Both the position numbers and the translations under genes were made by a program. DNA of 56,809 nucleotides from an uncultured Thermoleophilia bacterium. GTDB taxonomy: Bacteria > Actinomycetota > Thermoleophilia > Miltoncostaeales > Miltoncostaeaceae. The notes under the pieces are model-generated. The model ran no database searches, had not been told where the DNA came from, and saw only the letters and a program-made list of their open reading frames with translations. The stretch spans positions 1 through 56,809 of the forward strand of contig CALIKX010000032.1 of the NCBI GenBank assembly GCA_938017905.1. The letters are read 5' to 3'. Each line of letters starts with the position of its first letter. The stretch's first letter is position 1. This document shows, piece by piece, positions 1-56,809 of this stretch.

Positions 1-143
1 ATCACGAGGGCATCCAGCACCTCGATGATGCCCTGCTGCACAAGTGCAGCCATCTGTAGAAGAGCCCCTCCGTCCAGTGGGGCACCCGGAGGAACTCCCA
101 CGAGGAAGTAGTCAACCGGCCCGAGATCAAGTTCATCGTCCAT
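1..143 (-). CDS. DUF6325-like protein, N-terminal part (cut by window edge)
   Basis: Only the first 47 codons are present; the reading frame runs off the left edge with no stop. Translation of the minus strand from ATG at 143 begins MDDELDLGPVDYFLVGVP and continues with an aliphatic stretch ending in IIEVLDALV. This resembles the start of the actinobacterial DUF6325 family (DELGPVDYLVVEFP type), a family of unknown function. A good ribosome binding site (AGGAG) sits about 6 nt upstream, and a possible -10 hexamer TACACT lies at 173-178 on the minus strand. Family assignment is from memory of the motif and has not been searched. Confidence 0.65.
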   Translation of the reverse strand, partial: MDDELDLGPVDYFLVGVPPGAPLDGGALLQMAALVQQGIIEVLDALV

Positions 144-242
144 ATCCGCTCCTGTACGCGACAGTCCGTTGCAGTGTACGAGGTTGTCCGGTGCGCATCC
201 GCGCCGTGGGCCAACCGTAGTCCGTTGTCCGATGCCGGTCAG

Positions 243-650
243 TCAGGCCAGATCGCCCTTCGCGTCGCGCCAGCCGACTGTCAGCGCCCACAGGACCGCA
301 ACCGAGAGCAAGATGACGACGAGGCTCCAGAGGGGGTAGGCAGGGAACCAGGCGAACTGGCCCACCAGATTCACCACCACCGCAATAAGCGCGAACCAGC
401 GGCCGAAGCCTCCGCCCCCAAAGAGGGACAGCCCGGCAAGCACGATCACGATGCCCCACAGGAGCAGGCTCCAGCCCCATACGGTGAAGCTGTTCGTCAG
501 CACCAAGCCGTTATCGCCGACGAGGTATACCTCGCGCTTGAGCAACGCAACGATGCCCTGAATGACATCAAAGGTACCGATAACAAGCAGCATGAAGCCG
601 GCGAATACAACCCAGCCTGCAGCAGCCGGATGTCGTGCTTCCGAAGACAT
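243..650 (-). CDS. DUF7144-like four-helix membrane protein
   Basis: A 135-residue integral membrane protein with four hydrophobic segments (roughly residues 12-35, 52-76, 80-103, 108-128). The WxxFAGFMLLVIGTFDVIQG-like first helix and the polar loop holding a YLVGDNGL motif are typical of the actinobacterial DUF7144 family, whose function is unknown. I chose ATG 650 rather than the upstream start at 686 because AAAGGAAAG lies directly before it. A minus-strand TAGCGT hexamer at 67x (positions 667-672) would start the transcript about 10 nt upstream. The gene is divergent from the metal ATPase and has no operon partner in the window. Confidence 0.75.
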   Translation of the reverse strand: MSSEARHPAAAGWVVFAGFMLLVIGTFDVIQGIVALLKREVYLVGDNGLVLTNSFTVWGWSLLLWGIVIVLAGLSLFGGGGFGRWFALIAVVVNLVGQFAWFPAYPLWSLVVILLSVAVLWALTVGWRDAKGDLA

Positions 651-760
651 TTCTTTCCTTTTTGCGACGCTATGACGCACTGACAATACACCCTCAGGGA
701 GAGGGCACTACCGCAACGCCCGACCGTCCCGGCGCTCCCGCTGGCGGCCATTCGGCCTCG

Positions 761-766
761 TAGGAT
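761..766 (+). promoter_or_regulatory. -10 hexamer TAGGAT, leaderless P1B ATPase promoter
   Basis: TAGGAT ends 6 nt before the ATG at 773, so a transcription start 7 nt downstream would coincide with the A of the start codon. No ribosome binding site is visible. No clear -35 is seen. Confidence 0.5.
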
Positions 767-772
767 TAATGG

Positions 773-2641
773 ATGACCGTCCGGCGCCGGATTGCGAGGC
801 TGCTCCGCGAGCCAGAGGTGCTGGTCGCGCTCGCGGCGCTGGCGGGCGTGGTGGCGGGCCTCGTCCTGGCCGCGCTGGGGCAGGGCACCGCAGCCAATGC
901 GGTGTGGGGCGTCGTGACGGGCGCACTGCTGTTGCCCCTCACCTGGTCGGTGGTGCGCACGCTGCTGCGTCGTGATGTCGGCGTGGATGCCATCGCGCTC
1001 GTGGCCATGGCCGGGGCCCTGGCGCTGCAGGAGTTCCTCGCGGGCGCGGTGGTAGCGCTGATGCTCGCCGGGGGGAATGCCCTCGAGGCCGCGGCCGGTC
1101 GGCGTGCGCGGCACGACCTCGAGGCCCTCGTCGCGCACGCGCCCGCCTGGGCCATGCGTCGCGACAAGGACGGGGAGTTCGAGCGCGTGCCGGCCGACGC
1201 GGTGGAGCCGGGCGACGTGCTGCTGGTGCGCGCCGGCGAGGTGGTGCCGGTGGACGGCCGCGTGGAGGACGTACCCGCCCTGCTGGACGAGTCGGCCCTC
1301 ACGGGGGAGCCCCTGCCGGTAGAGCGCCTGCCGGGCGCATCGGTGCGAAGCGGCGTGCTGAACGCCGCCGAGGCGTTCCAGATGGTGGCCACGCGCCCCG
1401 CGGCAGAGAGCGCCTACGCGGCCATTGTCCGGCTCGTCGCCGAGGCTGAGGGGCGGCGCGCCCCGTTTGAGCGCATGGCCGACCGCTACGCCGCCCTGCT
1501 GCTGCCCGTCACCCTCGTGGTGGCGGCCATCGCCTGGGCGATGAGCGGCGACCCCGTGCGTGCGCTCGCCGTGCTGGTGGTGGCCACCCCCTGCCCGCTC
1601 ATCCTGGCCGCACCCATCGCCCTGGTATCAGGGGTGTCCCGGGCGGCACGCAAGGGCGTGGTGCTGAAGGGCGGCGTGGTGGTGGAGCAGCTGGCGCGCA
1701 CCACGGCCGTGCTGCTCGACAAGACGGGCACCCTCACGGTGGGGCAGCCCGAGATCCAGCGCATCGGGACGGTCGGTGATGCAACGCCCGGCGCGGTGCT
1801 GCAGCGCGCGGCCTCGCTGGAGCAGCACTCCGCACACGTGGTGGCGGGGGCCCTGGTGTCGGCCGCCCACCACGACGACCTGCGCCTGGACCAGCCCGGC
1901 GACGTGCACCAGGTACATGGCGAGGGCATCGCGGGCCGCGTGGACGGGCACGAGGTAGTGGTGGGGTCAGCCGATTGGCTGCGCGCCTGCGATATCGATC
2001 CCGCGCCGCTTCTGGCAGAGCGCCGGGATGAGGACGGCGACGGCCGGGGCATCGTGCTGGTGGCAATCGACGGACGGGCCGCCGGACTGATCGTGCTGGC
2101 CGACCCCATCCGTCCCGATGCCCGCGCGATGGTCGCGCGCCTGCACGAGGCCGGCGTGACCGAGGTGGCGATGGCCACCGGTGACCGCCGCGACGTGGCC
2201 GACGCCGTGGCGGCGGATGTCGGCATCGACGTGGTGCACGCCGGATGCAGCCCGGAGGACAAGGTGACGGTGGTGACCGCCATGCGCGGGGGCGAGGGCC
2301 GGCACCGGGTGGCCATGGTGGGCGACGGCATCAACGATGCCCCCGCCCTTGCCGCGGCCGACGTGGGCATGGCCATGAGCGCGCCGGGCGCCACGATCGC
2401 CTCGGAGACCGCCGATGCAGTGGTGATGGTGGACCGGGTGGACGGCGTGGCCGATGCCATCACCACCAGCCGCCGGGCGTCGACCATCGCCCGCCAGAGC
2501 GTGGTGGCGGGGATGCTCATGAGCTTCGTCGCCATGGGGTTCGCGGCGTTCGGCTACCTGCCGCCCGTGGCCGGCGCGCTGCTGCAGGAGGGCATCGACA
2601 TCATCGTCATCATCAACGCCCTGCGGGCCCTTCGCGCCTAG
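773..2641 (+). CDS. Heavy-metal translocating P1B-type ATPase, TPC subclass
   Basis: Membrane metal-efflux (or uptake) pump of 622 residues. Visible landmarks in order: TGEP in the actuator domain, the transmembrane metal motif TPCPLI (about residue 268), the phosphorylation motif DKTGTLT (about residue 316), GDGINDAPALAAADVG in the hinge. It has no N-terminal CxxC metal-binding domain and starts directly with the membrane helices. Two oddities: the metal motif is TPC rather than CPC or SPC, and the HP dipeptide of the nucleotide domain (SEHP in CopA/ZntA) reads QHS, keeping the His but not the Pro. Metal specificity therefore cannot be predicted. It stands alone and converges, with a 4-bp stop overlap, on the next minus-strand gene. 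Confidence 0.9.
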   Translation: MTVRRRIARLLREPEVLVALAALAGVVAGLVLAALGQGTAANAVWGVVTGALLLPLTWSVVRTLLRRDVGVDAIALVAMAGALALQEFLAGAVVALMLAGGNALEAAAGRRARHDLEALVAHAPAWAMRRDKDGEFERVPADAVEPGDVLLVRAGEVVPVDGRVEDVPALLDESALTGEPLPVERLPGASVRSGVLNAAEAFQMVATRPAAESAYAAIVRLVAEAEGRRAPFERMADRYAALLLPVTLVVAAIAWAMSGDPVRALAVLVVATPCPLILAAPIALVSGVSRAARKGVVLKGGVVVEQLARTTAVLLDKTGTLTVGQPEIQRIGTVGDATPGAVLQRAASLEQHSAHVVAGALVSAAHHDDLRLDQPGDVHQVHGEGIAGRVDGHEVVVGSADWLRACDIDPAPLLAERRDEDGDGRGIVLVAIDGRAAGLIVLADPIRPDARAMVARLHEAGVTEVAMATGDRRDVADAVAADVGIDVVHAGCSPEDKVTVVTAMRGGEGRHRVAMVGDGINDAPALAAADVGMAMSAPGATIASETADAVVMVDRVDGVADAITTSRRASTIARQSVVAGMLMSFVAMGFAAFGYLPPVAGALLQEGIDIIVIINALRALRA

Positions 2642-3078
2642 CGCCCCGCCAGCGCCGCCCGGATGGTGCCCATGGCGGCCGGCGCCGGTGCACCCCGCGC
2701 CATCGCGCGGATGCGCCCCGAGCGATCGGCCACCACCACCACGATGTCACCGGTGCCGGTGACGCCGAGATCGGCGAGCACGCCGCGCACGGGCGCGTAG
2801 GTGCACCACACGCGCCCGTGCGCCGCAGCCGGCGTGCCCGAGGCCATGCCACCCTCGATCCACCCCGCAGCCCGCCTCCATCGGCGCGACATCACGGGGA
2901 TCTCCACCGTCGGTACGTCGGGACCCAGCGCCGCCGCCCAAGCATCCACATCGCGCTGCTGGCGCATGCGGAGCGCCAGGATCACCACGCAGGGCTCCGC
3001 AGGAAGGCCATCCGGGATCACCTGGTCGGCACCCGCCAGGTCGCGGGCCGCGAGCCGCGGCAGCCGGGGCGCGCTCAG
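2638..3078 (-). CDS. Thioredoxin-fold-like hypothetical protein
   Basis: About 146 residues, immediately downstream of the HNH gene. Recognisable core: a beta strand CVVILALRM, an RRWRRAAGWIEGGMASG stretch, and a strand DIVVVVADRSGRI. This order resembles a peroxiredoxin/thioredoxin-like family seen in actinobacteria; no CxxC is present, so it would not be a thiol oxidoreductase. Start is uncertain: the coding signal reaches back to a CTG at 3078 that would overlap the HNH stop as CTGA; the first canonical start is GTG at 3021, which would remove about 19 residues including a likely first strand. Translational coupling to the nuclease is probable. Function not recognised. Confidence 0.6.
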   Translation of the reverse strand: MSAPRLPRLAARDLAGADQVIPDGLPAEPCVVILALRMRQQRDVDAWAAALGPDVPTVEIPVMSRRWRRAAGWIEGGMASGTPAAAHGRVWCTYAPVRGVLADLGVTGTGDIVVVVADRSGRIRAMARGAPAPAAMGTIRAALAGR

Positions 3079-3578
3079 GCCGCGGCGAGATAGGGCGACC
3101 AGGCCTCCGGACGCCGGGGCGTGGCGACGTCGACAAACACGTCGGGGCGGGGAGGTCGTGGCTTCTCGCGCGGGTACATCTGGATCTCGTGGCACAGGGC
3201 GTCGCCCTTGCGGGCATTGCAGGGCCCGCATGAGGTGACCACGTTCGACCACGACGAGTCGCCGCCGCGGCTGCGCGGCACCACGTGGTCCACGGTCAGC
3301 TTGCCGCGGCTACCGCAGTACTGGCACGCGTAGCCGTCACGGGCGAAGAGCGCGCGCCTGCTCATGCGGCGGGCCTCGTAGCGCGGCACCTTCACGCGGT
3401 ACACCAGCCGGATCACGTGGGGCGCCGGGAAGTCGCGCGCGATTCCACGGATGGTGCGCGGGGAGTGCTCCAGGATCTCCGCCTTCTGCTTGAGCAGGAG
3501 CACGAGGGCGCGACGCATGGAGCACACGTTGATGGGCTCATACGACGCGTTGAGAACGAGAACGTGCTGCGGTACCAC
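3075..3578 (-). CDS. HNH endonuclease family protein
   Basis: 167-residue protein of the widespread bacterial HNH family that begins VLVLNASYEPINV. The zinc-finger-like HNH core is visible: CQYC (about residue 88), TVDHVVPRSRGG (His of the first H plus a conserved R), and CGPCNARKG (second CxxC and the N). The family is nearly universal in actinobacteria and cyanobacteria and its cellular substrate is unknown. GTG start at 3578 follows a GAAGGG purine run closely. Likely transcribed after pheA (gap 36 bp) and coupled to the following gene. Nothing suggests a restriction or defence system around it. Confidence 0.85.
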   Translation of the reverse strand: MVPQHVLVLNASYEPINVCSMRRALVLLLKQKAEILEHSPRTIRGIARDFPAPHVIRLVYRVKVPRYEARRMSRRALFARDGYACQYCGSRGKLTVDHVVPRSRGGDSSWSNVVTSCGPCNARKGDALCHEIQMYPREKPRPPRPDVFVDVATPRRPEAWSPYLAAA

Positions 3579-3614
3579 CCCCTTCGGGCGGCAATATACC
3601 CGCGGACGCCGGTT

Positions 3615-4475
3615 CTACGTGGCCCGCATGGCAGTGGGGTAGCACCCGAGCGGCGTCACCTGCGCAATGCCACCATCGGCGATGGCGGTGAGCGCGGCCT
3701 GCAGCGGCAGGTCGGAGTGCCGGTTGCCCTCGGCATCGATGAAGAACACGTACCGGCCCAGGCCCGTGCGGGCCGGGCGGCTCTCGAGCCGCGTCAGGTT
3801 CACCGCGCGCAGGGCGAACTCCTGCAGGATCGACAGCAGGGCGCCGGGCCGGTCGTGCGCGATGCCGCAGATGATGGACGTGGTCCAATCGCCGCCCTCC
3901 CCGGCCCCGTCCACCTCGTCGGTGCCGATGATGGCGAACCGCGTGCGGTTGTCCGCGGCATCCATGATGTCCTCGGCCAGGATCTCGCCGCCGTAGATCT
4001 GCGCCGCGCGGCGGTTGCCCACCGCCGCCGTGCCGGCGTCGTCCTCAACCGCGGTGCGCACGGCATCAGCCGTCGACAGGGCAGGCTCCAGCCGTGCCTC
4101 CGGCAGTCGCCCGCGCAGCCACCGGCCGCACTGGGCCGTGGCCTGCGGGTGGCTCACCACGCGCGTCACGCCGTCCAGCGACGACCCGGGCGCGCCGATC
4201 AGGTGATGGTGGATCGGATGGATCACCTCGCCGCGGATGACGATGCGCCCGCCGTGGGCAATCAACTGATCGAGCGTCTGGCTGACGCCGCCCTCGATGG
4301 CGTTCTCGATCGGCACGAGCGCCTCGCGCACCTCGCCGTCCGCCACGGCATCGAAGCACGCGGGGATGCTGGGGTATGCGCGCTCGCGCGATGCCTGGTC
4401 GGCACCGATCCATGCGATCAGCGCCTCCTCGGAGAACGTGCCCTGCGGGCCCAGGTATCCGATGGTCCCGCTCAC
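3615..4475 (-). CDS. pheA: Prephenate dehydratase
   Basis: Converts prephenate to phenylpyruvate in phenylalanine synthesis. At 286 residues it is the normal monofunctional size. The prephenate dehydratase domain spans about residues 1-180 with YLGPQGTFSEEA at the start and the catalytic NRTRFAIIG motif (Thr in TRF). The ACT regulatory domain follows with GALLSIL and ESRP, the two motifs that form the phenylalanine-binding site, so feedback inhibition is expected. It lies 10 bp downstream of the membrane protein gene ending at 4486 and is probably transcribed from it. Confidence 0.95.
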   Translation of the reverse strand: MSGTIGYLGPQGTFSEEALIAWIGADQASRERAYPSIPACFDAVADGEVREALVPIENAIEGGVSQTLDQLIAHGGRIVIRGEVIHPIHHHLIGAPGSSLDGVTRVVSHPQATAQCGRWLRGRLPEARLEPALSTADAVRTAVEDDAGTAAVGNRRAAQIYGGEILAEDIMDAADNRTRFAIIGTDEVDGAGEGGDWTTSIICGIAHDRPGALLSILQEFALRAVNLTRLESRPARTGLGRYVFFIDAEGNRHSDLPLQAALTAIADGGIAQVTPLGCYPTAMRAT

Positions 4476-4485
4476 CGGGCCGCCC

Positions 4486-5784
4486 CTAGAAGACGATCTT
4501 GACGGGGTACTCGGCGCGGTTGTTGTCGGTCTTCTCCTCGCCGGGCACCGGCACGACCTCCACCTTCAGCACCGAGTCCTCGCCGAAGGTCGGGCTCTTG
4601 GGCCCGGGAAGCGTGACCGACTGCTGCTCGCCGCGCGCGATCGAGGCGATCTCCTTCTCCACTGTCTGCGCGTCCTTCGGGGACGCGTCGCTGGCGAAGG
4701 TCGCGCGCACGACAACGTTGGTCTCCGTGGCGTCACCCGAGTTCTCGACCGTCACCTGCCACTCGAGCTTGTCGGATGCCTGGATCTCGGTATCGCTTCC
4801 GGCCTGCAGCTCCACGCCCTGCGGCAGCGCCTGCACGCCGGCGATGCCCGTGCCGCGCAGCACACCGGTCGTGCCGGTGGCGGTGTCCGCCGTGCCGGTG
4901 CGCTGCAGCGCAGGGATCAACTGGGCGGCGCCCGTGGGCGACGCCTGGTCGGCGCGCACGCCCGACAGGAAGAACTGGCGGTCGGGCACCTGCACACCCG
5001 TGATACCGGCGTCGGCAAGCGCCCGCTTGGACGGGCCCACGAAGGAGTCCTGATAGATGACGTCGCTCGCCAGGAACCGCTGCATGGCGCTGGCGAGCGT
5101 CGCGGACGCGTATGCGCGGTTCTTCGAGTCCACCACCGACGGCAGGGAATCGGCCAACGCCTTCAGGCCGGTCACCCGGTACTGCAGCGCCGTGACCAGG
5201 CTCTGGTTGGCTGCGGTGAGCGAGTCGGGCGACGACAGCGCCTCGGCCTGGCCCACGAGGCCCTCGGCCTTTCCGGCGAGATCACGCACCTGCACCTGCA
5301 GCTCGGGTGCCTTGGCACCGTTCTTGTTCTGGAGGATCTCCTGCAGCGAGTCGGACTCCTTGCCCGACGCCGTGACGATAGTGGTGACATCACCCATGTA
5401 CGACCGGTAGGAGTCCTCCAGCGCGCTGCGCTGGCACCCGCGCACCACCAGCACCAGCACCACGATGAGGACGAGCGCTCCGCCCACCGCCATGGTGATG
5501 CGTGCCGCGGGCGACTGCAGCGTGGCGCTACCGCCGCCGGAGGACCTGCGCCTGCCGCCGCCCGAGCCGGATCCCGACCCGGAGCCGCGCCGACGTCCGC
5601 CGCCGCCACCGCCCGAGCCGCGTCCGCTGCCACCACGGCCGGACCCCCGGCCACGACTGCCGCTGCTGCCCTTCGAACCGCCGCGCCCGCGCGGGTTCGG
5701 ACCCTCCGCAGGGGGCAGGGGGCCGGAGACGCCAGTGGGCTGGTCGTCGTATCCGAAGTCCGTGCCGGTCTCGTCTACGTCCAC
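4486..5784 (-). CDS. Membrane-anchored protein with CARDB-like C-terminal domain
   Basis: 432 residues. Residues 1-95 are acidic then extremely rich in Gly, Arg and Ser (RGRGSGRGGSGRGSGG-type), so disordered and positively charged; about residues 97-118 form a single membrane helix; then a helical region of about 170 residues; the last 110 residues have the alternating strand pattern WQVTVENSGD...TNVVVRATF typical of CARDB/DUF11-like immunoglobulin folds. The topology suggests cytoplasmic N-terminus and extracellular C-terminus. Similar architectures occur in Thermoleophilia-type genomes next to pheA as far as I recall; function unknown. GTG start at 5784 lies 17 bp downstream of tRNA-Leu on the same strand, so it may be co-transcribed with the tRNA. 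Confidence 0.7.
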   Translation of the reverse strand: MDVDETGTDFGYDDQPTGVSGPLPPAEGPNPRGRGGSKGSSGSRGRGSGRGGSGRGSGGGGGGRRRGSGSGSGSGGGRRRSSGGGSATLQSPAARITMAVGGALVLIVVLVLVVRGCQRSALEDSYRSYMGDVTTIVTASGKESDSLQEILQNKNGAKAPELQVQVRDLAGKAEGLVGQAEALSSPDSLTAANQSLVTALQYRVTGLKALADSLPSVVDSKNRAYASATLASAMQRFLASDVIYQDSFVGPSKRALADAGITGVQVPDRQFFLSGVRADQASPTGAAQLIPALQRTGTADTATGTTGVLRGTGIAGVQALPQGVELQAGSDTEIQASDKLEWQVTVENSGDATETNVVVRATFASDASPKDAQTVEKEIASIARGEQQSVTLPGPKSPTFGEDSVLKVEVVPVPGEEKTDNNRAEYPVKIVF

Positions 5785-5801
5785 AGAGGGTGTACTCCCG
5801 A

Positions 5802-5885
<84 letters not shown>

Positions 5886-5910
5886 GGTGATCTGGCCATG
5901 AGGCGCGGGA

Positions 5911-5916
5911 ACACTA
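5911..5916 (-). promoter_or_regulatory. Possible -10 hexamer for tRNA-Leu
   Basis: TAGTGT on the minus strand predicts a transcript start near 5904, about 19 nt before the mature tRNA. No convincing -35. Confidence 0.35.
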
Positions 5917-6037
5917 GCGCAACCCGCCCGCACGGAAACCACGCAGGTGATGTCTACGATCGGCAGTCCGTTCGGCACGCATGCCCCGGATTCCTTCGCA
6001 GGATTCCCCCGTCGCCGGTGGAAGGCCACTTCGCCCC

Positions 6038-7726
6038 ATGCGCATCACAGGATCCAGCCAGGCAGCCACCCGCGCCAGCGCACCCGCCCGCGTGCTAGGA
6101 CGCTACGACCTGATCGCCGTGATCGGGCGCGGCGCGACCTCGCGCGTGTACCGGGCACTGGACCGCGCCACGGGGCGTGAGGTGGCGGTGAAGGAGATCC
6201 CCGTGGACCTCGGGCTGGAGAAGCGCGTGGCCGCCGAGATCCGCGCCGCGTCGCGACTGGAGCACCCCGGGGTGGTCCGCATGCTCGACTGGGGCGAGGA
6301 CTCCGAATCGCTGTACCTGGTGAGCGATCTCGTGGATGGCCCCTCGCTCGAAAAGGTCTATGCGGATGCACCACCCGGCGACCGCGCCGCGGCCGAGATG
6401 GCCGCCGACGTCCTCGACGCCCTCGACCACGCGCACGAGCGCGGCGTGATCCACCGCGACATCAAGCCCGCCAACATCCTCGTGGACGACCACGGATACG
6501 CACGGGTGGCGGACCTGGGCGTGGCGCGCCTGTCGGGCGAGACGGGCATGACCCAGACCGGCGGCGTGGTGGGCACCATGGCCTACATGGCCCCCGAGCA
6601 GGCCACCGGCGAGCAGGTGACCGGGGCCGCCGACGTGTGGGCCGCCACCCTCGTCCTGTACGAGGGGCTGACCGGCCGCAATCCCCTGCTGGGATCGAGC
6701 CCGGCCGACACCGCGCGCCGTGCCGCCCTCGGCGAGATCCCGCCCATCCGAAACCTGCGTCCCGACCTCCCGCCGCGGCTGGCCAAGGCCATCGACGCCG
6801 GGCTCTCCCCGCACCCCGAGGGGCGTCCCGCGCCCGCCCGCCTGGCGGCGATCATCCGCGAGGAGGCCCCGGGGCTGCCGGAGGGGCGTGGCAAGCGGGC
6901 CATGGCACTGCTGTCCGGTCCCGCACCACCCATCCTCACCGGTGCCGGCGCCGCGGCGCTCGGCGGGCTCATCGCCGAGCGGGGCTTCTCCACGAGCGCC
7001 CTCGGCACGGCGGGCATCGCCCTGCTGGCCGGGGCAATCGGCGCGTGGCGGGCACCACTCGCCGCGGTGGCCCTGGTGCTGCTGGCGGGCATCGCCACCG
7101 CGGCCGCTGCGCCCGCCCTCACCGCGATCGCCGTGATCATCGGGCTGCTGCTCGTGCTGACGGGAGCCCGCCATGGACGCCTGGTGCTGCTGCCCGCGCT
7201 CGCGCCCGCCCTTGCCGTGATCGGGATGCTGCCGGTCTATGCCCTGCTGGCGGGATCGGTGCGCACCACCGCCGGCCGCATCTGGACCGCCGTTGCGGGC
7301 ATGGTCACGCTGCTGCTGTGGCAGGTGGTGGCCGGTGCCTCCTCCCTGGTGTTCACCGGATGGGAGGTGACGGGGGCATGGGAGTCCCTGCAGGGCGTGC
7401 GCTCGCCGCAGGCGGTGGCCGAGGCCATCATCGACCCGATCGCCGCCCACCCGCAGGCCCTCACGGGGTGCCTCATCATGATCGCGGCGGCGCTCACATG
7501 GCCGCTGGTGGTGGGTGGCCGCGATTCGCGGCGGCTTCCGGCGGCCGTCATGTGGGCTGCGGCGGTCACCGTGGCCGCCGGCCTGGCGGGCGGAGGGGGC
7601 CTCGAAGCCGTCGGCGCCGTGCTGCCCTCGGCTATCCTCGCCATCGCATGGGCGGCACGGCCCTGGCGCGCGCTGCGTGGCGCCGCCCCCGGCCGACCCG
7701 ACACTCTCAGCGGCACGGTGGGCTAG
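6038..7726 (+). CDS. Ser/Thr protein kinase with polytopic membrane C-terminus
   Basis: 562 residues from ATG 6038 (an in-frame ATG at 5981 exists but has no ribosome site; GGAAGG lies before 6038). Kinase domain about residues 20-275: glycine loop IGRGATSRV, AVKE lysine, HRDIKPANIL catalytic loop, metal-binding motif DLG instead of the usual DFG, and APEQ. Then nine or ten hydrophobic segments replace the single helix plus PASTA tail of PknB. It heads the cell-wall operon at the place where pknA-like genes stand in actinobacteria. Catalytic residues are present, so it is probably active; the DLG variant is tolerated in some kinases. What the membrane domain does is unknown. A TACGAT hexamer at 5955-5960 is a possible promoter. 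Confidence 0.85.
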   Translation: MRITGSSQAATRASAPARVLGRYDLIAVIGRGATSRVYRALDRATGREVAVKEIPVDLGLEKRVAAEIRAASRLEHPGVVRMLDWGEDSESLYLVSDLVDGPSLEKVYADAPPGDRAAAEMAADVLDALDHAHERGVIHRDIKPANILVDDHGYARVADLGVARLSGETGMTQTGGVVGTMAYMAPEQATGEQVTGAADVWAATLVLYEGLTGRNPLLGSSPADTARRAALGEIPPIRNLRPDLPPRLAKAIDAGLSPHPEGRPAPARLAAIIREEAPGLPEGRGKRAMALLSGPAPPILTGAGAAALGGLIAERGFSTSALGTAGIALLAGAIGAWRAPLAAVALVLLAGIATAAAAPALTAIAVIIGLLLVLTGARHGRLVLLPALAPALAVIGMLPVYALLAGSVRTTAGRIWTAVAGMVTLLLWQVVAGASSLVFTGWEVTGAWESLQGVRSPQAVAEAIIDPIAAHPQALTGCLIMIAAALTWPLVVGGRDSRRLPAAVMWAAAVTVAAGLAGGGGLEAVGAVLPSAILAIAWAARPWRALRGAAPGRPDTLSGTVG

Positions 7727-8569
7727 ATGGCACTCCGCAACATCGAGCAGAAGATCGAGGGCGTGGTCGAGAAGACCTTCGGCCGCATGTTCCGGAGCAC
7801 CCTGCAGCCGGTGGAGCTCGCGCGGCGCCTTGCCCGTGAGATGGAGGACCACAAGACCGTGTCGGTGTCGCGCGTATACGTGCCGAACCAGTACACGGTG
7901 TACCTGTCGCCCGCCGATCGCCGCCAATTCTCCAGCTACGAGTCGGCGCTGGTGCTGGAGCTGGGCTCGTATCTGGAGGCCCATGCGCGCAGCGAGGGAC
8001 TGTCGCTGCTGTCGATGCCCCGCATCCGCCTGGAGACCGACTCGGACCTGCGCCCCGGCGAGTTCGGGATCGCCTGTCGCATGGTGGACCCCGGCCGGCC
8101 CGGCACGGACGCCCCGGCCGCCGCGCCCGCTGAAGACGCGTCGCCGGCCGCTGAGGTGGCCGCGCCCGCGGATGAACCCGCTCCCGAGGAGCCCCCGGCG
8201 CCGTCCGACCCCCTGCCCAACGAGGCGCTCGCCGCCGTCAGCGGCACGCAGGTGCTCTCGCCCGAGCAGGCCCGCGCCGCGGGCCTCGTACGCGAGCAGG
8301 TGACCCTGTATGTGTCGGGGCAGCCGTTCCGCATCACCCAGAAGGTCACCACAATGGGGCGCAGCCGTGACTGCGACATCGTGGTGCCCGACCCGAACGT
8401 GAGCCGGGTGCACGCCGAGGTCCGCCACGAGGGCCTGGAGTACGTGCTGGTGGACCTCGGGTCCACCAACGGCATCGAGGTCAACGGGCGCCGGGTCCTC
8501 CGGCACAGCCTCCGCGACGGCGACCGGGTGAGCCTGGGCGGCGCCGACGTGGCAGTCGAACGACGATAG
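7727..8569 (+). CDS. fhaA: FhaA-like protein (DUF3662 plus FHA domain)
   Basis: 280-residue cytoplasmic phosphothreonine-reading adaptor. The N-terminal DUF3662 domain (about 1-115) begins MALRNIEQKIEGVVEKTFGR, the family hallmark; an Ala/Pro/Glu-rich linker follows; the C-terminal FHA domain (about 190-278) shows GRSRDCDIVVPD, SRVHAEV and STNGIEVNG, the phosphopeptide-binding loops. In Mycobacterium FhaA binds the phosphorylated pseudokinase domain of MviN to control peptidoglycan synthesis. ATG directly follows the kinase TAG stop with no spacer, implying coupled translation. Confidence 0.93.
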   Translation: MALRNIEQKIEGVVEKTFGRMFRSTLQPVELARRLAREMEDHKTVSVSRVYVPNQYTVYLSPADRRQFSSYESALVLELGSYLEAHARSEGLSLLSMPRIRLETDSDLRPGEFGIACRMVDPGRPGTDAPAAAPAEDASPAAEVAAPADEPAPEEPPAPSDPLPNEALAAVSGTQVLSPEQARAAGLVREQVTLYVSGQPFRITQKVTTMGRSRDCDIVVPDPNVSRVHAEVRHEGLEYVLVDLGSTNGIEVNGRRVLRHSLRDGDRVSLGGADVAVERR

Positions 8570-8582
8570 CCCGGGGGGCGCC

Positions 8583-9167
8583 GTGACCGAGACGGGGCTC
8601 ATCATCGGGCAGGCCGTCTTCCTGCTGCTGCTGTACCTGTTCATCGCGTTCGTGGTGCGGGCGTCCACGCGCGCCCTGCGCTCATCGGAAATCGAGATGA
8701 CCCCGCCGCGGCAGGCCGACCCCGCCGCGGCTGCCCCGCAGGCGCAGCCCGCGCCGCCGACCGAGGTGGTGGGCGCCGCGGCCACCGCACCGCGCTGGGG
8801 CCTGCGCCGCGCGAAGCCCGAGCAGCCGCTGAGCGAGGCTGCACGGCCCGAGGTGGTGCACGCCGCTGCGGCCGCCGAGCCGCACCTGGTGGTGAGCCGT
8901 TCCAACACGCTTCCGGTGGGCACCACCTACGACGTCGCGGGCGGTGCCACCATCGGCCGGTCGCGCAGCAGCCGTATCCCCGTCACCGACCAGTTCATCT
9001 CCACCAGCCACGCCCGGGTATTCCGCAAAGGGCACTTCTGGTTCGTGGAGGACCTGGGGTCGCTGAACGGCACGTACGTCAATGGACGGCGCATCTCAGG
9101 CGAACAGCAACTGCACCTGCGCGATGAGATCCGCGTCGGCGAGACCGTGCTGAGGTGGGAGGAATGA
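8583..9167 (+). CDS. fhaB: FhaB/FipA-like membrane-anchored FHA protein
   Basis: 194 residues with one N-terminal transmembrane helix (about 6-28), a Pro/Ala-rich linker and a C-terminal FHA domain (about 105-193) carrying TIGRSRSSRIPV, STSHARV and SLNGTYVNG. In mycobacteria FhaB (FipA) is phosphorylated by PknA/B and links division proteins. GTG start at 8583 is preceded by a G-rich run; it lies 13 bp after fhaA, and its stop overlaps the next ATG by 4 bp. Confidence 0.92.
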   Translation: MTETGLIIGQAVFLLLLYLFIAFVVRASTRALRSSEIEMTPPRQADPAAAAPQAQPAPPTEVVGAAATAPRWGLRRAKPEQPLSEAARPEVVHAAAAAEPHLVVSRSNTLPVGTTYDVAGGATIGRSRSSRIPVTDQFISTSHARVFRKGHFWFVEDLGSLNGTYVNGRRISGEQQLHLRDEIRVGETVLRWEE

Positions 9168-9913
9168 GCGGCCGCCCCGATCTTGCGCTGATTGAGGTGG
9201 CCTCGGCGTCGCACGCCGGCCGGGTACGCGCCGACAACCAGGACCGCGAGTTGCTGTCGCCACCGCTGATCGCCGTGGCTGACGGCATGGGCGGCCATCA
9301 GGGCGGCGGAACGGCGGCCGCCATGGCGGTGGACGCGCTCCGCGACGTGGGGGCGTCCACCGAGCCCGCGGCCATGCTGCAGGCGCTGGAGGGCGCCAAC
9401 CGGGCCATCGCGCAGGCCGCCATGGACGACCCCGGGCTTACCGGCATGGGAACTACCGCGACTGCCGCGCTGCTGGAAGGCGGCATCCTGTACCTCGTGC
9501 ACGTCGGCGACTCACGCGGCTACCTGATCCGCGACGGACGGATCATCCAGGTGACGGATGATCACTCCGTGGTGGCCGAGATGGTGCGCCGCGGGGCGCT
9601 GGATGCGGACGCCGCCGAGAGCCACCCCGCCCGGCACGTCATCACCCGTGCGCTCGGCGTGGACGCCGACATCCAGATCGACGCCCTGCGCGTGGACCTG
9701 GAGCCGGGGGATGTGGTGCTGCTGTGCACGGACGGGCTCTCGGGCCCCGTGGATGATGAGGGCATCCTCGCGGTGGTGGAATCGGCGCCGTCACTGGAGC
9801 AGGCGGCGGCGGCGCTGGTGGAGCACGCGAATGCCGCCGGGGGTCCGGACAACGTGACGGTGGTGCTCGCACGGGTGGACGCCGTCACCCGGGAGGCGGC
9901 GGCCACGGGATGA
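9164..9913 (+). CDS. PP2C-family Ser/Thr phosphatase, soluble paralogue
   Basis: 249 residues, the bare PP2C catalytic domain: DNQDRE, VADGMGGHQGG, GDSRGYLI, LCTDGLSG and GGPDNVTVVLA give all metal-binding aspartates. There is no membrane helix. ATG 9164 overlaps the fhaB stop (ATGA) and is chosen over an in-frame upstream start. Immediately followed, again by ATGA, by a second PP2C gene. The usual actinobacterial cluster holds a single pstP; this soluble copy probably arose by tandem duplication and may act on cytoplasmic rather than membrane-near kinase substrates (inference). Confidence 0.93.
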   Translation: MSGRPDLALIEVASASHAGRVRADNQDRELLSPPLIAVADGMGGHQGGGTAAAMAVDALRDVGASTEPAAMLQALEGANRAIAQAAMDDPGLTGMGTTATAALLEGGILYLVHVGDSRGYLIRDGRIIQVTDDHSVVAEMVRRGALDADAAESHPARHVITRALGVDADIQIDALRVDLEPGDVVLLCTDGLSGPVDDEGILAVVESAPSLEQAAAALVEHANAAGGPDNVTVVLARVDAVTREAAATG

Positions 9914-11115
9914 CCGCCCGCCTCGCATGGGTCGAGATGGCGCGGGCCACCGACGTGGGGCGCGTGCGCGGCCATAACGAGGACCGGCACCTGGTGCGCC
10001 CGCCCGTCATCGCCGTGGCCGACGGAATGGGTGGCGCGCTGGCGGGCGAGGTGGCGGCGGGCATCGCCGTCACGTCGCTGGACGGGTTGCCCGCTAGCCC
10101 CCGCCCGGGCGACCTGCGGCGCGCCGTGGAGCGCGCGAACGCGGATATCCGGCGCTCAGCCTCGGGCAACGCCGGCCGGGCCGGAATGGGCACCACGGTC
10201 ACCGCCTGCATGCTGGGCGATGACGACCGGCTGTACGTGGTGCACGTGGGCGACTCCCGGGCATACCTAGTGCGCGACGGGCAGTTGCGGCGCCTGACCG
10301 ATGACCACAGCGTGGTGGCCGAACTGGTGCGCGGCGGGGCGCTGACCGAGGAGCAGGCCGACCGGCATCCCCAGCGCAACGTCATCACCCGCGCCCTCGG
10401 GGCGTCCGAGCAGGTGTCGGCCGATGCATTCCAGGTACCGGTACGCGCGGGCGACGTAGTGCTGCTGTGCACCGACGGGGTCTCGGCGGCGATCGGCGAC
10501 GCCGCCATCCGCGACGCGCTGGCCCGGGCCGACTCGCTGGACGACGCCGCTCTCGCACTGCTCGCGGCCGCCGATGCCGCAGGCGGCGAGGACAACGCCA
10601 CGGTGGTGCTCGGCCGCGTGGGCGCCGGCCCCCCTGCGGAGGTGCCGGAACCCGCGGAGTTCATCCCGCCCACCCCGCGCGTGGCCACGCTGCCACGGCC
10701 CATGGTGGAGCCGGGAGCGCGCACGGCCCGGGCCCCCGAGCCCGGGCGCGTGCTCGAGCGGGTGCCCACCGGGCGCTCGCGTCTGCTGCTCATCGGTGCC
10801 GCGGTGCTGCTGCTCATCGGCCTGGTGATCGGCGGCACCACCTGGGCGGCGTCACGGTCGCACGTGGTGCAGGCCGACGACACGGGCCAGGTGCGGCTGT
10901 ACGCAGGGCTGCCCTACTCGCCGCTCGGCATCTCGCTGATGGATGACGGCCGGCCGCTGGGCGTGCCCGCCCGCGTAGTGCGCACCGAGGATGCCTCCGC
11001 GCTCGACCAGGGCATCCTGGGCGAGGGCGAGGCCGTGGCGCTCGCAACGCGGCTCATCTGGCGCTACGGGATGCCGCAGCAGTGGAAGGTGCCGCGCACC
11101 GGGGGCACGGGATGA
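9910..11115 (+). CDS. pstP: PstP-like membrane PP2C phosphatase
   Basis: 401 residues. Catalytic PP2C domain about 1-237 with HNEDRH, VADGMGGALAG, GDSRAYLV, LCTDGVS and GGEDNATVVL; a Pro/Arg linker; one transmembrane helix about 292-316 (LLLIGAAVLLLIGLVIGG); and an extracytoplasmic tail of about 85 residues. This is the classical PstP layout, the phosphatase that reverses PknA/PknB phosphorylation. The length is shorter than mycobacterial PstP because the outer domain is small. Overlaps by 4 bp both with the preceding PP2C gene and with rodA. Confidence 0.93.
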   Translation: MTARLAWVEMARATDVGRVRGHNEDRHLVRPPVIAVADGMGGALAGEVAAGIAVTSLDGLPASPRPGDLRRAVERANADIRRSASGNAGRAGMGTTVTACMLGDDDRLYVVHVGDSRAYLVRDGQLRRLTDDHSVVAELVRGGALTEEQADRHPQRNVITRALGASEQVSADAFQVPVRAGDVVLLCTDGVSAAIGDAAIRDALARADSLDDAALALLAAADAAGGEDNATVVLGRVGAGPPAEVPEPAEFIPPTPRVATLPRPMVEPGARTARAPEPGRVLERVPTGRSRLLLIGAAVLLLIGLVIGGTTWAASRSHVVQADDTGQVRLYAGLPYSPLGISLMDDGRPLGVPARVVRTEDASALDQGILGEGEAVALATRLIWRYGMPQQWKVPRTGGTG

Positions 11116-12425
11116 GCCTGCGCACGCGGGAGCTGGGATTCCTCGTGCCGGCGCTGCTGCTGGGCATGCTGGGCCTCGCGGCCGGGGCATCGGCGCGCGC
11201 CGATGAGCTGCAGGCCGGGCCCTGGCAGACCGCCCTGGGGGTGGCCATGGTGTTCGTGGTCATGCACGCGGTGCTGCGCATGAGGGCGCCGCTCAGCGAT
11301 CCGTACCTGGTGCCGATCATGGCGGCGCTCACGGGCATCGGCCTGGCCATGCTCTACCGGATCGACCCGGGCCTCGCGGGCGACCAGGCCATCTGGGTGA
11401 CCCTGGGCGGCATCGTCTTCTGCGCGGTCATCGTGTTCATGCCCGATCACCGCGTGCTCGAGCGCTACCGGTACATCATCGGCCTCACCGCCGTGCTGCT
11501 GCTGGTGTTCACCATGGCCTTCGGCACCGAGGTGAACGGTTCGCGGCTGTGGATCGAGATCGGCGGGGGCCAGCGCGTGCAGCTGGGCGAGCTGGCCAAG
11601 GTGCTCATGGTGATCTTCCTCGCGGGGTACCTGCGCGAGAAGCGCGAGGTGCTGGCCATCCCCACCCAGCGCCGCCTGGGGATGAACCTGCCGGCGCCGC
11701 GCCACCTCGCGCCCATCCTCGTGTTCTGGGGCGCAGCCCTGGCCGCCGTGGTGGTGCTGAACGACTTCGGCACCGCCCTGCTGTTCTTCGGCGTGTTCCT
11801 CGCGATGCTGTACCTGGCCACCGGACGCGCGCTCTACGTAGGGCTGGGCATCACGCTGTTCGCGGCCGGGTCGTTGTTCATCTGGGCCGCCGTGCCGCGG
11901 ATCGGCGCGCGCGTGGACTCCTGGCTCCACCCGTTCACCGATCCGCAAGGCGGCGGCTACCAGATGGTGCAATCGCTGTATGCGCTGGCGGACGGCGGCG
12001 TGGTGGGCCCCGGGTTCGGGCGCGCACTGCTGGTGACCGAGGGCGGCACCCCCCGCATCCCCGCGCTGGAGACCGACTTCATCTTCAGCGCGGTCTCCAA
12101 CGACCTCGGATACGTCGGTGCGATCGGCGTCATGCTTCTCTATGTGCTGCTCATGGCGCGGGGCTTCGCCATCGCGACGGCCGCGCGTGACGGGTTCTCC
12201 AAGCTGCTCGCGGGCGGCCTCACCGCGGTGGTGGGCCTGCAGGCGTTCATCATCATCGGCGGCGTGGTCCGCCTCGTGCCCCTCACGGGCGTGACCCTTC
12301 CCTTCATGTCCTACGGCGGTTCGAGCGTGGTCGTCAACTTCGGCATCGCGGCGCTTCTCCTGGTGATCAGCAACCGATCGCGCCAGGGCCTCGTGGAGGC
12401 CGTGCGGGGGGTGCCGGCCACGTGA
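11112..12425 (+). CDS. rodA: RodA/FtsW-family SEDS peptidoglycan polymerase
   Basis: 437-residue multi-pass membrane glycosyltransferase that polymerises lipid II with its partner class B PBP, encoded next. About ten membrane helices; the SEDS signatures NGSRLWIEIGG, DFGTALLFFG, ALETDFIFSA and LPFMSYGGSS are readable. ATG 11112 overlaps the pstP stop; the upstream in-frame start at 11082 lies inside pstP and is rejected. In actinobacteria this position is RodA, used for growth rather than septation. Confidence 0.94.
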   Translation: MSLRTRELGFLVPALLLGMLGLAAGASARADELQAGPWQTALGVAMVFVVMHAVLRMRAPLSDPYLVPIMAALTGIGLAMLYRIDPGLAGDQAIWVTLGGIVFCAVIVFMPDHRVLERYRYIIGLTAVLLLVFTMAFGTEVNGSRLWIEIGGGQRVQLGELAKVLMVIFLAGYLREKREVLAIPTQRRLGMNLPAPRHLAPILVFWGAALAAVVVLNDFGTALLFFGVFLAMLYLATGRALYVGLGITLFAAGSLFIWAAVPRIGARVDSWLHPFTDPQGGGYQMVQSLYALADGGVVGPGFGRALLVTEGGTPRIPALETDFIFSAVSNDLGYVGAIGVMLLYVLLMARGFAIATAARDGFSKLLAGGLTAVVGLQAFIIIGGVVRLVPLTGVTLPFMSYGGSSVVVNFGIAALLLVISNRSRQGLVEAVRGVPAT

Positions 12426-13876
12426 ACCGGTCCATCCGCGCGCTGTACCTCACCCTTGCCGCCGGGTTCGCCGTGCTGGTGCTGATGCTCGGCTACTGGC
12501 AGGTGATCGCCGCCGGTGAACTGGATGAGCGCGCTGACAACCCCTACACGCTCGAGAAGCAGAGGCTGGTGGACCGGGGACGCATCATCTCGGCCGACAA
12601 GGTGATCCTCGCCGAGAGCGTCGTCTACCGCGAGAAGGGCCAGAAGTACTACCGGCGCTACTACCCGCAGGGCGCGCTCGCCGCGCAGGTCGTGGGCTAT
12701 GCGACGGCACGCGAGGGGTCCACGGGCCTCGAACAGCAGTACAACCGGTACCTGGCGGGCTCGTACGGAACCGGGGCCATCCTCGACCGCCTCCGCGACG
12801 AGACCAAGGACGGCGCGGACATCCGCCTCACCCTCGATACGCGGGTGCAGAAGACGGCCGAGGCGCTGATCTCCGGGCGTAAGGGCGCGGTCGTGGCGAT
12901 CGAGCCCAAGACCGGCAAGGTGCTCGCGGTGGCATCATCCCCGGGGTTCGACCTGAATCAGGTCGCCAGTGACTTCGCGTCGATCCGGAAGGAGAGCGGG
13001 GCTCCGCTCCTGAACAGGGCGACCGGCGGCCTCTACCCGCCGGGTTCCACGTTCAAGGTCGTCACGGCCACCGCGGCTCTCGGCAGCGGAAAGTGGTCGC
13101 CCTCGTCCACCTTCGATGACAAGGGCGTGTACGTGGTGGACGGCAAGCCCATCTACAACTCCGGAAAGGCCAAGTACGGCCTGCACAACCTGACCGACGC
13201 ACTGACATTCTCGATCAACACCACCTTCGCGCAGATCGGCGACCGCCTCGGCGGGCGCACGATGGGCCGCGAGATGACCCGGTTCGGATTCGCCCGCCCG
13301 GTGGAGATTGACCTGCCCGCAGGTGAAGTCGCCGTGTCGGGCAGGTACCGTGACGGGAAGCTCCTCCCCAACGAGCAGCGCGATTCGGACTCGGCGCGTA
13401 TCGCGATCGGACAGGAGAACCTCCAGGTGACGCCACTCCAGATGGCCATGGTCGCGGGCGCGATCGCCAATGGCGGCCGCATGATGCGGCCGTACCTCGT
13501 GCGCCGGGTCATCACCCGCGATGGCGTGGTGGTGAAGCAGCAGCGCCCGCAGGAGGTGGGCTCGGTATCCAGTGCCTATATCGCATCCGAGGTAGGGCGC
13601 ATGATGGGCAGCGTGGTCTCCGAGGGAACGGGTGCGGAAGCAGGCCTCGCGGGCCTGTCGGTGGCGGGCAAGACGGGTACCGCCGAAACCGGCGACCCCG
13701 AGCGCAACCAGGCCTGGTTCATCGGATACGCCCCGGCGGATAACCCCAAGGTGGCCGTGGCCGTGGTGATCGAGGACACCTCGGGCACCGGTGGCACCGA
13801 GGCCGCTCCCGTGGCCGGCGAGGTCATGCGCACGGCGCTGTCCATCGGCCCCGTGCAGGGGGAGCCGAGCGCATGA
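12422..13876 (+). CDS. pbpA: Class B penicillin-binding protein, PbpA-like transpeptidase
   Basis: 484 residues: N-terminal membrane anchor (about 8-30), a short dimerisation domain, and the penicillin-binding transpeptidase domain with catalytic serine in STFK (Ser209), SIN (SINTTF) and KTGT (AGKTGTAE). It cross-links the glycan strands made by the adjacent RodA. GTG start overlaps the rodA stop as GTGA, so the SEDS polymerase and its PBP are translationally coupled. The size matches actinobacterial PbpA rather than the longer FtsI. Confidence 0.95.
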   Translation: MNRSIRALYLTLAAGFAVLVLMLGYWQVIAAGELDERADNPYTLEKQRLVDRGRIISADKVILAESVVYREKGQKYYRRYYPQGALAAQVVGYATAREGSTGLEQQYNRYLAGSYGTGAILDRLRDETKDGADIRLTLDTRVQKTAEALISGRKGAVVAIEPKTGKVLAVASSPGFDLNQVASDFASIRKESGAPLLNRATGGLYPPGSTFKVVTATAALGSGKWSPSSTFDDKGVYVVDGKPIYNSGKAKYGLHNLTDALTFSINTTFAQIGDRLGGRTMGREMTRFGFARPVEIDLPAGEVAVSGRYRDGKLLPNEQRDSDSARIAIGQENLQVTPLQMAMVAGAIANGGRMMRPYLVRRVITRDGVVVKQQRPQEVGSVSSAYIASEVGRMMGSVVSEGTGAEAGLAGLSVAGKTGTAETGDPERNQAWFIGYAPADNPKVAVAVVIEDTSGTGGTEAAPVAGEVMRTALSIGPVQGEPSA

Positions 13877-15861
13877 CCATCGGACCCGGCACGGAACTCG
13901 GCGAGCGCTACGAGCTTGGCCACCAGATCGGCACCGGCGGCATGGCCACGGTGTACGTGGCCTACGACACGGTGCTGGACCGCGAGGTCGCGGTGAAGGT
14001 GCTGGCCGAGCGGTTCGCCGCCGACCAGGCGTTCGTCGAGCGCTTCCGGCGCGAGGCGTCCGCGGCCGCGGGCCTGAACCACCCGAACATCGTTGCGGTG
14101 TACGACCGCGGCGAGGCCGAGGGCACGTACTACATCGTGATGGAGTACCTGAAGGGCCCCGACCTCAAGAAGGTCATCCGCGACCAGGGGCCGCTGGACC
14201 CCGCCGTGGCCGTGGACAACGCCCTGCAGATCCTGTCCGCGCTCACGGCCGCGCACGCCGCGGGCATCATCCACCGCGACATCAAGCCGCAGAACGTGAT
14301 GGTGAGCGGCGACGGGCGGCTGCGCGTGGCCGACTTCGGCATCGCCCGCGCCGACGCCGACCAGCAGATGACCGAAGCGGGGTCGGTGATCGGCACGGCG
14401 CAGTACCTGTCGCCCGAGCAGGCGCAGGGCGAGGAGACCACCGCCGCCAGCGACACCTACGCCGTGGGCATCGTGCTGTACGAGATGCTCACCGGACGCC
14501 TGCCGTTCGATGGCGACCGCCCCGTGACGGTGGCGATGAAGCAGATCAACGAGCCCCCCGTGCCACCGCGCGTGTTCGCGCAGGAGATCCCGCCCGAACT
14601 CGATGCGGTGGTGATGAAGGCGCTGTCCAAGCGACCGGAGGACCGCTACCAGAGCGCCGAGGACTTCACCGCGGCACTGCTGGAGGTGCGGTCGGCCATG
14701 TCGGGCGGCCAGCAGTCCACCCTCATCCTCACGGCCCCGGCAGCCACGGCAGCCGGCGGCGCAGCGGCGACCATGGAGACCCAGGTAGTGGGCAACGGAT
14801 CAGGAAACGGGCGGAAGTCCGGCGGCGCAGGCGGTCGCAAGAAGAAGAAGGGGCGCCCGGCGATCTGGGGCATCGTCGCGGTACTTATCGCGGCGCTCGC
14901 GGTGTCGCTGGCCCTTGCCCTGACCCGCGGCGGGTCCGACATGGTGATGGTGCCCGACGTCGCCGGCTTCGAGGCCGCGGCGGCCACCCGTGCCATCAGC
15001 GACGCCGGGCTCACGCCCACCGAGCGCACGCAGGCGAGCGACGACGTCCAGCCCGGCGTGGTGATCGGCACCGAGCCCGAGGCCGGTACCGAGGTGGCCG
15101 CGCAGTCCACCGTGACGATCCTGGTGTCGTCCGGGCCCGCCGAGGTGACCGTGCCGGGCGTGGTCGGCAAGGCGGTCGAGGACGCCCAGGCAACGCTCGA
15201 GAAGGCCGGCTTCACCGTCACCACCGAAGAGGTGGACAGTGACAAGGAAATCGGCACCGTCGTGCGCCAGGCGCCGCAGGCCGGATCCATGGCGGGCTCC
15301 GGCGACACCATCACGCTGTACGTGAGCAAGGGCATCACCAAGGTGACCGTTCCGGACGTGACCGGCAGCGACGTGTCGGCGGCGCGGTCGGAGATCACCG
15401 GCGCGGGCCTGAAGGTGGGCAGCGTGTCGGAGGACGACGGTTCGTCCGGCCAGTCGGCGGGAACCGTGGTGGCGCAGGATCCGGACGGCGGCGCGTCGGT
15501 GGCCAAGGGCACCTCGGTGAACCTGGTGATCGCCGCCGAGAGCGGGGCGAGCGTGCCGGACGTCACGGGCAGCGACCAGTCCACGGCGCGGTCGAAGCTG
15601 GAGAGCCTGGGCTTCAACGTCACCTCATCAGGGGCCGAGAGCACGCAGCCCGAGGGCACCGTGATCGACCAGGAGCCGTCCGCCGGGTCGAGCATTCCCG
15701 CCGGATCCACCGTGACCATCATCGTGGCGTATCCGCCCACATCGGGCGGCGCGTCGTCGGGCGGATCGGGCGGCGGGTCGCAGGCGCCGGCGCCGTCGGG
15801 CGGATCCAGCGGATCGGGTGGATCGAGTGGCGGCTCGCAGGCGCCGGCGCCGACTCCTTGA
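13873..15861 (+). CDS. pknB: PASTA-domain Ser/Thr kinase PknB
   Basis: 662 residues. Kinase domain about 10-275: IGTGGMATV, AVKVL, HRDIKPQNVM, DFGIAR, SPEQ. Basic linker, one membrane helix (about 333-355), then four PASTA repeats of about 66 residues (each opening VPDV/VPGV), which sense muropeptides or lipid II, and a flexible Gly/Ser/Pro/Ala tail of about 45 residues. It regulates the cell-wall machinery of the same operon. Overlaps the pbpA stop by ATGA and the ddl TTG start by TTGA. Confidence 0.96.
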   Translation: MTIGPGTELGERYELGHQIGTGGMATVYVAYDTVLDREVAVKVLAERFAADQAFVERFRREASAAAGLNHPNIVAVYDRGEAEGTYYIVMEYLKGPDLKKVIRDQGPLDPAVAVDNALQILSALTAAHAAGIIHRDIKPQNVMVSGDGRLRVADFGIARADADQQMTEAGSVIGTAQYLSPEQAQGEETTAASDTYAVGIVLYEMLTGRLPFDGDRPVTVAMKQINEPPVPPRVFAQEIPPELDAVVMKALSKRPEDRYQSAEDFTAALLEVRSAMSGGQQSTLILTAPAATAAGGAAATMETQVVGNGSGNGRKSGGAGGRKKKKGRPAIWGIVAVLIAALAVSLALALTRGGSDMVMVPDVAGFEAAAATRAISDAGLTPTERTQASDDVQPGVVIGTEPEAGTEVAAQSTVTILVSSGPAEVTVPGVVGKAVEDAQATLEKAGFTVTTEEVDSDKEIGTVVRQAPQAGSMAGSGDTITLYVSKGITKVTVPDVTGSDVSAARSEITGAGLKVGSVSEDDGSSGQSAGTVVAQDPDGGASVAKGTSVNLVIAAESGASVPDVTGSDQSTARSKLESLGFNVTSSGAESTQPEGTVIDQEPSAGSSIPAGSTVTIIVAYPPTSGGASSGGSGGGSQAPAPSGGSSGSGGSSGGSQAPAPTP

Positions 15862-16886
15862 GCGGGATCGCCGTCCTCGGGGGCGGGCGTAGCAGCGAGC
15901 ACGAGGTATCCCTCGAGTCGGCATCGTCCGTCGCGGCGGCGATCGACCGCGCGCGCCATGAGGTGATCGAGGTCACCATCGGCCGCGAGGGTGCGTGGGA
16001 GGCAGGCGGCCACGCGGTGGCGCTCGTACCCGGTGCGGGCGACCAGGCATGGCTGCTACCGGTGGGCGAGGGCGGCGCGGCACGGGCGATCGACCTGGTC
16101 TTCCCCGTGCTGCACGGCCCATGGGGTGAGGACGGCACCATTCAGGGCCTGTGCGAGACGGCAGGCGTGCCCTACGTGGGCGCCGGCGTCGCGGCCAGCG
16201 CGGTGGGCATGGACAAGGCCCTGTTCCACGTGGTCGCGACGGCCGCCGGCATCCCGCGAGTGGAGACCCTCATTGTGTCCCACTCCGAGTGGCAGGACGA
16301 CCCCTCCGGCGTGCGCGACCGGGTGGCCGGCGTGGTGGGGTACCCGGCGTTCGCCAAGCCGGCGCGGCTCGGGTCGAGCTACGGCATCAGCCCCGTGCCG
16401 GATGAGGATGCGCTCACGCCCGCGCTGCAGCTCGCCTTCGCGCACGACGACAAGGCGCTGGTGGAGCGCCGGGCGATGGGCCGCGAGGTGGAGGTGGGCC
16501 TGCTGGGGGACGCGGACCCCCATGCATCCCCACTGGGGGAGATCCTCCACGACAGCGACTGGTACGACCACGATGCCAAGTACCGGCCGGGCGGCATGCG
16601 CCTGGAGGTGCCCGCGGATGTCCCCGCGCACGTACAGGAACACGCCCGCGACCTGGCCGTGCGCGCATGGAAGGCCATCGACTGCTCCGGCCTCGCGCGC
16701 GTGGACTTCTTCCTGGAGGGCGAGGACCTCTACATCTCGGAGATCAACACCATCCCGGGCTTCACCTCCACCAGCGTGTGGGGGCGCCTGATGGCCGCGG
16801 ATGGGTTCGACTACCCCGAACTCATCCAGCGCCTGATCGACCTGGCGTTCGCGCGGCATGAGGCGCGCCGGGCCTACCGGGGATGA
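15858..16886 (+). CDS. ddl: D-alanine-D-alanine ligase
   Basis: 342-residue ATP-grasp enzyme making the D-Ala-D-Ala dipeptide of peptidoglycan precursors. Readable signatures: LGGGRSSEHEVSL at the N-terminus, HGPWGEDGTIQG, KPARLGSSYGI, EVEVGLLG and the C-terminal metal site EINTIPGFTSTSVW. Normal length. TTG start at 15858 overlaps the pknB stop (TTGA). Finding ddl in the pknB operon links precursor supply with the kinase-controlled polymerase and transpeptidase. Confidence 0.95.
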   Translation: MSGIAVLGGGRSSEHEVSLESASSVAAAIDRARHEVIEVTIGREGAWEAGGHAVALVPGAGDQAWLLPVGEGGAARAIDLVFPVLHGPWGEDGTIQGLCETAGVPYVGAGVAASAVGMDKALFHVVATAAGIPRVETLIVSHSEWQDDPSGVRDRVAGVVGYPAFAKPARLGSSYGISPVPDEDALTPALQLAFAHDDKALVERRAMGREVEVGLLGDADPHASPLGEILHDSDWYDHDAKYRPGGMRLEVPADVPAHVQEHARDLAVRAWKAIDCSGLARVDFFLEGEDLYISEINTIPGFTSTSVWGRLMAADGFDYPELIQRLIDLAFARHEARRAYRG

Positions 16887-17521
16887 ACATCGGGGTGATC
16901 GCCGACACGCACGTCGGCGAGTTCCTGGACCAGCTGCCCGACGCCGCCCTGGACGCCCTCGCGGGCAGCGACCTGATCCTGCACGCAGGCGACCTGTCGG
17001 ACGGGTCGGTCATCCCGGCGCTCGAGCGCATCGCGCCGGTGGTGGCCGTTCATGGCGACCACGACCTGCCCTCCGCCCCGGATCTTCCGCGGCGCGCCGT
17101 GGTGCAGGCAGGGGGGCTGCGCATCGGCGTGGTGCATGGCCGGCGTACCGCGGCGGACATCGCCGTGATCACGGCGCACTGGGCCGCCCGCCGCCGGTTG
17201 CGGTTCGACATGGGACGCGCCCGGTCAATGGCGCGGGCGTTCCGTGGCCACGACGTGGATGTGGTGGTGTTCGGCCACTGGCACGAGGCCGTGATCACCC
17301 ATGCCGGGGGCGTGCTGGTGTTCTCGCCGGGCGCCGTGTGCCCGTGGGGCAGCCTGCAGGACGGGCGCCCGCCGCGGCCGGGGGCCACGGGCGTGGCCGA
17401 CCGCGTGGTGCGCCGCTACCGGCAGCAGCTGGGCGACGCCGCCATGCGGGCCTCAGTGGGCCGCCTGGTGACCGGCCCCCACGGCGTGCACGCCGAGGTC
17501 ATCCCCCTGGACGACGCCTAG
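16883..17521 (+). CDS. YfcE/MJ0936-type metallophosphoesterase
   Basis: 212 residues of the calcineurin-like phosphoesterase fold. Metal ligands are seen in IADTH, HAGDLSD, HGDHD (GNHD in most members, here Asp replaces Asn), VVHGRR and FGHWHEAV, followed by SPGA. Members hydrolyse phosphodiesters with two metals; the natural substrate here is unknown. The Asn-to-Asp change affects a residue that usually contacts metal and phosphate. ATGA overlap with ddl makes it the last gene of the cell-wall operon; it converges on the Xer genes. Confidence 0.85.
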   Translation: MNIGVIADTHVGEFLDQLPDAALDALAGSDLILHAGDLSDGSVIPALERIAPVVAVHGDHDLPSAPDLPRRAVVQAGGLRIGVVHGRRTAADIAVITAHWAARRRLRFDMGRARSMARAFRGHDVDVVVFGHWHEAVITHAGGVLVFSPGAVCPWGSLQDGRPPRPGATGVADRVVRRYRQQLGDAAMRASVGRLVTGPHGVHAEVIPLDDA

Positions 17522-17524
17522 GGG

Positions 17525-18556
17525 TCAGGCCCGCCGGGCGCGGGGATGGGCGCGGTCGAAGTCGTCGCGCAGGTGCCGGGCCGTCACGTGCGTGTAGACC
17601 TCCGTGGTGACGGGGCTCGCGTGCCCGAGGTGCGCCTGCACGTAGCGGATGTCCACGCCGGCCTGCACCAGGTGGGTGCCGCAGGAGTGACGGAGCGCAT
17701 GCGGGAACACCCGCACCCCCTCGGATACCAGGCCCGCCGCATCGGCCACCCTCTGGACCTCGCGCCACACGTCCGACCGGCCCATGCGTCGGCCCCGCGC
17801 ACCCAGGAACACCGCGTCGGCATCGCGGTGGCGGGCCTGATCCGGCCGCGGGCGCACGTCCCGGGCGCGCAGTTCCGGGCGCGCCGTCGCCAGGTACCGC
17901 ACCAGCGCGTCCCGCGCGACCGCGGGCACGGCCACTGCACGGTGCCTGCCGCCCTTTCCCTGCACCACCACATGCGGGTCGTCGGGATCATCGAGGTGCA
18001 GGGCGGAGATGTCCAGCCCTGCGGCCTCGGTGGCCCGGATGCCGCAGCCATAGAGCACCTCCACCAGCGCGTGGGCCCGCACCCCCGTGGGCCCGGGCAG
18101 CGCCCCGGCCGCATCGCACATGCGACGCACCTGCGATGCCGACAGCGCCACCACCTCCCGGGACAGGCGCTCCTGGCCGCGCGAGGATCCGGCGGGCGGG
18201 CGCAGGTCCTGCACCGGGTTGGGCAGGTCCATCGCCCGCGACCACCAACGGCAGAAGGCCCGGACCGCCGCCACGCGCCGGGCACGGCTGGAGGGCCTGC
18301 CCTCCAATGCGTCGCGCCAGTCCTGCCACCAGGCCTCGGGGATGGCCGACAGCTGCGCGGCGGCCCGACGGGCCGCGGGATCGTCCTCCACGCCGAACGG
18401 CGGCGCACCGGCGGGGTCGGGCGCGATGCCCAGGGACTCGCCCAGCAACCGCAGGTCGCGCCGGTACGCCGCACGCGTGTTGGCGCTGCCACGGGTGGCG
18501 ACGAAGCCCTCCGCGAGTGCGCGGAAGCCGTCGGGGTCCACCACCGGCGGGCTCAT
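17525..18556 (-). CDS. xerD: Tyrosine recombinase, XerD-like
   Basis: 343-residue site-specific recombinase. N-terminal SAM-like core-binding domain (about 1-140) and catalytic domain with the full set: Arg in GCGIRATEAAGL, Lys in GKGGRHRAV, HxxR in HALRHSCGTHL, His in LGHASPVTTE and the nucleophile in VYTHV. All active-site residues are intact. Starts at 18556 with ATGA overlap on the stop of the second recombinase. By position of an ordinary chromosomal gene pair it may be one half of XerCD, which resolves chromosome dimers at dif; which partner is C or D cannot be told from sequence alone. Confidence 0.85.
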   Translation of the reverse strand: MSPPVVDPDGFRALAEGFVATRGSANTRAAYRRDLRLLGESLGIAPDPAGAPPFGVEDDPAARRAAAQLSAIPEAWWQDWRDALEGRPSSRARRVAAVRAFCRWWSRAMDLPNPVQDLRPPAGSSRGQERLSREVVALSASQVRRMCDAAGALPGPTGVRAHALVEVLYGCGIRATEAAGLDISALHLDDPDDPHVVVQGKGGRHRAVAVPAVARDALVRYLATARPELRARDVRPRPDQARHRDADAVFLGARGRRMGRSDVWREVQRVADAAGLVSEGVRVFPHALRHSCGTHLVQAGVDIRYVQAHLGHASPVTTEVYTHVTARHLRDDFDRAHPRARRA

Positions 18557-19506
18557 CCGCCACCCCTGGGGTGCGATTCGCGAAGCGTGCGCTGCAGCGC
18601 CCGGGTGGTGACGCCCGTGTAGCGCTCGGTCGTGGCGAGGCTCGCGTGGCCGAGGAACTCCTGCACCACGCGGAGGTGCGCACCGCCGGTACCACCGGGG
18701 CCCTCCAGCAGGTGCGTGGCCGCCGCGTGGCGCAGCAGGTGCGGCCCACCCGCCCGGCCCTGGGCGCCCAGCATGCGGCGCACCACCCGGTAGACGGCCG
18801 TTCCGTCCATGGGGGCACCGGTGCGCGAGACGAACACCCGCTCGCCCGCGGGCCCGTCACCGGGACGCGCGATGCGCGGGCGGCCCCAGTCGATCCACGC
18901 GCGCAACGCGTCGACGCAGGGCTCGGTCATGGGCACGGTGCGCGCGTGGCCACCCTTCCCCACCACGGCCAGCACCTCGTGCTCGAAGTCCAGCGACGAC
19001 AGCAGCAGGTCGCAGGCCTCCTGGCGGCGCAGCCCGCTTCCGTACAGCACCTCCACCAGAGCGCGATCACGCAGGGCAAGTGCCTCCGCCGGGGTGGCCG
19101 GGGCGGCAGAGCGGACATGCTCCTCCGCATGCGCGGCGAGGGCCGCGGCATCGTCCTGCGAGAGTCGCGGCACGGGGCGCCGCGTGGCCCGCGGGGCATC
19201 CACCAGCGACGCCGGGCTCCGCCCCCGCGGAAAGTACGGCGCGAGCCACTCCCGCAGCGCGGTGAGGGCCCGGCGGCAGGTGGACGGGGCCCACCCGATG
19301 TCCCGGAGGGCCGCCTCCAGCATCGATGGGGTGACGGCGACAGGCCCGGGCACGCCGTGGGCGGCCAGCCATGCGGCCACCCGCCGGCAATCGCGCACGT
19401 ACCCGGCCCGGGATGCCGGCGCGAGGGCCCGGGCACGACCACCCTGGCGCGCCAGGCGGGCGTCCAGGTCGCGCAGCGACGTCTCCCATGCGTCCGGCAG
19501 GCCCAT
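18553..19506 (-). CDS. xerC: Tyrosine recombinase, XerC-like
   Basis: 317 residues. Core-binding domain about 1-130; catalytic motifs Arg in GSGLRRQEAC, Lys in GKGGHARTV, HxxR in LLRHAAATHL, His in LGHASLATTE and Tyr in RYTGV are all present. Sequence is related to but clearly different from the downstream recombinase, so this is an old pair and not a recent duplicate. Located 22 bp after the kinase gene on the same strand and overlapping the next recombinase by 4 bp. No att-like repeats, excisionase or cargo genes surround it. Confidence 0.87.
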   Translation of the reverse strand: MGLPDAWETSLRDLDARLARQGGRARALAPASRAGYVRDCRRVAAWLAAHGVPGPVAVTPSMLEAALRDIGWAPSTCRRALTALREWLAPYFPRGRSPASLVDAPRATRRPVPRLSQDDAAALAAHAEEHVRSAAPATPAEALALRDRALVEVLYGSGLRRQEACDLLLSSLDFEHEVLAVVGKGGHARTVPMTEPCVDALRAWIDWGRPRIARPGDGPAGERVFVSRTGAPMDGTAVYRVVRRMLGAQGRAGGPHLLRHAAATHLLEGPGGTGGAHLRVVQEFLGHASLATTERYTGVTTRALQRTLRESHPRGGG

Positions 19507-19527
19507 CGGGGTTATGTTCGGCGCGCG

Positions 19528-21117
19528 CTAGGCGGTGCCTTCCAGGCCGATCTCCGACACGTAGGCCCGGTAGCCAGCGCCCTTCGCATTCGGGGGGAGC
19601 TCGGTGATCCACAGGGTGTACGTGGCTGATGGATCACCATCCGTGAGCACCACGGACTGCGCGCCCCCCTCGAACGTCCCGCTGCCCACCACGCGCGCGT
19701 CGGACCCCGGCTCCCCGGCGAGCACCTCGAACCGGCCACCGGGGCCATCGCTGACCAGGTCGAGGCGCGTGGCCACGGCCGGGGCCGCGAGGCCCAGCGA
19801 CAGGCCCACGCCGTCCTTCAGGCCCCCGAAGTCGGCGGTGGCGTACTTCTCGGTACGCCATGAGGTGTCCGCGTTGCCGTCGTACGACAGCGGCACCTCG
19901 CCCGGCATCTCACGGCTCTCGCCCTCGGGGTCGGCGTCGGTCACCGAGGCCAGCGGCAGCACCGCCGTGCCGCCCTGCATGCCACCGGACATGCCCGGCA
20001 CCGGCGACTGCGCGGAGCCCGGCACCGGCGAATCGGTGCCACGGCCGCTGATCACGAAGCCCACGGCGCCGAGGGCGCCCAGCACCAGCACCGCGCCGAT
20101 GGCGAGCGGCCAGCGGCGCCGCGGCGCGCGGGCCACCGACCGCGGGCCGGATGGCCCATGGGGCGGCGCCGGTGAAACGGCGATCACGCCGGTCACGTCC
20201 GCGTCGGGCGCCGCGAGGGCGAGGCGTCCGGTGTCGGCGTCCGCCGCGGCGACCTCGGCTGGGATCACCGGGAGGGCGGCGGTCCCACCGGATGGCACGT
20301 CCACGAGCGCATCGGCCATGTCGAGCGCGGAGGGGAACCGGGCGTCGGGATCCTTCTCGCAGGCGCGCAGGACGATGGCGGCCAGGTAGGGCGGCACATC
20401 CGGACGCACGTCGCGCGGGTCGGGCATGGGGTCGCGCACCTGCCGCAGCGCGACGGCCATGGGGCTGTCGGCCGGGAAGGGCAACTCGCCGGTGAGCGCC
20501 TCGTACAGCACCACGCCGAGGGCGTAGACGTCGGTGCGGCCATCCACGCCGAGCCCCCGGGCCTGCTCGGGCGCCAGGTAGTCGCTGGTGCCCAGCACCG
20601 TTCCGGTCCGGGTGAGGCCGTCCTGCATGCCGTCGAGCAGGCGCGCGATCCCGAAGTCGGTCAGCTTGGCCACCCCGGCGTCGGTCACCAGCACGTTGTG
20701 GGACTTGATGTCGCGGTGCACGATCCCCGACCGGTGGGCCAGTTCGAGGCCGCGCGCCACCTGGCCGGCGATGGATGCCGCCTCGGCCGGCGCCAGCGGA
20801 CCGCGTTGGCGGATCCGCGCCTTCAGCGACACCCCGTCGACCAGTTCGAACACGATGAACGGCTGGTCGTCCTCCACCGACCCGCGGTCAAGCAGGCGCA
20901 CGATGCACGGGTGGTCCAGCCGGGCCACCACGTCGGCCTCACGGCGGAACCGGGCAAGCAGGTCGGGGTCGTCCTGCACGCGCGGGTGCATCAGCTTCAC
21001 GGCCACCGCCGCCCCGGTCCCGTCGTCGATGGCACGCCACACGGTGGCCATGCCCCCGCTGCCGATGGGGCGCTCCAGCCGGTAGCGCCCCCCCACCAGG
21101 TCGCCGGCCGCCGTCAC
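19528..21117 (-). CDS. Ser/Thr kinase with MviN-type discoidin-like ectodomain
   Basis: 529 residues. Kinase domain about 10-270 with IGSGGMATV, AVKLM, HRDIKSHNVL, DFGIAR and APEQ, so an active-looking enzyme. After an Ala/Pro-rich linker comes one membrane helix (about 338-360) and an extracytoplasmic beta-rich domain: YDGNADTSWRTEKY followed by ADFGGLKDGVGL, a signature I know from the outer domain of actinobacterial MviN/MurJ fusions and related PknB-like kinases (discoidin/F5-8 type). No PASTA repeats. The start is GTG at 21117; a minus-strand TACGGT hexamer at 21147-21152 would give a 22-nt leader. Likely co-transcribed with the xer pair. Confidence 0.87.
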   Translation of the reverse strand: MTAAGDLVGGRYRLERPIGSGGMATVWRAIDDGTGAAVAVKLMHPRVQDDPDLLARFRREADVVARLDHPCIVRLLDRGSVEDDQPFIVFELVDGVSLKARIRQRGPLAPAEAASIAGQVARGLELAHRSGIVHRDIKSHNVLVTDAGVAKLTDFGIARLLDGMQDGLTRTGTVLGTSDYLAPEQARGLGVDGRTDVYALGVVLYEALTGELPFPADSPMAVALRQVRDPMPDPRDVRPDVPPYLAAIVLRACEKDPDARFPSALDMADALVDVPSGGTAALPVIPAEVAAADADTGRLALAAPDADVTGVIAVSPAPPHGPSGPRSVARAPRRRWPLAIGAVLVLGALGAVGFVISGRGTDSPVPGSAQSPVPGMSGGMQGGTAVLPLASVTDADPEGESREMPGEVPLSYDGNADTSWRTEKYATADFGGLKDGVGLSLGLAAPAVATRLDLVSDGPGGRFEVLAGEPGSDARVVGSGTFEGGAQSVVLTDGDPSATYTLWITELPPNAKGAGYRAYVSEIGLEGTA

Positions 21118-21159
21118 GGGTGCGCACTCGCCAATCGCACGCCTGCACCGTACGTACCG

Positions 21160-21175
21160 CCCGGGACGTCCCGGG
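21160..21175. promoter_or_regulatory. 16-bp perfect palindrome between divergent genes
   Basis: CCCGGGACGTCCCGGG is a perfect inverted repeat in the 128-bp region between the kinase (minus) and the response regulator (plus). A GTACGTAC palindrome lies just beside it (21150-21157) and overlaps the presumed kinase -10. Looks like an operator, but GC-rich palindromes also arise by chance here. Confidence 0.35.
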
Positions 21176-21233
21176 CCGGGAGCGTGCGGCGGCGACGTGT
21201 CACATGCCGGGCCGAATGGCGCCCGCGCGCTGG

Positions 21234-21239
21234 TAGCGT
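21234..21239 (+). promoter_or_regulatory. -10 hexamer TAGCGT, leaderless response-regulator promoter
   Basis: Ends 6 nt before the GTG at 21246, putting the predicted transcript start exactly on the G of the start codon. The 15-mer TAGCGTCGCCGCGTG recurs identically at 56496. Confidence 0.5.
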
Positions 21240-21245
21240 CGCCGC

Positions 21246-21959
<714 letters not shown>

Positions 21960-22022
21960 TCACCCGCTGCCGCAGTCCGTTGAGGGGGCGGGTCGCACTT
22001 CGCTAAGGTGCCGCGGCCACCT

Positions 22023-22104
22023 GGCGGGATGCCCGAGTGGTCAAAGGGAGCGGTCTGTAAAACCGTCGGCTCTGCCTACGAAGGTTCAAATCCTTCTCCC
22101 GCCA
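22023..22104 (+). tRNA. tRNA-Tyr (GTA)
   Basis: Acceptor GGCGGGA pairs perfectly with TCCCGCC; anticodon arm CGGTCTGTAAAACCG gives GTA; a class II variable arm follows and the T arm is GAAGG-TTCAAAT-CCTTC. Discriminator A at 22104; CCA not encoded. Stands alone between the response regulator and a hairpin. Confidence 0.96.
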
Positions 22105-22111
22105 TCTGGAA

Positions 22112-22140
22112 ACGGAACCCGGCCGTGCGCCGGGTTCCGT
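22112..22140. terminator. 12-bp hairpin between tRNA-Tyr and ALDH gene
   Basis: ACGGAACCCGGC and its exact complement enclose the loop CGTGC. It lies 8 nt after tRNA-Tyr and 11 nt beyond the stop of the converging ALDH gene, so it can serve both strands. There is no T run, as is common for high-GC actinobacterial terminators. Confidence 0.7.
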
Positions 22141-22150
22141 CGTTCCGGCG

Positions 22151-23602
22151 TCATTCCGGCAGGCGCGTGATGACCAGCTTGGGGTAGGTCATCTCCATCA
22201 CCGCCGATGCCGGCCCCTCGCGGGCATCGCCCGAACCACGGATGCCGCCATAGGGCATCTGGTCGGCGCGGAAGGTGGGGGTCTCGTTGATGAGCACGCC
22301 CCCGAACGCGAGCCGGCGTGCCCACGCCATGGCGGCGTCCACGCGGGCCGTGAAGATTCCCGCCTGCAGGCCCAGCGGGCTGTCGTTCGCGATCGCGATG
22401 GCATCGTCCATGCGGTCGTACACACACACGGCGATGACCGGCCCGAACACCTCCTCGCGCATCACGCGGGTGAACGGCGCGACGCCGTCGAGCACCGTCG
22501 GGGCGAGCATGGCCGGGCCCGATGGCAGCCGGTCGCCGCCACGGACCACCCGTGCCCCCACCTGCGTGGCCTCGGCGATCCACTCCAGGATGCGATCGGC
22601 CGACGCGGAGTCGATGACCGGGCCGACGTCGGTGGCCTCCTCCAGCGGGTCGCCCGCCACGAGCCCGTCCACCAGCGGCAGCAGGGCGTCCATCAGCGCG
22701 TCATGCGCCTCGCGGTGCACGATCACGCGCTGCACCGAGATGCACGACTGCCCGGCATGGGTGAAGGCACTGCCCGCGATGGCCCGTGCCGCCGCATGCA
22801 CGTCTGCGTCGGAATGGACGATGACGGGCGTCGCGTTGCCGAGCTCGAGGGCCACCCGGATGCCGGGACGCGCCGCGCGGATGGACCAGCCCACCGTGCT
22901 GCTGCCGGTGAACGACACCATCGCCACGTCGGGGTGCGCCGTGAGGGGCTCGCCGGCCACGCGGTCACCCAGCACCCAGCCCAGCATCGCGGGGGGCAGC
23001 CCGCACTCGCGCAGGATCATCGCCAGGGCCAGGCCCGAGAGCGGCGTGCGCCCCGCGGGCTTCAGTACCACGGGGGCGCCTGCGGCGATCGCGGGACCGA
23101 GCTTGTGGGCCACAAGGTTGAGCGGGAAGTTGAACGGCGTGATGGCGGCGATGACCCCGATGGGCTCGCGCACCGTGGTGCCCACCAGCCCGACACCGGA
23201 GTCGGCGGCATCCATGGGGATCACCTCCCCCGCGAGGGTGCGGGTGACCGCCGCCGAGAAGGCCAGCGTGTCCACGCACCGCGCCACCTCGCCACGGGCC
23301 TGGCGGATGGGCTTGCCGGCCTCCGCCGCGATGAGCAGCGCGAGGTCCTCCGAGCACGCGGCCACGCGCGCCGAGGCCCGGTCGAGGATGCGCGCCCGCT
23401 CGGCAGCGTGCGGGGCGCTACCCAGGGCACCGCGCGCGACGGCCACCGCCATGTCCACGGCCTCCTCGCCGGAGACATCCACCCGTGCAACCTCGTCGCG
23501 GTCGTAGGGCGACAGCACCGGCTGGGTGCCGATGGCGGGCAGTACCTCATCCCCGGCCGTGGCGTGCAACGGAATCCAGTCGGGTACGGCGATGCGCGGC
23601 AT
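22151..23602 (-). CDS. Aldehyde dehydrogenase family protein
   Basis: 483-residue NAD(P)-dependent dehydrogenase that oxidises an aldehyde to an acid. The Rossmann-domain motif GSSTVGW, general-base Glu in LELGNATPV, catalytic Cys in AGQSCIS and EEVFGPV are visible, so it should be active. The substrate cannot be deduced; the sequence resembles the GapN/succinate-semialdehyde branch. Asn replaces the usual second Gly in ELGG. ATG 23602 coincides with the predicted transcript start from the TAGCCT hexamer at 23609-23614. Divergent from pdxH, with only 23 nt between the two start codons. Confidence 0.88.
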   Translation of the reverse strand: MPRIAVPDWIPLHATAGDEVLPAIGTQPVLSPYDRDEVARVDVSGEEAVDMAVAVARGALGSAPHAAERARILDRASARVAACSEDLALLIAAEAGKPIRQARGEVARCVDTLAFSAAVTRTLAGEVIPMDAADSGVGLVGTTVREPIGVIAAITPFNFPLNLVAHKLGPAIAAGAPVVLKPAGRTPLSGLALAMILRECGLPPAMLGWVLGDRVAGEPLTAHPDVAMVSFTGSSTVGWSIRAARPGIRVALELGNATPVIVHSDADVHAAARAIAGSAFTHAGQSCISVQRVIVHREAHDALMDALLPLVDGLVAGDPLEEATDVGPVIDSASADRILEWIAEATQVGARVVRGGDRLPSGPAMLAPTVLDGVAPFTRVMREEVFGPVIAVCVYDRMDDAIAIANDSPLGLQAGIFTARVDAAMAWARRLAFGGVLINETPTFRADQMPYGGIRGSGDAREGPASAVMEMTYPKLVITRLPE

Positions 23603-23608
23603 GGGCGC

Positions 23609-23618
23609 AGGCTACCGT
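23609..23618. promoter_or_regulatory. Overlapping divergent -10 pair (ALDH / pdxH)
   Basis: AGGCTACCGT reads TAGCCT on the minus strand (23614 to 23609) and TACCGT on the plus strand (23613 to 23618); the two share the TA at 23613-23614. Predicted starts fall on the ATG at 23602 (minus) and at 23625-23626 beside the ATG (plus), so both mRNAs would be leaderless. Confidence 0.55.
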
Positions 23619-23625
23619 GGTCGCC

Positions 23626-24222
23626 ATGGCGCCCCTGCTTCCCGAGGAGATCTCGCCCGATCCCCTGCGCGCGCTCTGCGCCTGGATCGATGAGGCCCGC
23701 GCCACGGGCCAGCCGCAGCCCCTCGCCATGACGCTCGCCACGGCCGGGCAGGACGGACGTCCCTCCGCGCGCATGGTGTTCGTGCGGCGATGGGGGCCGC
23801 GCGGTCTCGAGTGGATCACCGACGGACGCTCGCGCAAGGCACGCGAGGTGGCGGCCCGGGCGGATGCGGCCGGGGTCTTCTTCTGGGCCGGCATGGGACG
23901 CCAGGTACGGGTGGAGGGGCCCGTGCACCTGCTGCCCGATGACGAAGTGGCGGATCACATCGCGCGCCGCCGACCCCAGGCCCGGCGGGCGGCCCGGGCG
24001 TGGCGGCAGGGCGAGCCACTGCGCTCGCGCGGCGACCTGCACCGGCGCCTCGCCGCGGTGCCGCCCGATGAAGACCCCGGGGCCGTGCCACCGGGGTGGG
24101 TCGGGCACCGCCTGGAGCCCCGCGTGATCGAGTTCTGGCAGGAGGACCCCGACGGCCTGCACGACCGCATCCTCGCCACGCGCGTGGCCGCGGGCTGGGC
24201 GGTGGAACGACTCGCGCCATAG
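23626..24222 (+). CDS. pdxH: Pyridoxamine 5'-phosphate oxidase
   Basis: 198-residue FMN enzyme that makes pyridoxal 5'-phosphate from PNP or PMP. Signatures: FVRRWGPRGLEWITD, SRKAREV, FFWAGMGRQVRVEG, and the C-terminal EPRVIEFWQ...LHDRI that closes the active site. I set the start at ATG 23626 (longer upstream frames would run through the promoter and into the divergent gene). The product is a cofactor of HemL encoded elsewhere in the window. Single gene; its TAG stop precedes the riboswitch. Confidence 0.93.
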   Translation: MAPLLPEEISPDPLRALCAWIDEARATGQPQPLAMTLATAGQDGRPSARMVFVRRWGPRGLEWITDGRSRKAREVAARADAAGVFFWAGMGRQVRVEGPVHLLPDDEVADHIARRRPQARRAARAWRQGEPLRSRGDLHRRLAAVPPDEDPGAVPPGWVGHRLEPRVIEFWQEDPDGLHDRILATRVAAGWAVERLAP

Positions 24223-24251
24223 GCGGACACCCCGCGCCGTTTGTGCACCTC

Positions 24252-24257
24252 TATAGT
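24252..24257 (+). promoter_or_regulatory. -10 hexamer TATAGT upstream of riboswitch
   Basis: The best -10 match near this operon; predicts a transcript start about 24264, just before the riboswitch fold. No recognisable -35. Confidence 0.5.
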
Positions 24258-24261
24258 CCCC

Positions 24262-24440
24262 GGCACGACGCCATGGGCGGTGGTGAGGGAAGCCGGTGCG
24301 ATTCCGGAGCGGTCCCGCCACTGTGACCGGGGCGCCGCCGCTGGGGTCTACGAGGCCCGGCCACTGGGGATCACCCGGGAAGGCGCGGGGGCGCAGGACC
24401 CGGGAGCCAGGAGACCTGCCTCCGCCTTGGCACCACGACC
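24262..24440 (+). promoter_or_regulatory. Cobalamin (B12) riboswitch
   Basis: The region contains the conserved B12-box core GGGAAGCCGGTGCGATTCCG (24287-24306), then GCGGTCCCGCCACTGT, and the 3' GCCAGGAGACCTGCC element, all in the correct order and spacing. Outer boundaries are approximate. It ends only a few nucleotides before the ribosome site of the ABC gene, so ligand binding probably blocks translation. Control by cobalamin indicates that the downstream transporter carries B12 or a precursor. Confidence 0.95.
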
Positions 24441-24453
24441 TTCGAGGACTGAG

Positions 24454-25917
24454 GTGACGGTGCGCGGGTACCCCGACGGGACCCCACATGAGGTGACCCC
24501 GCCCGGCGGCCCCGTGGTGGCCCGCGTGCGCGGGCTGCGATTCACCTACGGCGGCGCCCCGGCCGCCGCCCTGGACGGCGTGGACCTGGACGTCCACGCG
24601 GGCGAGGTGCTGGTGCTGGAGGGTCCCTCGGGCGGCGGCAAGAGCACGCTGCTGCGCTCGCTCGCCGGGCTCGTTCCCGACTTCCACGGCGGCATGCTGG
24701 GCGGCAGCGTCGAGGTGGCCGGCATGGATGCCCTTCGGCTGCCTCCCGCCGCGCTCGGCGGCGCCGTGGGCATGGTGTTCCAGGACCCCGAGGCGCAGGC
24801 GGTGCTGGGCACGGTGGAGCGCGACGTGGCATTCGGCCCGGCCAACGCCGGCATGCCGGTCACGGAGATCGCCCGGTGCGTGGACGGCGCCCTGCAGGCG
24901 GCCGGGGCATCGCACCTGCGTGATCGCCGCATCGAGGCGCTGTCCTCCGGCGAGCGGCAGCGCGTGGCCATCGCCGGGGTCCTGGCCCGTGGTCCGCGGC
25001 TGCTCCTGCTGGATGAGCCCACCTCGCAGCTGGACGCGCAGGCCGCGGCGGACCTGGCGCGCGCCCTTCGCGAACTGGCCGATGCGGGCACTGCCGTGGT
25101 CATCACCGAGCACCGCGCCGAGCGCGTGCGCCCCATCGCGGATCGCGTCCTGGCGGTGTGCTGCGGCCAGGTGGGGCCGGCCGAGCCGGACGAGGCCGCC
25201 GGGGAGCCGCCCGCGCCGTGCACCGCCGCGGCGCCGCCCGCAGCGCGCGCGGAGGGCATCATGGCGGGCCACGACGGGCGGCACGTGCTGCGCGGTGCGT
25301 CCGTGGCACTCGTACCCGGCCGCGTCACGGCGCTCACCGGACCCAACGGCAGCGGGAAGAGCACGCTCCTGCGCACCCTGGCGGGCCTGCACTGCCCCAC
25401 GGACGGGCGCGTGCTCCTGGGGGATGAGGATGTCTCCGCGCTGCCGCCGGAGTTGCGATTCCCCCGGCTCGGGATGGTGCCGCAGGATCCGGGCCGCCAT
25501 CTGCTCACCGAGCGCGTGGATGACGAGATCGCCGTGGCCCTGCGCGTGCAGGGCATCACCGGCAGCCTGCGCGATGCGCGCATCGCCGCGGTCGCGCACG
25601 ACCTGGACCTCGGCCACCTGCTGGACCGCCATCCCCTCGACCTCAGCGTGGGCGAGCGGGAGCGCGTGGCGCTCGCCGCGATCCTGGTGGCCGACCCCGC
25701 GGTGCTGGTGCTGGACGAGCCCACGCGCGGCATGGACCCGTCCCGCAAGAGGGCACTGGCCCACCTCATCCGGCGCCGGGCGGCAGAGGGCGCCGCGGTG
25801 CTGGTGGCCACCCACGACGGCCCCTTTGCCGTGGCCGCGGCCGACGAGGTGCTGGAGATGGTGAACGGGGACGCCGTGCCCACGGGCCTTCCGCCCACGT
25901 CCCTCCTGCACGCGTGA
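24454..25917 (+). CDS. ECF transporter duplicated ATPase (fused A-A' subunits)
   Basis: 487 residues holding two ABC ATPase domains in tandem. Domain 1 (about 20-235): Walker A GPSGGGKST, signature LSSGERQRV, Walker B LLLLDEPTS. Domain 2 (about 265-480): GPNGSGKST, LSVGERERV, VLVLDEPTR. Such fusions power energy-coupling-factor vitamin transporters. GTG 24454 is favoured (GAGGA 5 nt upstream), with GTG 24460 as alternative; the frame extends upstream through the riboswitch only by chance. Because the riboswitch precedes it, uptake of cobalamin is the likely job. GTGA overlap with the S-component gene. Confidence 0.9.
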   Translation: MTVRGYPDGTPHEVTPPGGPVVARVRGLRFTYGGAPAAALDGVDLDVHAGEVLVLEGPSGGGKSTLLRSLAGLVPDFHGGMLGGSVEVAGMDALRLPPAALGGAVGMVFQDPEAQAVLGTVERDVAFGPANAGMPVTEIARCVDGALQAAGASHLRDRRIEALSSGERQRVAIAGVLARGPRLLLLDEPTSQLDAQAAADLARALRELADAGTAVVITEHRAERVRPIADRVLAVCCGQVGPAEPDEAAGEPPAPCTAAAPPAARAEGIMAGHDGRHVLRGASVALVPGRVTALTGPNGSGKSTLLRTLAGLHCPTDGRVLLGDEDVSALPPELRFPRLGMVPQDPGRHLLTERVDDEIAVALRVQGITGSLRDARIAAVAHDLDLGHLLDRHPLDLSVGERERVALAAILVADPAVLVLDEPTRGMDPSRKRALAHLIRRRAAEGAAVLVATHDGPFAVAAADEVLEMVNGDAVPTGLPPTSLLHA

Positions 25918-26537
25918 GCGCTGCCGCCGTGGTGGTCCTGGCGACCATCGCGCTGCTGCTGCTGGGATGGGTGACGTGGGAGCGCGGTGCCGGTGGCCCC
26001 AAGATGCTCGCGCTCACCGCCACGCTGGGTGCGGCCACCGCCGCGGGGCGGGTGCTGTTCGCCGCCGTGCCCTCGGTGAAGCCCGTCACCACGATGTGCC
26101 TGGTGGCCGGTGCCGCGCTGGGGGCCCGCGCCGGCATGGCCGTGGGGGCACTCGCCGCGCTCATCTCCAACGCCTTCCTCGGCCAGGGCCCCTGGACCCC
26201 CGCCCAGATGCTGCTGTGGGGAGCCGTCGGCGCCTCGGGGGCCCTGCTGCGCCCGGCCACGCGCACCCGACTGGGCCTGGCCCTGGTGGCCGGCGCCTGG
26301 GGACTGGCATTCGGCTGGGCCATGAACCTGTGGTTCCTCGCCACCTTCGGCCCCGAGGTCTCGTGGGCGGCGTTCATCGCCGCATGCGTCGCGAGTGCGT
26401 GGTTCGACGTGGCCCACGCGGTGGGCAACGTGATCTTCGCCCTGGTCATCGGGCCCGCCCTGTACCGCCTGCTGTCCCGCTACGCGGCCCGGGTGCGCGT
26501 GCAGCACGCCCCGGCTCCCGGGGCACCCGCGGGCTAG
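25914..26537 (+). CDS. ECF transporter S component, probable cobalamin (CbrT-like)
   Basis: 207-residue polytopic membrane protein (about six helices) that binds substrate for the ECF ATPases. It carries ALGAATAAGR, the SVKPVTTMCLVAG loop and the FLGQGPWTPAQMLLWG stretch found in S components that I associate with actinobacterial cobalamin-regulated ECF loci. GTG start overlaps the ATPase stop. No EcfT transmembrane coupling subunit is encoded in this operon or window. The gene meets the lyase tail to tail with a 4-bp overlap of stop codons. Confidence 0.85.
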   Translation: MSAAAVVVLATIALLLLGWVTWERGAGGPKMLALTATLGAATAAGRVLFAAVPSVKPVTTMCLVAGAALGARAGMAVGALAALISNAFLGQGPWTPAQMLLWGAVGASGALLRPATRTRLGLALVAGAWGLAFGWAMNLWFLATFGPEVSWAAFIAACVASAWFDVAHAVGNVIFALVIGPALYRLLSRYAARVRVQHAPAPGAPAG

Positions 26538-28036
26538 GCGCCCGCGATCTCGCGGGCGCGGGCGCGGAGGGCCCCCTCGGCGCGCTCCGCGCGCTCATGG
26601 GCATCCGAGCCCCACGAGCGGGCCGCCGCGATGTCCTCGCGGCACGACGCCACCATTTCCTCGGTGCGGCCCGGGGCGGATGAGCCCTCCTGCAGGCGCA
26701 TGTCGGCGGCCGCCTCGGGGTCGAGTGCCCGCCGCATCAGGTCGGCATCCACCTGCAGGTCGATGCCATCGCTGGCCATGGCGGCCTCGGCGAGCAGCTC
26801 CGGGGTGAGGGCCGACTCATCACGCCCCGAATCCACCAGCATCTTCACGGCGCGCCCCACCACATGGTGGGCGGTGCGGTAATCCAGCCCGGCCTCCTGC
26901 GCCAGCACGTCCGACAGGTCGGCGGCGGTGATGAACCCGCTGCGCGCGGCCTCGGCCGCCCGGGTGGCATCCAGCGTGAGGCCCGCCACGACCTCGGCCA
27001 TCAGCCGGGTGGATGCCACCACCTCCTCCAGGGCCCGGGGAACCACCGTGTTGAGCACATGGAAGTGATCGGTGCGGGCCGAGCCCGTGTGCAGGGCCAC
27101 CAGCATCCCGGCGAGGTCACCGGCCACCGTTCCGGCGGTGGCACGCACCACGGCGAGGGCGTACGGGTTGCGCTTCTGCGGCATCAGAGCGCTCGCGCGG
27201 CTGTGCTGATCGGCCAGCTGCGCGATGCCGAACTCGCGGCTGGCCAGGATCTCCAGGTCCTGCGCCAGCTCCGACTGATGCGTGGCCGTGGTCGCCGCAG
27301 CGGACATGAGGTCGACGTAGGGATCCCACTGCCACATGGCGTCCTTCACGTGCGGCACCGTGCCGGCGGTGCCGAGCAGGTCGGCCAGGCGTGCGCGGTC
27401 CAGCGGCCAGCGCGACCCCGCGCTGCCGCCGGCTCCGGCCACCGACATGTCCAGCTCCTCATGGATGCCGCGGAGTCGTGCCGCATCGCGCAGCGCCGGG
27501 TAGGCATAGGCCAGCACCAGGTGCCCGAGGCGCGTGGGCTGCGCAGGCTGCAGGTAGGTGTAGTCGGCGGCCAGGTCGGTGGCATGTCGTGCCGACAGGT
27601 CCACCAGGGCGGCGGCAAGGGCCACGCAGGCGTCGTGCAGGTCGCGGGCGCCATCGCGCGCCACCATCCGCAGCCCCACCCGGAAGGCCTCGCGGCGCGG
27701 GCGCCCCGCCGACAGCCACCCTGCGGCCGTGGCGCCCGCCCGCGCACGCAGTTCGTGCTCGCGGCTGTTGAATGCATCGCCCAGCGCGGGGTTCCACGGG
27801 AAGGCGTCACCCGGAATGGCATCCAGCTCGAGGAGCGCGGAGATGAGCGCCCGCGCCTGGTCCCCGGGGATCGCCCCGGCCTCCGCCAGCATCACCGCGT
27901 GGGCCAGGTCCGACGTGCTCAGCCCCCGGGCCAGCCGCGGCCCTGCCTGCGACTCGTAGCGGTAGCCGGCGTCGATCAGCGCGTCGGCCGGGCCGCCATC
28001 CAGGCGCCCGCCGCTCCCGAGGTAGTCCTGCGACAC
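26534..28036 (-). CDS. Argininosuccinate lyase/fumarase superfamily protein
   Basis: 500 residues of the all-helical lyase family that eliminates fumarate or similar groups. The signature loop SALMPQKRNP (about residue 285) identifies the superfamily and overall similarity is to ArgH. However, the strongly conserved YTHLQ of ArgH reads YTYLQPAQP here, so the catalytic His is replaced by Tyr; true argininosuccinate lyase activity is doubtful. No other arginine genes are nearby. GTG 28036 was chosen because the similarity begins there and a TAGGCT hexamer at 28044-28049 predicts a transcript starting within 1 nt of it. Follows copA by 10 bp on the same strand. Confidence 0.8.
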   Translation of the reverse strand: MSQDYLGSGGRLDGGPADALIDAGYRYESQAGPRLARGLSTSDLAHAVMLAEAGAIPGDQARALISALLELDAIPGDAFPWNPALGDAFNSREHELRARAGATAAGWLSAGRPRREAFRVGLRMVARDGARDLHDACVALAAALVDLSARHATDLAADYTYLQPAQPTRLGHLVLAYAYPALRDAARLRGIHEELDMSVAGAGGSAGSRWPLDRARLADLLGTAGTVPHVKDAMWQWDPYVDLMSAAATTATHQSELAQDLEILASREFGIAQLADQHSRASALMPQKRNPYALAVVRATAGTVAGDLAGMLVALHTGSARTDHFHVLNTVVPRALEEVVASTRLMAEVVAGLTLDATRAAEAARSGFITAADLSDVLAQEAGLDYRTAHHVVGRAVKMLVDSGRDESALTPELLAEAAMASDGIDLQVDADLMRRALDPEAAADMRLQEGSSAPGRTEEMVASCREDIAAARSWGSDAHERAERAEGALRARAREIAGA

Positions 28037-28043
28037 GCCCGGC

Positions 28044-28049
28044 AGCCTA
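28044..28049 (-). promoter_or_regulatory. -10 hexamer TAGGCT whose TAG is the copA stop codon
   Basis: On the minus strand TAGGCT occupies 28049-28044; its first three bases are the copA stop codon. The transcript would start at about 28037, 1 nt before the lyase GTG. Confidence 0.45.
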
Positions 28050-30236
28050 GCGGGCCGGACGGAAACCACGCAGACGCAGGGAGTTCGTGACCACGAAGAT
28101 GCTGGACAGCCCCATGGCCGCGGCGGCAATGAGGGGATTCAGGAGCCCCATGACCGCCAGGGGGATGGCCGCGACGTTGTACCCGAAGGCCCACACGAGG
28201 TTCCCCTGGATGGTGCGGAGCGTGCGCCGCGACAACCGGATGGCGTCGGCGATCGCCCGCGGGTCGGGGGTAACCAGGGTGATGTCCGCGGCCTCGGAGG
28301 CCACATCGGTGCCGGTACCCATGGCGATGCCCAGATCGGCGCGCACGAGCGCCGGGGCGTCGTTCACGCCGTCACCCGCCATGGCCACGACCTCGCCCGC
28401 GGCCTGCAGGTCGCGCACCGCCTGCTCCTTGCCCTCGGGCAGCACGCCGCTCACGACCTCGTCGATGCCCACGGATGCGGCCACGGCACGGGCGGGCTCC
28501 TCGGCGTCGCCGGTCAGCATGACCGGCCGCAGCCCCAGATCGCGCAGCATGGCGATGGCGCGGGCCGCCTCCGGCCGCACCACGTCGCCCACCGCGATGA
28601 TCCCGGCCGGCCGGTCATCCACCCGCACGGCCACCACGGTCAGCCCGTCCGCAAGGGCCCGGTCCCGCTCGTCGGCCAGCACGCCGTCCAGGTCGCCCCC
28701 GCGGCCCACCTCCACCGTCTGGCCCGCGACCTCCGCCGTCACCCCCACGCCTGCAGTGGCCCGGAACCCCGTGGCCCTCGGCAGCGCACGCGACGGATAC
28801 CGGGCCGCCTCGGTGATGGCCCGCCCGATGGGATGCTCGCTGCCCGCCTCGGCCGCGCCCGCGAGGGCGAGGACGCCGTGGTTGTCCCACCCCGGACCGG
28901 GCTCGACCCGTGCCACGCGCATCACCCCCTCGGTGAGCGTGCCGGTCTTGTCAAGCACGGCCACGGTCACGCGGCGCGTGCCCTCGAGCACCTCGGGCCC
29001 CCGGATGAGGATGCCCAACTGGGCACCCCGCCCGGTGCCCACCATGAGCGCCGCGGGCGTCGCGAGGCCCAGCGCGCACGGGCACGAGATGACCAGCACG
29101 GCAACGGCGGCGGTCATGGCCTCGCCCGCGGGATTCCCCGTGGCGAGCCACCCCACCAGCGTGCCCAAGGCGATGAGGATGACCACAGGCACGAAGACGC
29201 CCGCCACCCGGTCGGCCAGGCGCTGCACGGGGGCCTTGCCCGCCTGCGCCGCCTGCACCAGCGCCGCCACCCGGTGCACGGCGGTCTCCGCGCCCACACG
29301 GGTGGCCCGCACGACGATGCGACCCCCCGCGTTCAGGGCGCCTCCCTCCACGGGGTCCCCCGGGCCGACCTCCACGGGGACGCTCTCGCCGGTCAGCAGG
29401 GCGCGGTCCACGGCCGAGGCGCCCTCAACCACCTCGCCATCCACCGGGACGCGACCCCCGGGGCGCACCACCACCTCCTCGCCCACCCGCACGTCCGCCG
29501 CCGGCACCTCCACCTCGGTGCCCTCGCGCACGACGATGGCCGTATCGGGTGCGAGGGCCATGAGCGCGCGGATGGCCTCGCCGGCGCTCCGGCGCGCGCG
29601 GGCCTCGAGATAGCGCCCCAGCAGAACCAGCGTCACGATTCCCGCCGCCACCTCGAAGTACAGCTCGGCCCCGGAGGAATCGGACGGCAGCAGCGACATG
29701 TGCATTGTCATGCCGATCTCGCCGGCCCCCAGGAACAGCATCGCCACGAGTGACCATCCCCACGCAACCCCCGACCCGAGGGAGATGAGGGTGTCCATGG
29801 ATGCCGAGCGGTGGCGCAGCGCAGCCCAAGCACCCACGTGGAAGGTCCAGCCGCACCACCACACCACCGGCGTCGCCAGTATCAGCGACACCCACTGCCA
29901 CCCCGGGAACTGCAGGGGCGGCGCCATCGACAGCACCATCACCGGAACCGTGAGCACCGCGGCCCACAGCAGGCGGCGGCGGAGTGCGGCGGACGCCGCC
30001 GCAGCGTCCCCGGCGTCCACCGGCGCCTCCGCAGCCGGGGCCGCGCCGTATCCCGCGCGGCGCACGACCTCCACGAGATCCGCGTCGTCCATGCCCTCCG
30101 GGGCGTCCACGTGCGCCCGCTCGGTCGCGAGGCTGACGGTCGCGGATACCCCGTCCACCGCGTTCAGCGCCTTCTCCACCCGCGCCACGCATGCGGCGCA
30201 GGTCATGCCCTCGATCAGGAGGTCGTGCTCAGGCAA
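28047..30236 (-). CDS. copA: Copper-exporting P1B-1 ATPase
   Basis: 729-residue Cu(I) pump. One N-terminal heavy-metal domain (about 1-67) with GMTCAACVARVEKAL, then eight membrane helices with the copper motif CPC (SCPCALGLATPAAL), phosphorylation site DKTGTLTEG, GSEHPIGRAI and GDGVNDAPAL. All motifs for P1B-1 activity are intact, in contrast to the TPC ATPase elsewhere in the window. TTG start at 30236 has TAGGGGG before it. It follows the CopZ-like chaperone gene by 4 bp, forming a copZ-copA copper-resistance unit. No CsoR or CopY binding site was recognised. Confidence 0.95.
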   Translation of the reverse strand: MPEHDLLIEGMTCAACVARVEKALNAVDGVSATVSLATERAHVDAPEGMDDADLVEVVRRAGYGAAPAAEAPVDAGDAAAASAALRRRLLWAAVLTVPVMVLSMAPPLQFPGWQWVSLILATPVVWWCGWTFHVGAWAALRHRSASMDTLISLGSGVAWGWSLVAMLFLGAGEIGMTMHMSLLPSDSSGAELYFEVAAGIVTLVLLGRYLEARARRSAGEAIRALMALAPDTAIVVREGTEVEVPAADVRVGEEVVVRPGGRVPVDGEVVEGASAVDRALLTGESVPVEVGPGDPVEGGALNAGGRIVVRATRVGAETAVHRVAALVQAAQAGKAPVQRLADRVAGVFVPVVILIALGTLVGWLATGNPAGEAMTAAVAVLVISCPCALGLATPAALMVGTGRGAQLGILIRGPEVLEGTRRVTVAVLDKTGTLTEGVMRVARVEPGPGWDNHGVLALAGAAEAGSEHPIGRAITEAARYPSRALPRATGFRATAGVGVTAEVAGQTVEVGRGGDLDGVLADERDRALADGLTVVAVRVDDRPAGIIAVGDVVRPEAARAIAMLRDLGLRPVMLTGDAEEPARAVAASVGIDEVVSGVLPEGKEQAVRDLQAAGEVVAMAGDGVNDAPALVRADLGIAMGTGTDVASEAADITLVTPDPRAIADAIRLSRRTLRTIQGNLVWAFGYNVAAIPLAVMGLLNPLIAAAAMGLSSIFVVTNSLRLRGFRPAR

Positions 30237-30240
30237 CCCC

Positions 30241-30426
30241 CTACCCGGCTTCGACGATCGCGTCGCGCACCAGGCGATCGTCCGGTTCGCCCTCCACCCG
30301 CAGGGTGCCCGTCGCGGGGTCCGCCGCCACGGCGCTCACGCCGGGCACGGCACCCACGGGATCCTCCACGGCCTTACGGCAGTGGTCGCAGCTCATCCCG
30401 GTGACGCGGTAGGTGGTACCACCCAT
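30241..30426 (-). CDS. copZ: CopZ-like copper chaperone
   Basis: 61-residue heavy-metal-associated domain with the metal site GMSCDHC near the N-terminus and the VPGVSAVAADPATGTLRV strand pattern. It delivers Cu(I) to CopA, encoded 4 bp downstream. ATG 30426 has a strong GGGAGGT ribosome site. Longer upstream frames are rejected because they lack this similarity. Confidence 0.93.
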   Translation of the reverse strand: MGGTTYRVTGMSCDHCRKAVEDPVGAVPGVSAVAADPATGTLRVEGEPDDRLVRDAIVEAG

Positions 30427-30472
30427 GCCGACCTCCCGTTTTCCGCCGACGGTATCACCGGCGGCTCGGGGG

Positions 30473-30814
30473 CTAGGCCGCCGGGAGCTCCTCGGCCTCC
30501 ACCAGCACGGCGGTGACGCCGGAGATGTTGAGGAGGCGCCGCACCGCGTCCGACGGGGCATGCAGGCGGATGGCCGCCGCGCCCTCGCGGGACCGCTCGT
30601 TGGCGGCGATGAGGGCACCGAGTCCGCGGCTGTCCATGAAGGTGACCGCGGCCAGGTCCACATAGACCATGCGCCCGTCGCGCTGAGCGTCGGTGAGCAC
30701 CGCCGAGACCTCCGACAGGGTGCTGGCGTCCACCACCCCCTCGACGGTGACGACGATGCCCGAGGGGCGTTCGTCCGTGGTTACGGCGACGTGTGCGTTG
30801 CTGGGTTCCGTCAT
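30473..30814 (-). CDS. STAS-domain anti-sigma factor antagonist
   Basis: 113 residues, a single STAS domain like SpoIIAA/RsbV. The phosphorylatable serine lies in FMDSRGLGALIAA. Such proteins release a sigma factor by binding its anti-sigma kinase; neither partner is present in the window. ATG 30814 is preceded by a TAGTGT hexamer giving a leader of about 5 nt. It precedes copZ by 46 bp on the same strand; a functional tie to copper is not evident. Confidence 0.88.
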   Translation of the reverse strand: MTEPSNAHVAVTTDERPSGIVVTVEGVVDASTLSEVSAVLTDAQRDGRMVYVDLAAVTFMDSRGLGALIAANERSREGAAAIRLHAPSDAVRRLLNISGVTAVLVEAEELPAA

Positions 30815-30825
30815 AGCGGGCCGGG

Positions 30826-30831
30826 ACACTA
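30826..30831 (-). promoter_or_regulatory. -10 hexamer TAGTGT for STAS gene
   Basis: Minus-strand TAGTGT predicts a transcript start near 30819, 5 nt before the ATG at 30814. Near-leaderless arrangement; no -35 seen. Confidence 0.4.
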
Positions 30832-30896
30832 CCCTTCCGTGCCGGTAATGTGGCGACGGCGGACGGAGGGGCCGCCGCGAACCGCGAGAGGACGTC

Positions 30897-31067
30897 GTGA
30901 AGAAGCTGCCGATCTGGATGGTCACCACCCTGCTGCTGCTGGGCATCCTCATGACGTGGGCCGGCTGGTACGACCGCCACGAGGTCGGCTACCTGCCGTT
31001 CGTGCTCGGCATCCTCTTCATCCTGTTCGGGCTGGCCTCCGCGCCGCGGGTTTTCGCCGACGACTGA
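30897..31067 (+). CDS. Small two-helix membrane protein
   Basis: A 56-residue gene shorter than usual ORF cut-offs. GTG at 30897 has a GAGAGGA ribosome site and the protein reads as two hydrophobic helices (IWMVTTLLLLGILMTWAG and GYLPFVLGILFILFGLA) joined by a short polar loop WYDRHEVG and ending APRVFADD. Codon usage matches its neighbours. A TAATGT hexamer at 30846-30851 could be its promoter. Divergent from the STAS gene. Function not recognised. Confidence 0.7.
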   Translation: MKKLPIWMVTTLLLLGILMTWAGWYDRHEVGYLPFVLGILFILFGLASAPRVFADD

Positions 31068-31122
31068 CCTCACGGCGGGCGGCGGGCGCTTCGCGCTGTC
31101 GCGACCCGCAGGCCGGATCCCG

Positions 31123-31821
31123 GTGCTGCGCAAGGAGGGCGACCCCGTCGCCCTCGCCCGGGAGGCCCGGGGTGCCCGCATCGCGGGACCGCCCCTCGCG
31201 CCGCGCGTTATCACCACCGGGCGGGGCGTGATCGACTACGCGTGGGTCGCCGGGCAGCCCCGGCCCCTGGAGGACCTGGCCACCGGGCCCGCGCGTGCGC
31301 TGGGCCGGATGCTCGCCCGCGTGCACGCGCGTCGGGCCACGGCATCCGGCGGGCTTCCCGGATGGCCATCGCGGGCCCGGGACCTGCGCGCGTATGCACG
31401 GGGCCGCATGCGCGATGCCCTCGGGCGCACCGCCACCCGCGCGGAGCGCGACCTGGTGCACCATGTCGCGCGCCGGCTCCTCATGACCTGTCCGGCGGAC
31501 GGCGCCTTCGCGTTCCTGCACGGCGACCTCGTCACCGGGAACATCCTCTGGCCGGCGTCGGCCCCGGTGCTCGTGGACTGGGAGTTCTGGCGCATGGGCG
31601 ACCCCGCCGAGGACCTGGCCTACGTCGTGGCGATGAACGACATGTCGGCGGCGTCCGCAGCGGCGGTGCACGCGGGCTACGGGGCCACGGGCGACCTCAT
31701 CGCCCGCGCCCGCGCGTGGGAGCCGATGGTGCTCGCCGACGCGGCGCTGTGGCTGCGGGCCCATGGCGAGCCCGGGTGGGCCCGTCGGCTGCTGGCGCGG
31801 GCCGACGCCGCGGCGGCGTGA
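31123..31821 (+). CDS. APH-family phosphotransferase-like protein
   Basis: About 232 residues with the aminoglycoside/choline kinase active site: FLHGDLVTGNILW (Brenner motif with catalytic Asp and Asn) and VLVDWEFWRMGDPAEDLAY (metal-binding Asp). Such enzymes phosphorylate small hydroxyl substrates such as sugars, choline or homoserine; the substrate is unknown and no antibiotic resistance should be assumed. The coding frame continues upstream to about 31069 without an ATG, GTG or TTG, so GTG 31123 is the first canonical start but the true N-terminus may be about 18 residues longer. Confidence 0.75.
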   Translation: MLRKEGDPVALAREARGARIAGPPLAPRVITTGRGVIDYAWVAGQPRPLEDLATGPARALGRMLARVHARRATASGGLPGWPSRARDLRAYARGRMRDALGRTATRAERDLVHHVARRLLMTCPADGAFAFLHGDLVTGNILWPASAPVLVDWEFWRMGDPAEDLAYVVAMNDMSAASAAAVHAGYGATGDLIARARAWEPMVLADAALWLRAHGEPGWARRLLARADAAAA

Positions 31822-31829
31822 GGCCCGCG

Positions 31830-31835
31830 TAGGCT
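31830..31835 (+). promoter_or_regulatory. -10 hexamer TAGGCT, leaderless ctpE promoter
   Basis: Ends 6 nt before the GTG at 31842, so the predicted transcript start is the G of the start codon. No ribosome site upstream. Confidence 0.5.
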
Positions 31836-31841
31836 CGCCCC

Positions 31842-34250
31842 GTGCCGTCGGCCGACCCCACCCTGCACGGGCTCACAACGGAGGAGGCCGCGCGCATCCT
31901 GCGCGAGAACCCGCCGCGGCCCGGCCCCCGCGGCAGCCGGTCGTTCGCCGACATCGTCTGGTCGAACACCTTCACGCTGTTCAACCTCATCCTCATCGTG
32001 CTGCTGGTGCCGCTCGCGATCTTCGGCCTGTGGGCCGACATGCTCTTCGGGGGCGTGCTGGTGGCCAACATGGCCATCGGCATCATCCAGGAGACCCGCG
32101 CCAAGCGGGCCCTCGACCGCCTGGCCCTCCTCGTCGCACCCCACGGGCGGGTGCTGCGCGACGACGCCGAGGAGACCCTGGCCATCCCGGATATCGTCGT
32201 CGGGGACATCGTCCTCATCGACCCCGGGGACCAGGTGGTGGCCGACGGGGAGCTCGTGCGGGCCACCGTGCTGAGCCTGGACGAGTCGGTGCTCACCGGC
32301 GAGTCCGACGCGGTGGCGCGACAGGTGGGTGACGACGTCCGCTCGGGCGCGTTCTGCGTGGCCGGCAGCGGTGCCTACCGGGTGACCGCCGTGGGCGCCG
32401 ACTCATTCGCCGAGCGGCTCGCGGCTGAGGCCAAGGGCAATCGCACGCCGCCCTCGCCCCTGCAGATGGACATCAACCACATCCTCCGGATCATCATCGC
32501 GGTGATGGCCCCCCTCGCCGTGCTGATGGTGCTCTCCACCATCTGGCTGGACATCGGCGGGGCGGCCAGCTCGGTGCAGCGGGTGGTGGCCGCCCTCGTG
32601 CCGCTGGTGCCCGAGGGCCTCGTGCTGCTGGCCAGCCTCACGTTCGCGGTGGCCGCCGTGCGCCTCGCGCGCATCGGCACGCTCGCGCAGCAGCTGAACG
32701 CCATCGAGAGCCTGGCCAGCGTGGACACGGTGTGCGTGGACAAGACGGGCACGCTCACCGAGAACCGGCTGGACGTCGCGGGCGTGGTCGCCGCCCCCGG
32801 CCGGTCCGAGGACGACGTCCGACGGGCCGCCGGGCTGCTGGCGGCAAGCGCCGCGTCGCGCAACGCAACCGCCGAGGCCATCCTCGCCGCCATGCCGGCG
32901 GATGCATCGGCGCCCACGGCCGAGGTGCCCTTCGCCTCCTCGCGCAAGTGGAGCGGGGTCACCCTGCAGGGCGACGGCACGATCGTGCTGGGCGCCCCGG
33001 AGATCCTCGAGCGCATCGGCGTGCAGGTTCCCGGGGCGCTCGGCAGCGCCATCGCCGATGCGCAGGCGGCACGGCGGCGCGTCCTGCTGGTGGCCACCGG
33101 CGACCAGCCGCTGGACGGCAAGCAGGAGGGCCTCGGTCACCTGCCCCCGGTCCAGGCGGTGGGAGCCGTGCTGCTCGAGGAGGCCCTGCGGCCGGACGCC
33201 GCCGACACCGTGCGGTTCCTCGAGTCCGAGGGGGTGCAGGTAAAGGTGATCTCCGGCGACGGCGTGGGAACCGTGCAGGCGGTGGCGGTCGCCTGCGGGG
33301 TGACCGGCGCGGAGGAGGCCATCCAGGGCACCGACCTGCCCGAGGACCCCGCGCAGCTGCGCGACATCGTCACCCGCACCGCCGTGTTCGGGCGCATCAC
33401 GCCCGAGCAGAAGCAGGCACTGGTGCGCGCGATGACCGAGAACGGCCGCTACGTGGCCATGATCGGCGATGGCGTCAACGACGTCCTCGCCCTGAAGGAC
33501 GCCCGCCTCGCGGTGGCGATGGGCAACGGCAGCCAGATGGCCAAGGGCGTGGCCGACCTCGTGCTGCTCACCAACGCCTTCGCCACGCTGCCCCGCGCCA
33601 TCGAGGCCGGTCGGCAGATCATCCGGAACACGCACCGGGTGGCCAAGCTGTTCATCACCAAGTCCGTCTACTCGGCGATCATCCTTCTGGCATTCGCCCT
33701 GCTGCCCATCGCCTTCCCCTTCCTGCCGCGCCAGCTGTCGATCACCTCGTCGCTGACCATCGGCATTCCCGCGTTCTTCCTGGCGCTCGCGAAGAGCGAC
33801 GGCCCGGTGCACCGCGAGGGCTTCATGCGCAGCCTGGGCGCCTTCGCGGTGCCCGCCGGGATCATCATCTCGATCGCCATCACGGCCGCCTACCTGCTGT
33901 CACGCGGCCCCCTCGGGGCGAGCGTGCCCGATGCCCGGACGGCCTCGGTGCTGACCGCCACGCTCCTCGGGCTCGCCGTGGTCATCGAGCTCGAGCGCGG
34001 CACCAACGGCCACCGCGTACGCGGGTGGGTGTGGCTGATGGTCGGCGCGTTCGTGGTGATGCTCACCATCGGCCTGCAGGTGCCGCTGCTGCGCGACTTC
34101 TTCCAGGTCGGGATACCCACCGCATCCCAATGGGTGCTCATCGGGACGGTGGTGATCATCGGGATCGTCGCGCTGCTCGCGGTGCGCCGCATCCCCTGGC
34201 TGCGCCGCATGGAGGACCCGGCGCAGGGCCGGGACGCCGCAGTGGCCTAG
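31842..34250 (+). CDS. ctpE: CtpE-like cation-transporting P-type ATPase
   Basis: 802-residue P-type ATPase. It begins GLTTEEAARILRENPP, typical of the P2-like CtpE branch; actuator motif LTGES, conserved LVPEGLVLLASLTFAVAAVR in helix 4, phosphorylation motif DKTGTLTEN and GDGVNDVLALKDA. There is no metal-binding domain or CPC motif. Mycobacterial CtpE has been linked to calcium uptake and cell-surface integrity; the same is plausible here but ion specificity cannot be read directly. GTG start, probably leaderless. Converges with the YmdB-like gene with 4-bp stop overlap. Confidence 0.87.
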   Translation: MPSADPTLHGLTTEEAARILRENPPRPGPRGSRSFADIVWSNTFTLFNLILIVLLVPLAIFGLWADMLFGGVLVANMAIGIIQETRAKRALDRLALLVAPHGRVLRDDAEETLAIPDIVVGDIVLIDPGDQVVADGELVRATVLSLDESVLTGESDAVARQVGDDVRSGAFCVAGSGAYRVTAVGADSFAERLAAEAKGNRTPPSPLQMDINHILRIIIAVMAPLAVLMVLSTIWLDIGGAASSVQRVVAALVPLVPEGLVLLASLTFAVAAVRLARIGTLAQQLNAIESLASVDTVCVDKTGTLTENRLDVAGVVAAPGRSEDDVRRAAGLLAASAASRNATAEAILAAMPADASAPTAEVPFASSRKWSGVTLQGDGTIVLGAPEILERIGVQVPGALGSAIADAQAARRRVLLVATGDQPLDGKQEGLGHLPPVQAVGAVLLEEALRPDAADTVRFLESEGVQVKVISGDGVGTVQAVAVACGVTGAEEAIQGTDLPEDPAQLRDIVTRTAVFGRITPEQKQALVRAMTENGRYVAMIGDGVNDVLALKDARLAVAMGNGSQMAKGVADLVLLTNAFATLPRAIEAGRQIIRNTHRVAKLFITKSVYSAIILLAFALLPIAFPFLPRQLSITSSLTIGIPAFFLALAKSDGPVHREGFMRSLGAFAVPAGIIISIAITAAYLLSRGPLGASVPDARTASVLTATLLGLAVVIELERGTNGHRVRGWVWLMVGAFVVMLTIGLQVPLLRDFFQVGIPTASQWVLIGTVVIIGIVALLAVRRIPWLRRMEDPAQGRDAAVA

Positions 34251-35038
34251 CCGGGCAGGTCGATGCGCGTAATGGAGGTGGCGCGGCCACCCGGCTCGGC
34301 GCGGATCACCACGCCCTGCACGCGCACATCGCCGGTGGCGGGCTCGAAGCGCGCGGGAAGGCCGGTGAGGAACCGCCTGAGCACGGGCTCCTCGCGCACG
34401 CCGATCACGGAATCGTGCGGTCCGCTCATGCCGAGGTCGGTGATGTAGGCCGTGCCCCCGGCCAGGACCCGCTCGTCGGCGGTGGGGACGTGGGTGTGCG
34501 TGCCCACCACGGCGGTCACGCGTCCGTCAAGGTGGCGGGCGAGCGCGATCTTCTCGCTCGTGGCCTCGGCATGCATGTCCACGATGATCAGCGGGGTCTC
34601 CCGGCGCATCCGGTCGACGATGTCGTCCACGACCGCGAAGGGACTCTGCGCGGCCTCGATGAATACCGAACCGATGAGGTTCACCACTCCCACGCGGAAC
34701 CCGCCGCTGACGTCGACCACCACGCTGCCCGAGCCCGGACCCCGCGTGGTGAGGTTGGCCGGCCGCAGGACGCGCGGGTCCTGCTCGAGCACCTGGACGA
34801 TCTCGGCCCGGCGGAATGTGTGATTGCCCCCCGTGAGCACATCCGCGCCCGCCGCCAGGAGCGCCGCCGCCTGCTTCGGGGTGGTGCCCGACCCATGCGC
34901 CGCGTTCTCGGCATTCACCACCACGACATCCGCGTCGTACTCGGCGCGCAGACCGGGCAGGGCATCCTGCACCGCCCGCATCCCCGTGCCGCCGAACACG
35001 TCGCCCAGGACGATCGCGGTGAGGGAGTCGGTCGCCAC
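34247..35038 (-). CDS. ymdB: YmdB-family metallophosphodiesterase
   Basis: 263 residues of the TIGR00282/YmdB family, whose Bacillus member hydrolyses 2',3'-cyclic nucleotides. Metal ligands are seen in LGDVFG, NAENAAHG, TGGNHTF, VDMHAEATSEK and VGTHTHVPTAD, with the late signature YITDLGMSGPHDSVIG. Full-length. GTG start follows the TAG stop of the LytM-like gene with no spacing, so the two are translated as an operon. Confidence 0.9.
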   Translation of the reverse strand: MATDSLTAIVLGDVFGGTGMRAVQDALPGLRAEYDADVVVVNAENAAHGSGTTPKQAAALLAAGADVLTGGNHTFRRAEIVQVLEQDPRVLRPANLTTRGPGSGSVVVDVSGGFRVGVVNLIGSVFIEAAQSPFAVVDDIVDRMRRETPLIIVDMHAEATSEKIALARHLDGRVTAVVGTHTHVPTADERVLAGGTAYITDLGMSGPHDSVIGVREEPVLRRFLTGLPARFEPATGDVRVQGVVIRAEPGGRATSITRIDLPG

Positions 35039-35800
35039 CTAATTACCGGGCCCCGTCGGCTGGCGCAGCAGGTCCACCTGCACGTTGTTGCCGGCGTCAT
35101 TGGTGTACCGGGCAATGTCGAAGGTGGCCACCCGCGAGAGGTCGCGCACGCGGCCGATGACCGTGCGCCCCGCCCCCACCGATGTCCCCACCTGCGGCAC
35201 GATGCCGTCGGGACCCGGCTCGATGTGGCTCACCCGCACGGCCGCGTCGGGAACGTCGGACGGCGTGATGATGATCTCGAGTCCCTCGGGGCGCCCCGCG
35301 ATGCGATGCGGAACCACCGCGGTGACCACGCCGTCCACCGGGCTGTACACCGTGGTGCCGGCCGGCGCACCGACGTCCACGCCCGAGGTGCCCGGCTCCC
35401 CGCCGTCATCGGCGGCGACCGCGTGCGGCACCGCCAACGACGGGGTCATGTTGATGGCACCGGGCTCGGCCACCGCGTGGAACAGCACGGCCGTGACCTG
35501 CCGGCGCGCGACGGGCAGCACCACCGCCACCTGCCCGGCACGGGCGAGCACCACCCGCTGCGGCGCGGGATCGCCGTCCACCGCCGACGGCGTGACCGGG
35601 GATGCCAGCTGTCCCGGCGGCGACGCGGCCTGGCCGCTGGACCCGCCGTCGTAGAACGCCAGCACCAGCGCGGCGATGACGGCCGCCACCAGCACGGCGG
35701 GCGCGACCACCGTGAGCAGTACCCGGTTGCTCCGGTGGCGGTCGGCCTGGCGCCGGACCGCGCGGCGCGACCGGAGCTCATCTCGCGTGAGGGGCGGCAT
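35039..35800 (-). CDS. Membrane-anchored degenerate LytM (M23) protein
   Basis: 253 residues: basic cytoplasmic N-terminus, one membrane helix (about 25-48), linker, and a C-terminal M23/LytM-type barrel (GVDVGAPAGTTVYSPVDGVV and IGRVRDLSRVATFDI). The zinc ligands are missing: the HxxxD motif lacks its His (TSGVDVG) and the HxH position reads VSHIEP. It is thus likely a catalytically dead LytM factor, a class known to activate amidases or act as scaffolds. ATG 35800 fits the TAGCCT hexamer at 35811-35816 (leader of about 4 nt). Confidence 0.7.
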   Translation of the reverse strand: MPPLTRDELRSRRAVRRQADRHRSNRVLLTVVAPAVLVAAVIAALVLAFYDGGSSGQAASPPGQLASPVTPSAVDGDPAPQRVVLARAGQVAVVLPVARRQVTAVLFHAVAEPGAINMTPSLAVPHAVAADDGGEPGTSGVDVGAPAGTTVYSPVDGVVTAVVPHRIAGRPEGLEIIITPSDVPDAAVRVSHIEPGPDGIVPQVGTSVGAGRTVIGRVRDLSRVATFDIARYTNDAGNNVQVDLLRQPTGPGN

Positions 35801-35810
35801 GGGCCTCGCA

Positions 35811-35816
35811 AGGCTA
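35811..35816 (-). promoter_or_regulatory. -10 hexamer TAGCCT for LytM-like/ymdB operon
   Basis: Minus-strand TAGCCT predicts a start near 35804, 4 nt upstream of the ATG at 35800, too short for a ribosome site. Confidence 0.45.
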
Positions 35817-35855
35817 GACCAGAGCAGGCGCGCCACCGGCGCGGGGAGGCCGCGA

Positions 35856-35861
35856 TACCAT
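35856..35861 (+). promoter_or_regulatory. -10 hexamer TACCAT, leaderless AI-2E gene promoter
   Basis: Ends 7 nt before ATG 35869. It overlaps an in-frame ATG at 35860, which argues that 35869 is the real start. Confidence 0.48.
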
Positions 35862-35868
35862 GCCGCCC

Positions 35869-37125
35869 ATGACCAGCCGCCAGGCGACAGCTCCGCCGTG
35901 GGCATGGATAGGGGCGGCGGCGGCCATCGTCGTGATGGTCTGGATCGCGGGCCAGACCCTCGGGCGCGTGCTGTTCGTGTTCCTGGTGTCGGTGGTCATC
36001 GCGCTCCTGCTGAACCCGTTGGTGAGGATGCTCCGCCGCGTGCACGTTCCGCGCGGGCTGGCGGTGGCCACGGTGTTCCTCTCGTTCCTCGGCGCAATCG
36101 CCGCGGCCGTGGTGCTGCTGATACCGCCCATCCAGCAGCAGATCACCACCATCCGCGCGAACCTGCCGCTCTACACCGACCAGGCGCAGCGGCAGGTGCA
36201 GAACCTGCAGGGCTTCTTCGACCGGAATGGCATCGACGTCGATGTGCAGGAGCGCGCGAACGCGGCACTGCAGGCCATCCGGGGCTGGGCCAACGACCTC
36301 TCGGGCAACGCGGTCTCGTACTCGCTGAGCGCCCTCGGGGCCCTGGTGGTGGCCATCATCATCATCGTCGCCGCCGTGTACATGCTGCTGGACGCCCCGC
36401 AGATCGCCCGCGCGGCGCGGCGCATGGGAGGCGCGTCCGCCGCGCAGTTCCTGCGGCGCACCGAGCACACGCTGGTCCAGTACATCAAGGCGCAGACCCT
36501 CGTGTGCCTGATCATCGGCGTGAGCGCGGGCGTGGTGCTGTGGATCTTCGGTGTCACCGGGATCTTCCCGCAGGGCGCCACCTACGCGGTGCTCTTCGCC
36601 GCGTGGATCTTCCTGATGGAGTTCATCCCGTACATCGGTCCGATCCTGGGCGCGGTGCCCCCCGTGCTGCTGGCGCTGTTCATCTCGCCATGGACGGCCC
36701 TGTGGGTACTGATCGCCTTCATCGCCATCCACCAGTTCGAGGGCCACGTGGTGGTGCCGCAGGTGATGGGTGACGCCGTGGGCGTGCACCCGCTCGTGGT
36801 GATCTTCGGGGTCCTCATCGGCGAGGAGCTCTACGGCTTCATCGGCATCATCCTGGCGGTGCCGGTGGTGGTCATCCTGAAGGAGACCGCCGTGTACCTG
36901 AGCGAGCGGATGGGCTGGTTCGGCCTCTCGCCCGCCGGTGCGCCCGCGGCGGCCGCAGCCGGTGCAGACCCGGCAGCGCAGGAGGACGACACGCTCACGG
37001 GATTCCGGCCGCCACCTCCGCGCCGCGCACCGGCAGCCACCGCGGCCGCGGCGGATGAGGGCGACACCATGGACGTGACGGCCGTCGTGGAGCCGCAGCC
37101 GATCCGGCCCTCCCGGGCCGACTGA
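35869..37125 (+). CDS. AI-2E family (PerM-like) membrane transporter
   Basis: 418 residues with about eight membrane helices and a central soluble segment QQQITTIRANLPLYTDQAQR typical of the AI-2E/UPF0118 family; the conserved MEFIPYIGPILGAVPP and VVVPQVMGDAVGVHPL motifs are present. Family members export autoinducer-2, act as Na+/H+ antiporters or are uncharacterised, so substrate is open. The last 75 residues are a disordered Ala/Pro tail, longer than usual. Start at ATG 35869 rather than 35860 because of the promoter hexamer. Divergent from the LytM-like gene. Confidence 0.88.
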   Translation: MTSRQATAPPWAWIGAAAAIVVMVWIAGQTLGRVLFVFLVSVVIALLLNPLVRMLRRVHVPRGLAVATVFLSFLGAIAAAVVLLIPPIQQQITTIRANLPLYTDQAQRQVQNLQGFFDRNGIDVDVQERANAALQAIRGWANDLSGNAVSYSLSALGALVVAIIIIVAAVYMLLDAPQIARAARRMGGASAAQFLRRTEHTLVQYIKAQTLVCLIIGVSAGVVLWIFGVTGIFPQGATYAVLFAAWIFLMEFIPYIGPILGAVPPVLLALFISPWTALWVLIAFIAIHQFEGHVVVPQVMGDAVGVHPLVVIFGVLIGEELYGFIGIILAVPVVVILKETAVYLSERMGWFGLSPAGAPAAAAAGADPAAQEDDTLTGFRPPPPRRAPAATAAAADEGDTMDVTAVVEPQPIRPSRAD

Positions 37126-37136
37126 CCGGGTCCGCC

Positions 37137-37817
37137 ATGCACGACGCGCTGCTCCGCGCGCACGGCATCGCGCGGCGCTACGGGTCGTTCGAGGCACTCG
37201 CCCCGCTCGACCTGGAGATCCGGCCCGGGGAGCGCATCGCCCTGACGGGCCCGAACGGTGCGGGCAAGACGACGCTGCTCACCATGCTGGCCGGGGTGCA
37301 TCCGCCCGACGCCGGCGGCATCGCATGGTCCGATGCGGCACGCGGGCACGTGGGATGGGTTCCGCAGAGGCCGGCGGTGTACCCGCGGCTTTCAGCCCGC
37401 GAGAACCTGGTGCTGTTCGCGGGCCTCGAGGGAGCGGACGACCCCGCAGGCACCGCCGACCGGCTCATCGTCCGGGCAGACCTGCAGGAGGTGGCCGGGC
37501 GCCGCGCGGGGGCGCTGTCCACCGGCACGCTGCAGCGGCTGAACCTTGCGGTGGCACTGGCGGGGTCGCCACGGCTGCTCCTGCTGGATGAGCCCACCGG
37601 CACGCTCAGCCCGGACCAGCGCATGCGGTTGTGGCAGTGGCTCGACGACCTCGTGGCCGCGGACGGCATGGCCATCGCGTTCTCCACCCAGTCCATGGAG
37701 GAGGCCGCCGCGCGGGCCGACCGGGTGCTGGTACTCGGGCGGGGGCAGCTCCTGCACGATGGCCCCGCAGGGGCGCTGGACGACGCGGCCTTCCTCGCCC
37801 TGGTGGAGGACGCATGA
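37137..37817 (+). CDS. ABC transporter ATP-binding protein
   Basis: 226 residues with Walker A GPNGAGKTT, the signature LSTGTLQRLNL (Thr-Leu replace the usual Gly-Gln), Walker B LLLLDEPTG and a switch residue region AIAFSTQSMEEA in which Gln follows Thr-instead of the usual His loop. It energises the ABC-2 permease encoded next with ATGA overlap. Similar to CcmA/DrrA-type exporters; the cargo is unknown. 11 bp after the AI-2E gene and likely in its operon. Confidence 0.87.
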   Translation: MHDALLRAHGIARRYGSFEALAPLDLEIRPGERIALTGPNGAGKTTLLTMLAGVHPPDAGGIAWSDAARGHVGWVPQRPAVYPRLSARENLVLFAGLEGADDPAGTADRLIVRADLQEVAGRRAGALSTGTLQRLNLAVALAGSPRLLLLDEPTGTLSPDQRMRLWQWLDDLVAADGMAIAFSTQSMEEAAARADRVLVLGRGQLLHDGPAGALDDAAFLALVEDA

Positions 37818-39166
37818 GGGCCCTGCGCGCGGGTTCGCTGCTGATGCGCAAGGACCTGCGCGTGCTGCTGCGAAGCCGCGCGCTGCTCGCCGTTCTGATC
37901 GGCTACCCGGTGGTCATCGCCATCCTCCTGGCCATCGCGCTGTCGGGGGGCGACCGGCGGCCCACGGTGGCATTCGTCAACCTCGACGCGGCCTCGGGCC
38001 GCACGGTGCAGGTGGGTGATGAGCGCCTGTCGATCGAGGACTACGCGACGCGCCTGGAGGACGACGTGGACCTCGTGCGGCTCGACCCCGCGCAGGCCGA
38101 GGAGGCCCTCGCCGATGGCCGCGTGAGCGCCGTGCTCACCGTGCCGCGGGGGTTCATCGCCGATCTCCAGTCGGGGCTGAAGCCCCCCGTGCTGCAGCTG
38201 GCCACCAACCCACGCTCACCCATCGAGGCGCAGGCCATTGAGCGGAATCTGGAATCGGCGGTCTTCCGCCTGAACCAGGCGCTGGCGTCGGCCTACGTGG
38301 CGCAGGTGCTGAACCTGGTGGACCTGATCCAGGACGGCGGAACCGTGGGCATCTTCGGGCGTGCCGGCACGCTGCTGGGCCTCGCGCAGAGCGACCGCGT
38401 GCTGCGCCAGGTGCAGGCCCAGTTGCGCGCCGACGGGCGCGGCGGGCTGGCCGACCGGCTCGATCCGCTGCGCGACTACATCACGGGCGTCGGTGACAAC
38501 CTTGAGCTCGCGAAGCCCGCGGCCCAGGCCATCGCGAGCCCCATCCGGCTGGACATCCGCGAGGGCGCACCGGGCCGGGAGCCGCTCAGCGCCCTGGGAA
38601 TCGCGGGCGCCCTCGTCGTGGGCATCGGGCTCGTGGGGGTGCTGCTGGCGGCCGCCCTGCTGTCCGCCGAGCGCGAGGACCGGGTGCTGTCACGGCTCGG
38701 GCGCGGCCTCGTGGGGCCGGGCACGATCATCGCGCAGAAGGCGCTGCTCGCGGCCGTTGCCTGCACCGCGGTGGGCTACGTGCTGCTCGGGGTGGTGGCG
38801 CTCACGACATCGGTGGCGGTGGGACGCTGGCTGCTGTGGCTGCCCGCCCTCCTGCTCGCGGGCCTCGCCTCCGGGGCCTTCGGGCTGCTGGTGGGGGCGC
38901 TCGCCCGCGAGACCCGCACGGCGCTCCTCGCCGGCCTCATGATCGCCCTGCCGCTCGCGGTCATCGCGCTCATCCCCGGTAACGACATCGCCTACTGGGC
39001 CAGCGCCCTCGCCGGGTTCGGCCCGGCCGCACGCACCTTCCAGGGGCTGCTGGTGGACCCCGAAGTGGCGTCGTCCACCTACGCCGGCATGGGCATCCTG
39101 GCGGTGGTGGCACTGGTGTATGGGGTGGCGGCGCGCGTGGCGCTGGGCCGCCGCATGCACTCCTAG
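37814..39166 (+). CDS. ABC-2 type permease
   Basis: 450 residues. One N-terminal helix (about 22-43), a large extracytoplasmic domain of about 230 residues (including FVNLDAASGRTVQVGDERLS), then five helices in the C-terminal half with alternating Leu/Ala/Val stretches. This is the YhgE/ABC2_membrane_3 layout for exporters of lipids, drugs or polymers. ATG 37814 overlaps the ATPase stop by 4 bp. It meets the aat gene tail to tail with a 4-bp overlap. Confidence 0.83.
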   Translation: MRALRAGSLLMRKDLRVLLRSRALLAVLIGYPVVIAILLAIALSGGDRRPTVAFVNLDAASGRTVQVGDERLSIEDYATRLEDDVDLVRLDPAQAEEALADGRVSAVLTVPRGFIADLQSGLKPPVLQLATNPRSPIEAQAIERNLESAVFRLNQALASAYVAQVLNLVDLIQDGGTVGIFGRAGTLLGLAQSDRVLRQVQAQLRADGRGGLADRLDPLRDYITGVGDNLELAKPAAQAIASPIRLDIREGAPGREPLSALGIAGALVVGIGLVGVLLAAALLSAEREDRVLSRLGRGLVGPGTIIAQKALLAAVACTAVGYVLLGVVALTTSVAVGRWLLWLPALLLAGLASGAFGLLVGALARETRTALLAGLMIALPLAVIALIPGNDIAYWASALAGFGPAARTFQGLLVDPEVASSTYAGMGILAVVALVYGVAARVALGRRMHS

Positions 39167-39744
39167 CCCTCCGCCCCGGAAAGGGCCCGGGCCAGCAGAC
39201 GCAGGTAATCCGCATGCGGCACCTCGCGGGCACCGAAGCGCTCCACGTGCGGTGATGCCACCTGCACGTCGATCACGACCGTGCCCATGTCCCGCGCGAG
39301 GGAGATGAGCCCGGCGAGGGCCGCGTTGCCGCCATCGGGGCGGTGATGGAACATGCTCTCCGCGGTCATGGCGCGGCCGATCCACACCCCGAACAGCCCC
39401 CCGGCCAGCACGTCGCCGTCCCAGGCCTCCACGCTGTGCGCCACTCCCGCGCGGTGGAGCGCCTCATACGCGGCCGCCAGGCGCGGCGTCAGCCACATGC
39501 CATCCCGATCCCCGCCGCAGGCCGACACCACGCGGGGAAACGCGGTGTCCACGCGCACGTGATACCCGCGCCGGCGGAGCATGCGGCGGACGGTCGTGGG
39601 CACGCGCGCCTCGGACGGCAGGATCACCGCGCGCGGGTCGGCCAGGTACCACCCCACCGGCCCCGTGGCCCCGGCCTCATCCATCGGGAACAGGCCCTGC
39701 AGGTACCCCTGCACCATCTCGGTGGGGTTCGGCCCTTCCGCCAC
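39163..39744 (-). CDS. aat: Leucyl/phenylalanyl-tRNA-protein transferase
   Basis: 193-residue enzyme that adds Leu or Phe to proteins with N-terminal Arg or Lys, marking them for ClpS/ClpAP. The family signatures YLQGLFPM, GWYLADPRAVI, GDRDGMWLTP, AHSVEAWDGDVLAGGLFGV and GRAMTAESMFH are all readable. It is somewhat shorter than the 230-residue E. coli protein, mainly at the N-terminus. GTG 39744 is predicted to lie 1 nt downstream of the transcript start from TATCGT. Divergent from hemB with 22 nt between start codons. Confidence 0.93.
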   Translation of the reverse strand: MAEGPNPTEMVQGYLQGLFPMDEAGATGPVGWYLADPRAVILPSEARVPTTVRRMLRRRGYHVRVDTAFPRVVSACGGDRDGMWLTPRLAAAYEALHRAGVAHSVEAWDGDVLAGGLFGVWIGRAMTAESMFHHRPDGGNAALAGLISLARDMGTVVIDVQVASPHVERFGAREVPHADYLRLLARALSGAEG

Positions 39745-39751
39745 GCGGGCG

Positions 39752-39761
39752 ACGATACACT
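39752..39761. promoter_or_regulatory. Overlapping divergent -10 pair (aat / hemB)
   Basis: ACGATACACT reads TATCGT on the minus strand (39757 to 39752) and TACACT on the plus strand (39756 to 39761); both use the TA at 39756-39757. Predicted starts are within 2 nt of the aat GTG (39744) and the hemB GTG codons (39767 and 39770). Confidence 0.55.
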
Positions 39762-39766
39762 CGCCC

Positions 39767-40792
39767 GTGGTGCAGGTTCACGCCACACACGCGCACGCGG
39801 GCACCGGGGCATTCCCGGCAGTCCGCCACCGCAGGCTCCGCCGCACGGAGGGCATCCGCCGCATGGTGCGCGAGGCCGTGCCGCGGCCCGAGCAACTGGT
39901 GCTGCCCATGTTCGCCGTGGAGGGCACCGGCGTCCGGCAGCCCGTTGACGCACTGCCCGGTGTCGCGCGCATGTCACCCGACCTGCTGGCCGACGCGGCC
40001 CGCGCCGCGCACAGTGCCGGCATCGGTGGAGTGCTGCTCTTCGGCGTGAGCGACCGCAAGGACGCGCAGGCGGCGGCGGCCCATGCCGCCGACGGGCCCG
40101 TGCAGCAGGCCGTGCGGGCGATCAAGGCGGCCGCCACGGATCTCGTGGTGATCACCGACGTCTGCCTGTGTGCCTACACTCACCACGGGCACTGCGGCCT
40201 GCTGGACGACCGCGGCGAGGTGGCGAACGACCCCTCGCTCGACGTGCTGGTCCGCGTGGCGGTGAGCCATGCCGACGCCGGCGCCGACGTGGTGGCGCCG
40301 AGCGACATGATGGATGGCCGGGTAGGTGCCATCCGCGCGGGTCTCGATGCTGCGGGGCACGAGGGCACGGCGATCATGGCCTACTCCGCGAAGTACGCGT
40401 CGGCGTTCTACGGGCCGTTCCGCGAGGCCGCGGGCTCGGCCCCCGGGCACGGCGACCGGCGTGGGTACCAGATGGACCCCGCCAACGGCCGCGAGGCGGT
40501 GCGCGAGGTACTTCAGGATGTGGCCGAGGGCGCCGACATGGTGATGGTGAAGCCCGCGGCCACCTACCTGGACGTCATCCGCGACGTCCGGGGTGCCACC
40601 GACCTCCCGCTCGCCGCGTACCACGTGAGCGGCGAGTACTCGATGATCAAGGCCGCGGCCGGGCACGGGTGGCTCGACGAGCGCCAGGCCATGCTCGAGA
40701 CCATCACCGCCATCCGCCGCGCAGGGGCGGACATCATCATCACCTACGCGGCAGTGGACGCCGCGGGGTGGCTACGCGAGGAGCAGCCATGA
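39767..40792 (+). CDS. hemB: Porphobilinogen synthase (delta-aminolevulinate dehydratase)
   Basis: 341 residues; condenses two 5-aminolevulinate molecules to porphobilinogen in tetrapyrrole synthesis. The zinc site Cys triad DVCLCAYTHHGHCG is present, so it is a Zn-dependent form; Schiff-base lysines are in MAYSAKYAS and VKPAATYLD. GTG 39767 (or 39770) is chosen from the promoter hexamer; the frame open further upstream overlaps aat and is not used. First gene of a heme block: ATGA overlap with the siroheme decarboxylase-like gene. Confidence 0.95.
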   Translation: MVQVHATHAHAGTGAFPAVRHRRLRRTEGIRRMVREAVPRPEQLVLPMFAVEGTGVRQPVDALPGVARMSPDLLADAARAAHSAGIGGVLLFGVSDRKDAQAAAAHAADGPVQQAVRAIKAAATDLVVITDVCLCAYTHHGHCGLLDDRGEVANDPSLDVLVRVAVSHADAGADVVAPSDMMDGRVGAIRAGLDAAGHEGTAIMAYSAKYASAFYGPFREAAGSAPGHGDRRGYQMDPANGREAVREVLQDVAEGADMVMVKPAATYLDVIRDVRGATDLPLAAYHVSGEYSMIKAAAGHGWLDERQAMLETITAIRRAGADIIITYAAVDAAGWLREEQP

Positions 40793-41871
40793 GCACCGGC
40801 ACCGCCCGACCCATCCGGCACGCGCCCGACGAGGTCGACCAGCGGCTCCTCAACGCCCTGCAGGCGGGCATCCCGCTGTCCCGCCGCCCGTATGCGGAGG
40901 TCGGCGAGGCCGTGGGGCTGGACGAGGCCGAGGTGCTGCGCCGCATGCAGGTGCTGAAGGACGCCGCGATCATCCGCCAGGTGTCGGCCATCTTCGACAC
41001 GCGCGCACTGGGATACGAGAGCACGCTGGTGGCCGCCTCGTACCCCGACGACCGCCTGTTCGACGCGGCCGCGGTGGTCAACGGCCATCCCGGCGTCAGC
41101 CACAACTACCGGCGCACGCACAACTTCAACATGTGGTTCACGCTGGCCGTGGAGCCGGACGCGCGCATGTCGCTGGAGGACACCCTCGACGTGCTGGCGC
41201 GCGAGACGGGTGCCACGTCCATGCGCATCCTCCCGACGCTCATGCTCTACAAGATCAACGTGCAACTGGACATGACCGGCGAGAAGGGCACGACCGGACG
41301 GGCCGCGCCCGTGCCCCCGCCCCGGCGCGGCGACGGAGTGCCCCCGTCGGCGGAGGACCGCGCGGCCATCCTGGTGCTGCAGGAGGACCTGCCCCTGGTA
41401 CCCGAGCCCTTCGACGCATGGGCGGCCGAGTCCGGATGGGACGTGGATGACCTGCTGGCGAAGGCCGATGAGCTGCGCGAGCGCACACTCATGCGCCGGT
41501 TCGCCGCCGTCCTCAACCACCGCCGCGCGGGCTTCGGGGCCAACGGCATGGCGGTGTGGAAGGTGCCCGCGGACCAGGTGGACGACTTCGGCAGCCGCAT
41601 GGCCACCTTCACGTCGGTGTCCCACTGCTACCGCCGGCCCACCTATGACGACTGGCCGTACAGCCTGTTCACCATGGTGCACGCCCGCTCGAAGGACGCC
41701 TGCGAGGAGACCATCGCCGCGCTGGCCGACGAGGCCGGGCTCGGCGCGGATGACTACGCCGTCCTGTACTCCACCTTCGAGTTCAAGAAGGTGCGCCTGC
41801 GGTACTACTCGCCCCAGTACCGGGCGTGGGAGGACATCGCCATGGCCGGCCAGCCCCTGCCGACCGGCTGA
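40789..41871 (+). CDS. Fused AhbA-AhbB siroheme decarboxylase-like protein
   Basis: 360 residues made of two Lrp/AsnC-like halves. The first (about 8-165) has an HTH-like segment and NYRRTHNFNMWFTL; the second (about 180-350) has CYRRPTYDDWPYSLFTMVH. These NYRR/CYRR motifs mark AhbA and AhbB (also NirDLGH), which normally are two proteins forming a heterodimer that decarboxylates siroheme to 12,18-didecarboxysiroheme. Placed between hemB and hemL with overlapping stops and starts, it most likely serves heme synthesis from siroheme (Ahb route) or heme d1; no other nir genes are here. AhbC and AhbD are not in the window. Confidence 0.87.
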   Translation: MSTGTARPIRHAPDEVDQRLLNALQAGIPLSRRPYAEVGEAVGLDEAEVLRRMQVLKDAAIIRQVSAIFDTRALGYESTLVAASYPDDRLFDAAAVVNGHPGVSHNYRRTHNFNMWFTLAVEPDARMSLEDTLDVLARETGATSMRILPTLMLYKINVQLDMTGEKGTTGRAAPVPPPRRGDGVPPSAEDRAAILVLQEDLPLVPEPFDAWAAESGWDVDDLLAKADELRERTLMRRFAAVLNHRRAGFGANGMAVWKVPADQVDDFGSRMATFTSVSHCYRRPTYDDWPYSLFTMVHARSKDACEETIAALADEAGLGADDYAVLYSTFEFKKVRLRYYSPQYRAWEDIAMAGQPLPTG

Positions 41872-43154
41872 TGCCCGTGGAGCCCTCCCCTCCCGACACG
41901 CGAAGCCGCGAGCTCTTCGCCCGCGCCCGGCAGGTGCTGGTGGGCGGGGTCAACTCACCCGTGCGCGCGATGCGCGGCATCGGCCGCGACCCGCTGTTCA
42001 TCGACCGCGCCGAGGGAGCGCACGTATGGGACGCCGACGGCAACCGGTACGTGGACTTCCTCGCCTCGTGGGGCCCGGCGATCACCGGGCACGCCGACCC
42101 GCTGGTGATCGGCGATGTGCGCGACGCCCTGCCGCGGGGGACCTCGTACGGCGCCCCGACCGAGCGCGAGGTGCTGTTCGCCGAGGCCGTCGTGGAGGCG
42201 TTCCCGTCGATCGAGCGGCTGCGCATGACCTCATCCGGCAGCGAGGCCGTGATGGGCGCCGTGCGGCTGGCGCGTGCGGCCACCGGACGCGAGGCGATCG
42301 TCAAGGCCGAGGGCGGCTACCACGGGGCCGTCGACGGCCTGCTGGCCCAGGCGGGCAGCGGCGCGACCACCTTGGGGGTGCCGACGAGCCCGGGCGTCAC
42401 CGCGGGCGCGACCGCCGCCACGCGGCTGGTGCCGTACAACGACCTGACGGCCGCGGAGGCGGCGCTCGAGGGCGCCGCGGCCATCATCATCGAGCCGATC
42501 GCCGGCAACATGGGCGTGGTGCCCCCCGCACCGGGGTATCTCGAGGGCCTGCGCGCGGCCTGCGATCGCACCGGCGCGCTGCTGATCCTCGATGAGGTCA
42601 TCACGGGCTTCCGCGTGGCGCGCGGCGGCGCACAGGAACTGTTCGGGGTGCGCGCCGACCTGACGTGCCTGGGCAAGATCATCGGCGGCGGACTGCCCGT
42701 GGGGGCATTCGGCGGCCGTGCGGAGGTCATGTCCGAGCTCGCGCCCGATGGACCCTGCTACCAGGCCGGAACGCTGTCGGGGAACCCCCTCGCCACGACC
42801 GCAGGACTGGCCGTGATGTGCCGGCTGGCGGAGCCCGGCACCTACGAACGGCTGGAGGAGGGCGGCGCACGCCTCGAGCAGGTCATTCGCGACAGCGGGG
42901 CACCGGTCACCATCAACCGGGTGGGGTCGATGCTCACGCCGTTCCTCACCGATGGCCCGGTGACCGACTACGCCGGCGCAACGGCGTGCAACACCGATCT
43001 CTACGCCGCCATCGCGCGCGGTCTGCTGGCCCGGGGCGTGTACCCCCCGCCGTCGCAGTTCGAGGCCTGGTTCGTCAGCACCGCGCACCACGATGACGAC
43101 TTCTCCGTGCTGGCCACCGCCCTGGCAGGGGCGCTGGACGAGGCCGGGGCGTGA
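41871..43154 (+). CDS. hemL: Glutamate-1-semialdehyde 2,1-aminomutase
   Basis: 427-residue PLP enzyme that makes 5-aminolevulinate from glutamate-1-semialdehyde in the C5 pathway. Motifs: GGVNSPVRA near the start, SSGSEAVMGAVRLAR, and the PLP lysine in CLGKIIGGGLPVGAFGG. Full length. The start ATG shares one base with the preceding TGA (TGATG), favouring translational re-initiation. Presence of HemL shows that the organism uses the C5 rather than the Shemin route; HemA is not in the window. Confidence 0.96.
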   Translation: MPVEPSPPDTRSRELFARARQVLVGGVNSPVRAMRGIGRDPLFIDRAEGAHVWDADGNRYVDFLASWGPAITGHADPLVIGDVRDALPRGTSYGAPTEREVLFAEAVVEAFPSIERLRMTSSGSEAVMGAVRLARAATGREAIVKAEGGYHGAVDGLLAQAGSGATTLGVPTSPGVTAGATAATRLVPYNDLTAAEAALEGAAAIIIEPIAGNMGVVPPAPGYLEGLRAACDRTGALLILDEVITGFRVARGGAQELFGVRADLTCLGKIIGGGLPVGAFGGRAEVMSELAPDGPCYQAGTLSGNPLATTAGLAVMCRLAEPGTYERLEEGGARLEQVIRDSGAPVTINRVGSMLTPFLTDGPVTDYAGATACNTDLYAAIARGLLARGVYPPPSQFEAWFVSTAHHDDDFSVLATALAGALDEAGA

Positions 43155-43675
43155 TCGGCGTCGGCGCGGATCGCGTGAGCGCCGTGCTGTCGGAGCAGCC
43201 GGCGCTGGCCGGGCGCACGGTGGACGCCGTGGAGGTGCTGGTGCCCGTGGTCAGCCCGCCGCTGCCGCGCGAGAACGCACTGGGCCTCGAGCTCATCCTC
43301 GAGGGCTTCCTGCTGCACCGGGGCCGGCCCCGCCACGTGGACCATGTGCCCATGGGGGCCGCGGTGCTGGCCGGTGACTACTGCTACGCGCAGGGGCTCG
43401 TGCGCATCGCGGCCACCGGCGACCTCGACATGGTCGAGGCGCTGGGCGATCTGGTCGCGCTCTCGGCGGCGGCGGTCGCGTCCGGCCGCGAGGACGACCT
43501 CCTGCCGCTCTGGCGTGCATCGGCCGCTGCGATCGGTGGCGAGTCGGGGCCAGGGACGGCCGGTGCGGTGCGGGCCGCACGCGCGGCCCTGCGCGACGGC
43601 GTGCCCGGGCCCATCCACGAGATCGCCGCCGGGCTGCCGCCCGTGGCCGGGCTGGAGGAGGCACTCACCGGATGA
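43151..43675 (+). CDS. Helical protein, possible non-catalytic prenyl synthase-like subunit
   Basis: 174 residues, almost all helix-forming. The segment DHVPMGAAVLAGDYCYAQGL...ATGDLDMVEALGDLVALSAAA resembles helices of trans-prenyl diphosphate synthases (GDYLFARA type), but neither Asp-rich DDxxD motif is present. It could be analogous to the small subunit of heptaprenyl diphosphate synthase; a full synthase is encoded 5.4 kb downstream in the same functional block. GTGA overlap with hemL and ATGA overlap with mqnL place it firmly in the operon. Assignment is tentative. Confidence 0.55.
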   Translation: MIGVGADRVSAVLSEQPALAGRTVDAVEVLVPVVSPPLPRENALGLELILEGFLLHRGRPRHVDHVPMGAAVLAGDYCYAQGLVRIAATGDLDMVEALGDLVALSAAAVASGREDDLLPLWRASAAAIGGESGPGTAGAVRAARAALRDGVPGPIHEIAAGLPPVAGLEEALTG

Positions 43676-45117
43676 AGGACCTTCGCGAGTGGATGCAGGC
43701 GCTCCGCGGAATCGGCGAGCTGATCGAGGTGGACGCCCCGGTCGACCCCCACCTCGAGATCACCGAGATCGCCGACCGCGTGATGAAGGCCGGCGGGCCG
43801 GCGCTGTTGTTCCGGAACGTGATCGGCTCCGACCTGCCGGTGCTCATCAACCAGTTCGGCAGCGAGCGCCGCATGGCGATGGGCCTGGGCGGCGCCGACC
43901 TCGACGAGATCGCGGGGCGCATCGCCCAGATCGCGCAGATGCAGCCGCCGCAGGGCCTGATGGACAAGGTGAAGGCCCTCGGCACGCTGAAGGACCTGGC
44001 GTCGCTGGGCACCCGCACCGTGCGTTCGGCCCCGTGCCAGGAGGTGGTGATGCGGGGCGACGACGTGGACCTGGACCGGATCCCGATCCTCACCTGCTGG
44101 CCGGGGGACGGCGGCCCGTTCGTGACGCTGCCCCTGGTGTTCAGTCACGACCCGCGGACCGGTGCCCGCAACTGCGGCATGTACCGGGTGCAGAAGGTGG
44201 ACCGGCGCACCTGCATGATGCACTGGCAGGTGCACAAGGACGGTCGTCAGCACCTGCTGGACTCCGAGGGGCGCGTGCCGGTGGCCGTGGCCATCGGAAC
44301 CGACCCGGCGGTCACCTATGCGGCGACCGCGCCCCTGCCCCCCGCGCTCGACGAGATGATGTTCGCGGGGTTCCTGCGCGGCGAGCGCGTGGAGATGGTG
44401 AAGGCGGTCACCCAGGATATCGAGGTGCCGGCGCGGGCCGAGGTGGTGCTGGAGGGGTACGTGGATGCCACCGACATCCGCGACGAGGGGCCGTTCGGCG
44501 ACCACACGGGCTTCTACACCCCGGTGGACCAGTACCCGGCGTTCCATGTGACCGGCATCACCATGCGACGCGACGCCATCTACTCCACCACCATCGTGGG
44601 CATGCCGCCGATGGAGGACTACTGGCTGGGCAAGGCCACCGAGCGGCTCTTCCTGCCGCTCATCCGCATGACCGTGCCGGACCTTGTGGACATGAACCTC
44701 CCGCTCCAGGGCGTGTTCCATAACTGCGCCATCGTGTCGGTGCGGAAGCGCTACCCCGGCCACGCGAAGAAGCTGATCAACGCCGTGTGGGGCCTGGGAC
44801 TGCTGTCGCTCACGCGCTGCGTGATTGTGGTGGACGAGGACATCGACGTGCAGGACGTGTCGCAGGTGGCGTTCCGGGCATTCTCGAACGTTGACCCGGG
44901 CCGCGACGTGCTGGTGGTGGACGGCCCGGTGGATGCCCTGGACCACGCCGCGCCGTGGCCCGCGTATGGCTCCAAGATCGGATTCGACGCCACCGCCAAG
45001 TGGGAGGGCGAGGGGCAGGTGCGCCCCTGGCCGGAGGAGATCCGGATGTCGGACGAGGTCCGCGCGCGGGTGGATGCCCGCTGGTCGGAGTTCGGTATCC
45101 CGTCACCCGGCCGCTGA
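43672..45117 (+). CDS. mqnL: UbiD-family decarboxylase, probable MqnL
   Basis: 481 residues of the prenylated-FMN-dependent UbiD family, with NCGMYRVQ, EGPFGDHTGFY (catalytic acid Glu) and the C-terminal RYPGHAKKLINAVWG region. In the futalosine route MqnL removes the carboxyl group of prenylated 1,4-dihydroxy-6-naphthoate; the matching UbiX-like prFMN synthase is encoded at 47.8 kb, and MqnA and MqnC follow. The genomic context therefore favours MqnL over other UbiD enzymes. Overlaps the preceding gene by ATGA. Confidence 0.88.
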   Translation: MKDLREWMQALRGIGELIEVDAPVDPHLEITEIADRVMKAGGPALLFRNVIGSDLPVLINQFGSERRMAMGLGGADLDEIAGRIAQIAQMQPPQGLMDKVKALGTLKDLASLGTRTVRSAPCQEVVMRGDDVDLDRIPILTCWPGDGGPFVTLPLVFSHDPRTGARNCGMYRVQKVDRRTCMMHWQVHKDGRQHLLDSEGRVPVAVAIGTDPAVTYAATAPLPPALDEMMFAGFLRGERVEMVKAVTQDIEVPARAEVVLEGYVDATDIRDEGPFGDHTGFYTPVDQYPAFHVTGITMRRDAIYSTTIVGMPPMEDYWLGKATERLFLPLIRMTVPDLVDMNLPLQGVFHNCAIVSVRKRYPGHAKKLINAVWGLGLLSLTRCVIVVDEDIDVQDVSQVAFRAFSNVDPGRDVLVVDGPVDALDHAAPWPAYGSKIGFDATAKWEGEGQVRPWPEEIRMSDEVRARVDARWSEFGIPSPGR

Positions 45118-45131
45118 GCCACGGCCGGAGC

Positions 45132-45150
45132 GTCCCCGCCCCGCGGGGAC
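45132..45150. terminator. Weak GC hairpin after mqnL
   Basis: GTCCCCGC and GCGGGGAC form an 8-bp stem with a 3-nt loop, 15 nt after the mqnL stop. No T run follows. It may end the hemB-mqnL transcript before the qcr promoter. Confidence 0.4.
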
Positions 45151-45209
45151 ATACGGCCCGAAATCCCCCCGTTGCGCTGCGGTTTCGCATCGGATTGCCT
45201 CCCCTCGGT

Positions 45210-45215
45210 TAGTGT
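45210..45215 (+). promoter_or_regulatory. -10 hexamer TAGTGT of the qcr operon
   Basis: Predicts a start near 45222, giving a 26-nt leader that contains a strong GGAGG ribosome site (45238-45242) before GTG 45248. This is a leadered promoter in contrast to most others here. Confidence 0.4.
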
Positions 45216-45247
45216 CGGGGGTCCATTGAACGTCTACGGAGGTTGGA

Positions 45248-46117
45248 GTGGCTGAGGACGAGCCGAATGGCGACGTGCCCGGTATCCAGGACGGGCCATA
45301 CACGGGTCCCCGTGCGACCGACTTCACCCCGGAGCCGGACCATTCGGACGACCCCGGCTACGTCACGCGCACGCGGTTCCTCTCCAACGTGGCGATCGCC
45401 GGTGGCGGCGTGCTCACGGCCGCCATCCTCGTGCCCGTTGTGGGCTTCGCCGTTGCGCAGCCGCTGAAGGGCGAGGACTACCGGTGGGTGTACATCGGCC
45501 CCGCCAGCGAGTTCCTCAAGAATCCCCCGCCGTATGCCAACCCGAGCCCCTCGACGAAGATCGGTGAGGTCACCTCGCTGGCCGTCTCCGGCCCCGACCC
45601 CGACGCCGACCGGCGCATCTACGTGGTGTACGGCCTGAAGGACCCCGGCAGCCGCCCACAGCCGGAGCCCGGGGAGGACTCGGCCGTCTTCGAGTCGCGG
45701 TTCGCGAAGTGGGCCTCCGGCCTCACCGCCGCGGACTTCGACCTGATCGCCATCTGGAACCGCTGCGCCCACCTGGGCTGCCCGGTGGCGTACTCGCCCG
45801 GGTCAGCAGGGTACGTGTGCCCGTGCCACGGCGGCGCCTACAACTCCCGTGGGCTCGTGACCGGCGGTCCGCCGCCGCGGCCGCTTGACCGCGTGGACAT
45901 CAAGATCGTGGACAGCAGCAAGTCGTACACCGCCGAGCAGATCGCCAAGGGCGAGGACCGCGTGCCGCTGGCAGTGGCGGCGACGAGCAGCAACCCCAAC
46001 CTGCAGGTACTGGTCGGCAAGCCGTACTCGATTGACCAGCAGCAGGAGACCTTCCCCCTGGCCGACCCCGGCGTTCCCGTGTCGGGAACCCTGTCCCACA
46101 TGTACCCGTTCACCTAG
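45248..46117 (+). CDS. qcrA: Rieske iron-sulfur subunit of menaquinol:cytochrome c reductase
   Basis: 289 residues. Acidic N-terminus, one membrane anchor (about 45-70), then the Rieske fold with both cluster-binding boxes: CAHLGCPV (about residue 178) and CPCHGGAYN. It carries electrons from menaquinol at the Qo site to the cytochrome c domain. One helix rather than the three of classical actinobacterial QcrA, in line with a Bacillus-like bc complex. First gene of qcrABC. Confidence 0.94.
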   Translation: MAEDEPNGDVPGIQDGPYTGPRATDFTPEPDHSDDPGYVTRTRFLSNVAIAGGGVLTAAILVPVVGFAVAQPLKGEDYRWVYIGPASEFLKNPPPYANPSPSTKIGEVTSLAVSGPDPDADRRIYVVYGLKDPGSRPQPEPGEDSAVFESRFAKWASGLTAADFDLIAIWNRCAHLGCPVAYSPGSAGYVCPCHGGAYNSRGLVTGGPPPRPLDRVDIKIVDSSKSYTAEQIAKGEDRVPLAVAATSSNPNLQVLVGKPYSIDQQQETFPLADPGVPVSGTLSHMYPFT

Positions 46118-46126
46118 GAGCCAGAG

Positions 46127-46960
46127 TTGACGACCAAGGACATCGGGCCGAAGAACCCCGTGCAGAAGTCCGCGGACGCGACGATCGACTACGTCGATGA
46201 GCGCTCCGGGGTAAAGACGGGCACCCGCTGGTTCCTGTTCCGGAACATCCCGGAGGGCACCAGCTGGTACCAGACGCTCGGCTTCACCGCGATGGTGGTG
46301 TTCGGCATGCAGGCCATCACCGGGATCATCCTGGCGATGTACTACGTGCCCGACACCCGTGGAGGTGCCTACGAGAGCATCCAGCGCATCACCGAGGAGG
46401 TGACGTGGGGATGGCTCGTGCGCGGCATGCACAAGTGGGGCGCCTCGGTGATGATCATCGTGGTGTTCCTGCACATGGCCCGCGTGTTCATCTGGGGCGC
46501 CTACAAATACCCGCGCGAACTCACCTGGGTGACCGGCGCATTCCTGCTGCTGCTCACCATGTTCATGGGCCTCACCGGATACCTGCTGGTGTGGGACCAA
46601 AAGGCCTACTGGGCCACGGTGGTGGCGGTGAACATCTTCGCCTCCGCCCCGATCGTGGGCCCCTACATCGGCGACATCCTGCGCGCCGGCCCGGAGTTCG
46701 GGCCAGCCACGCTATCGCGCTTCTATTCGATACATATGCTCGTGATACCCGGCGCAATAGCGACATTTATCGGGTTGCACCTGTATTTCATCGTGCGCTT
46801 GGGGATCTCCGAGCCGCCGTGGTCCAAGCGCCGGCTGCGCATCGAGCGTGATGAGGAGGATGCCCGGCGCGAGGCCGCGCGCGAGCGCGCCAAGGCCCTG
46901 CCCGGCGCCGTCACGTACCCCGCGACCTGGCCCGTAAAGGCCGAGGAGGGCGTCCGATGA
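46127..46960 (+). CDS. qcrB: Cytochrome b6-like subunit (split cytochrome b, N-terminal part)
   Basis: 277 residues with four membrane helices, holding the two b-hemes of the complex. Heme ligand histidines are recognisable in the second helix (HKWGAS...FLHMARVF) and 15 residues apart in the fourth (SIHMLVIPG...IGLHLYFI). This matches cytochrome b6; the C-terminal helices are in the next gene. TTG start 46127 (9 bp after qcrA) with CCAGAG before it. An unusual AT-richer codon patch covers about 46703-46793, including three ATA codons. Confidence 0.94.
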   Translation: MTTKDIGPKNPVQKSADATIDYVDERSGVKTGTRWFLFRNIPEGTSWYQTLGFTAMVVFGMQAITGIILAMYYVPDTRGGAYESIQRITEEVTWGWLVRGMHKWGASVMIIVVFLHMARVFIWGAYKYPRELTWVTGAFLLLLTMFMGLTGYLLVWDQKAYWATVVAVNIFASAPIVGPYIGDILRAGPEFGPATLSRFYSIHMLVIPGAIATFIGLHLYFIVRLGISEPPWSKRRLRIERDEEDARREAARERAKALPGAVTYPATWPVKAEEGVR

Positions 46961-47694
46961 AGCCGGCCGACAAGAAGGCCTACGACAAGGACTACGCCCT
47001 CGCGAAGAAGACCGGGAAGCCGTTCTTCCCCTACGCGATCTTCAAGGACACCATCGTCGCGGGGCTCACGATCGTGGGCATCATCGTGCTCGCGATCGTC
47101 GTGAAGGTGGAGGTCGGCGAGCCGGTCAACGCAGCAACCACCGACTTCGTGCCGCGGCCCGAGTGGTACTTCTACTTCGCCTTCGAGCTGCTGAAGATCT
47201 TCGCCAACCAGGACGTGCTCACGCCGGTGATCATGGCGACGTTCATGGTGCCGAACATCCTCATCATCCTGCTGGTGGTGTGGCCGTTCATCGACCGTGG
47301 CCCCGAGCGGCGCATCTGGAAGCGCCCGTTCGCCATGGGAATGATCGTGCTGGTGACAGGGTTCCTCTGCTACACGACCTACCTCGGGGCAAAGACCCCC
47401 GCGGGCGTGTCATCGCAGGGGCTGCCGGTGAGCGGGCTTGACGAGGCCGGCACGGCGGGCATGCAGGTGTTCATGGACAACGGATGCGGCAGTTGCCACA
47501 TGGTGGCGGGCGTCGGCGCGCCGGGTCCCGGGCCCGACCTGACCAACTTCGGGTCAAAGGGATGGGACGAGGCCAAGCAGATCGCATGGCTCAAGGCGCC
47601 CAACCCGCCGATGCCGTCGTACGCGTCGCTGCCGCCGGCCGATCTGGAGGCGCTCGCGACATTCGTCAACGGGCTGGGGACGAAGTACAAGTAG
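46957..47694 (+). CDS. qcrC: Subunit IV-cytochrome c fusion of the bc complex
   Basis: 245 residues. The N-terminal 145 residues are cytochrome b subunit IV with three helices and the Qo motif PEWY (RPEWYFYFAFELLK). The C-terminal 90 residues are a class I cytochrome c with CGSCH heme site and a distal Met in PPMPSYASL. The same fusion is found in Bacillus QcrC, whereas usual actinobacterial complexes have a full-length cytochrome b and a separate diheme cytochrome. ATGA overlap with qcrB. Confidence 0.94.
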   Translation: MKPADKKAYDKDYALAKKTGKPFFPYAIFKDTIVAGLTIVGIIVLAIVVKVEVGEPVNAATTDFVPRPEWYFYFAFELLKIFANQDVLTPVIMATFMVPNILIILLVVWPFIDRGPERRIWKRPFAMGMIVLVTGFLCYTTYLGAKTPAGVSSQGLPVSGLDEAGTAGMQVFMDNGCGSCHMVAGVGAPGPGPDLTNFGSKGWDEAKQIAWLKAPNPPMPSYASLPPADLEALATFVNGLGTKYK

Positions 47695-47723
47695 GCCACT
47701 CCCCGCCTGTCGAACGGTCTTTC

Positions 47724-47751
47724 CCGGGGTCCCGCATGTGCGGGACCCCGG
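47724..47751 (+). terminator. Strong hairpin terminator after qcrC
   Basis: CCGGGGTCCCGCA and its exact complement flank a TG centre, giving at least a 12-bp stem, 30 nt after the qcrC stop and just before the ubiX promoter; followed by CCGTTT. Confidence 0.75.
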
Positions 47752-47773
47752 CCGTTTGGGACCGGTACGGGTC

Positions 47774-47779
47774 TACCAT
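47774..47779 (+). promoter_or_regulatory. -10 hexamer TACCAT, leaderless ubiX-mqnC operon promoter
   Basis: Ends 6 nt before GTG 47786, so the predicted start falls on the G. Sits between the qcr terminator and a six-gene operon. Confidence 0.5.
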
Positions 47780-47785
47780 CGGGTC

Positions 47786-48421
47786 GTGATGAGGATCTTC
47801 CTCGGAGTGACAGGTGCCAGCGGGGCCATCTACGGCGCGCGATGCCTGGCCGTGCTCACCGCAGCCGGTCATCACGTGGGCGTGTGCGTGTCCGACGCCG
47901 GGGCACGGGTGATCAGCCACGAGCTGCTGGGAGAGGGTCCACGGCCGGCCTCGTACCGCGATGTGGCCGAGCGGTTCGTGGCGGCCCACGCCGACCCCGG
48001 TGGGGCCGTGGATCTGCTGGACCCCGAGGACATCGCGTGCGCCTTCGCCTCGGGCTCATCGGGCGCGCGTGCAGCGCTGATCGCGCCCTGCTCCACGAGC
48101 ACGCTGGGGCACATCGCCACCGGCACCGGCGCCACCCTCATCCACCGCGTGGCCGAGGTGATGCTGAAGGAGCGCGGACGACTGGTGGTGATCCCCCGTG
48201 AGACCCCCGTATCGCTCATCCAATTGCGGAACATGACCACCATCACCGAGGCCGGGGGCATCGTGCTGCCGGCCTCGCCCGGCATGTACGCGATGCCGGA
48301 GTCCATCGACGACCTCGTCGACTTCGTGGTGGGCAAGGCCCTCGATGTCCTCGGCGTCGACCATGCCCTGTTCCCCCGCTGGGGGCAGCAGGACGCCGCG
48401 GCGACAGGGACGCGCCGATGA
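47786..48421 (+). CDS. ubiX: UbiX-family flavin prenyltransferase (MqnM-like)
   Basis: 211 residues; joins dimethylallyl phosphate to FMN, giving the prenylated FMN required by UbiD enzymes. The N-terminal GVTGASGAIYGAR flavin-binding loop, PCSTSTLGHIATGTG and KERGRLVVIPRETP are conserved. GTG 47786 is preferred from the promoter; ATG 47789 is the next codon. The dependent decarboxylase MqnL is encoded upstream, with qcrABC in between. ATGA overlap with menG. Confidence 0.93.
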   Translation: MMRIFLGVTGASGAIYGARCLAVLTAAGHHVGVCVSDAGARVISHELLGEGPRPASYRDVAERFVAAHADPGGAVDLLDPEDIACAFASGSSGARAALIAPCSTSTLGHIATGTGATLIHRVAEVMLKERGRLVVIPRETPVSLIQLRNMTTITEAGGIVLPASPGMYAMPESIDDLVDFVVGKALDVLGVDHALFPRWGQQDAAATGTRR

Positions 48422-49110
48422 CCGCCGCCGCGCGCGACCGCGAGGTGTTCGACCACATCGCCCCGCGGTATGACGTGGTGAGCCGCGTCATGACCCTGGG
48501 ACGCGGTGACCGCTGGCGGCAGGCCGCGGCCCGGGCGGCGGACCTGTGTGCGGGCGCCGCGGCGCTCGACGCCTGCACGGGCACCGGCGACCTCGCGCTG
48601 ATGCTGGCCGATCGCGTGACGCCCCTCGGCGAAGTCGTGGGGGTGGACCACTCACCCGAGATGATCACGCGTGCGCGGATGAAGGCCCAGGCGACGGGCC
48701 GCCACTGCCGCTTCCAGGTGGGTGATTGCACGGACTTCGCATTCCCCGACGGCCGCTTCGATGCCGCCACGGCGTCGGGCGGGCTGCGGGGAATGGACGA
48801 CCCCGCGGCGGCGATCGCCGAGATGGCACGGGTGGTGCGCCCCGGTGGACGGGTGGTGCTGCTGGAGATCACGCCGCCCGAGCGGATGCGCGGCATCCAC
48901 GCGCGCGTGCTGCGCATGGCGACGCCCGCCGTCGGGGGGCTCCTGGGCGGCGATGCCCGGGCATTCCGGCACCTGGCCGAGGCCGTGGCGTACGTGCCGC
49001 CCCCGGAGCGCGTCGCCGCCCTGATGGCCGATGCCGCGATCGGGGACATCCGCTGGCAGCGCCTGGCGGGCGGCATGGCGACGCTGCACGTCGGCACGGT
49101 GACCGGATGA
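48418..49110 (+). CDS. menG: Demethylmenaquinone methyltransferase (UbiE/MenG-like)
   Basis: 230-residue SAM-dependent methyltransferase that performs the last step of menaquinone synthesis. Signatures: FDHIAPRYDVVSRVMTLG, the SAM loop DACTGTGDLAL, VVGVDHSPEMI, and RVVRPGGRVVLLEITPP. Asp/Ala residues replace the usual LDVACGTG start of motif I only slightly. The context with futalosine genes supports menaquinone as the product. Overlaps both neighbours by ATGA. Confidence 0.92.
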   Translation: MTAAARDREVFDHIAPRYDVVSRVMTLGRGDRWRQAAARAADLCAGAAALDACTGTGDLALMLADRVTPLGEVVGVDHSPEMITRARMKAQATGRHCRFQVGDCTDFAFPDGRFDAATASGGLRGMDDPAAAIAEMARVVRPGGRVVLLEITPPERMRGIHARVLRMATPAVGGLLGGDARAFRHLAEAVAYVPPPERVAALMADAAIGDIRWQRLAGGMATLHVGTVTG

Positions 49111-50078
49111 CGACCGCTCCCCCCATCCACCAGTTCACGCGCCTGCTGCGGCCATGGATGGCCCAGTGCGAGTCGATGATCGCGATGTTCGCCGCCGGCC
49201 ACGCGGCAGAGGTGACCGGCCCGGCCATCGACACGCTGGGGGCCGGCGGCAAGCGCGTCCGGCCGATGATGGTGTTCTGCAGCTCGTCACGCAGCGAGGA
49301 CGAACGGGCCGCGCTGGTCATCGCCGCCGCGGCCGTGGAGCTGGTGCACATGGCCACGCTGGTGCACGACGACCTGATCGACGGCGCCCCGACGCGCCGC
49401 GGGCGCCCCACCGTGGCCCGGGCGCACGGCACGGATACGGCGATCAACGTGGGCGACTTCCTGTTCGCCCGGGCGTTCGCCGAGCTCGCACGCGTCGGGG
49501 AGCCGGCGGCGGTGGCAGCGCTCGCCGACGCCTCGCTCGACCTGGCGCGCGGCGAGATGGACCAGCAGCGCGCGGCGGGCGACCTGAACCTGACCGTCGA
49601 GGCCTACATGGCGCGGTGCCGCCGCAAGACCGGGGCGCTCTTCGCCGTGGCGGGCCGCCTCGGCGCGCTCATGTCCGGCGCATCGGATGAGGCCCAGGCC
49701 CGGCTGGCCGCATTCGGGGAGCACGTGGGCGTGGCTTTCCAGGTGCTCGACGACATCCTCGACTTCGCGGGTTCGCCCGATGCCATGGGCAAGCGGCGGG
49801 GCACGGACATTCTCAGCGGCACCGTCACCCTGCCGCAGATCCTGGCGATCGCCGAGGAGCCGGCGATCGGCAACGAGATCGGCCGCGTGGCCGCGGGAGG
49901 TGATGGCCTCGAGGCCCTGTGCGACCGGCTGTCGGCCCACCCCGGGACCACCGCCGCGCGGCAGGCCGCCATCAATCAGGTGGATCTTGCGGTTGCGTCG
50001 CTGGATGGCGACATCGGCGGCGCCGATGCAGATGCGCTGCGCGTGATCGCCACCGGGGTGGTGGAGCGGTTCGCATGA
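49107..50078 (+). CDS. Polyprenyl diphosphate synthase
   Basis: 323 residues of the trans-isoprenyl synthase family, making the isoprenoid side chain of menaquinone by repeated addition of isopentenyl diphosphate. First Asp-rich motif HDDLIDGAPTRRGRPT (DDxxD, about residue 88), second motif LDDILDFAG (DDxxD, about residue 220), and GGKRVRP for substrate binding are all intact. Bulky or small residues that set chain length cannot be judged reliably. ATG 49107 overlaps menG; ATGA overlap with the next gene. Confidence 0.93.
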   Translation: MTTAPPIHQFTRLLRPWMAQCESMIAMFAAGHAAEVTGPAIDTLGAGGKRVRPMMVFCSSSRSEDERAALVIAAAAVELVHMATLVHDDLIDGAPTRRGRPTVARAHGTDTAINVGDFLFARAFAELARVGEPAAVAALADASLDLARGEMDQQRAAGDLNLTVEAYMARCRRKTGALFAVAGRLGALMSGASDEAQARLAAFGEHVGVAFQVLDDILDFAGSPDAMGKRRGTDILSGTVTLPQILAIAEEPAIGNEIGRVAAGGDGLEALCDRLSAHPGTTAARQAAINQVDLAVASLDGDIGGADADALRVIATGVVERFA

Positions 50079-50536
50079 CCCGCGACGAGGTCATCACCCT
50101 GCTCGAGGCCCGCGATCCCATCGCGGCGGCACATGGCATCCAGCGGCCCGGCGAGATCGGCTGGATGCGCGCAGACGACGCCGGGGATGGCGCGGTGCCC
50201 ATCCGCTACGGCACCGGGACGACACCGGGCGAGGTGGCCGACCAACTGCTGGCCGTGGCGGAGCGCGCCGGTGAGGTACATGCCGTGCACCTGGTGCCGG
50301 GGGCCGATGCGCCCGACCGCCCCGGCTCCTGGGGCACCGAGGACCTTCTCGTGACGGCCGTGGCGCGGCGCGTTCTCCCGGAGACGCCGATCCGGCCGGA
50401 CTGGCGCGCCCTCGGGGCCGGCGCATGCCAGGTGGCGGTGGCCTTCGGCGCAGACGAGTGGGTGATCCCGACGGATGACCCATCCGATCCGGACCACCTC
50501 GCAGAGGCCGTGGGCGCCCGGGCGGTGCCCCGGTGA
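50075..50536 (+). CDS. Unassigned protein of the mqn operon, radical-SAM C-terminal-domain-like
   Basis: 153 residues. No CxxxCxxC cluster motif. The second half, EDLLVTAVARRVLPET...WRALGAGACQVAVAFGADEW, follows the pattern of the C-terminal part of MqnC/MqnE/CofH enzymes (AV-R--L----W--LG---Q-A---GA-D), and the N-terminal part is a small alpha/beta segment. It could be a detached domain or accessory protein for the futalosine radical-SAM steps. Starts with ATGA overlap on the prenyl synthase and couples to mqnA by a GTGA overlap, so it belongs to the pathway operon. Function unknown. Confidence 0.55.
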   Translation: MTRDEVITLLEARDPIAAAHGIQRPGEIGWMRADDAGDGAVPIRYGTGTTPGEVADQLLAVAERAGEVHAVHLVPGADAPDRPGSWGTEDLLVTAVARRVLPETPIRPDWRALGAGACQVAVAFGADEWVIPTDDPSDPDHLAEAVGARAVPR

Positions 50537-51345
50537 GCGACCTGCGCGTAGGGCGGATCAGTGCCCTCAACATGTTCCCCGTGTACCACCACCTCGAGGC
50601 AGTGGCGCTGCCCGGCGTGCGATTCACCGATGGCCTGCCCGCCGCCCTCAATGCGGGTCTCGTCGAGGGGCGCCTTGATGTGTCGGCGGTGTCGAGCATC
50701 GCGTATGCGCGCGCCGCGGACCGCCTGCGCCTGCTGCCGGTCGGCTGCATCGCCTGCGACGGGGCGGTCGATTCCATCCGGCTGTTCTCGGACGTCCCGG
50801 TCGATCAGGTGCGGCGCGTGGCCGTGACGCCCCACAGCGCCAGCAGCGTCACCCTCCTGCGGGTCCTGCTGGGGCCCCACGTCCCGTTCCGGGTACTGGG
50901 TGACGACTCCCTCGCCGGGGAGGCGCTCGCCTCCGGCGAGGCGGTGCTGCTCATCGCCGATGCCGCGCTCCAGGCCCATCGAAGCGGGATGGCGCCCTAT
51001 TCGACCGACCTCGGCGAGATGTGGCGTGTGCGCACCGGGCTGCCGATGGTGTTCGCGGTGTGGGCGGTGCGCGACGACACGCTGCGCCACCGGCCACGCG
51101 AGGTGGCGGCCCTCGGTGACGCCATCGCCGCAGCCCCCGCCGCCTTCGCTGACGACCCCGTGCGCGTCGTGCACGCAGCCGCGCAGCGCTTCCCGTTCGA
51201 CGAGGACTTCATCGCGGGCTACCTGCGGCGGCTTCGCTACGGGTTCGGCCCGGATGAGCGGGCTGGGCTGGAGCGCTTCCTCGCCATGGCGCGGCAGGCG
51301 GGCGAGCTCGACCACGACCACGCGATGGAGGCCCTGGCCGCATGA
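50533..51345 (+). CDS. mqnA: Chorismate dehydratase (futalosine pathway)
   Basis: 270 residues. First step of the futalosine route: chorismate to 3-[(1-carboxyvinyl)oxy]benzoate. The protein has the periplasmic-binding-like fold of the family with NMFPVYHHLE near the start, the AVSSIAYA strand, and the conserved TPHSASSVTLLRVLL and LLIADAALQ segments. GTG start overlaps the preceding stop. MqnE, MqnB and MqnD are not in the window and must be encoded elsewhere. Confidence 0.93.
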   Translation: MSDLRVGRISALNMFPVYHHLEAVALPGVRFTDGLPAALNAGLVEGRLDVSAVSSIAYARAADRLRLLPVGCIACDGAVDSIRLFSDVPVDQVRRVAVTPHSASSVTLLRVLLGPHVPFRVLGDDSLAGEALASGEAVLLIADAALQAHRSGMAPYSTDLGEMWRVRTGLPMVFAVWAVRDDTLRHRPREVAALGDAIAAAPAAFADDPVRVVHAAAQRFPFDEDFIAGYLRRLRYGFGPDERAGLERFLAMARQAGELDHDHAMEALAA

Positions 51346-52433
51346 GCACCGCCACGCCCACGCGCCATCTGGAGGTCATCGAGCGCCTGGATGCCGGCGA
51401 GCGGCTGGACGACGACGGGGCGCGGGCGCTCATCGCCTCGCGCGACGTGGTGGCCGTCGCCGCCGCGGCCCGCCGTGCACGCGACCGCGTGACCGATCCG
51501 GGCGAGGTCACGTTCATCGTGGACCGCAACGTCAACTACACCAACTTCTGCGTCACCGATTGCGACTTCTGCGCCTTCTACCGGCACCCGCGCGACCCGG
51601 GCGGGTACATCCTGAGCAAGCCGGTCATCTTCCGGAAGATCGAGGAGACGCTCGACCTCGGCGGCACGGCCCTGCTGCTCCAGGGCGGCCACCACCCGAA
51701 CCTGCGCATCGAGTGGTACGAGGACCTCTTCCGCGACATCAAGCGGCGCTACCCCATCCACCTGCACGCGCTGTCGCCCAGCGAGGTACTGCACATCGCG
51801 CAGTACTCGCGCCTGGACATGGGCGAGGTTCTCGACCGCCTCATCGCCGCGGGACTCGATTCCATCCCCGGTGGCGGCGCCGAGATCCTGGTGGACCGGG
51901 TGCGCGATGTGATCGCCCCGCGCAAGACGACCACCGCGGAGTGGTTGGGCGTAATGCGCGAGGCCCACCTGCGCGGGCTCTCCACCAGCGCCACCATGAT
52001 GTACGGGACTGTCGATTCGGTAGATGACCGCATCGAGCACCTGCGCGTGCTGCGCGACCTGCAGGATGCAACGGGTGGCTTCCGCGCGTTCGTGTGCTGG
52101 TCGTACCAGTCGGGTGGGTGCTCCGCGCGCGGGGACGATCACCTCGACACCACCGCCGCCGACTACCTGATGATGTCGGCGGTGTCGCGGCTGTATCTCG
52201 ACAACATCGCGCACATGCAGTCGTCGTGGGTGACCCAGGGCCTGAGGGTGGGGATGCTGGCCCTGGAGGCGGGGTGCGACGACATGGGCTCCATCATGAT
52301 CGAGGAGAACGTCGTCCGCGCTGCCGGGACCGCCTTCCAGCTGGACACGCCCCGCATGGTGGCGGCCATCGAGGCCACCGGTCGCCGCGCCGTGCAGCGC
52401 GACACCCTCTACCGGGTGGTGCGCCGCTTCTGA
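51342..52433 (+). CDS. mqnC: Cyclic dehypoxanthine futalosine synthase
   Basis: 363-residue radical SAM enzyme that cyclises dehypoxanthine futalosine. The [4Fe-4S] motif CVTDCDFC (about residue 67, preceded by YTNF) and the HHPNLRIEWYEDLF stretch are typical; the C-terminal domain (HMQSSWVTQGLRVGMLALEAG) completes the barrel. Full-length. Last gene of the ubiX-menG-prenyl synthase-mqnA-mqnC operon, with ATGA overlap on mqnA; meets the rhodanese gene tail to tail 14 bp later. Confidence 0.96.
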   Translation: MSTATPTRHLEVIERLDAGERLDDDGARALIASRDVVAVAAAARRARDRVTDPGEVTFIVDRNVNYTNFCVTDCDFCAFYRHPRDPGGYILSKPVIFRKIEETLDLGGTALLLQGGHHPNLRIEWYEDLFRDIKRRYPIHLHALSPSEVLHIAQYSRLDMGEVLDRLIAAGLDSIPGGGAEILVDRVRDVIAPRKTTTAEWLGVMREAHLRGLSTSATMMYGTVDSVDDRIEHLRVLRDLQDATGGFRAFVCWSYQSGGCSARGDDHLDTTAADYLMMSAVSRLYLDNIAHMQSSWVTQGLRVGMLALEAGCDDMGSIMIEENVVRAAGTAFQLDTPRMVAAIEATGRRAVQRDTLYRVVRRF

Positions 52434-52447
52434 GCGCCCGCGGGGGG

Positions 52448-52759
52448 CTACCGCGTGAGCGGCAGACCCGCCTGGTGCCAGGCGACGATCCCGCCCTCGA
52501 GGTTGGCGAGGTCACCGAAGCCCTCGTTCTCCTCAAGGTAGCGGCACACGCTATCCGACCGTGCTCCGCTGTGGCAGATGAAGACCACGCGCCGGTCGCG
52601 CGGGACCTCCGCGATGCGCTCCAGCAGCTCCCCCATGGGGATGTGCATCGCCCCGGGGATCGAGGCCTGGGCCACCTCATCGGGCTCGCGGACGTCGATG
52701 AGCACAGCCTCGTTGGCGTCGAGCGCGGCCTTGGCCGCCTGGGCCGTGATCTGATCCAT
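52448..52759 (-). CDS. Single-domain rhodanese-like protein
   Basis: 103 residues, one rhodanese domain with the active-site loop CHSGARS (catalytic Cys), DVREPDE and the closing GGIVAWHQAGLPL. It may transfer sulfane sulfur. Nine bases after lipA on the same strand, which suggests a link to sulfur insertion or cluster supply, but this is inference. Six-residue active loop matches the sulfurtransferase rather than the seven-residue Cdc25-like loop. Confidence 0.92.
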   Translation of the reverse strand: MDQITAQAAKAALDANEAVLIDVREPDEVAQASIPGAMHIPMGELLERIAEVPRDRRVVFICHSGARSDSVCRYLEENEGFGDLANLEGGIVAWHQAGLPLTR

Positions 52760-52768
52760 GCCGGGAAC

Positions 52769-53845
52769 CTAGACGACGCCGGCGCCGACCTCGTCGGCAA
52801 CACGGTCGGCCTCGAACGACGAGCGCACCAGCGGCCCGGCCTCCACATGGGCAAGCCCCCGGGACTCCCCGAGCGCGGCGAGCGCCGGGTACTCGGATGG
52901 AGCGTAGAAGCGCTCGACCGGCAGGTGGCCGGGCGAGGGGCTCAGGTACTGGCCCACGGTCACCACCTCGCATCCCGATGCCGCCAGGTCCGAGAACACC
53001 TGCGCCACCTCGGGCAGGTGCTCGCCCAGCCCCACCATGATGCCGCTCTTCGTCGGCAGGCCCGAAGCCCGTGAGCGTTCCAGCAATTCCAGTGTGCGCT
53101 CGTAGCGGGCACCCGGGCGCACCCGCTTGTACAGACGCGGCACGGTCTCGGTGTTGTGGTTCAGCACGTCAGGCCGGGCGTCGATCACCTGGTCCAGGGC
53201 GTCCCAGTTGCCCCGGAAGTCGGGGATCAGCACCTCCACCCGCGCATCGGGCAGGCGGTCACGCAGCGCACGGATGACGGCGGCGAAGTGGCCGGCGCCG
53301 CCATCGGGCTGGTCGTCGCGCGCAACGGCCGTCACCACCACGTAGCGCAGCCCCATGGACGCCGCGGCATCGGCCAGCCGCTCGGGCTCGCGGGGGTCCG
53401 GCGGCAGCATGGGCTTGCCCGAGGTCACATCGCAGAACCGGCACCCGCGCGTGCAGGTCTCGCCGGCGATCATGAAGGTGGCGGTGCCGCGGGTCCAGCA
53501 GCGCTGGATGTTGGGGCACGAGGCCTCCTCGCACACCGTCACCAGGCTCTCCTGCCGCATGAGCGACTTCAGCTGCACGTAGCCGGGTCCGAAGGACCCC
53601 TTCTCGACCACCCACCGGGGAAGGCGGGCCCCGTCCACCAACTGGCGCAGCTCGTCCGGGGTCACGTCCACGGGGTCCAGCGCCTCGCGCGGGCCGTCGC
53701 CCACCAGCACGCCACCCAGGATCACATCCGGCACGGCGCCGCGCGCACGCGCATCGCGGACACGCGCGAGCAGGGCCGCATCCGGGGCCGCATCCACGCG
53801 GAACGCGCGCTGCCGTCCGGGTGAGGTCGCGGGGCCATCCACCAT
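52769..53845 (-). CDS. lipA: Lipoyl synthase with N-terminal extension
   Basis: 358 residues; radical SAM enzyme that inserts two sulfurs into octanoyl groups. Both iron-sulfur sites are visible: the auxiliary cluster CEEASCPNIQRC and the SAM cluster CTRGCRFCDV; the C-terminal RSSFEAD supplies the serine ligand. About 90 residues precede the conserved core beginning LPRWVVEKG, more than in most LipA; this part has VPDVILGGVLVGDGPREALDP. ATG 53845 is adjacent (1 nt) to the start predicted from TAGCCT at 53853-53858. LipB is not in the window. Confidence 0.95.
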   Translation of the reverse strand: MVDGPATSPGRQRAFRVDAAPDAALLARVRDARARGAVPDVILGGVLVGDGPREALDPVDVTPDELRQLVDGARLPRWVVEKGSFGPGYVQLKSLMRQESLVTVCEEASCPNIQRCWTRGTATFMIAGETCTRGCRFCDVTSGKPMLPPDPREPERLADAAASMGLRYVVVTAVARDDQPDGGAGHFAAVIRALRDRLPDARVEVLIPDFRGNWDALDQVIDARPDVLNHNTETVPRLYKRVRPGARYERTLELLERSRASGLPTKSGIMVGLGEHLPEVAQVFSDLAASGCEVVTVGQYLSPSPGHLPVERFYAPSEYPALAALGESRGLAHVEAGPLVRSSFEADRVADEVGAGVV

Positions 53846-53852
53846 GCACCGC

Positions 53853-53858
53853 AGGCTA
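53853..53858 (-). promoter_or_regulatory. -10 hexamer TAGCCT, leaderless lipA promoter
   Basis: Minus-strand TAGCCT predicts a start at 53846, 1 nt before the lipA ATG. Confidence 0.48.
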
Positions 53859-53890
53859 GCCCAGGGCACGAGGGCCGGTGGGGCATCGGG

Positions 53891-53896
53891 TAGCGT
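53891..53896 (+). promoter_or_regulatory. -10 hexamer TAGCGT, near-leaderless dcd promoter
   Basis: Predicts a start near 53903, 2 nt before ATG 53905. No ribosome site. Confidence 0.45.
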
Positions 53897-53904
53897 GCCG
53901 GGCC

Positions 53905-54456
53905 ATGGTCCTGTCCGATCGCACAATCCGCGAGCAGTTGTCCGCGGGCCGCCTCGTCATCGATCCGTTCGACGAGGCGCTGCTGCAGCCGTCATCCGTG
54001 GACCTGCGCGTATCCAACGCCTTCCGGGTGTTCCGCAACAACCGGCAGCCGTACATCGACCCGCGCGAGCCCGAGGCCGACCTGACCGAGGTGGTGGAGA
54101 TCGGCGATGACGCGCCATTCATCCTCCATCCCGGGGAGTTCGTGCTGGGGTCCACGCTCGAGCGCGTGGGGATCCCGGACGACCTGGTGGCCCGGCTCGA
54201 GGGCAAGTCCAGCCTGGGCCGGCTGGGACTGCTGATCCACTCGACGGCCGGGTACATCGACCCGGGGTTCGAGGGCCAGATCACGCTGGAGTTCTCGAAC
54301 GTCGCGAGCCTGCCCATCGCCATCCATGCAGGCATGCGGATCGGCCAGATCTCGTTCCTGCAGATGAGCACGCCCGTGGACACGCCCTACCAGGGCAAGT
54401 ACCAGGGGCAGGCGGGGCCCACCTCCAGCCGGTCGCACCGGGACTTCCCCCGCTAG
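53905..54456 (+). CDS. dcd: dCTP deaminase
   Basis: 183 residues. Deaminates dCTP toward dUTP or, in bifunctional versions, directly to dUMP. Conserved motifs: [33 protein letters not shown], the catalytic loop [18 protein letters not shown] and the C-terminal [13 protein letters not shown] start it at ATG 53905, which fits both the family N-terminus and the promoter. Mycobacterial homologues are bifunctional; that property cannot be settled here. Converges with the next gene by a 4-bp overlap. Confidence 0.95.
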
Positions 54457-54878
54457 TAGCGTCGGCGCAGGCGCCGGGTGCTGTACCGGCGGTCGGCGGC
54501 CAGCCCCCCCACTGCGGCGGCCAGCAGCGAGGCCGCGGCGATGAGCAGGGACGCCCCGTCGCTGCCTGGGGCGAACTCCGGGTCGGTGGGTCCGCCGAAC
54601 GCGGCCACGATCGCCAGCACCAGGCAGATGGCAGCCCACAGCAGCCACCCGAACACCCACGCGGCGGCGGCGTTCAGCGCGCGGTGATCCAGCGTGCGCA
54701 CGCCGGCGAGGAATCCGCCGATGAGGAACGCCCCGATGATCGCCAGCGCGCGCGCCCAGAGGGGGGCCGCCGCGGACGCGGCGAGGCCGATCGTCCCGAC
54801 CAGCCCACCCCATCCGACCGCCATGGGCTCAAGCCCGATATCCCCACCTCCCCCCGCATCGCCGTTCCGGGGACCCAT
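54453..54878 (-). CDS. Four-helix membrane protein of unknown function
   Basis: Up to 141 residues: Gly-rich N-terminus, then four hydrophobic helices ([46 protein letters not shown] and [19 protein letters not shown] regions) and a basic tail [10 protein letters not shown] similar membrane protein with a short 'LDHRALN' loop between helices 2 and 3 occurs in actinobacteria, but I do not recognise a function. Start is uncertain: ATG 54878 overlaps a minus-strand -10 (TAGCAT), which would favour ATG 54824 (123 residues). Divergent from tatA. Confidence 0.6.
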
Positions 54879-54886
54879 GCTAACGT
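54877..54886. promoter_or_regulatory. Overlapping divergent -10 pair (membrane protein / tatA)
   Basis: ATGCTAACGT reads TAGCAT on the minus strand (54882 to 54877) and TAACGT on the plus strand (54881 to 54886), sharing the TA at 54881-54882. The plus transcript would start near 54893 with a 42-nt leader. Confidence 0.4.
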
Positions 54887-54934
54887 CGCCGCAATCGGAT
54901 CCCCGCCGGGGAGCCCCGACCATGAGGTAAACCC

Positions 54935-55162
54935 ATGCCATTCGGCATCGGCCCGCTCGAACTCATCATCATCCTGGCCATCATCCTGCTGGCCTTCGGC
55001 GCCAAGCGGCTGCCCGAGATCGGCAAGAGCCTGGGCACGGGCATGCGCGAGTTCAAGAAGGGCGTCACCGGCGACAAGGCCGCCGATGACCAGGTGACGG
55101 CGACGCAGGCCCAGGACGCGGCGCTGCCCGAGAAGACCGACGAGTCCACCCCCGCCGCCTAG
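54935..55162 (+). CDS. tatA: Sec-independent translocase subunit TatA
   Basis: 75 residues: short N-terminal membrane helix ([22 protein letters not shown]), the [10 protein letters not shown] hinge and amphipathic helix [14 protein letters not shown], then an acidic tail. It forms the pore for folded twin-arginine substrates; the Rieske protein QcrA of this window is a typical Tat client in actinobacteria. ATG with GAGGT about 8 nt upstream. TatB and TatC are not present. Confidence 0.93.
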
Positions 55163-55268
55163 CAGCGGGGAGTTCACCGCCCTCATCCGGGGGGCGTGGG
55201 TCCTGCCCATCGAGGGACCCGTCATCCGGGACGGGGGCGTACTGCTCGCCGGCGACTCCATCGTCGCG

Positions 55269-56498
55269 GTGGGGCGTGAGCGCGACCTTCCGCCGTGCGA
55301 TGGCGTGCCCGTCACCGATATGGGCGATGCCATCCTCATCCCGGGCCTGGTCGACGCGCATTGCCACCTGGAGTGGGGGCTCATGGGCGGACTGGTTCCC
55401 GATGCGGGGTTCGGGGACTGGCTGGGCGCGTTCATCCACCGCACCGCGGGGGTGACGCCCGCCGACCGGGAGGCAGGGGCGCACTGGGCCGCCATCGTGG
55501 CGCTGCGCAACGGCACCACCACGATCTGCGACTCCGGCCCAGGCGGGTTCGCCGCAGCAGCGGCGGCCGCGACGGGACTGCGCGCCATCGTGCACCTGGA
55601 GGTGTTCGGTCGCGAGAGCGGTGCGGCCGCGCGCGAGAAGGTGATGCACCACGGAGAGGCCCTGCTGCGCGCGCGGGACGACGCCGGGCCCCTCGTGCAG
55701 GTGGGCGTATCGCCGCACTCCCCCTACACCGTGGGACCGGCCCTCTGGGGCGAGGTGCTCGCCGATCCGATCCTGGGAAGCGGATCGGTGGCCAGCCACG
55801 TGGCCGAGTCGCCCGATGAGGTGCTGCTGCTGGAGGAGGGCGTGGGCCCGCTGGTGGACACCATCACCTCGGTGGGCCGTGATCCTGCGTCCTGGCCCGG
55901 CGGCGGGCCCGGCGTGGTGTCGCGCCTCGCCGCCGCAGGCGCACTCCGGAAGGGCCTCATCGCCGCCCACTGCGTGCAGGTGGGCGCAGACGACGCCGGG
56001 GTGCTGGCGGAGCACGGGGTGCGCGTGGCCCACTGCCCGCACTCCAACGCGCGCCTCTCCTGTGGTGATGCGCCCGTGGAGGCCCTGGAGGCCGTCGGCA
56101 TCCCGGTGGGGCTCGGCACCGACAGCCCGGCGAGCGCCGGGGCGTACGACCTGCGCGACGAAGCCCGCTGGGCCGCGGAGGCCCGCGCGCGGCGCGGGGT
56201 CTCCCCCGTGGCCGCCGACATGCTGGCCATGTCCACGATCGGGTCGGCGCGCGTGGTGGGACTGGGCCGCGAGATCGGATCGCTCGTCCCCGGCAAGCGC
56301 GCGGATATCGTGGCGGTGCAGCCGGCGGAGGACGCGCCGGTGGATGCCGATCCCGCGCTGGCGGTGCTCGACCCGCGCGCGCGTGTGGTGGCGTCGTGGG
56401 TGGATGGCCGCCAGGTGCTCAGCGCGGATGGTCCGGTACTCGCCGACACCGGGTCCGTCAACGCCGCGGCGCGCGAGGCGCGCGCGCGGATCATGTAG
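55269..56498 (+). CDS. Amidohydrolase, candidate aminofutalosine deaminase (MqnX-like)
   Basis: At least 409 residues of the TRZ/ATZ amidohydrolase family. Metal and substrate motifs: VDAHCHLEWG (HxH), SPHSPYTV, SHVAESPDE, AHCVQ, CPHSNARLSCGDAP and GLGTDSPASAGAYDL. This order fits deaminases such as aminodeoxyfutalosine deaminase MqnX, and mqnA and mqnC are 3 kb away, but other deaminases cannot be excluded. The family's first strands (LIRGAWVLPIEGPVIRDGGVLL) are encoded upstream, back to about 55173, with no ATG, GTG or TTG in frame; GTG 55269 is therefore only the first canonical start. A CTG at 55203 or ATC at 55185 may be used. Confidence 0.8.
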   Translation: MGRERDLPPCDGVPVTDMGDAILIPGLVDAHCHLEWGLMGGLVPDAGFGDWLGAFIHRTAGVTPADREAGAHWAAIVALRNGTTTICDSGPGGFAAAAAAATGLRAIVHLEVFGRESGAAAREKVMHHGEALLRARDDAGPLVQVGVSPHSPYTVGPALWGEVLADPILGSGSVASHVAESPDEVLLLEEGVGPLVDTITSVGRDPASWPGGGPGVVSRLAAAGALRKGLIAAHCVQVGADDAGVLAEHGVRVAHCPHSNARLSCGDAPVEALEAVGIPVGLGTDSPASAGAYDLRDEARWAAEARARRGVSPVAADMLAMSTIGSARVVGLGREIGSLVPGKRADIVAVQPAEDAPVDADPALAVLDPRARVVASWVDGRQVLSADGPVLADTGSVNAAAREARARIM

Positions 56499-56501
56499 CG
56501 T
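56496..56501 (+). promoter_or_regulatory. -10 hexamer TAGCGT whose TAG is the amidohydrolase stop
   Basis: TAGCGT starts with the stop codon of the previous gene and ends 6 nt before GTG 56508; transcript start predicted on the G. Identical 15-mer to 21234-21248. Confidence 0.5.
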
Positions 56502-56507
56502 CGCCGC

Positions 56508-56809
56508 GTGCTGTTCGACGGCAAGCACCAGAAGGTGCTCACCAAGGTGATCGCCATCATCGCGATGGTCGCCTTCGCGGGGTTCGGCCTCGTGGCCGGG
56601 GGGCTCGCCGTGAGCGGTGGATGCGGCGCGTCCGATCCCCTGCAGCAGGCGATTGACGAGGCGCAGTCGCGGGTGACCACGGCCACGGCCGGGGTGGATA
56701 CCGCGTCGGCCGCCGTGAAGGCCTCGCCGAAGAGCGCGACGGCCAAGGCCGACCTGGCGCAGGCGAAGGTGGACCTGGGCGAGGCGCAGTCCTCGCTGGC
56801 GCAGGCGCG
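56508..56809 (+). CDS. Membrane-anchored coiled-coil protein, N-terminal part (cut by window edge)
   Basis: 100 codons visible, open to the right edge. Short cytoplasmic segment LFDGKHQKVLTK, one membrane helix (about 13-38, VIAIIAMVAFAGFGLVAGGLA), a GCG sequence, then Ala/Gln/Lys/Asp-rich helical repeats of the DLAQAKVDLGEAQSSLAQA type suggesting a coiled coil or TPR-like array outside the membrane. Similar proteins with TPR repeats occur in deep-branching actinobacteria; function unknown. GTG start, leaderless by the promoter rule. Confidence 0.65.
   Translation, partial: MLFDGKHQKVLTKVIAIIAMVAFAGFGLVAGGLAVSGGCGASDPLQQAIDEAQSRVTTATAGVDTASAAVKASPKSATAKADLAQAKVDLGEAQSSLAQA

Follow-up and report, generated by a model that had tools for sequence, protein, structure and literature searches.

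Can ten base pairs serve as the promoter of two divergent genes, and what would keep such an element in place? The question is raised by an aldehyde dehydrogenase gene (ALDH) and a pdxH-like gene that lie back to back in the stretch of DNA analysed here (56,809 nt; hereafter the window), contig C32 in a MAG totalling 1.54 Mb. The closest public relatives of this genome carry mixed MAG labels, Miltoncostaeales and Thermoleophilia among them. The start codons of the two genes (CAT at 23600–23602 for ALDH, minus strand; ATG at 23626–23628 for pdxH, plus strand) are separated by 23 nt (23603–23625). A sequence-only reading had described a decamer in this gap with opposed hexamers, TAGCCT and TACCGT, that share a TA, and the sequence is as it described. 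The features are collected in Table 1.

Table 1. Genes and predicted promoter elements at the two shared-box loci of the window.
Feature	Position	Strand	Basis and remarks
Aldehyde dehydrogenase gene (ALDH)	22151–23602	minus	ORF; PF00171, E 3e-135; ATG at 23602, start conserved in relatives
pdxH-like gene (pyridoxamine 5′-phosphate oxidase family)	23626–24222	plus	PF01243, PF10590, NF004231; ATG 23626 conserved in ten relatives
Shared decamer AGGCTACCGT, opposed TANNNT boxes overlapping by TA	23609–23618		Sequence; invariant in ten relatives
ALDH −10 box TAGCCT, predicted	23609–23614	minus	Commonest leaderless box in the genome; TANNNT kept in three pdxH-less relatives
pdxH −10 box TACCGT, predicted	23613–23618	plus	Final T gone with pdxH loss (3) or moved pdxH start (4)
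Second shared decamer ACGATACACT, aat/hemB	39752–39761		Sequence; invariant in 19/19 genus genomes
aat, leucyl/phenylalanyl-tRNA-protein transferase	39163–39744	minus	TIGR00667 above cut-off; GTG start 7 nt from box TATCGT
hemB, porphobilinogen synthase	39770–40792	plus	NF006762 above cut-off; GTG start 8 nt from box TACACT

TAGCCT ends 6 nt from the ALDH ATG and TACCGT 7 nt from the pdxH ATG, and the TA at 23613–23614 is common to both hexamers. By profile match the plus-strand gene belongs to the PNPOx family, scoring above the cut-off of NF004231 and below that of TIGR00558 (pdxH). An in-frame GTG at 23617 would be a possible pdxH start in this genome; it reads GTT in six relatives, and ATG 23626 is therefore the conserved start. 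The ALDH frame is closed by the TAG of its box, a stop three codons before the ATG, which leaves no room for a start further upstream. No Shine-Dalgarno sequence was found 4–14 nt before either start, and a −35 element was rejected in both directions, the best match to TTGACA being 2/6 on each side. ANNNTANNNT would arise at one fixed place by chance with p about 5e-4 at 70% GC, and this genome has a single match to the strict ATG/ATG pattern. We confirmed that a decamer with two opposed boxes between ALDH and pdxH is more than chance. Downstream of pdxH, a cobalamin riboswitch (RF00174, 24237–24437) separates it from an ATP-binding transporter gene starting near 24454.

Our interpretation is that AGGCTACCGT is probably a bidirectional core promoter, in which two −35-less actinobacterial TANNNT −10 elements overlap by TA and from which two leaderless mRNAs are predicted. 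RNA polymerase, presumably with the housekeeping sigma factor, could bind the decamer facing either way and open the DNA at the one shared TA; transcription would begin about 7 nt beyond the box in use, on the A of the ALDH ATG in one direction and on the pdxH ATG or one base before it in the other. Only one polymerase would be able to occupy the shared site at a time. With starts on or beside both ATGs, both mRNAs would be leaderless, and the 23 bp would be the promoter and the entire intergenic region at once.

Leaderless starts across the genome

TANNNT is a loose motif, and its weight depends on how it is distributed over the genome. With genes called by a self-trained codon model over 0.95 Mb (~62%) of the genome, 161 of 892 called starts (18%) are preceded by TANNNT at 6–9 nt, while internal ATGs carry it at only 0–0.15% per spacing; leaderless starts are therefore normal here. 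The spacers of 6 and 7 nt at ALDH/pdxH fall on the genome-wide peak of TANNNT-to-start spacing, and in the ranking of boxes among leaderless starts TAGCCT comes first (23) and TACCGT fifth (9). A C stands directly before the start codon in 115 of the 161 TANNNT-preceded genes. No −35 signal was found genome-wide, most boxes matching TTGACA at 2–3 of 6 positions.

Actinobacteria are described as having TANNNT without a −35 consensus and about a fifth of their genes leaderless (PMC3898074, PMC3160421). The transcript 5′ end of actinobacterial leaderless genes lies within ~5 nt of the start codon, and the features by which such genes are recognized, TANNNT ~12 bp before the start codon and no Shine-Dalgarno sequence, are both found at ALDH/pdxH. 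In Mycobacterium tuberculosis a preference for [G/C][A/G]N at −15 to −13 is reported (PMC3898074). Such a triplet precedes 89 of the 161 boxes in the present genome, and the triplets at ALDH/pdxH, GGC and CGG, fit the same preference. The inner bases of each hexamer double as the −15 to −13 triplet of the opposite promoter, an overlap that could account for the invariance of the whole decamer.

Recurrence and spacing of shared boxes

The sequence-only reading had presented divergent leaderless mRNAs from a shared −10 as novel. This was too strong: a 23-bp class of bidirectional promoters has been described, and the leaderless form recurs in the window and in many related genomes. A unique status for ALDH/pdxH within its own genome was likewise rejected, as aat/hemB and an rRNA methyltransferase-like/heliorhodopsin pair share its layout. 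The aat/hemB region (window 39742–39772) has GTG starts on both sides, with GTG 39767 as an alternative hemB start; in most relatives the start lies 7–8 nt from the box. In each of the 19 genus genomes readable at this locus aat is adjacent, and most flanking positions are variable. ANNNTANNNT is all that the aat/hemB and ALDH/pdxH decamers have in common. The third shared decamer, ACGATAGGGT, is found on contig C34 (L078, 5110–5200). It is flanked by an rRNA methyltransferase-like gene, which was identified by eye, and a heliorhodopsin gene (NF038020), with GTG/ATG starts and a gap of 23. Here the box is shared in G000, G005 and G012, while in several relatives the two boxes are apart. Some genus relatives have a different neighbourhood of the same gene, and in four a tRNA end lies just upstream. 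Contig C79 (L123, 1480–1530) holds a possible leaderless pair of 18-bp geometry, CTACAGTA, with GTG/GTG starts and a gap of 19. A candidate at L068 (gap 25), whose starts are doubtful, was left out of the counts.

We counted the pattern CATN{6,7}ANNNTANNNTN{6,7}ATG in 249 genomes, with AT-centred and reversed patterns as controls and with family sums added by hand. Matches numbered 21 in family f8 (10 genomes; 2 AT-centred, 0 reversed), 77 in f7 (47 genomes; 24 and 6) and 73 in f3 (61 genomes; 16 and 4), and at 20 of 26 sites checked in these three families ORFs of at least 50 codons lie on both sides. Within the genus itself, ALDH/pdxH orthologs aside, the strict ATG/ATG pattern showed no excess (8 vs 7). 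In f6, which has lower GC, the AT-centred control exceeds the pattern count, and the matches look mostly like chance, as most are without ORFs on both sides. Across the wider phylum the pattern is above the reversed control in several families and not in others.

The distance between starts is sharply distributed. In the 57 related-family genomes of f7 and f8, the shared-box geometry, with a start distance of 23, occurs 98 times against controls of 6 and 26, which are this low even though its pattern has two fewer fixed letters than that for separate boxes. Pairs of boxes that do not overlap (ANNNTA-N{k}-TANNNT) and have leaderless spacing were found at 106 places. The search needs one spacer to be 6 nt long; pairs in which both are 7 nt escape it, an estimated ~15% by the spacer ratio among the called starts. 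Only 4 of the 106 have k of 0–4 (start distance 25–29), and for k of 5–20 (start distance 30–45) there are 3–10 at every value. The leaderless 18-bp geometry was found 30 times vs the 98 of the 23-bp geometry, with 6 reversed-control matches each.

These distances bear on an alternative that has real, if lesser, probability: that the box overlap has no function of its own and is an end point of compaction, the two genes merely tolerating each other. The genome is indeed compact, with ~92% in called genes; the fate of each half follows that of the gene it serves, as described below; and at the heliorhodopsin locus a box shared in some genus members is replaced by separate boxes in others. Plain compaction, however, would leave no gap such as the one seen here, with 98 pairs at distance 23, 4 in all at 25–29 and 3–10 at each distance of 30–45. 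On mechanism this alternative is compatible with the bidirectional core promoter that we favour; on the selective reason it is not. We tentatively suggest, in what is close to a balanced judgement, that leaderless shared-box promoters may be a distinct way of arranging gene pairs that is under selection in high-GC Actinomycetota. In such an architecture a 10-bp element without −35, UTR or ribosome site would drive two genes, the 23-bp geometry would be favoured at the expense of 18 bp and of spacings a little wider than 23, and imposed mutual exclusion would couple the genes. Recurrence together with the sharp spacing preference suggests that these promoters form a class which can be counted in compact genomes of high GC.

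Conservation of the decamer and decay of its pdxH half

pdxH was found in 14 genus genomes, with an opposed ALDH start just upstream in each; in one of them, G012, the contig ends within the ALDH part. In all ten genomes with a start gap of 23–24 nt the decamer is invariant, whereas its flanks vary, with 3 of 13 columns invariant (Fisher p = 4e-4, kinship ignored). In the other four, whose pdxH is 63–66% identical, the pdxH start lies ~16–20 nt further downstream; the minus box AGGCTA is kept and the plus hexamer now reads TACCCC. These genomes have a GAATAT or GAATAG box, without the first T of TANNNT, 6–8 nt before the new pdxH start, and one of them (L013) has GGAGG before the pdxH ATG. The ALDH box is kept in every genome read. 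By its own account, the sequence-only reading would be contradicted by close relatives in which the gene order persists and the decamer does not. The closer clade has no such case; the four distant genomes do lack the plus half, but their pdxH start has moved too.

Box positions, spacing and conservation being established by this comparison, three further members of the genus (G014, G008 and G007), with ALDH present and no detectable pdxH, show that the pdxH half decays independently. The sequence upstream of ALDH is AGGCTACCGC in G014 and G008 and AGGGTACCGG in G007: the minus TANNNT at 6 nt is present in 3/3, and the T needed by pdxH alone is lost in 3/3. The plus-half T is thus found in 10/10 genomes at the standard spacing vs 0/7 elsewhere (p = 5e-5, uncorrected for kinship). 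A cobalamin riboswitch still lies ~100 bp (G014) and ~290 bp (G007) upstream of ALDH, and pdxH was therefore removed in place rather than missed in an assembly gap; G008 (72% complete) has a different neighbour upstream of ALDH. The ALDH tree, which is poorly resolved, groups G014 and G008 with the closer clade and leaves G007 out of it, and since there is little resolution within that clade, two or three pdxH losses are possible. The genomes compared are not independent, and the losses may be only two events.

The invariant decamer and the loss of the pdxH half support two overlapping −10 elements, each retained by its own gene. The recurrence of this geometry at aat/hemB, its enrichment in related families and the lack of −35 and Shine-Dalgarno sequences speak for the same reading; the looseness of TANNNT, the kinship of the genomes and the missing excess of the strict pattern in the genus beyond the orthologs weigh against it. 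Together with the genome-wide signature they give good comparative support to the earlier proposal of two overlapping −10 boxes, the two leaderless mRNAs standing as a prediction. The element would be a minimal two-gene promoter with evolutionarily separable halves, in which gene loss erases just the base serving that gene. It is improbable that the decamer promotes ALDH only, with a plus TANNNT that arose by chance and a leadered pdxH transcript that begins within ALDH or at another place. Persistence of the box before ALDH in every genome would fit such an arrangement, as would the four distant members, which have pdxH without the plus half and so make other expression possible. Nonetheless, the plus T accompanies pdxH wherever the gap is 23–24 nt and is gone wherever pdxH is, the plus box sits at the preferred leaderless spacing, and pdxH has no Shine-Dalgarno sequence. 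A regulator binding site for both genes in place of two −10 boxes is highly improbable: very high conservation between divergent genes would suit one, but the decamer is non-palindromic apart from the promoter positions, aat/hemB has just ANNNTANNNT in common with it, and pdxH loss erases one base and not the site.

Relation to known leaderless and bidirectional promoters

The bidirectional core promoter proposed here resembles actinobacterial leaderless promoters (PMC3898074, PMC3160421) in having TANNNT ~12 bp upstream and no −35, in a genome where about a fifth of genes have this form. In M. tuberculosis divergent promoters can lie very close to each other, and neither gene of prpD/Rv1129c has a leader (PMC3898074). 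A leaderless pair sharing the TA of both boxes, as predicted at ALDH/pdxH, is not described in the accessible parts of these two papers, and a search of open full text, partial in coverage so that priority is uncertain, did not turn up an earlier account of leaderless gene pairs in bacteria with a shared −10 box.

Bidirectional promoters of prokaryotes were described by Warman, Grainger and colleagues (PMC12825309, PMC10268837), with divergent starts 7–25 bp apart; 18 bp is the commonest distance, and 10 and 23 are also common (PMC12825309). In Escherichia coli such promoters show little polymerase competition at basal activity, and competition appears once one side is activated (PMC12825309). 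Given how small basal competition is there, competition between ALDH and pdxH is possible but unsupported here. As the locus has neither a −35 nor a ribosome site, and its transcripts would have no leader, the −10 element would by itself be the whole control region, so that polymerase competition should be testable in a simple form.

As in the 23-bp class, the key −10 positions of the opposed promoters at ALDH/pdxH fall on the same base pairs (the TA in ANNNTANNNT), and the box geometry predicts starts 23 bp apart. Short DNA is sufficient for both directions in that class, and the same is predicted for ALDH/pdxH. In contrast to the class, both mRNAs are predicted to be leaderless with no −35 on either side, and the proposed promoter takes up all the space between the genes, an element conserved with gene-specific decay. 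Being leaderless on both sides, lacking a −35 and filling the intergenic region, the ALDH/pdxH element would be a variant of the 23-bp bidirectional promoters.
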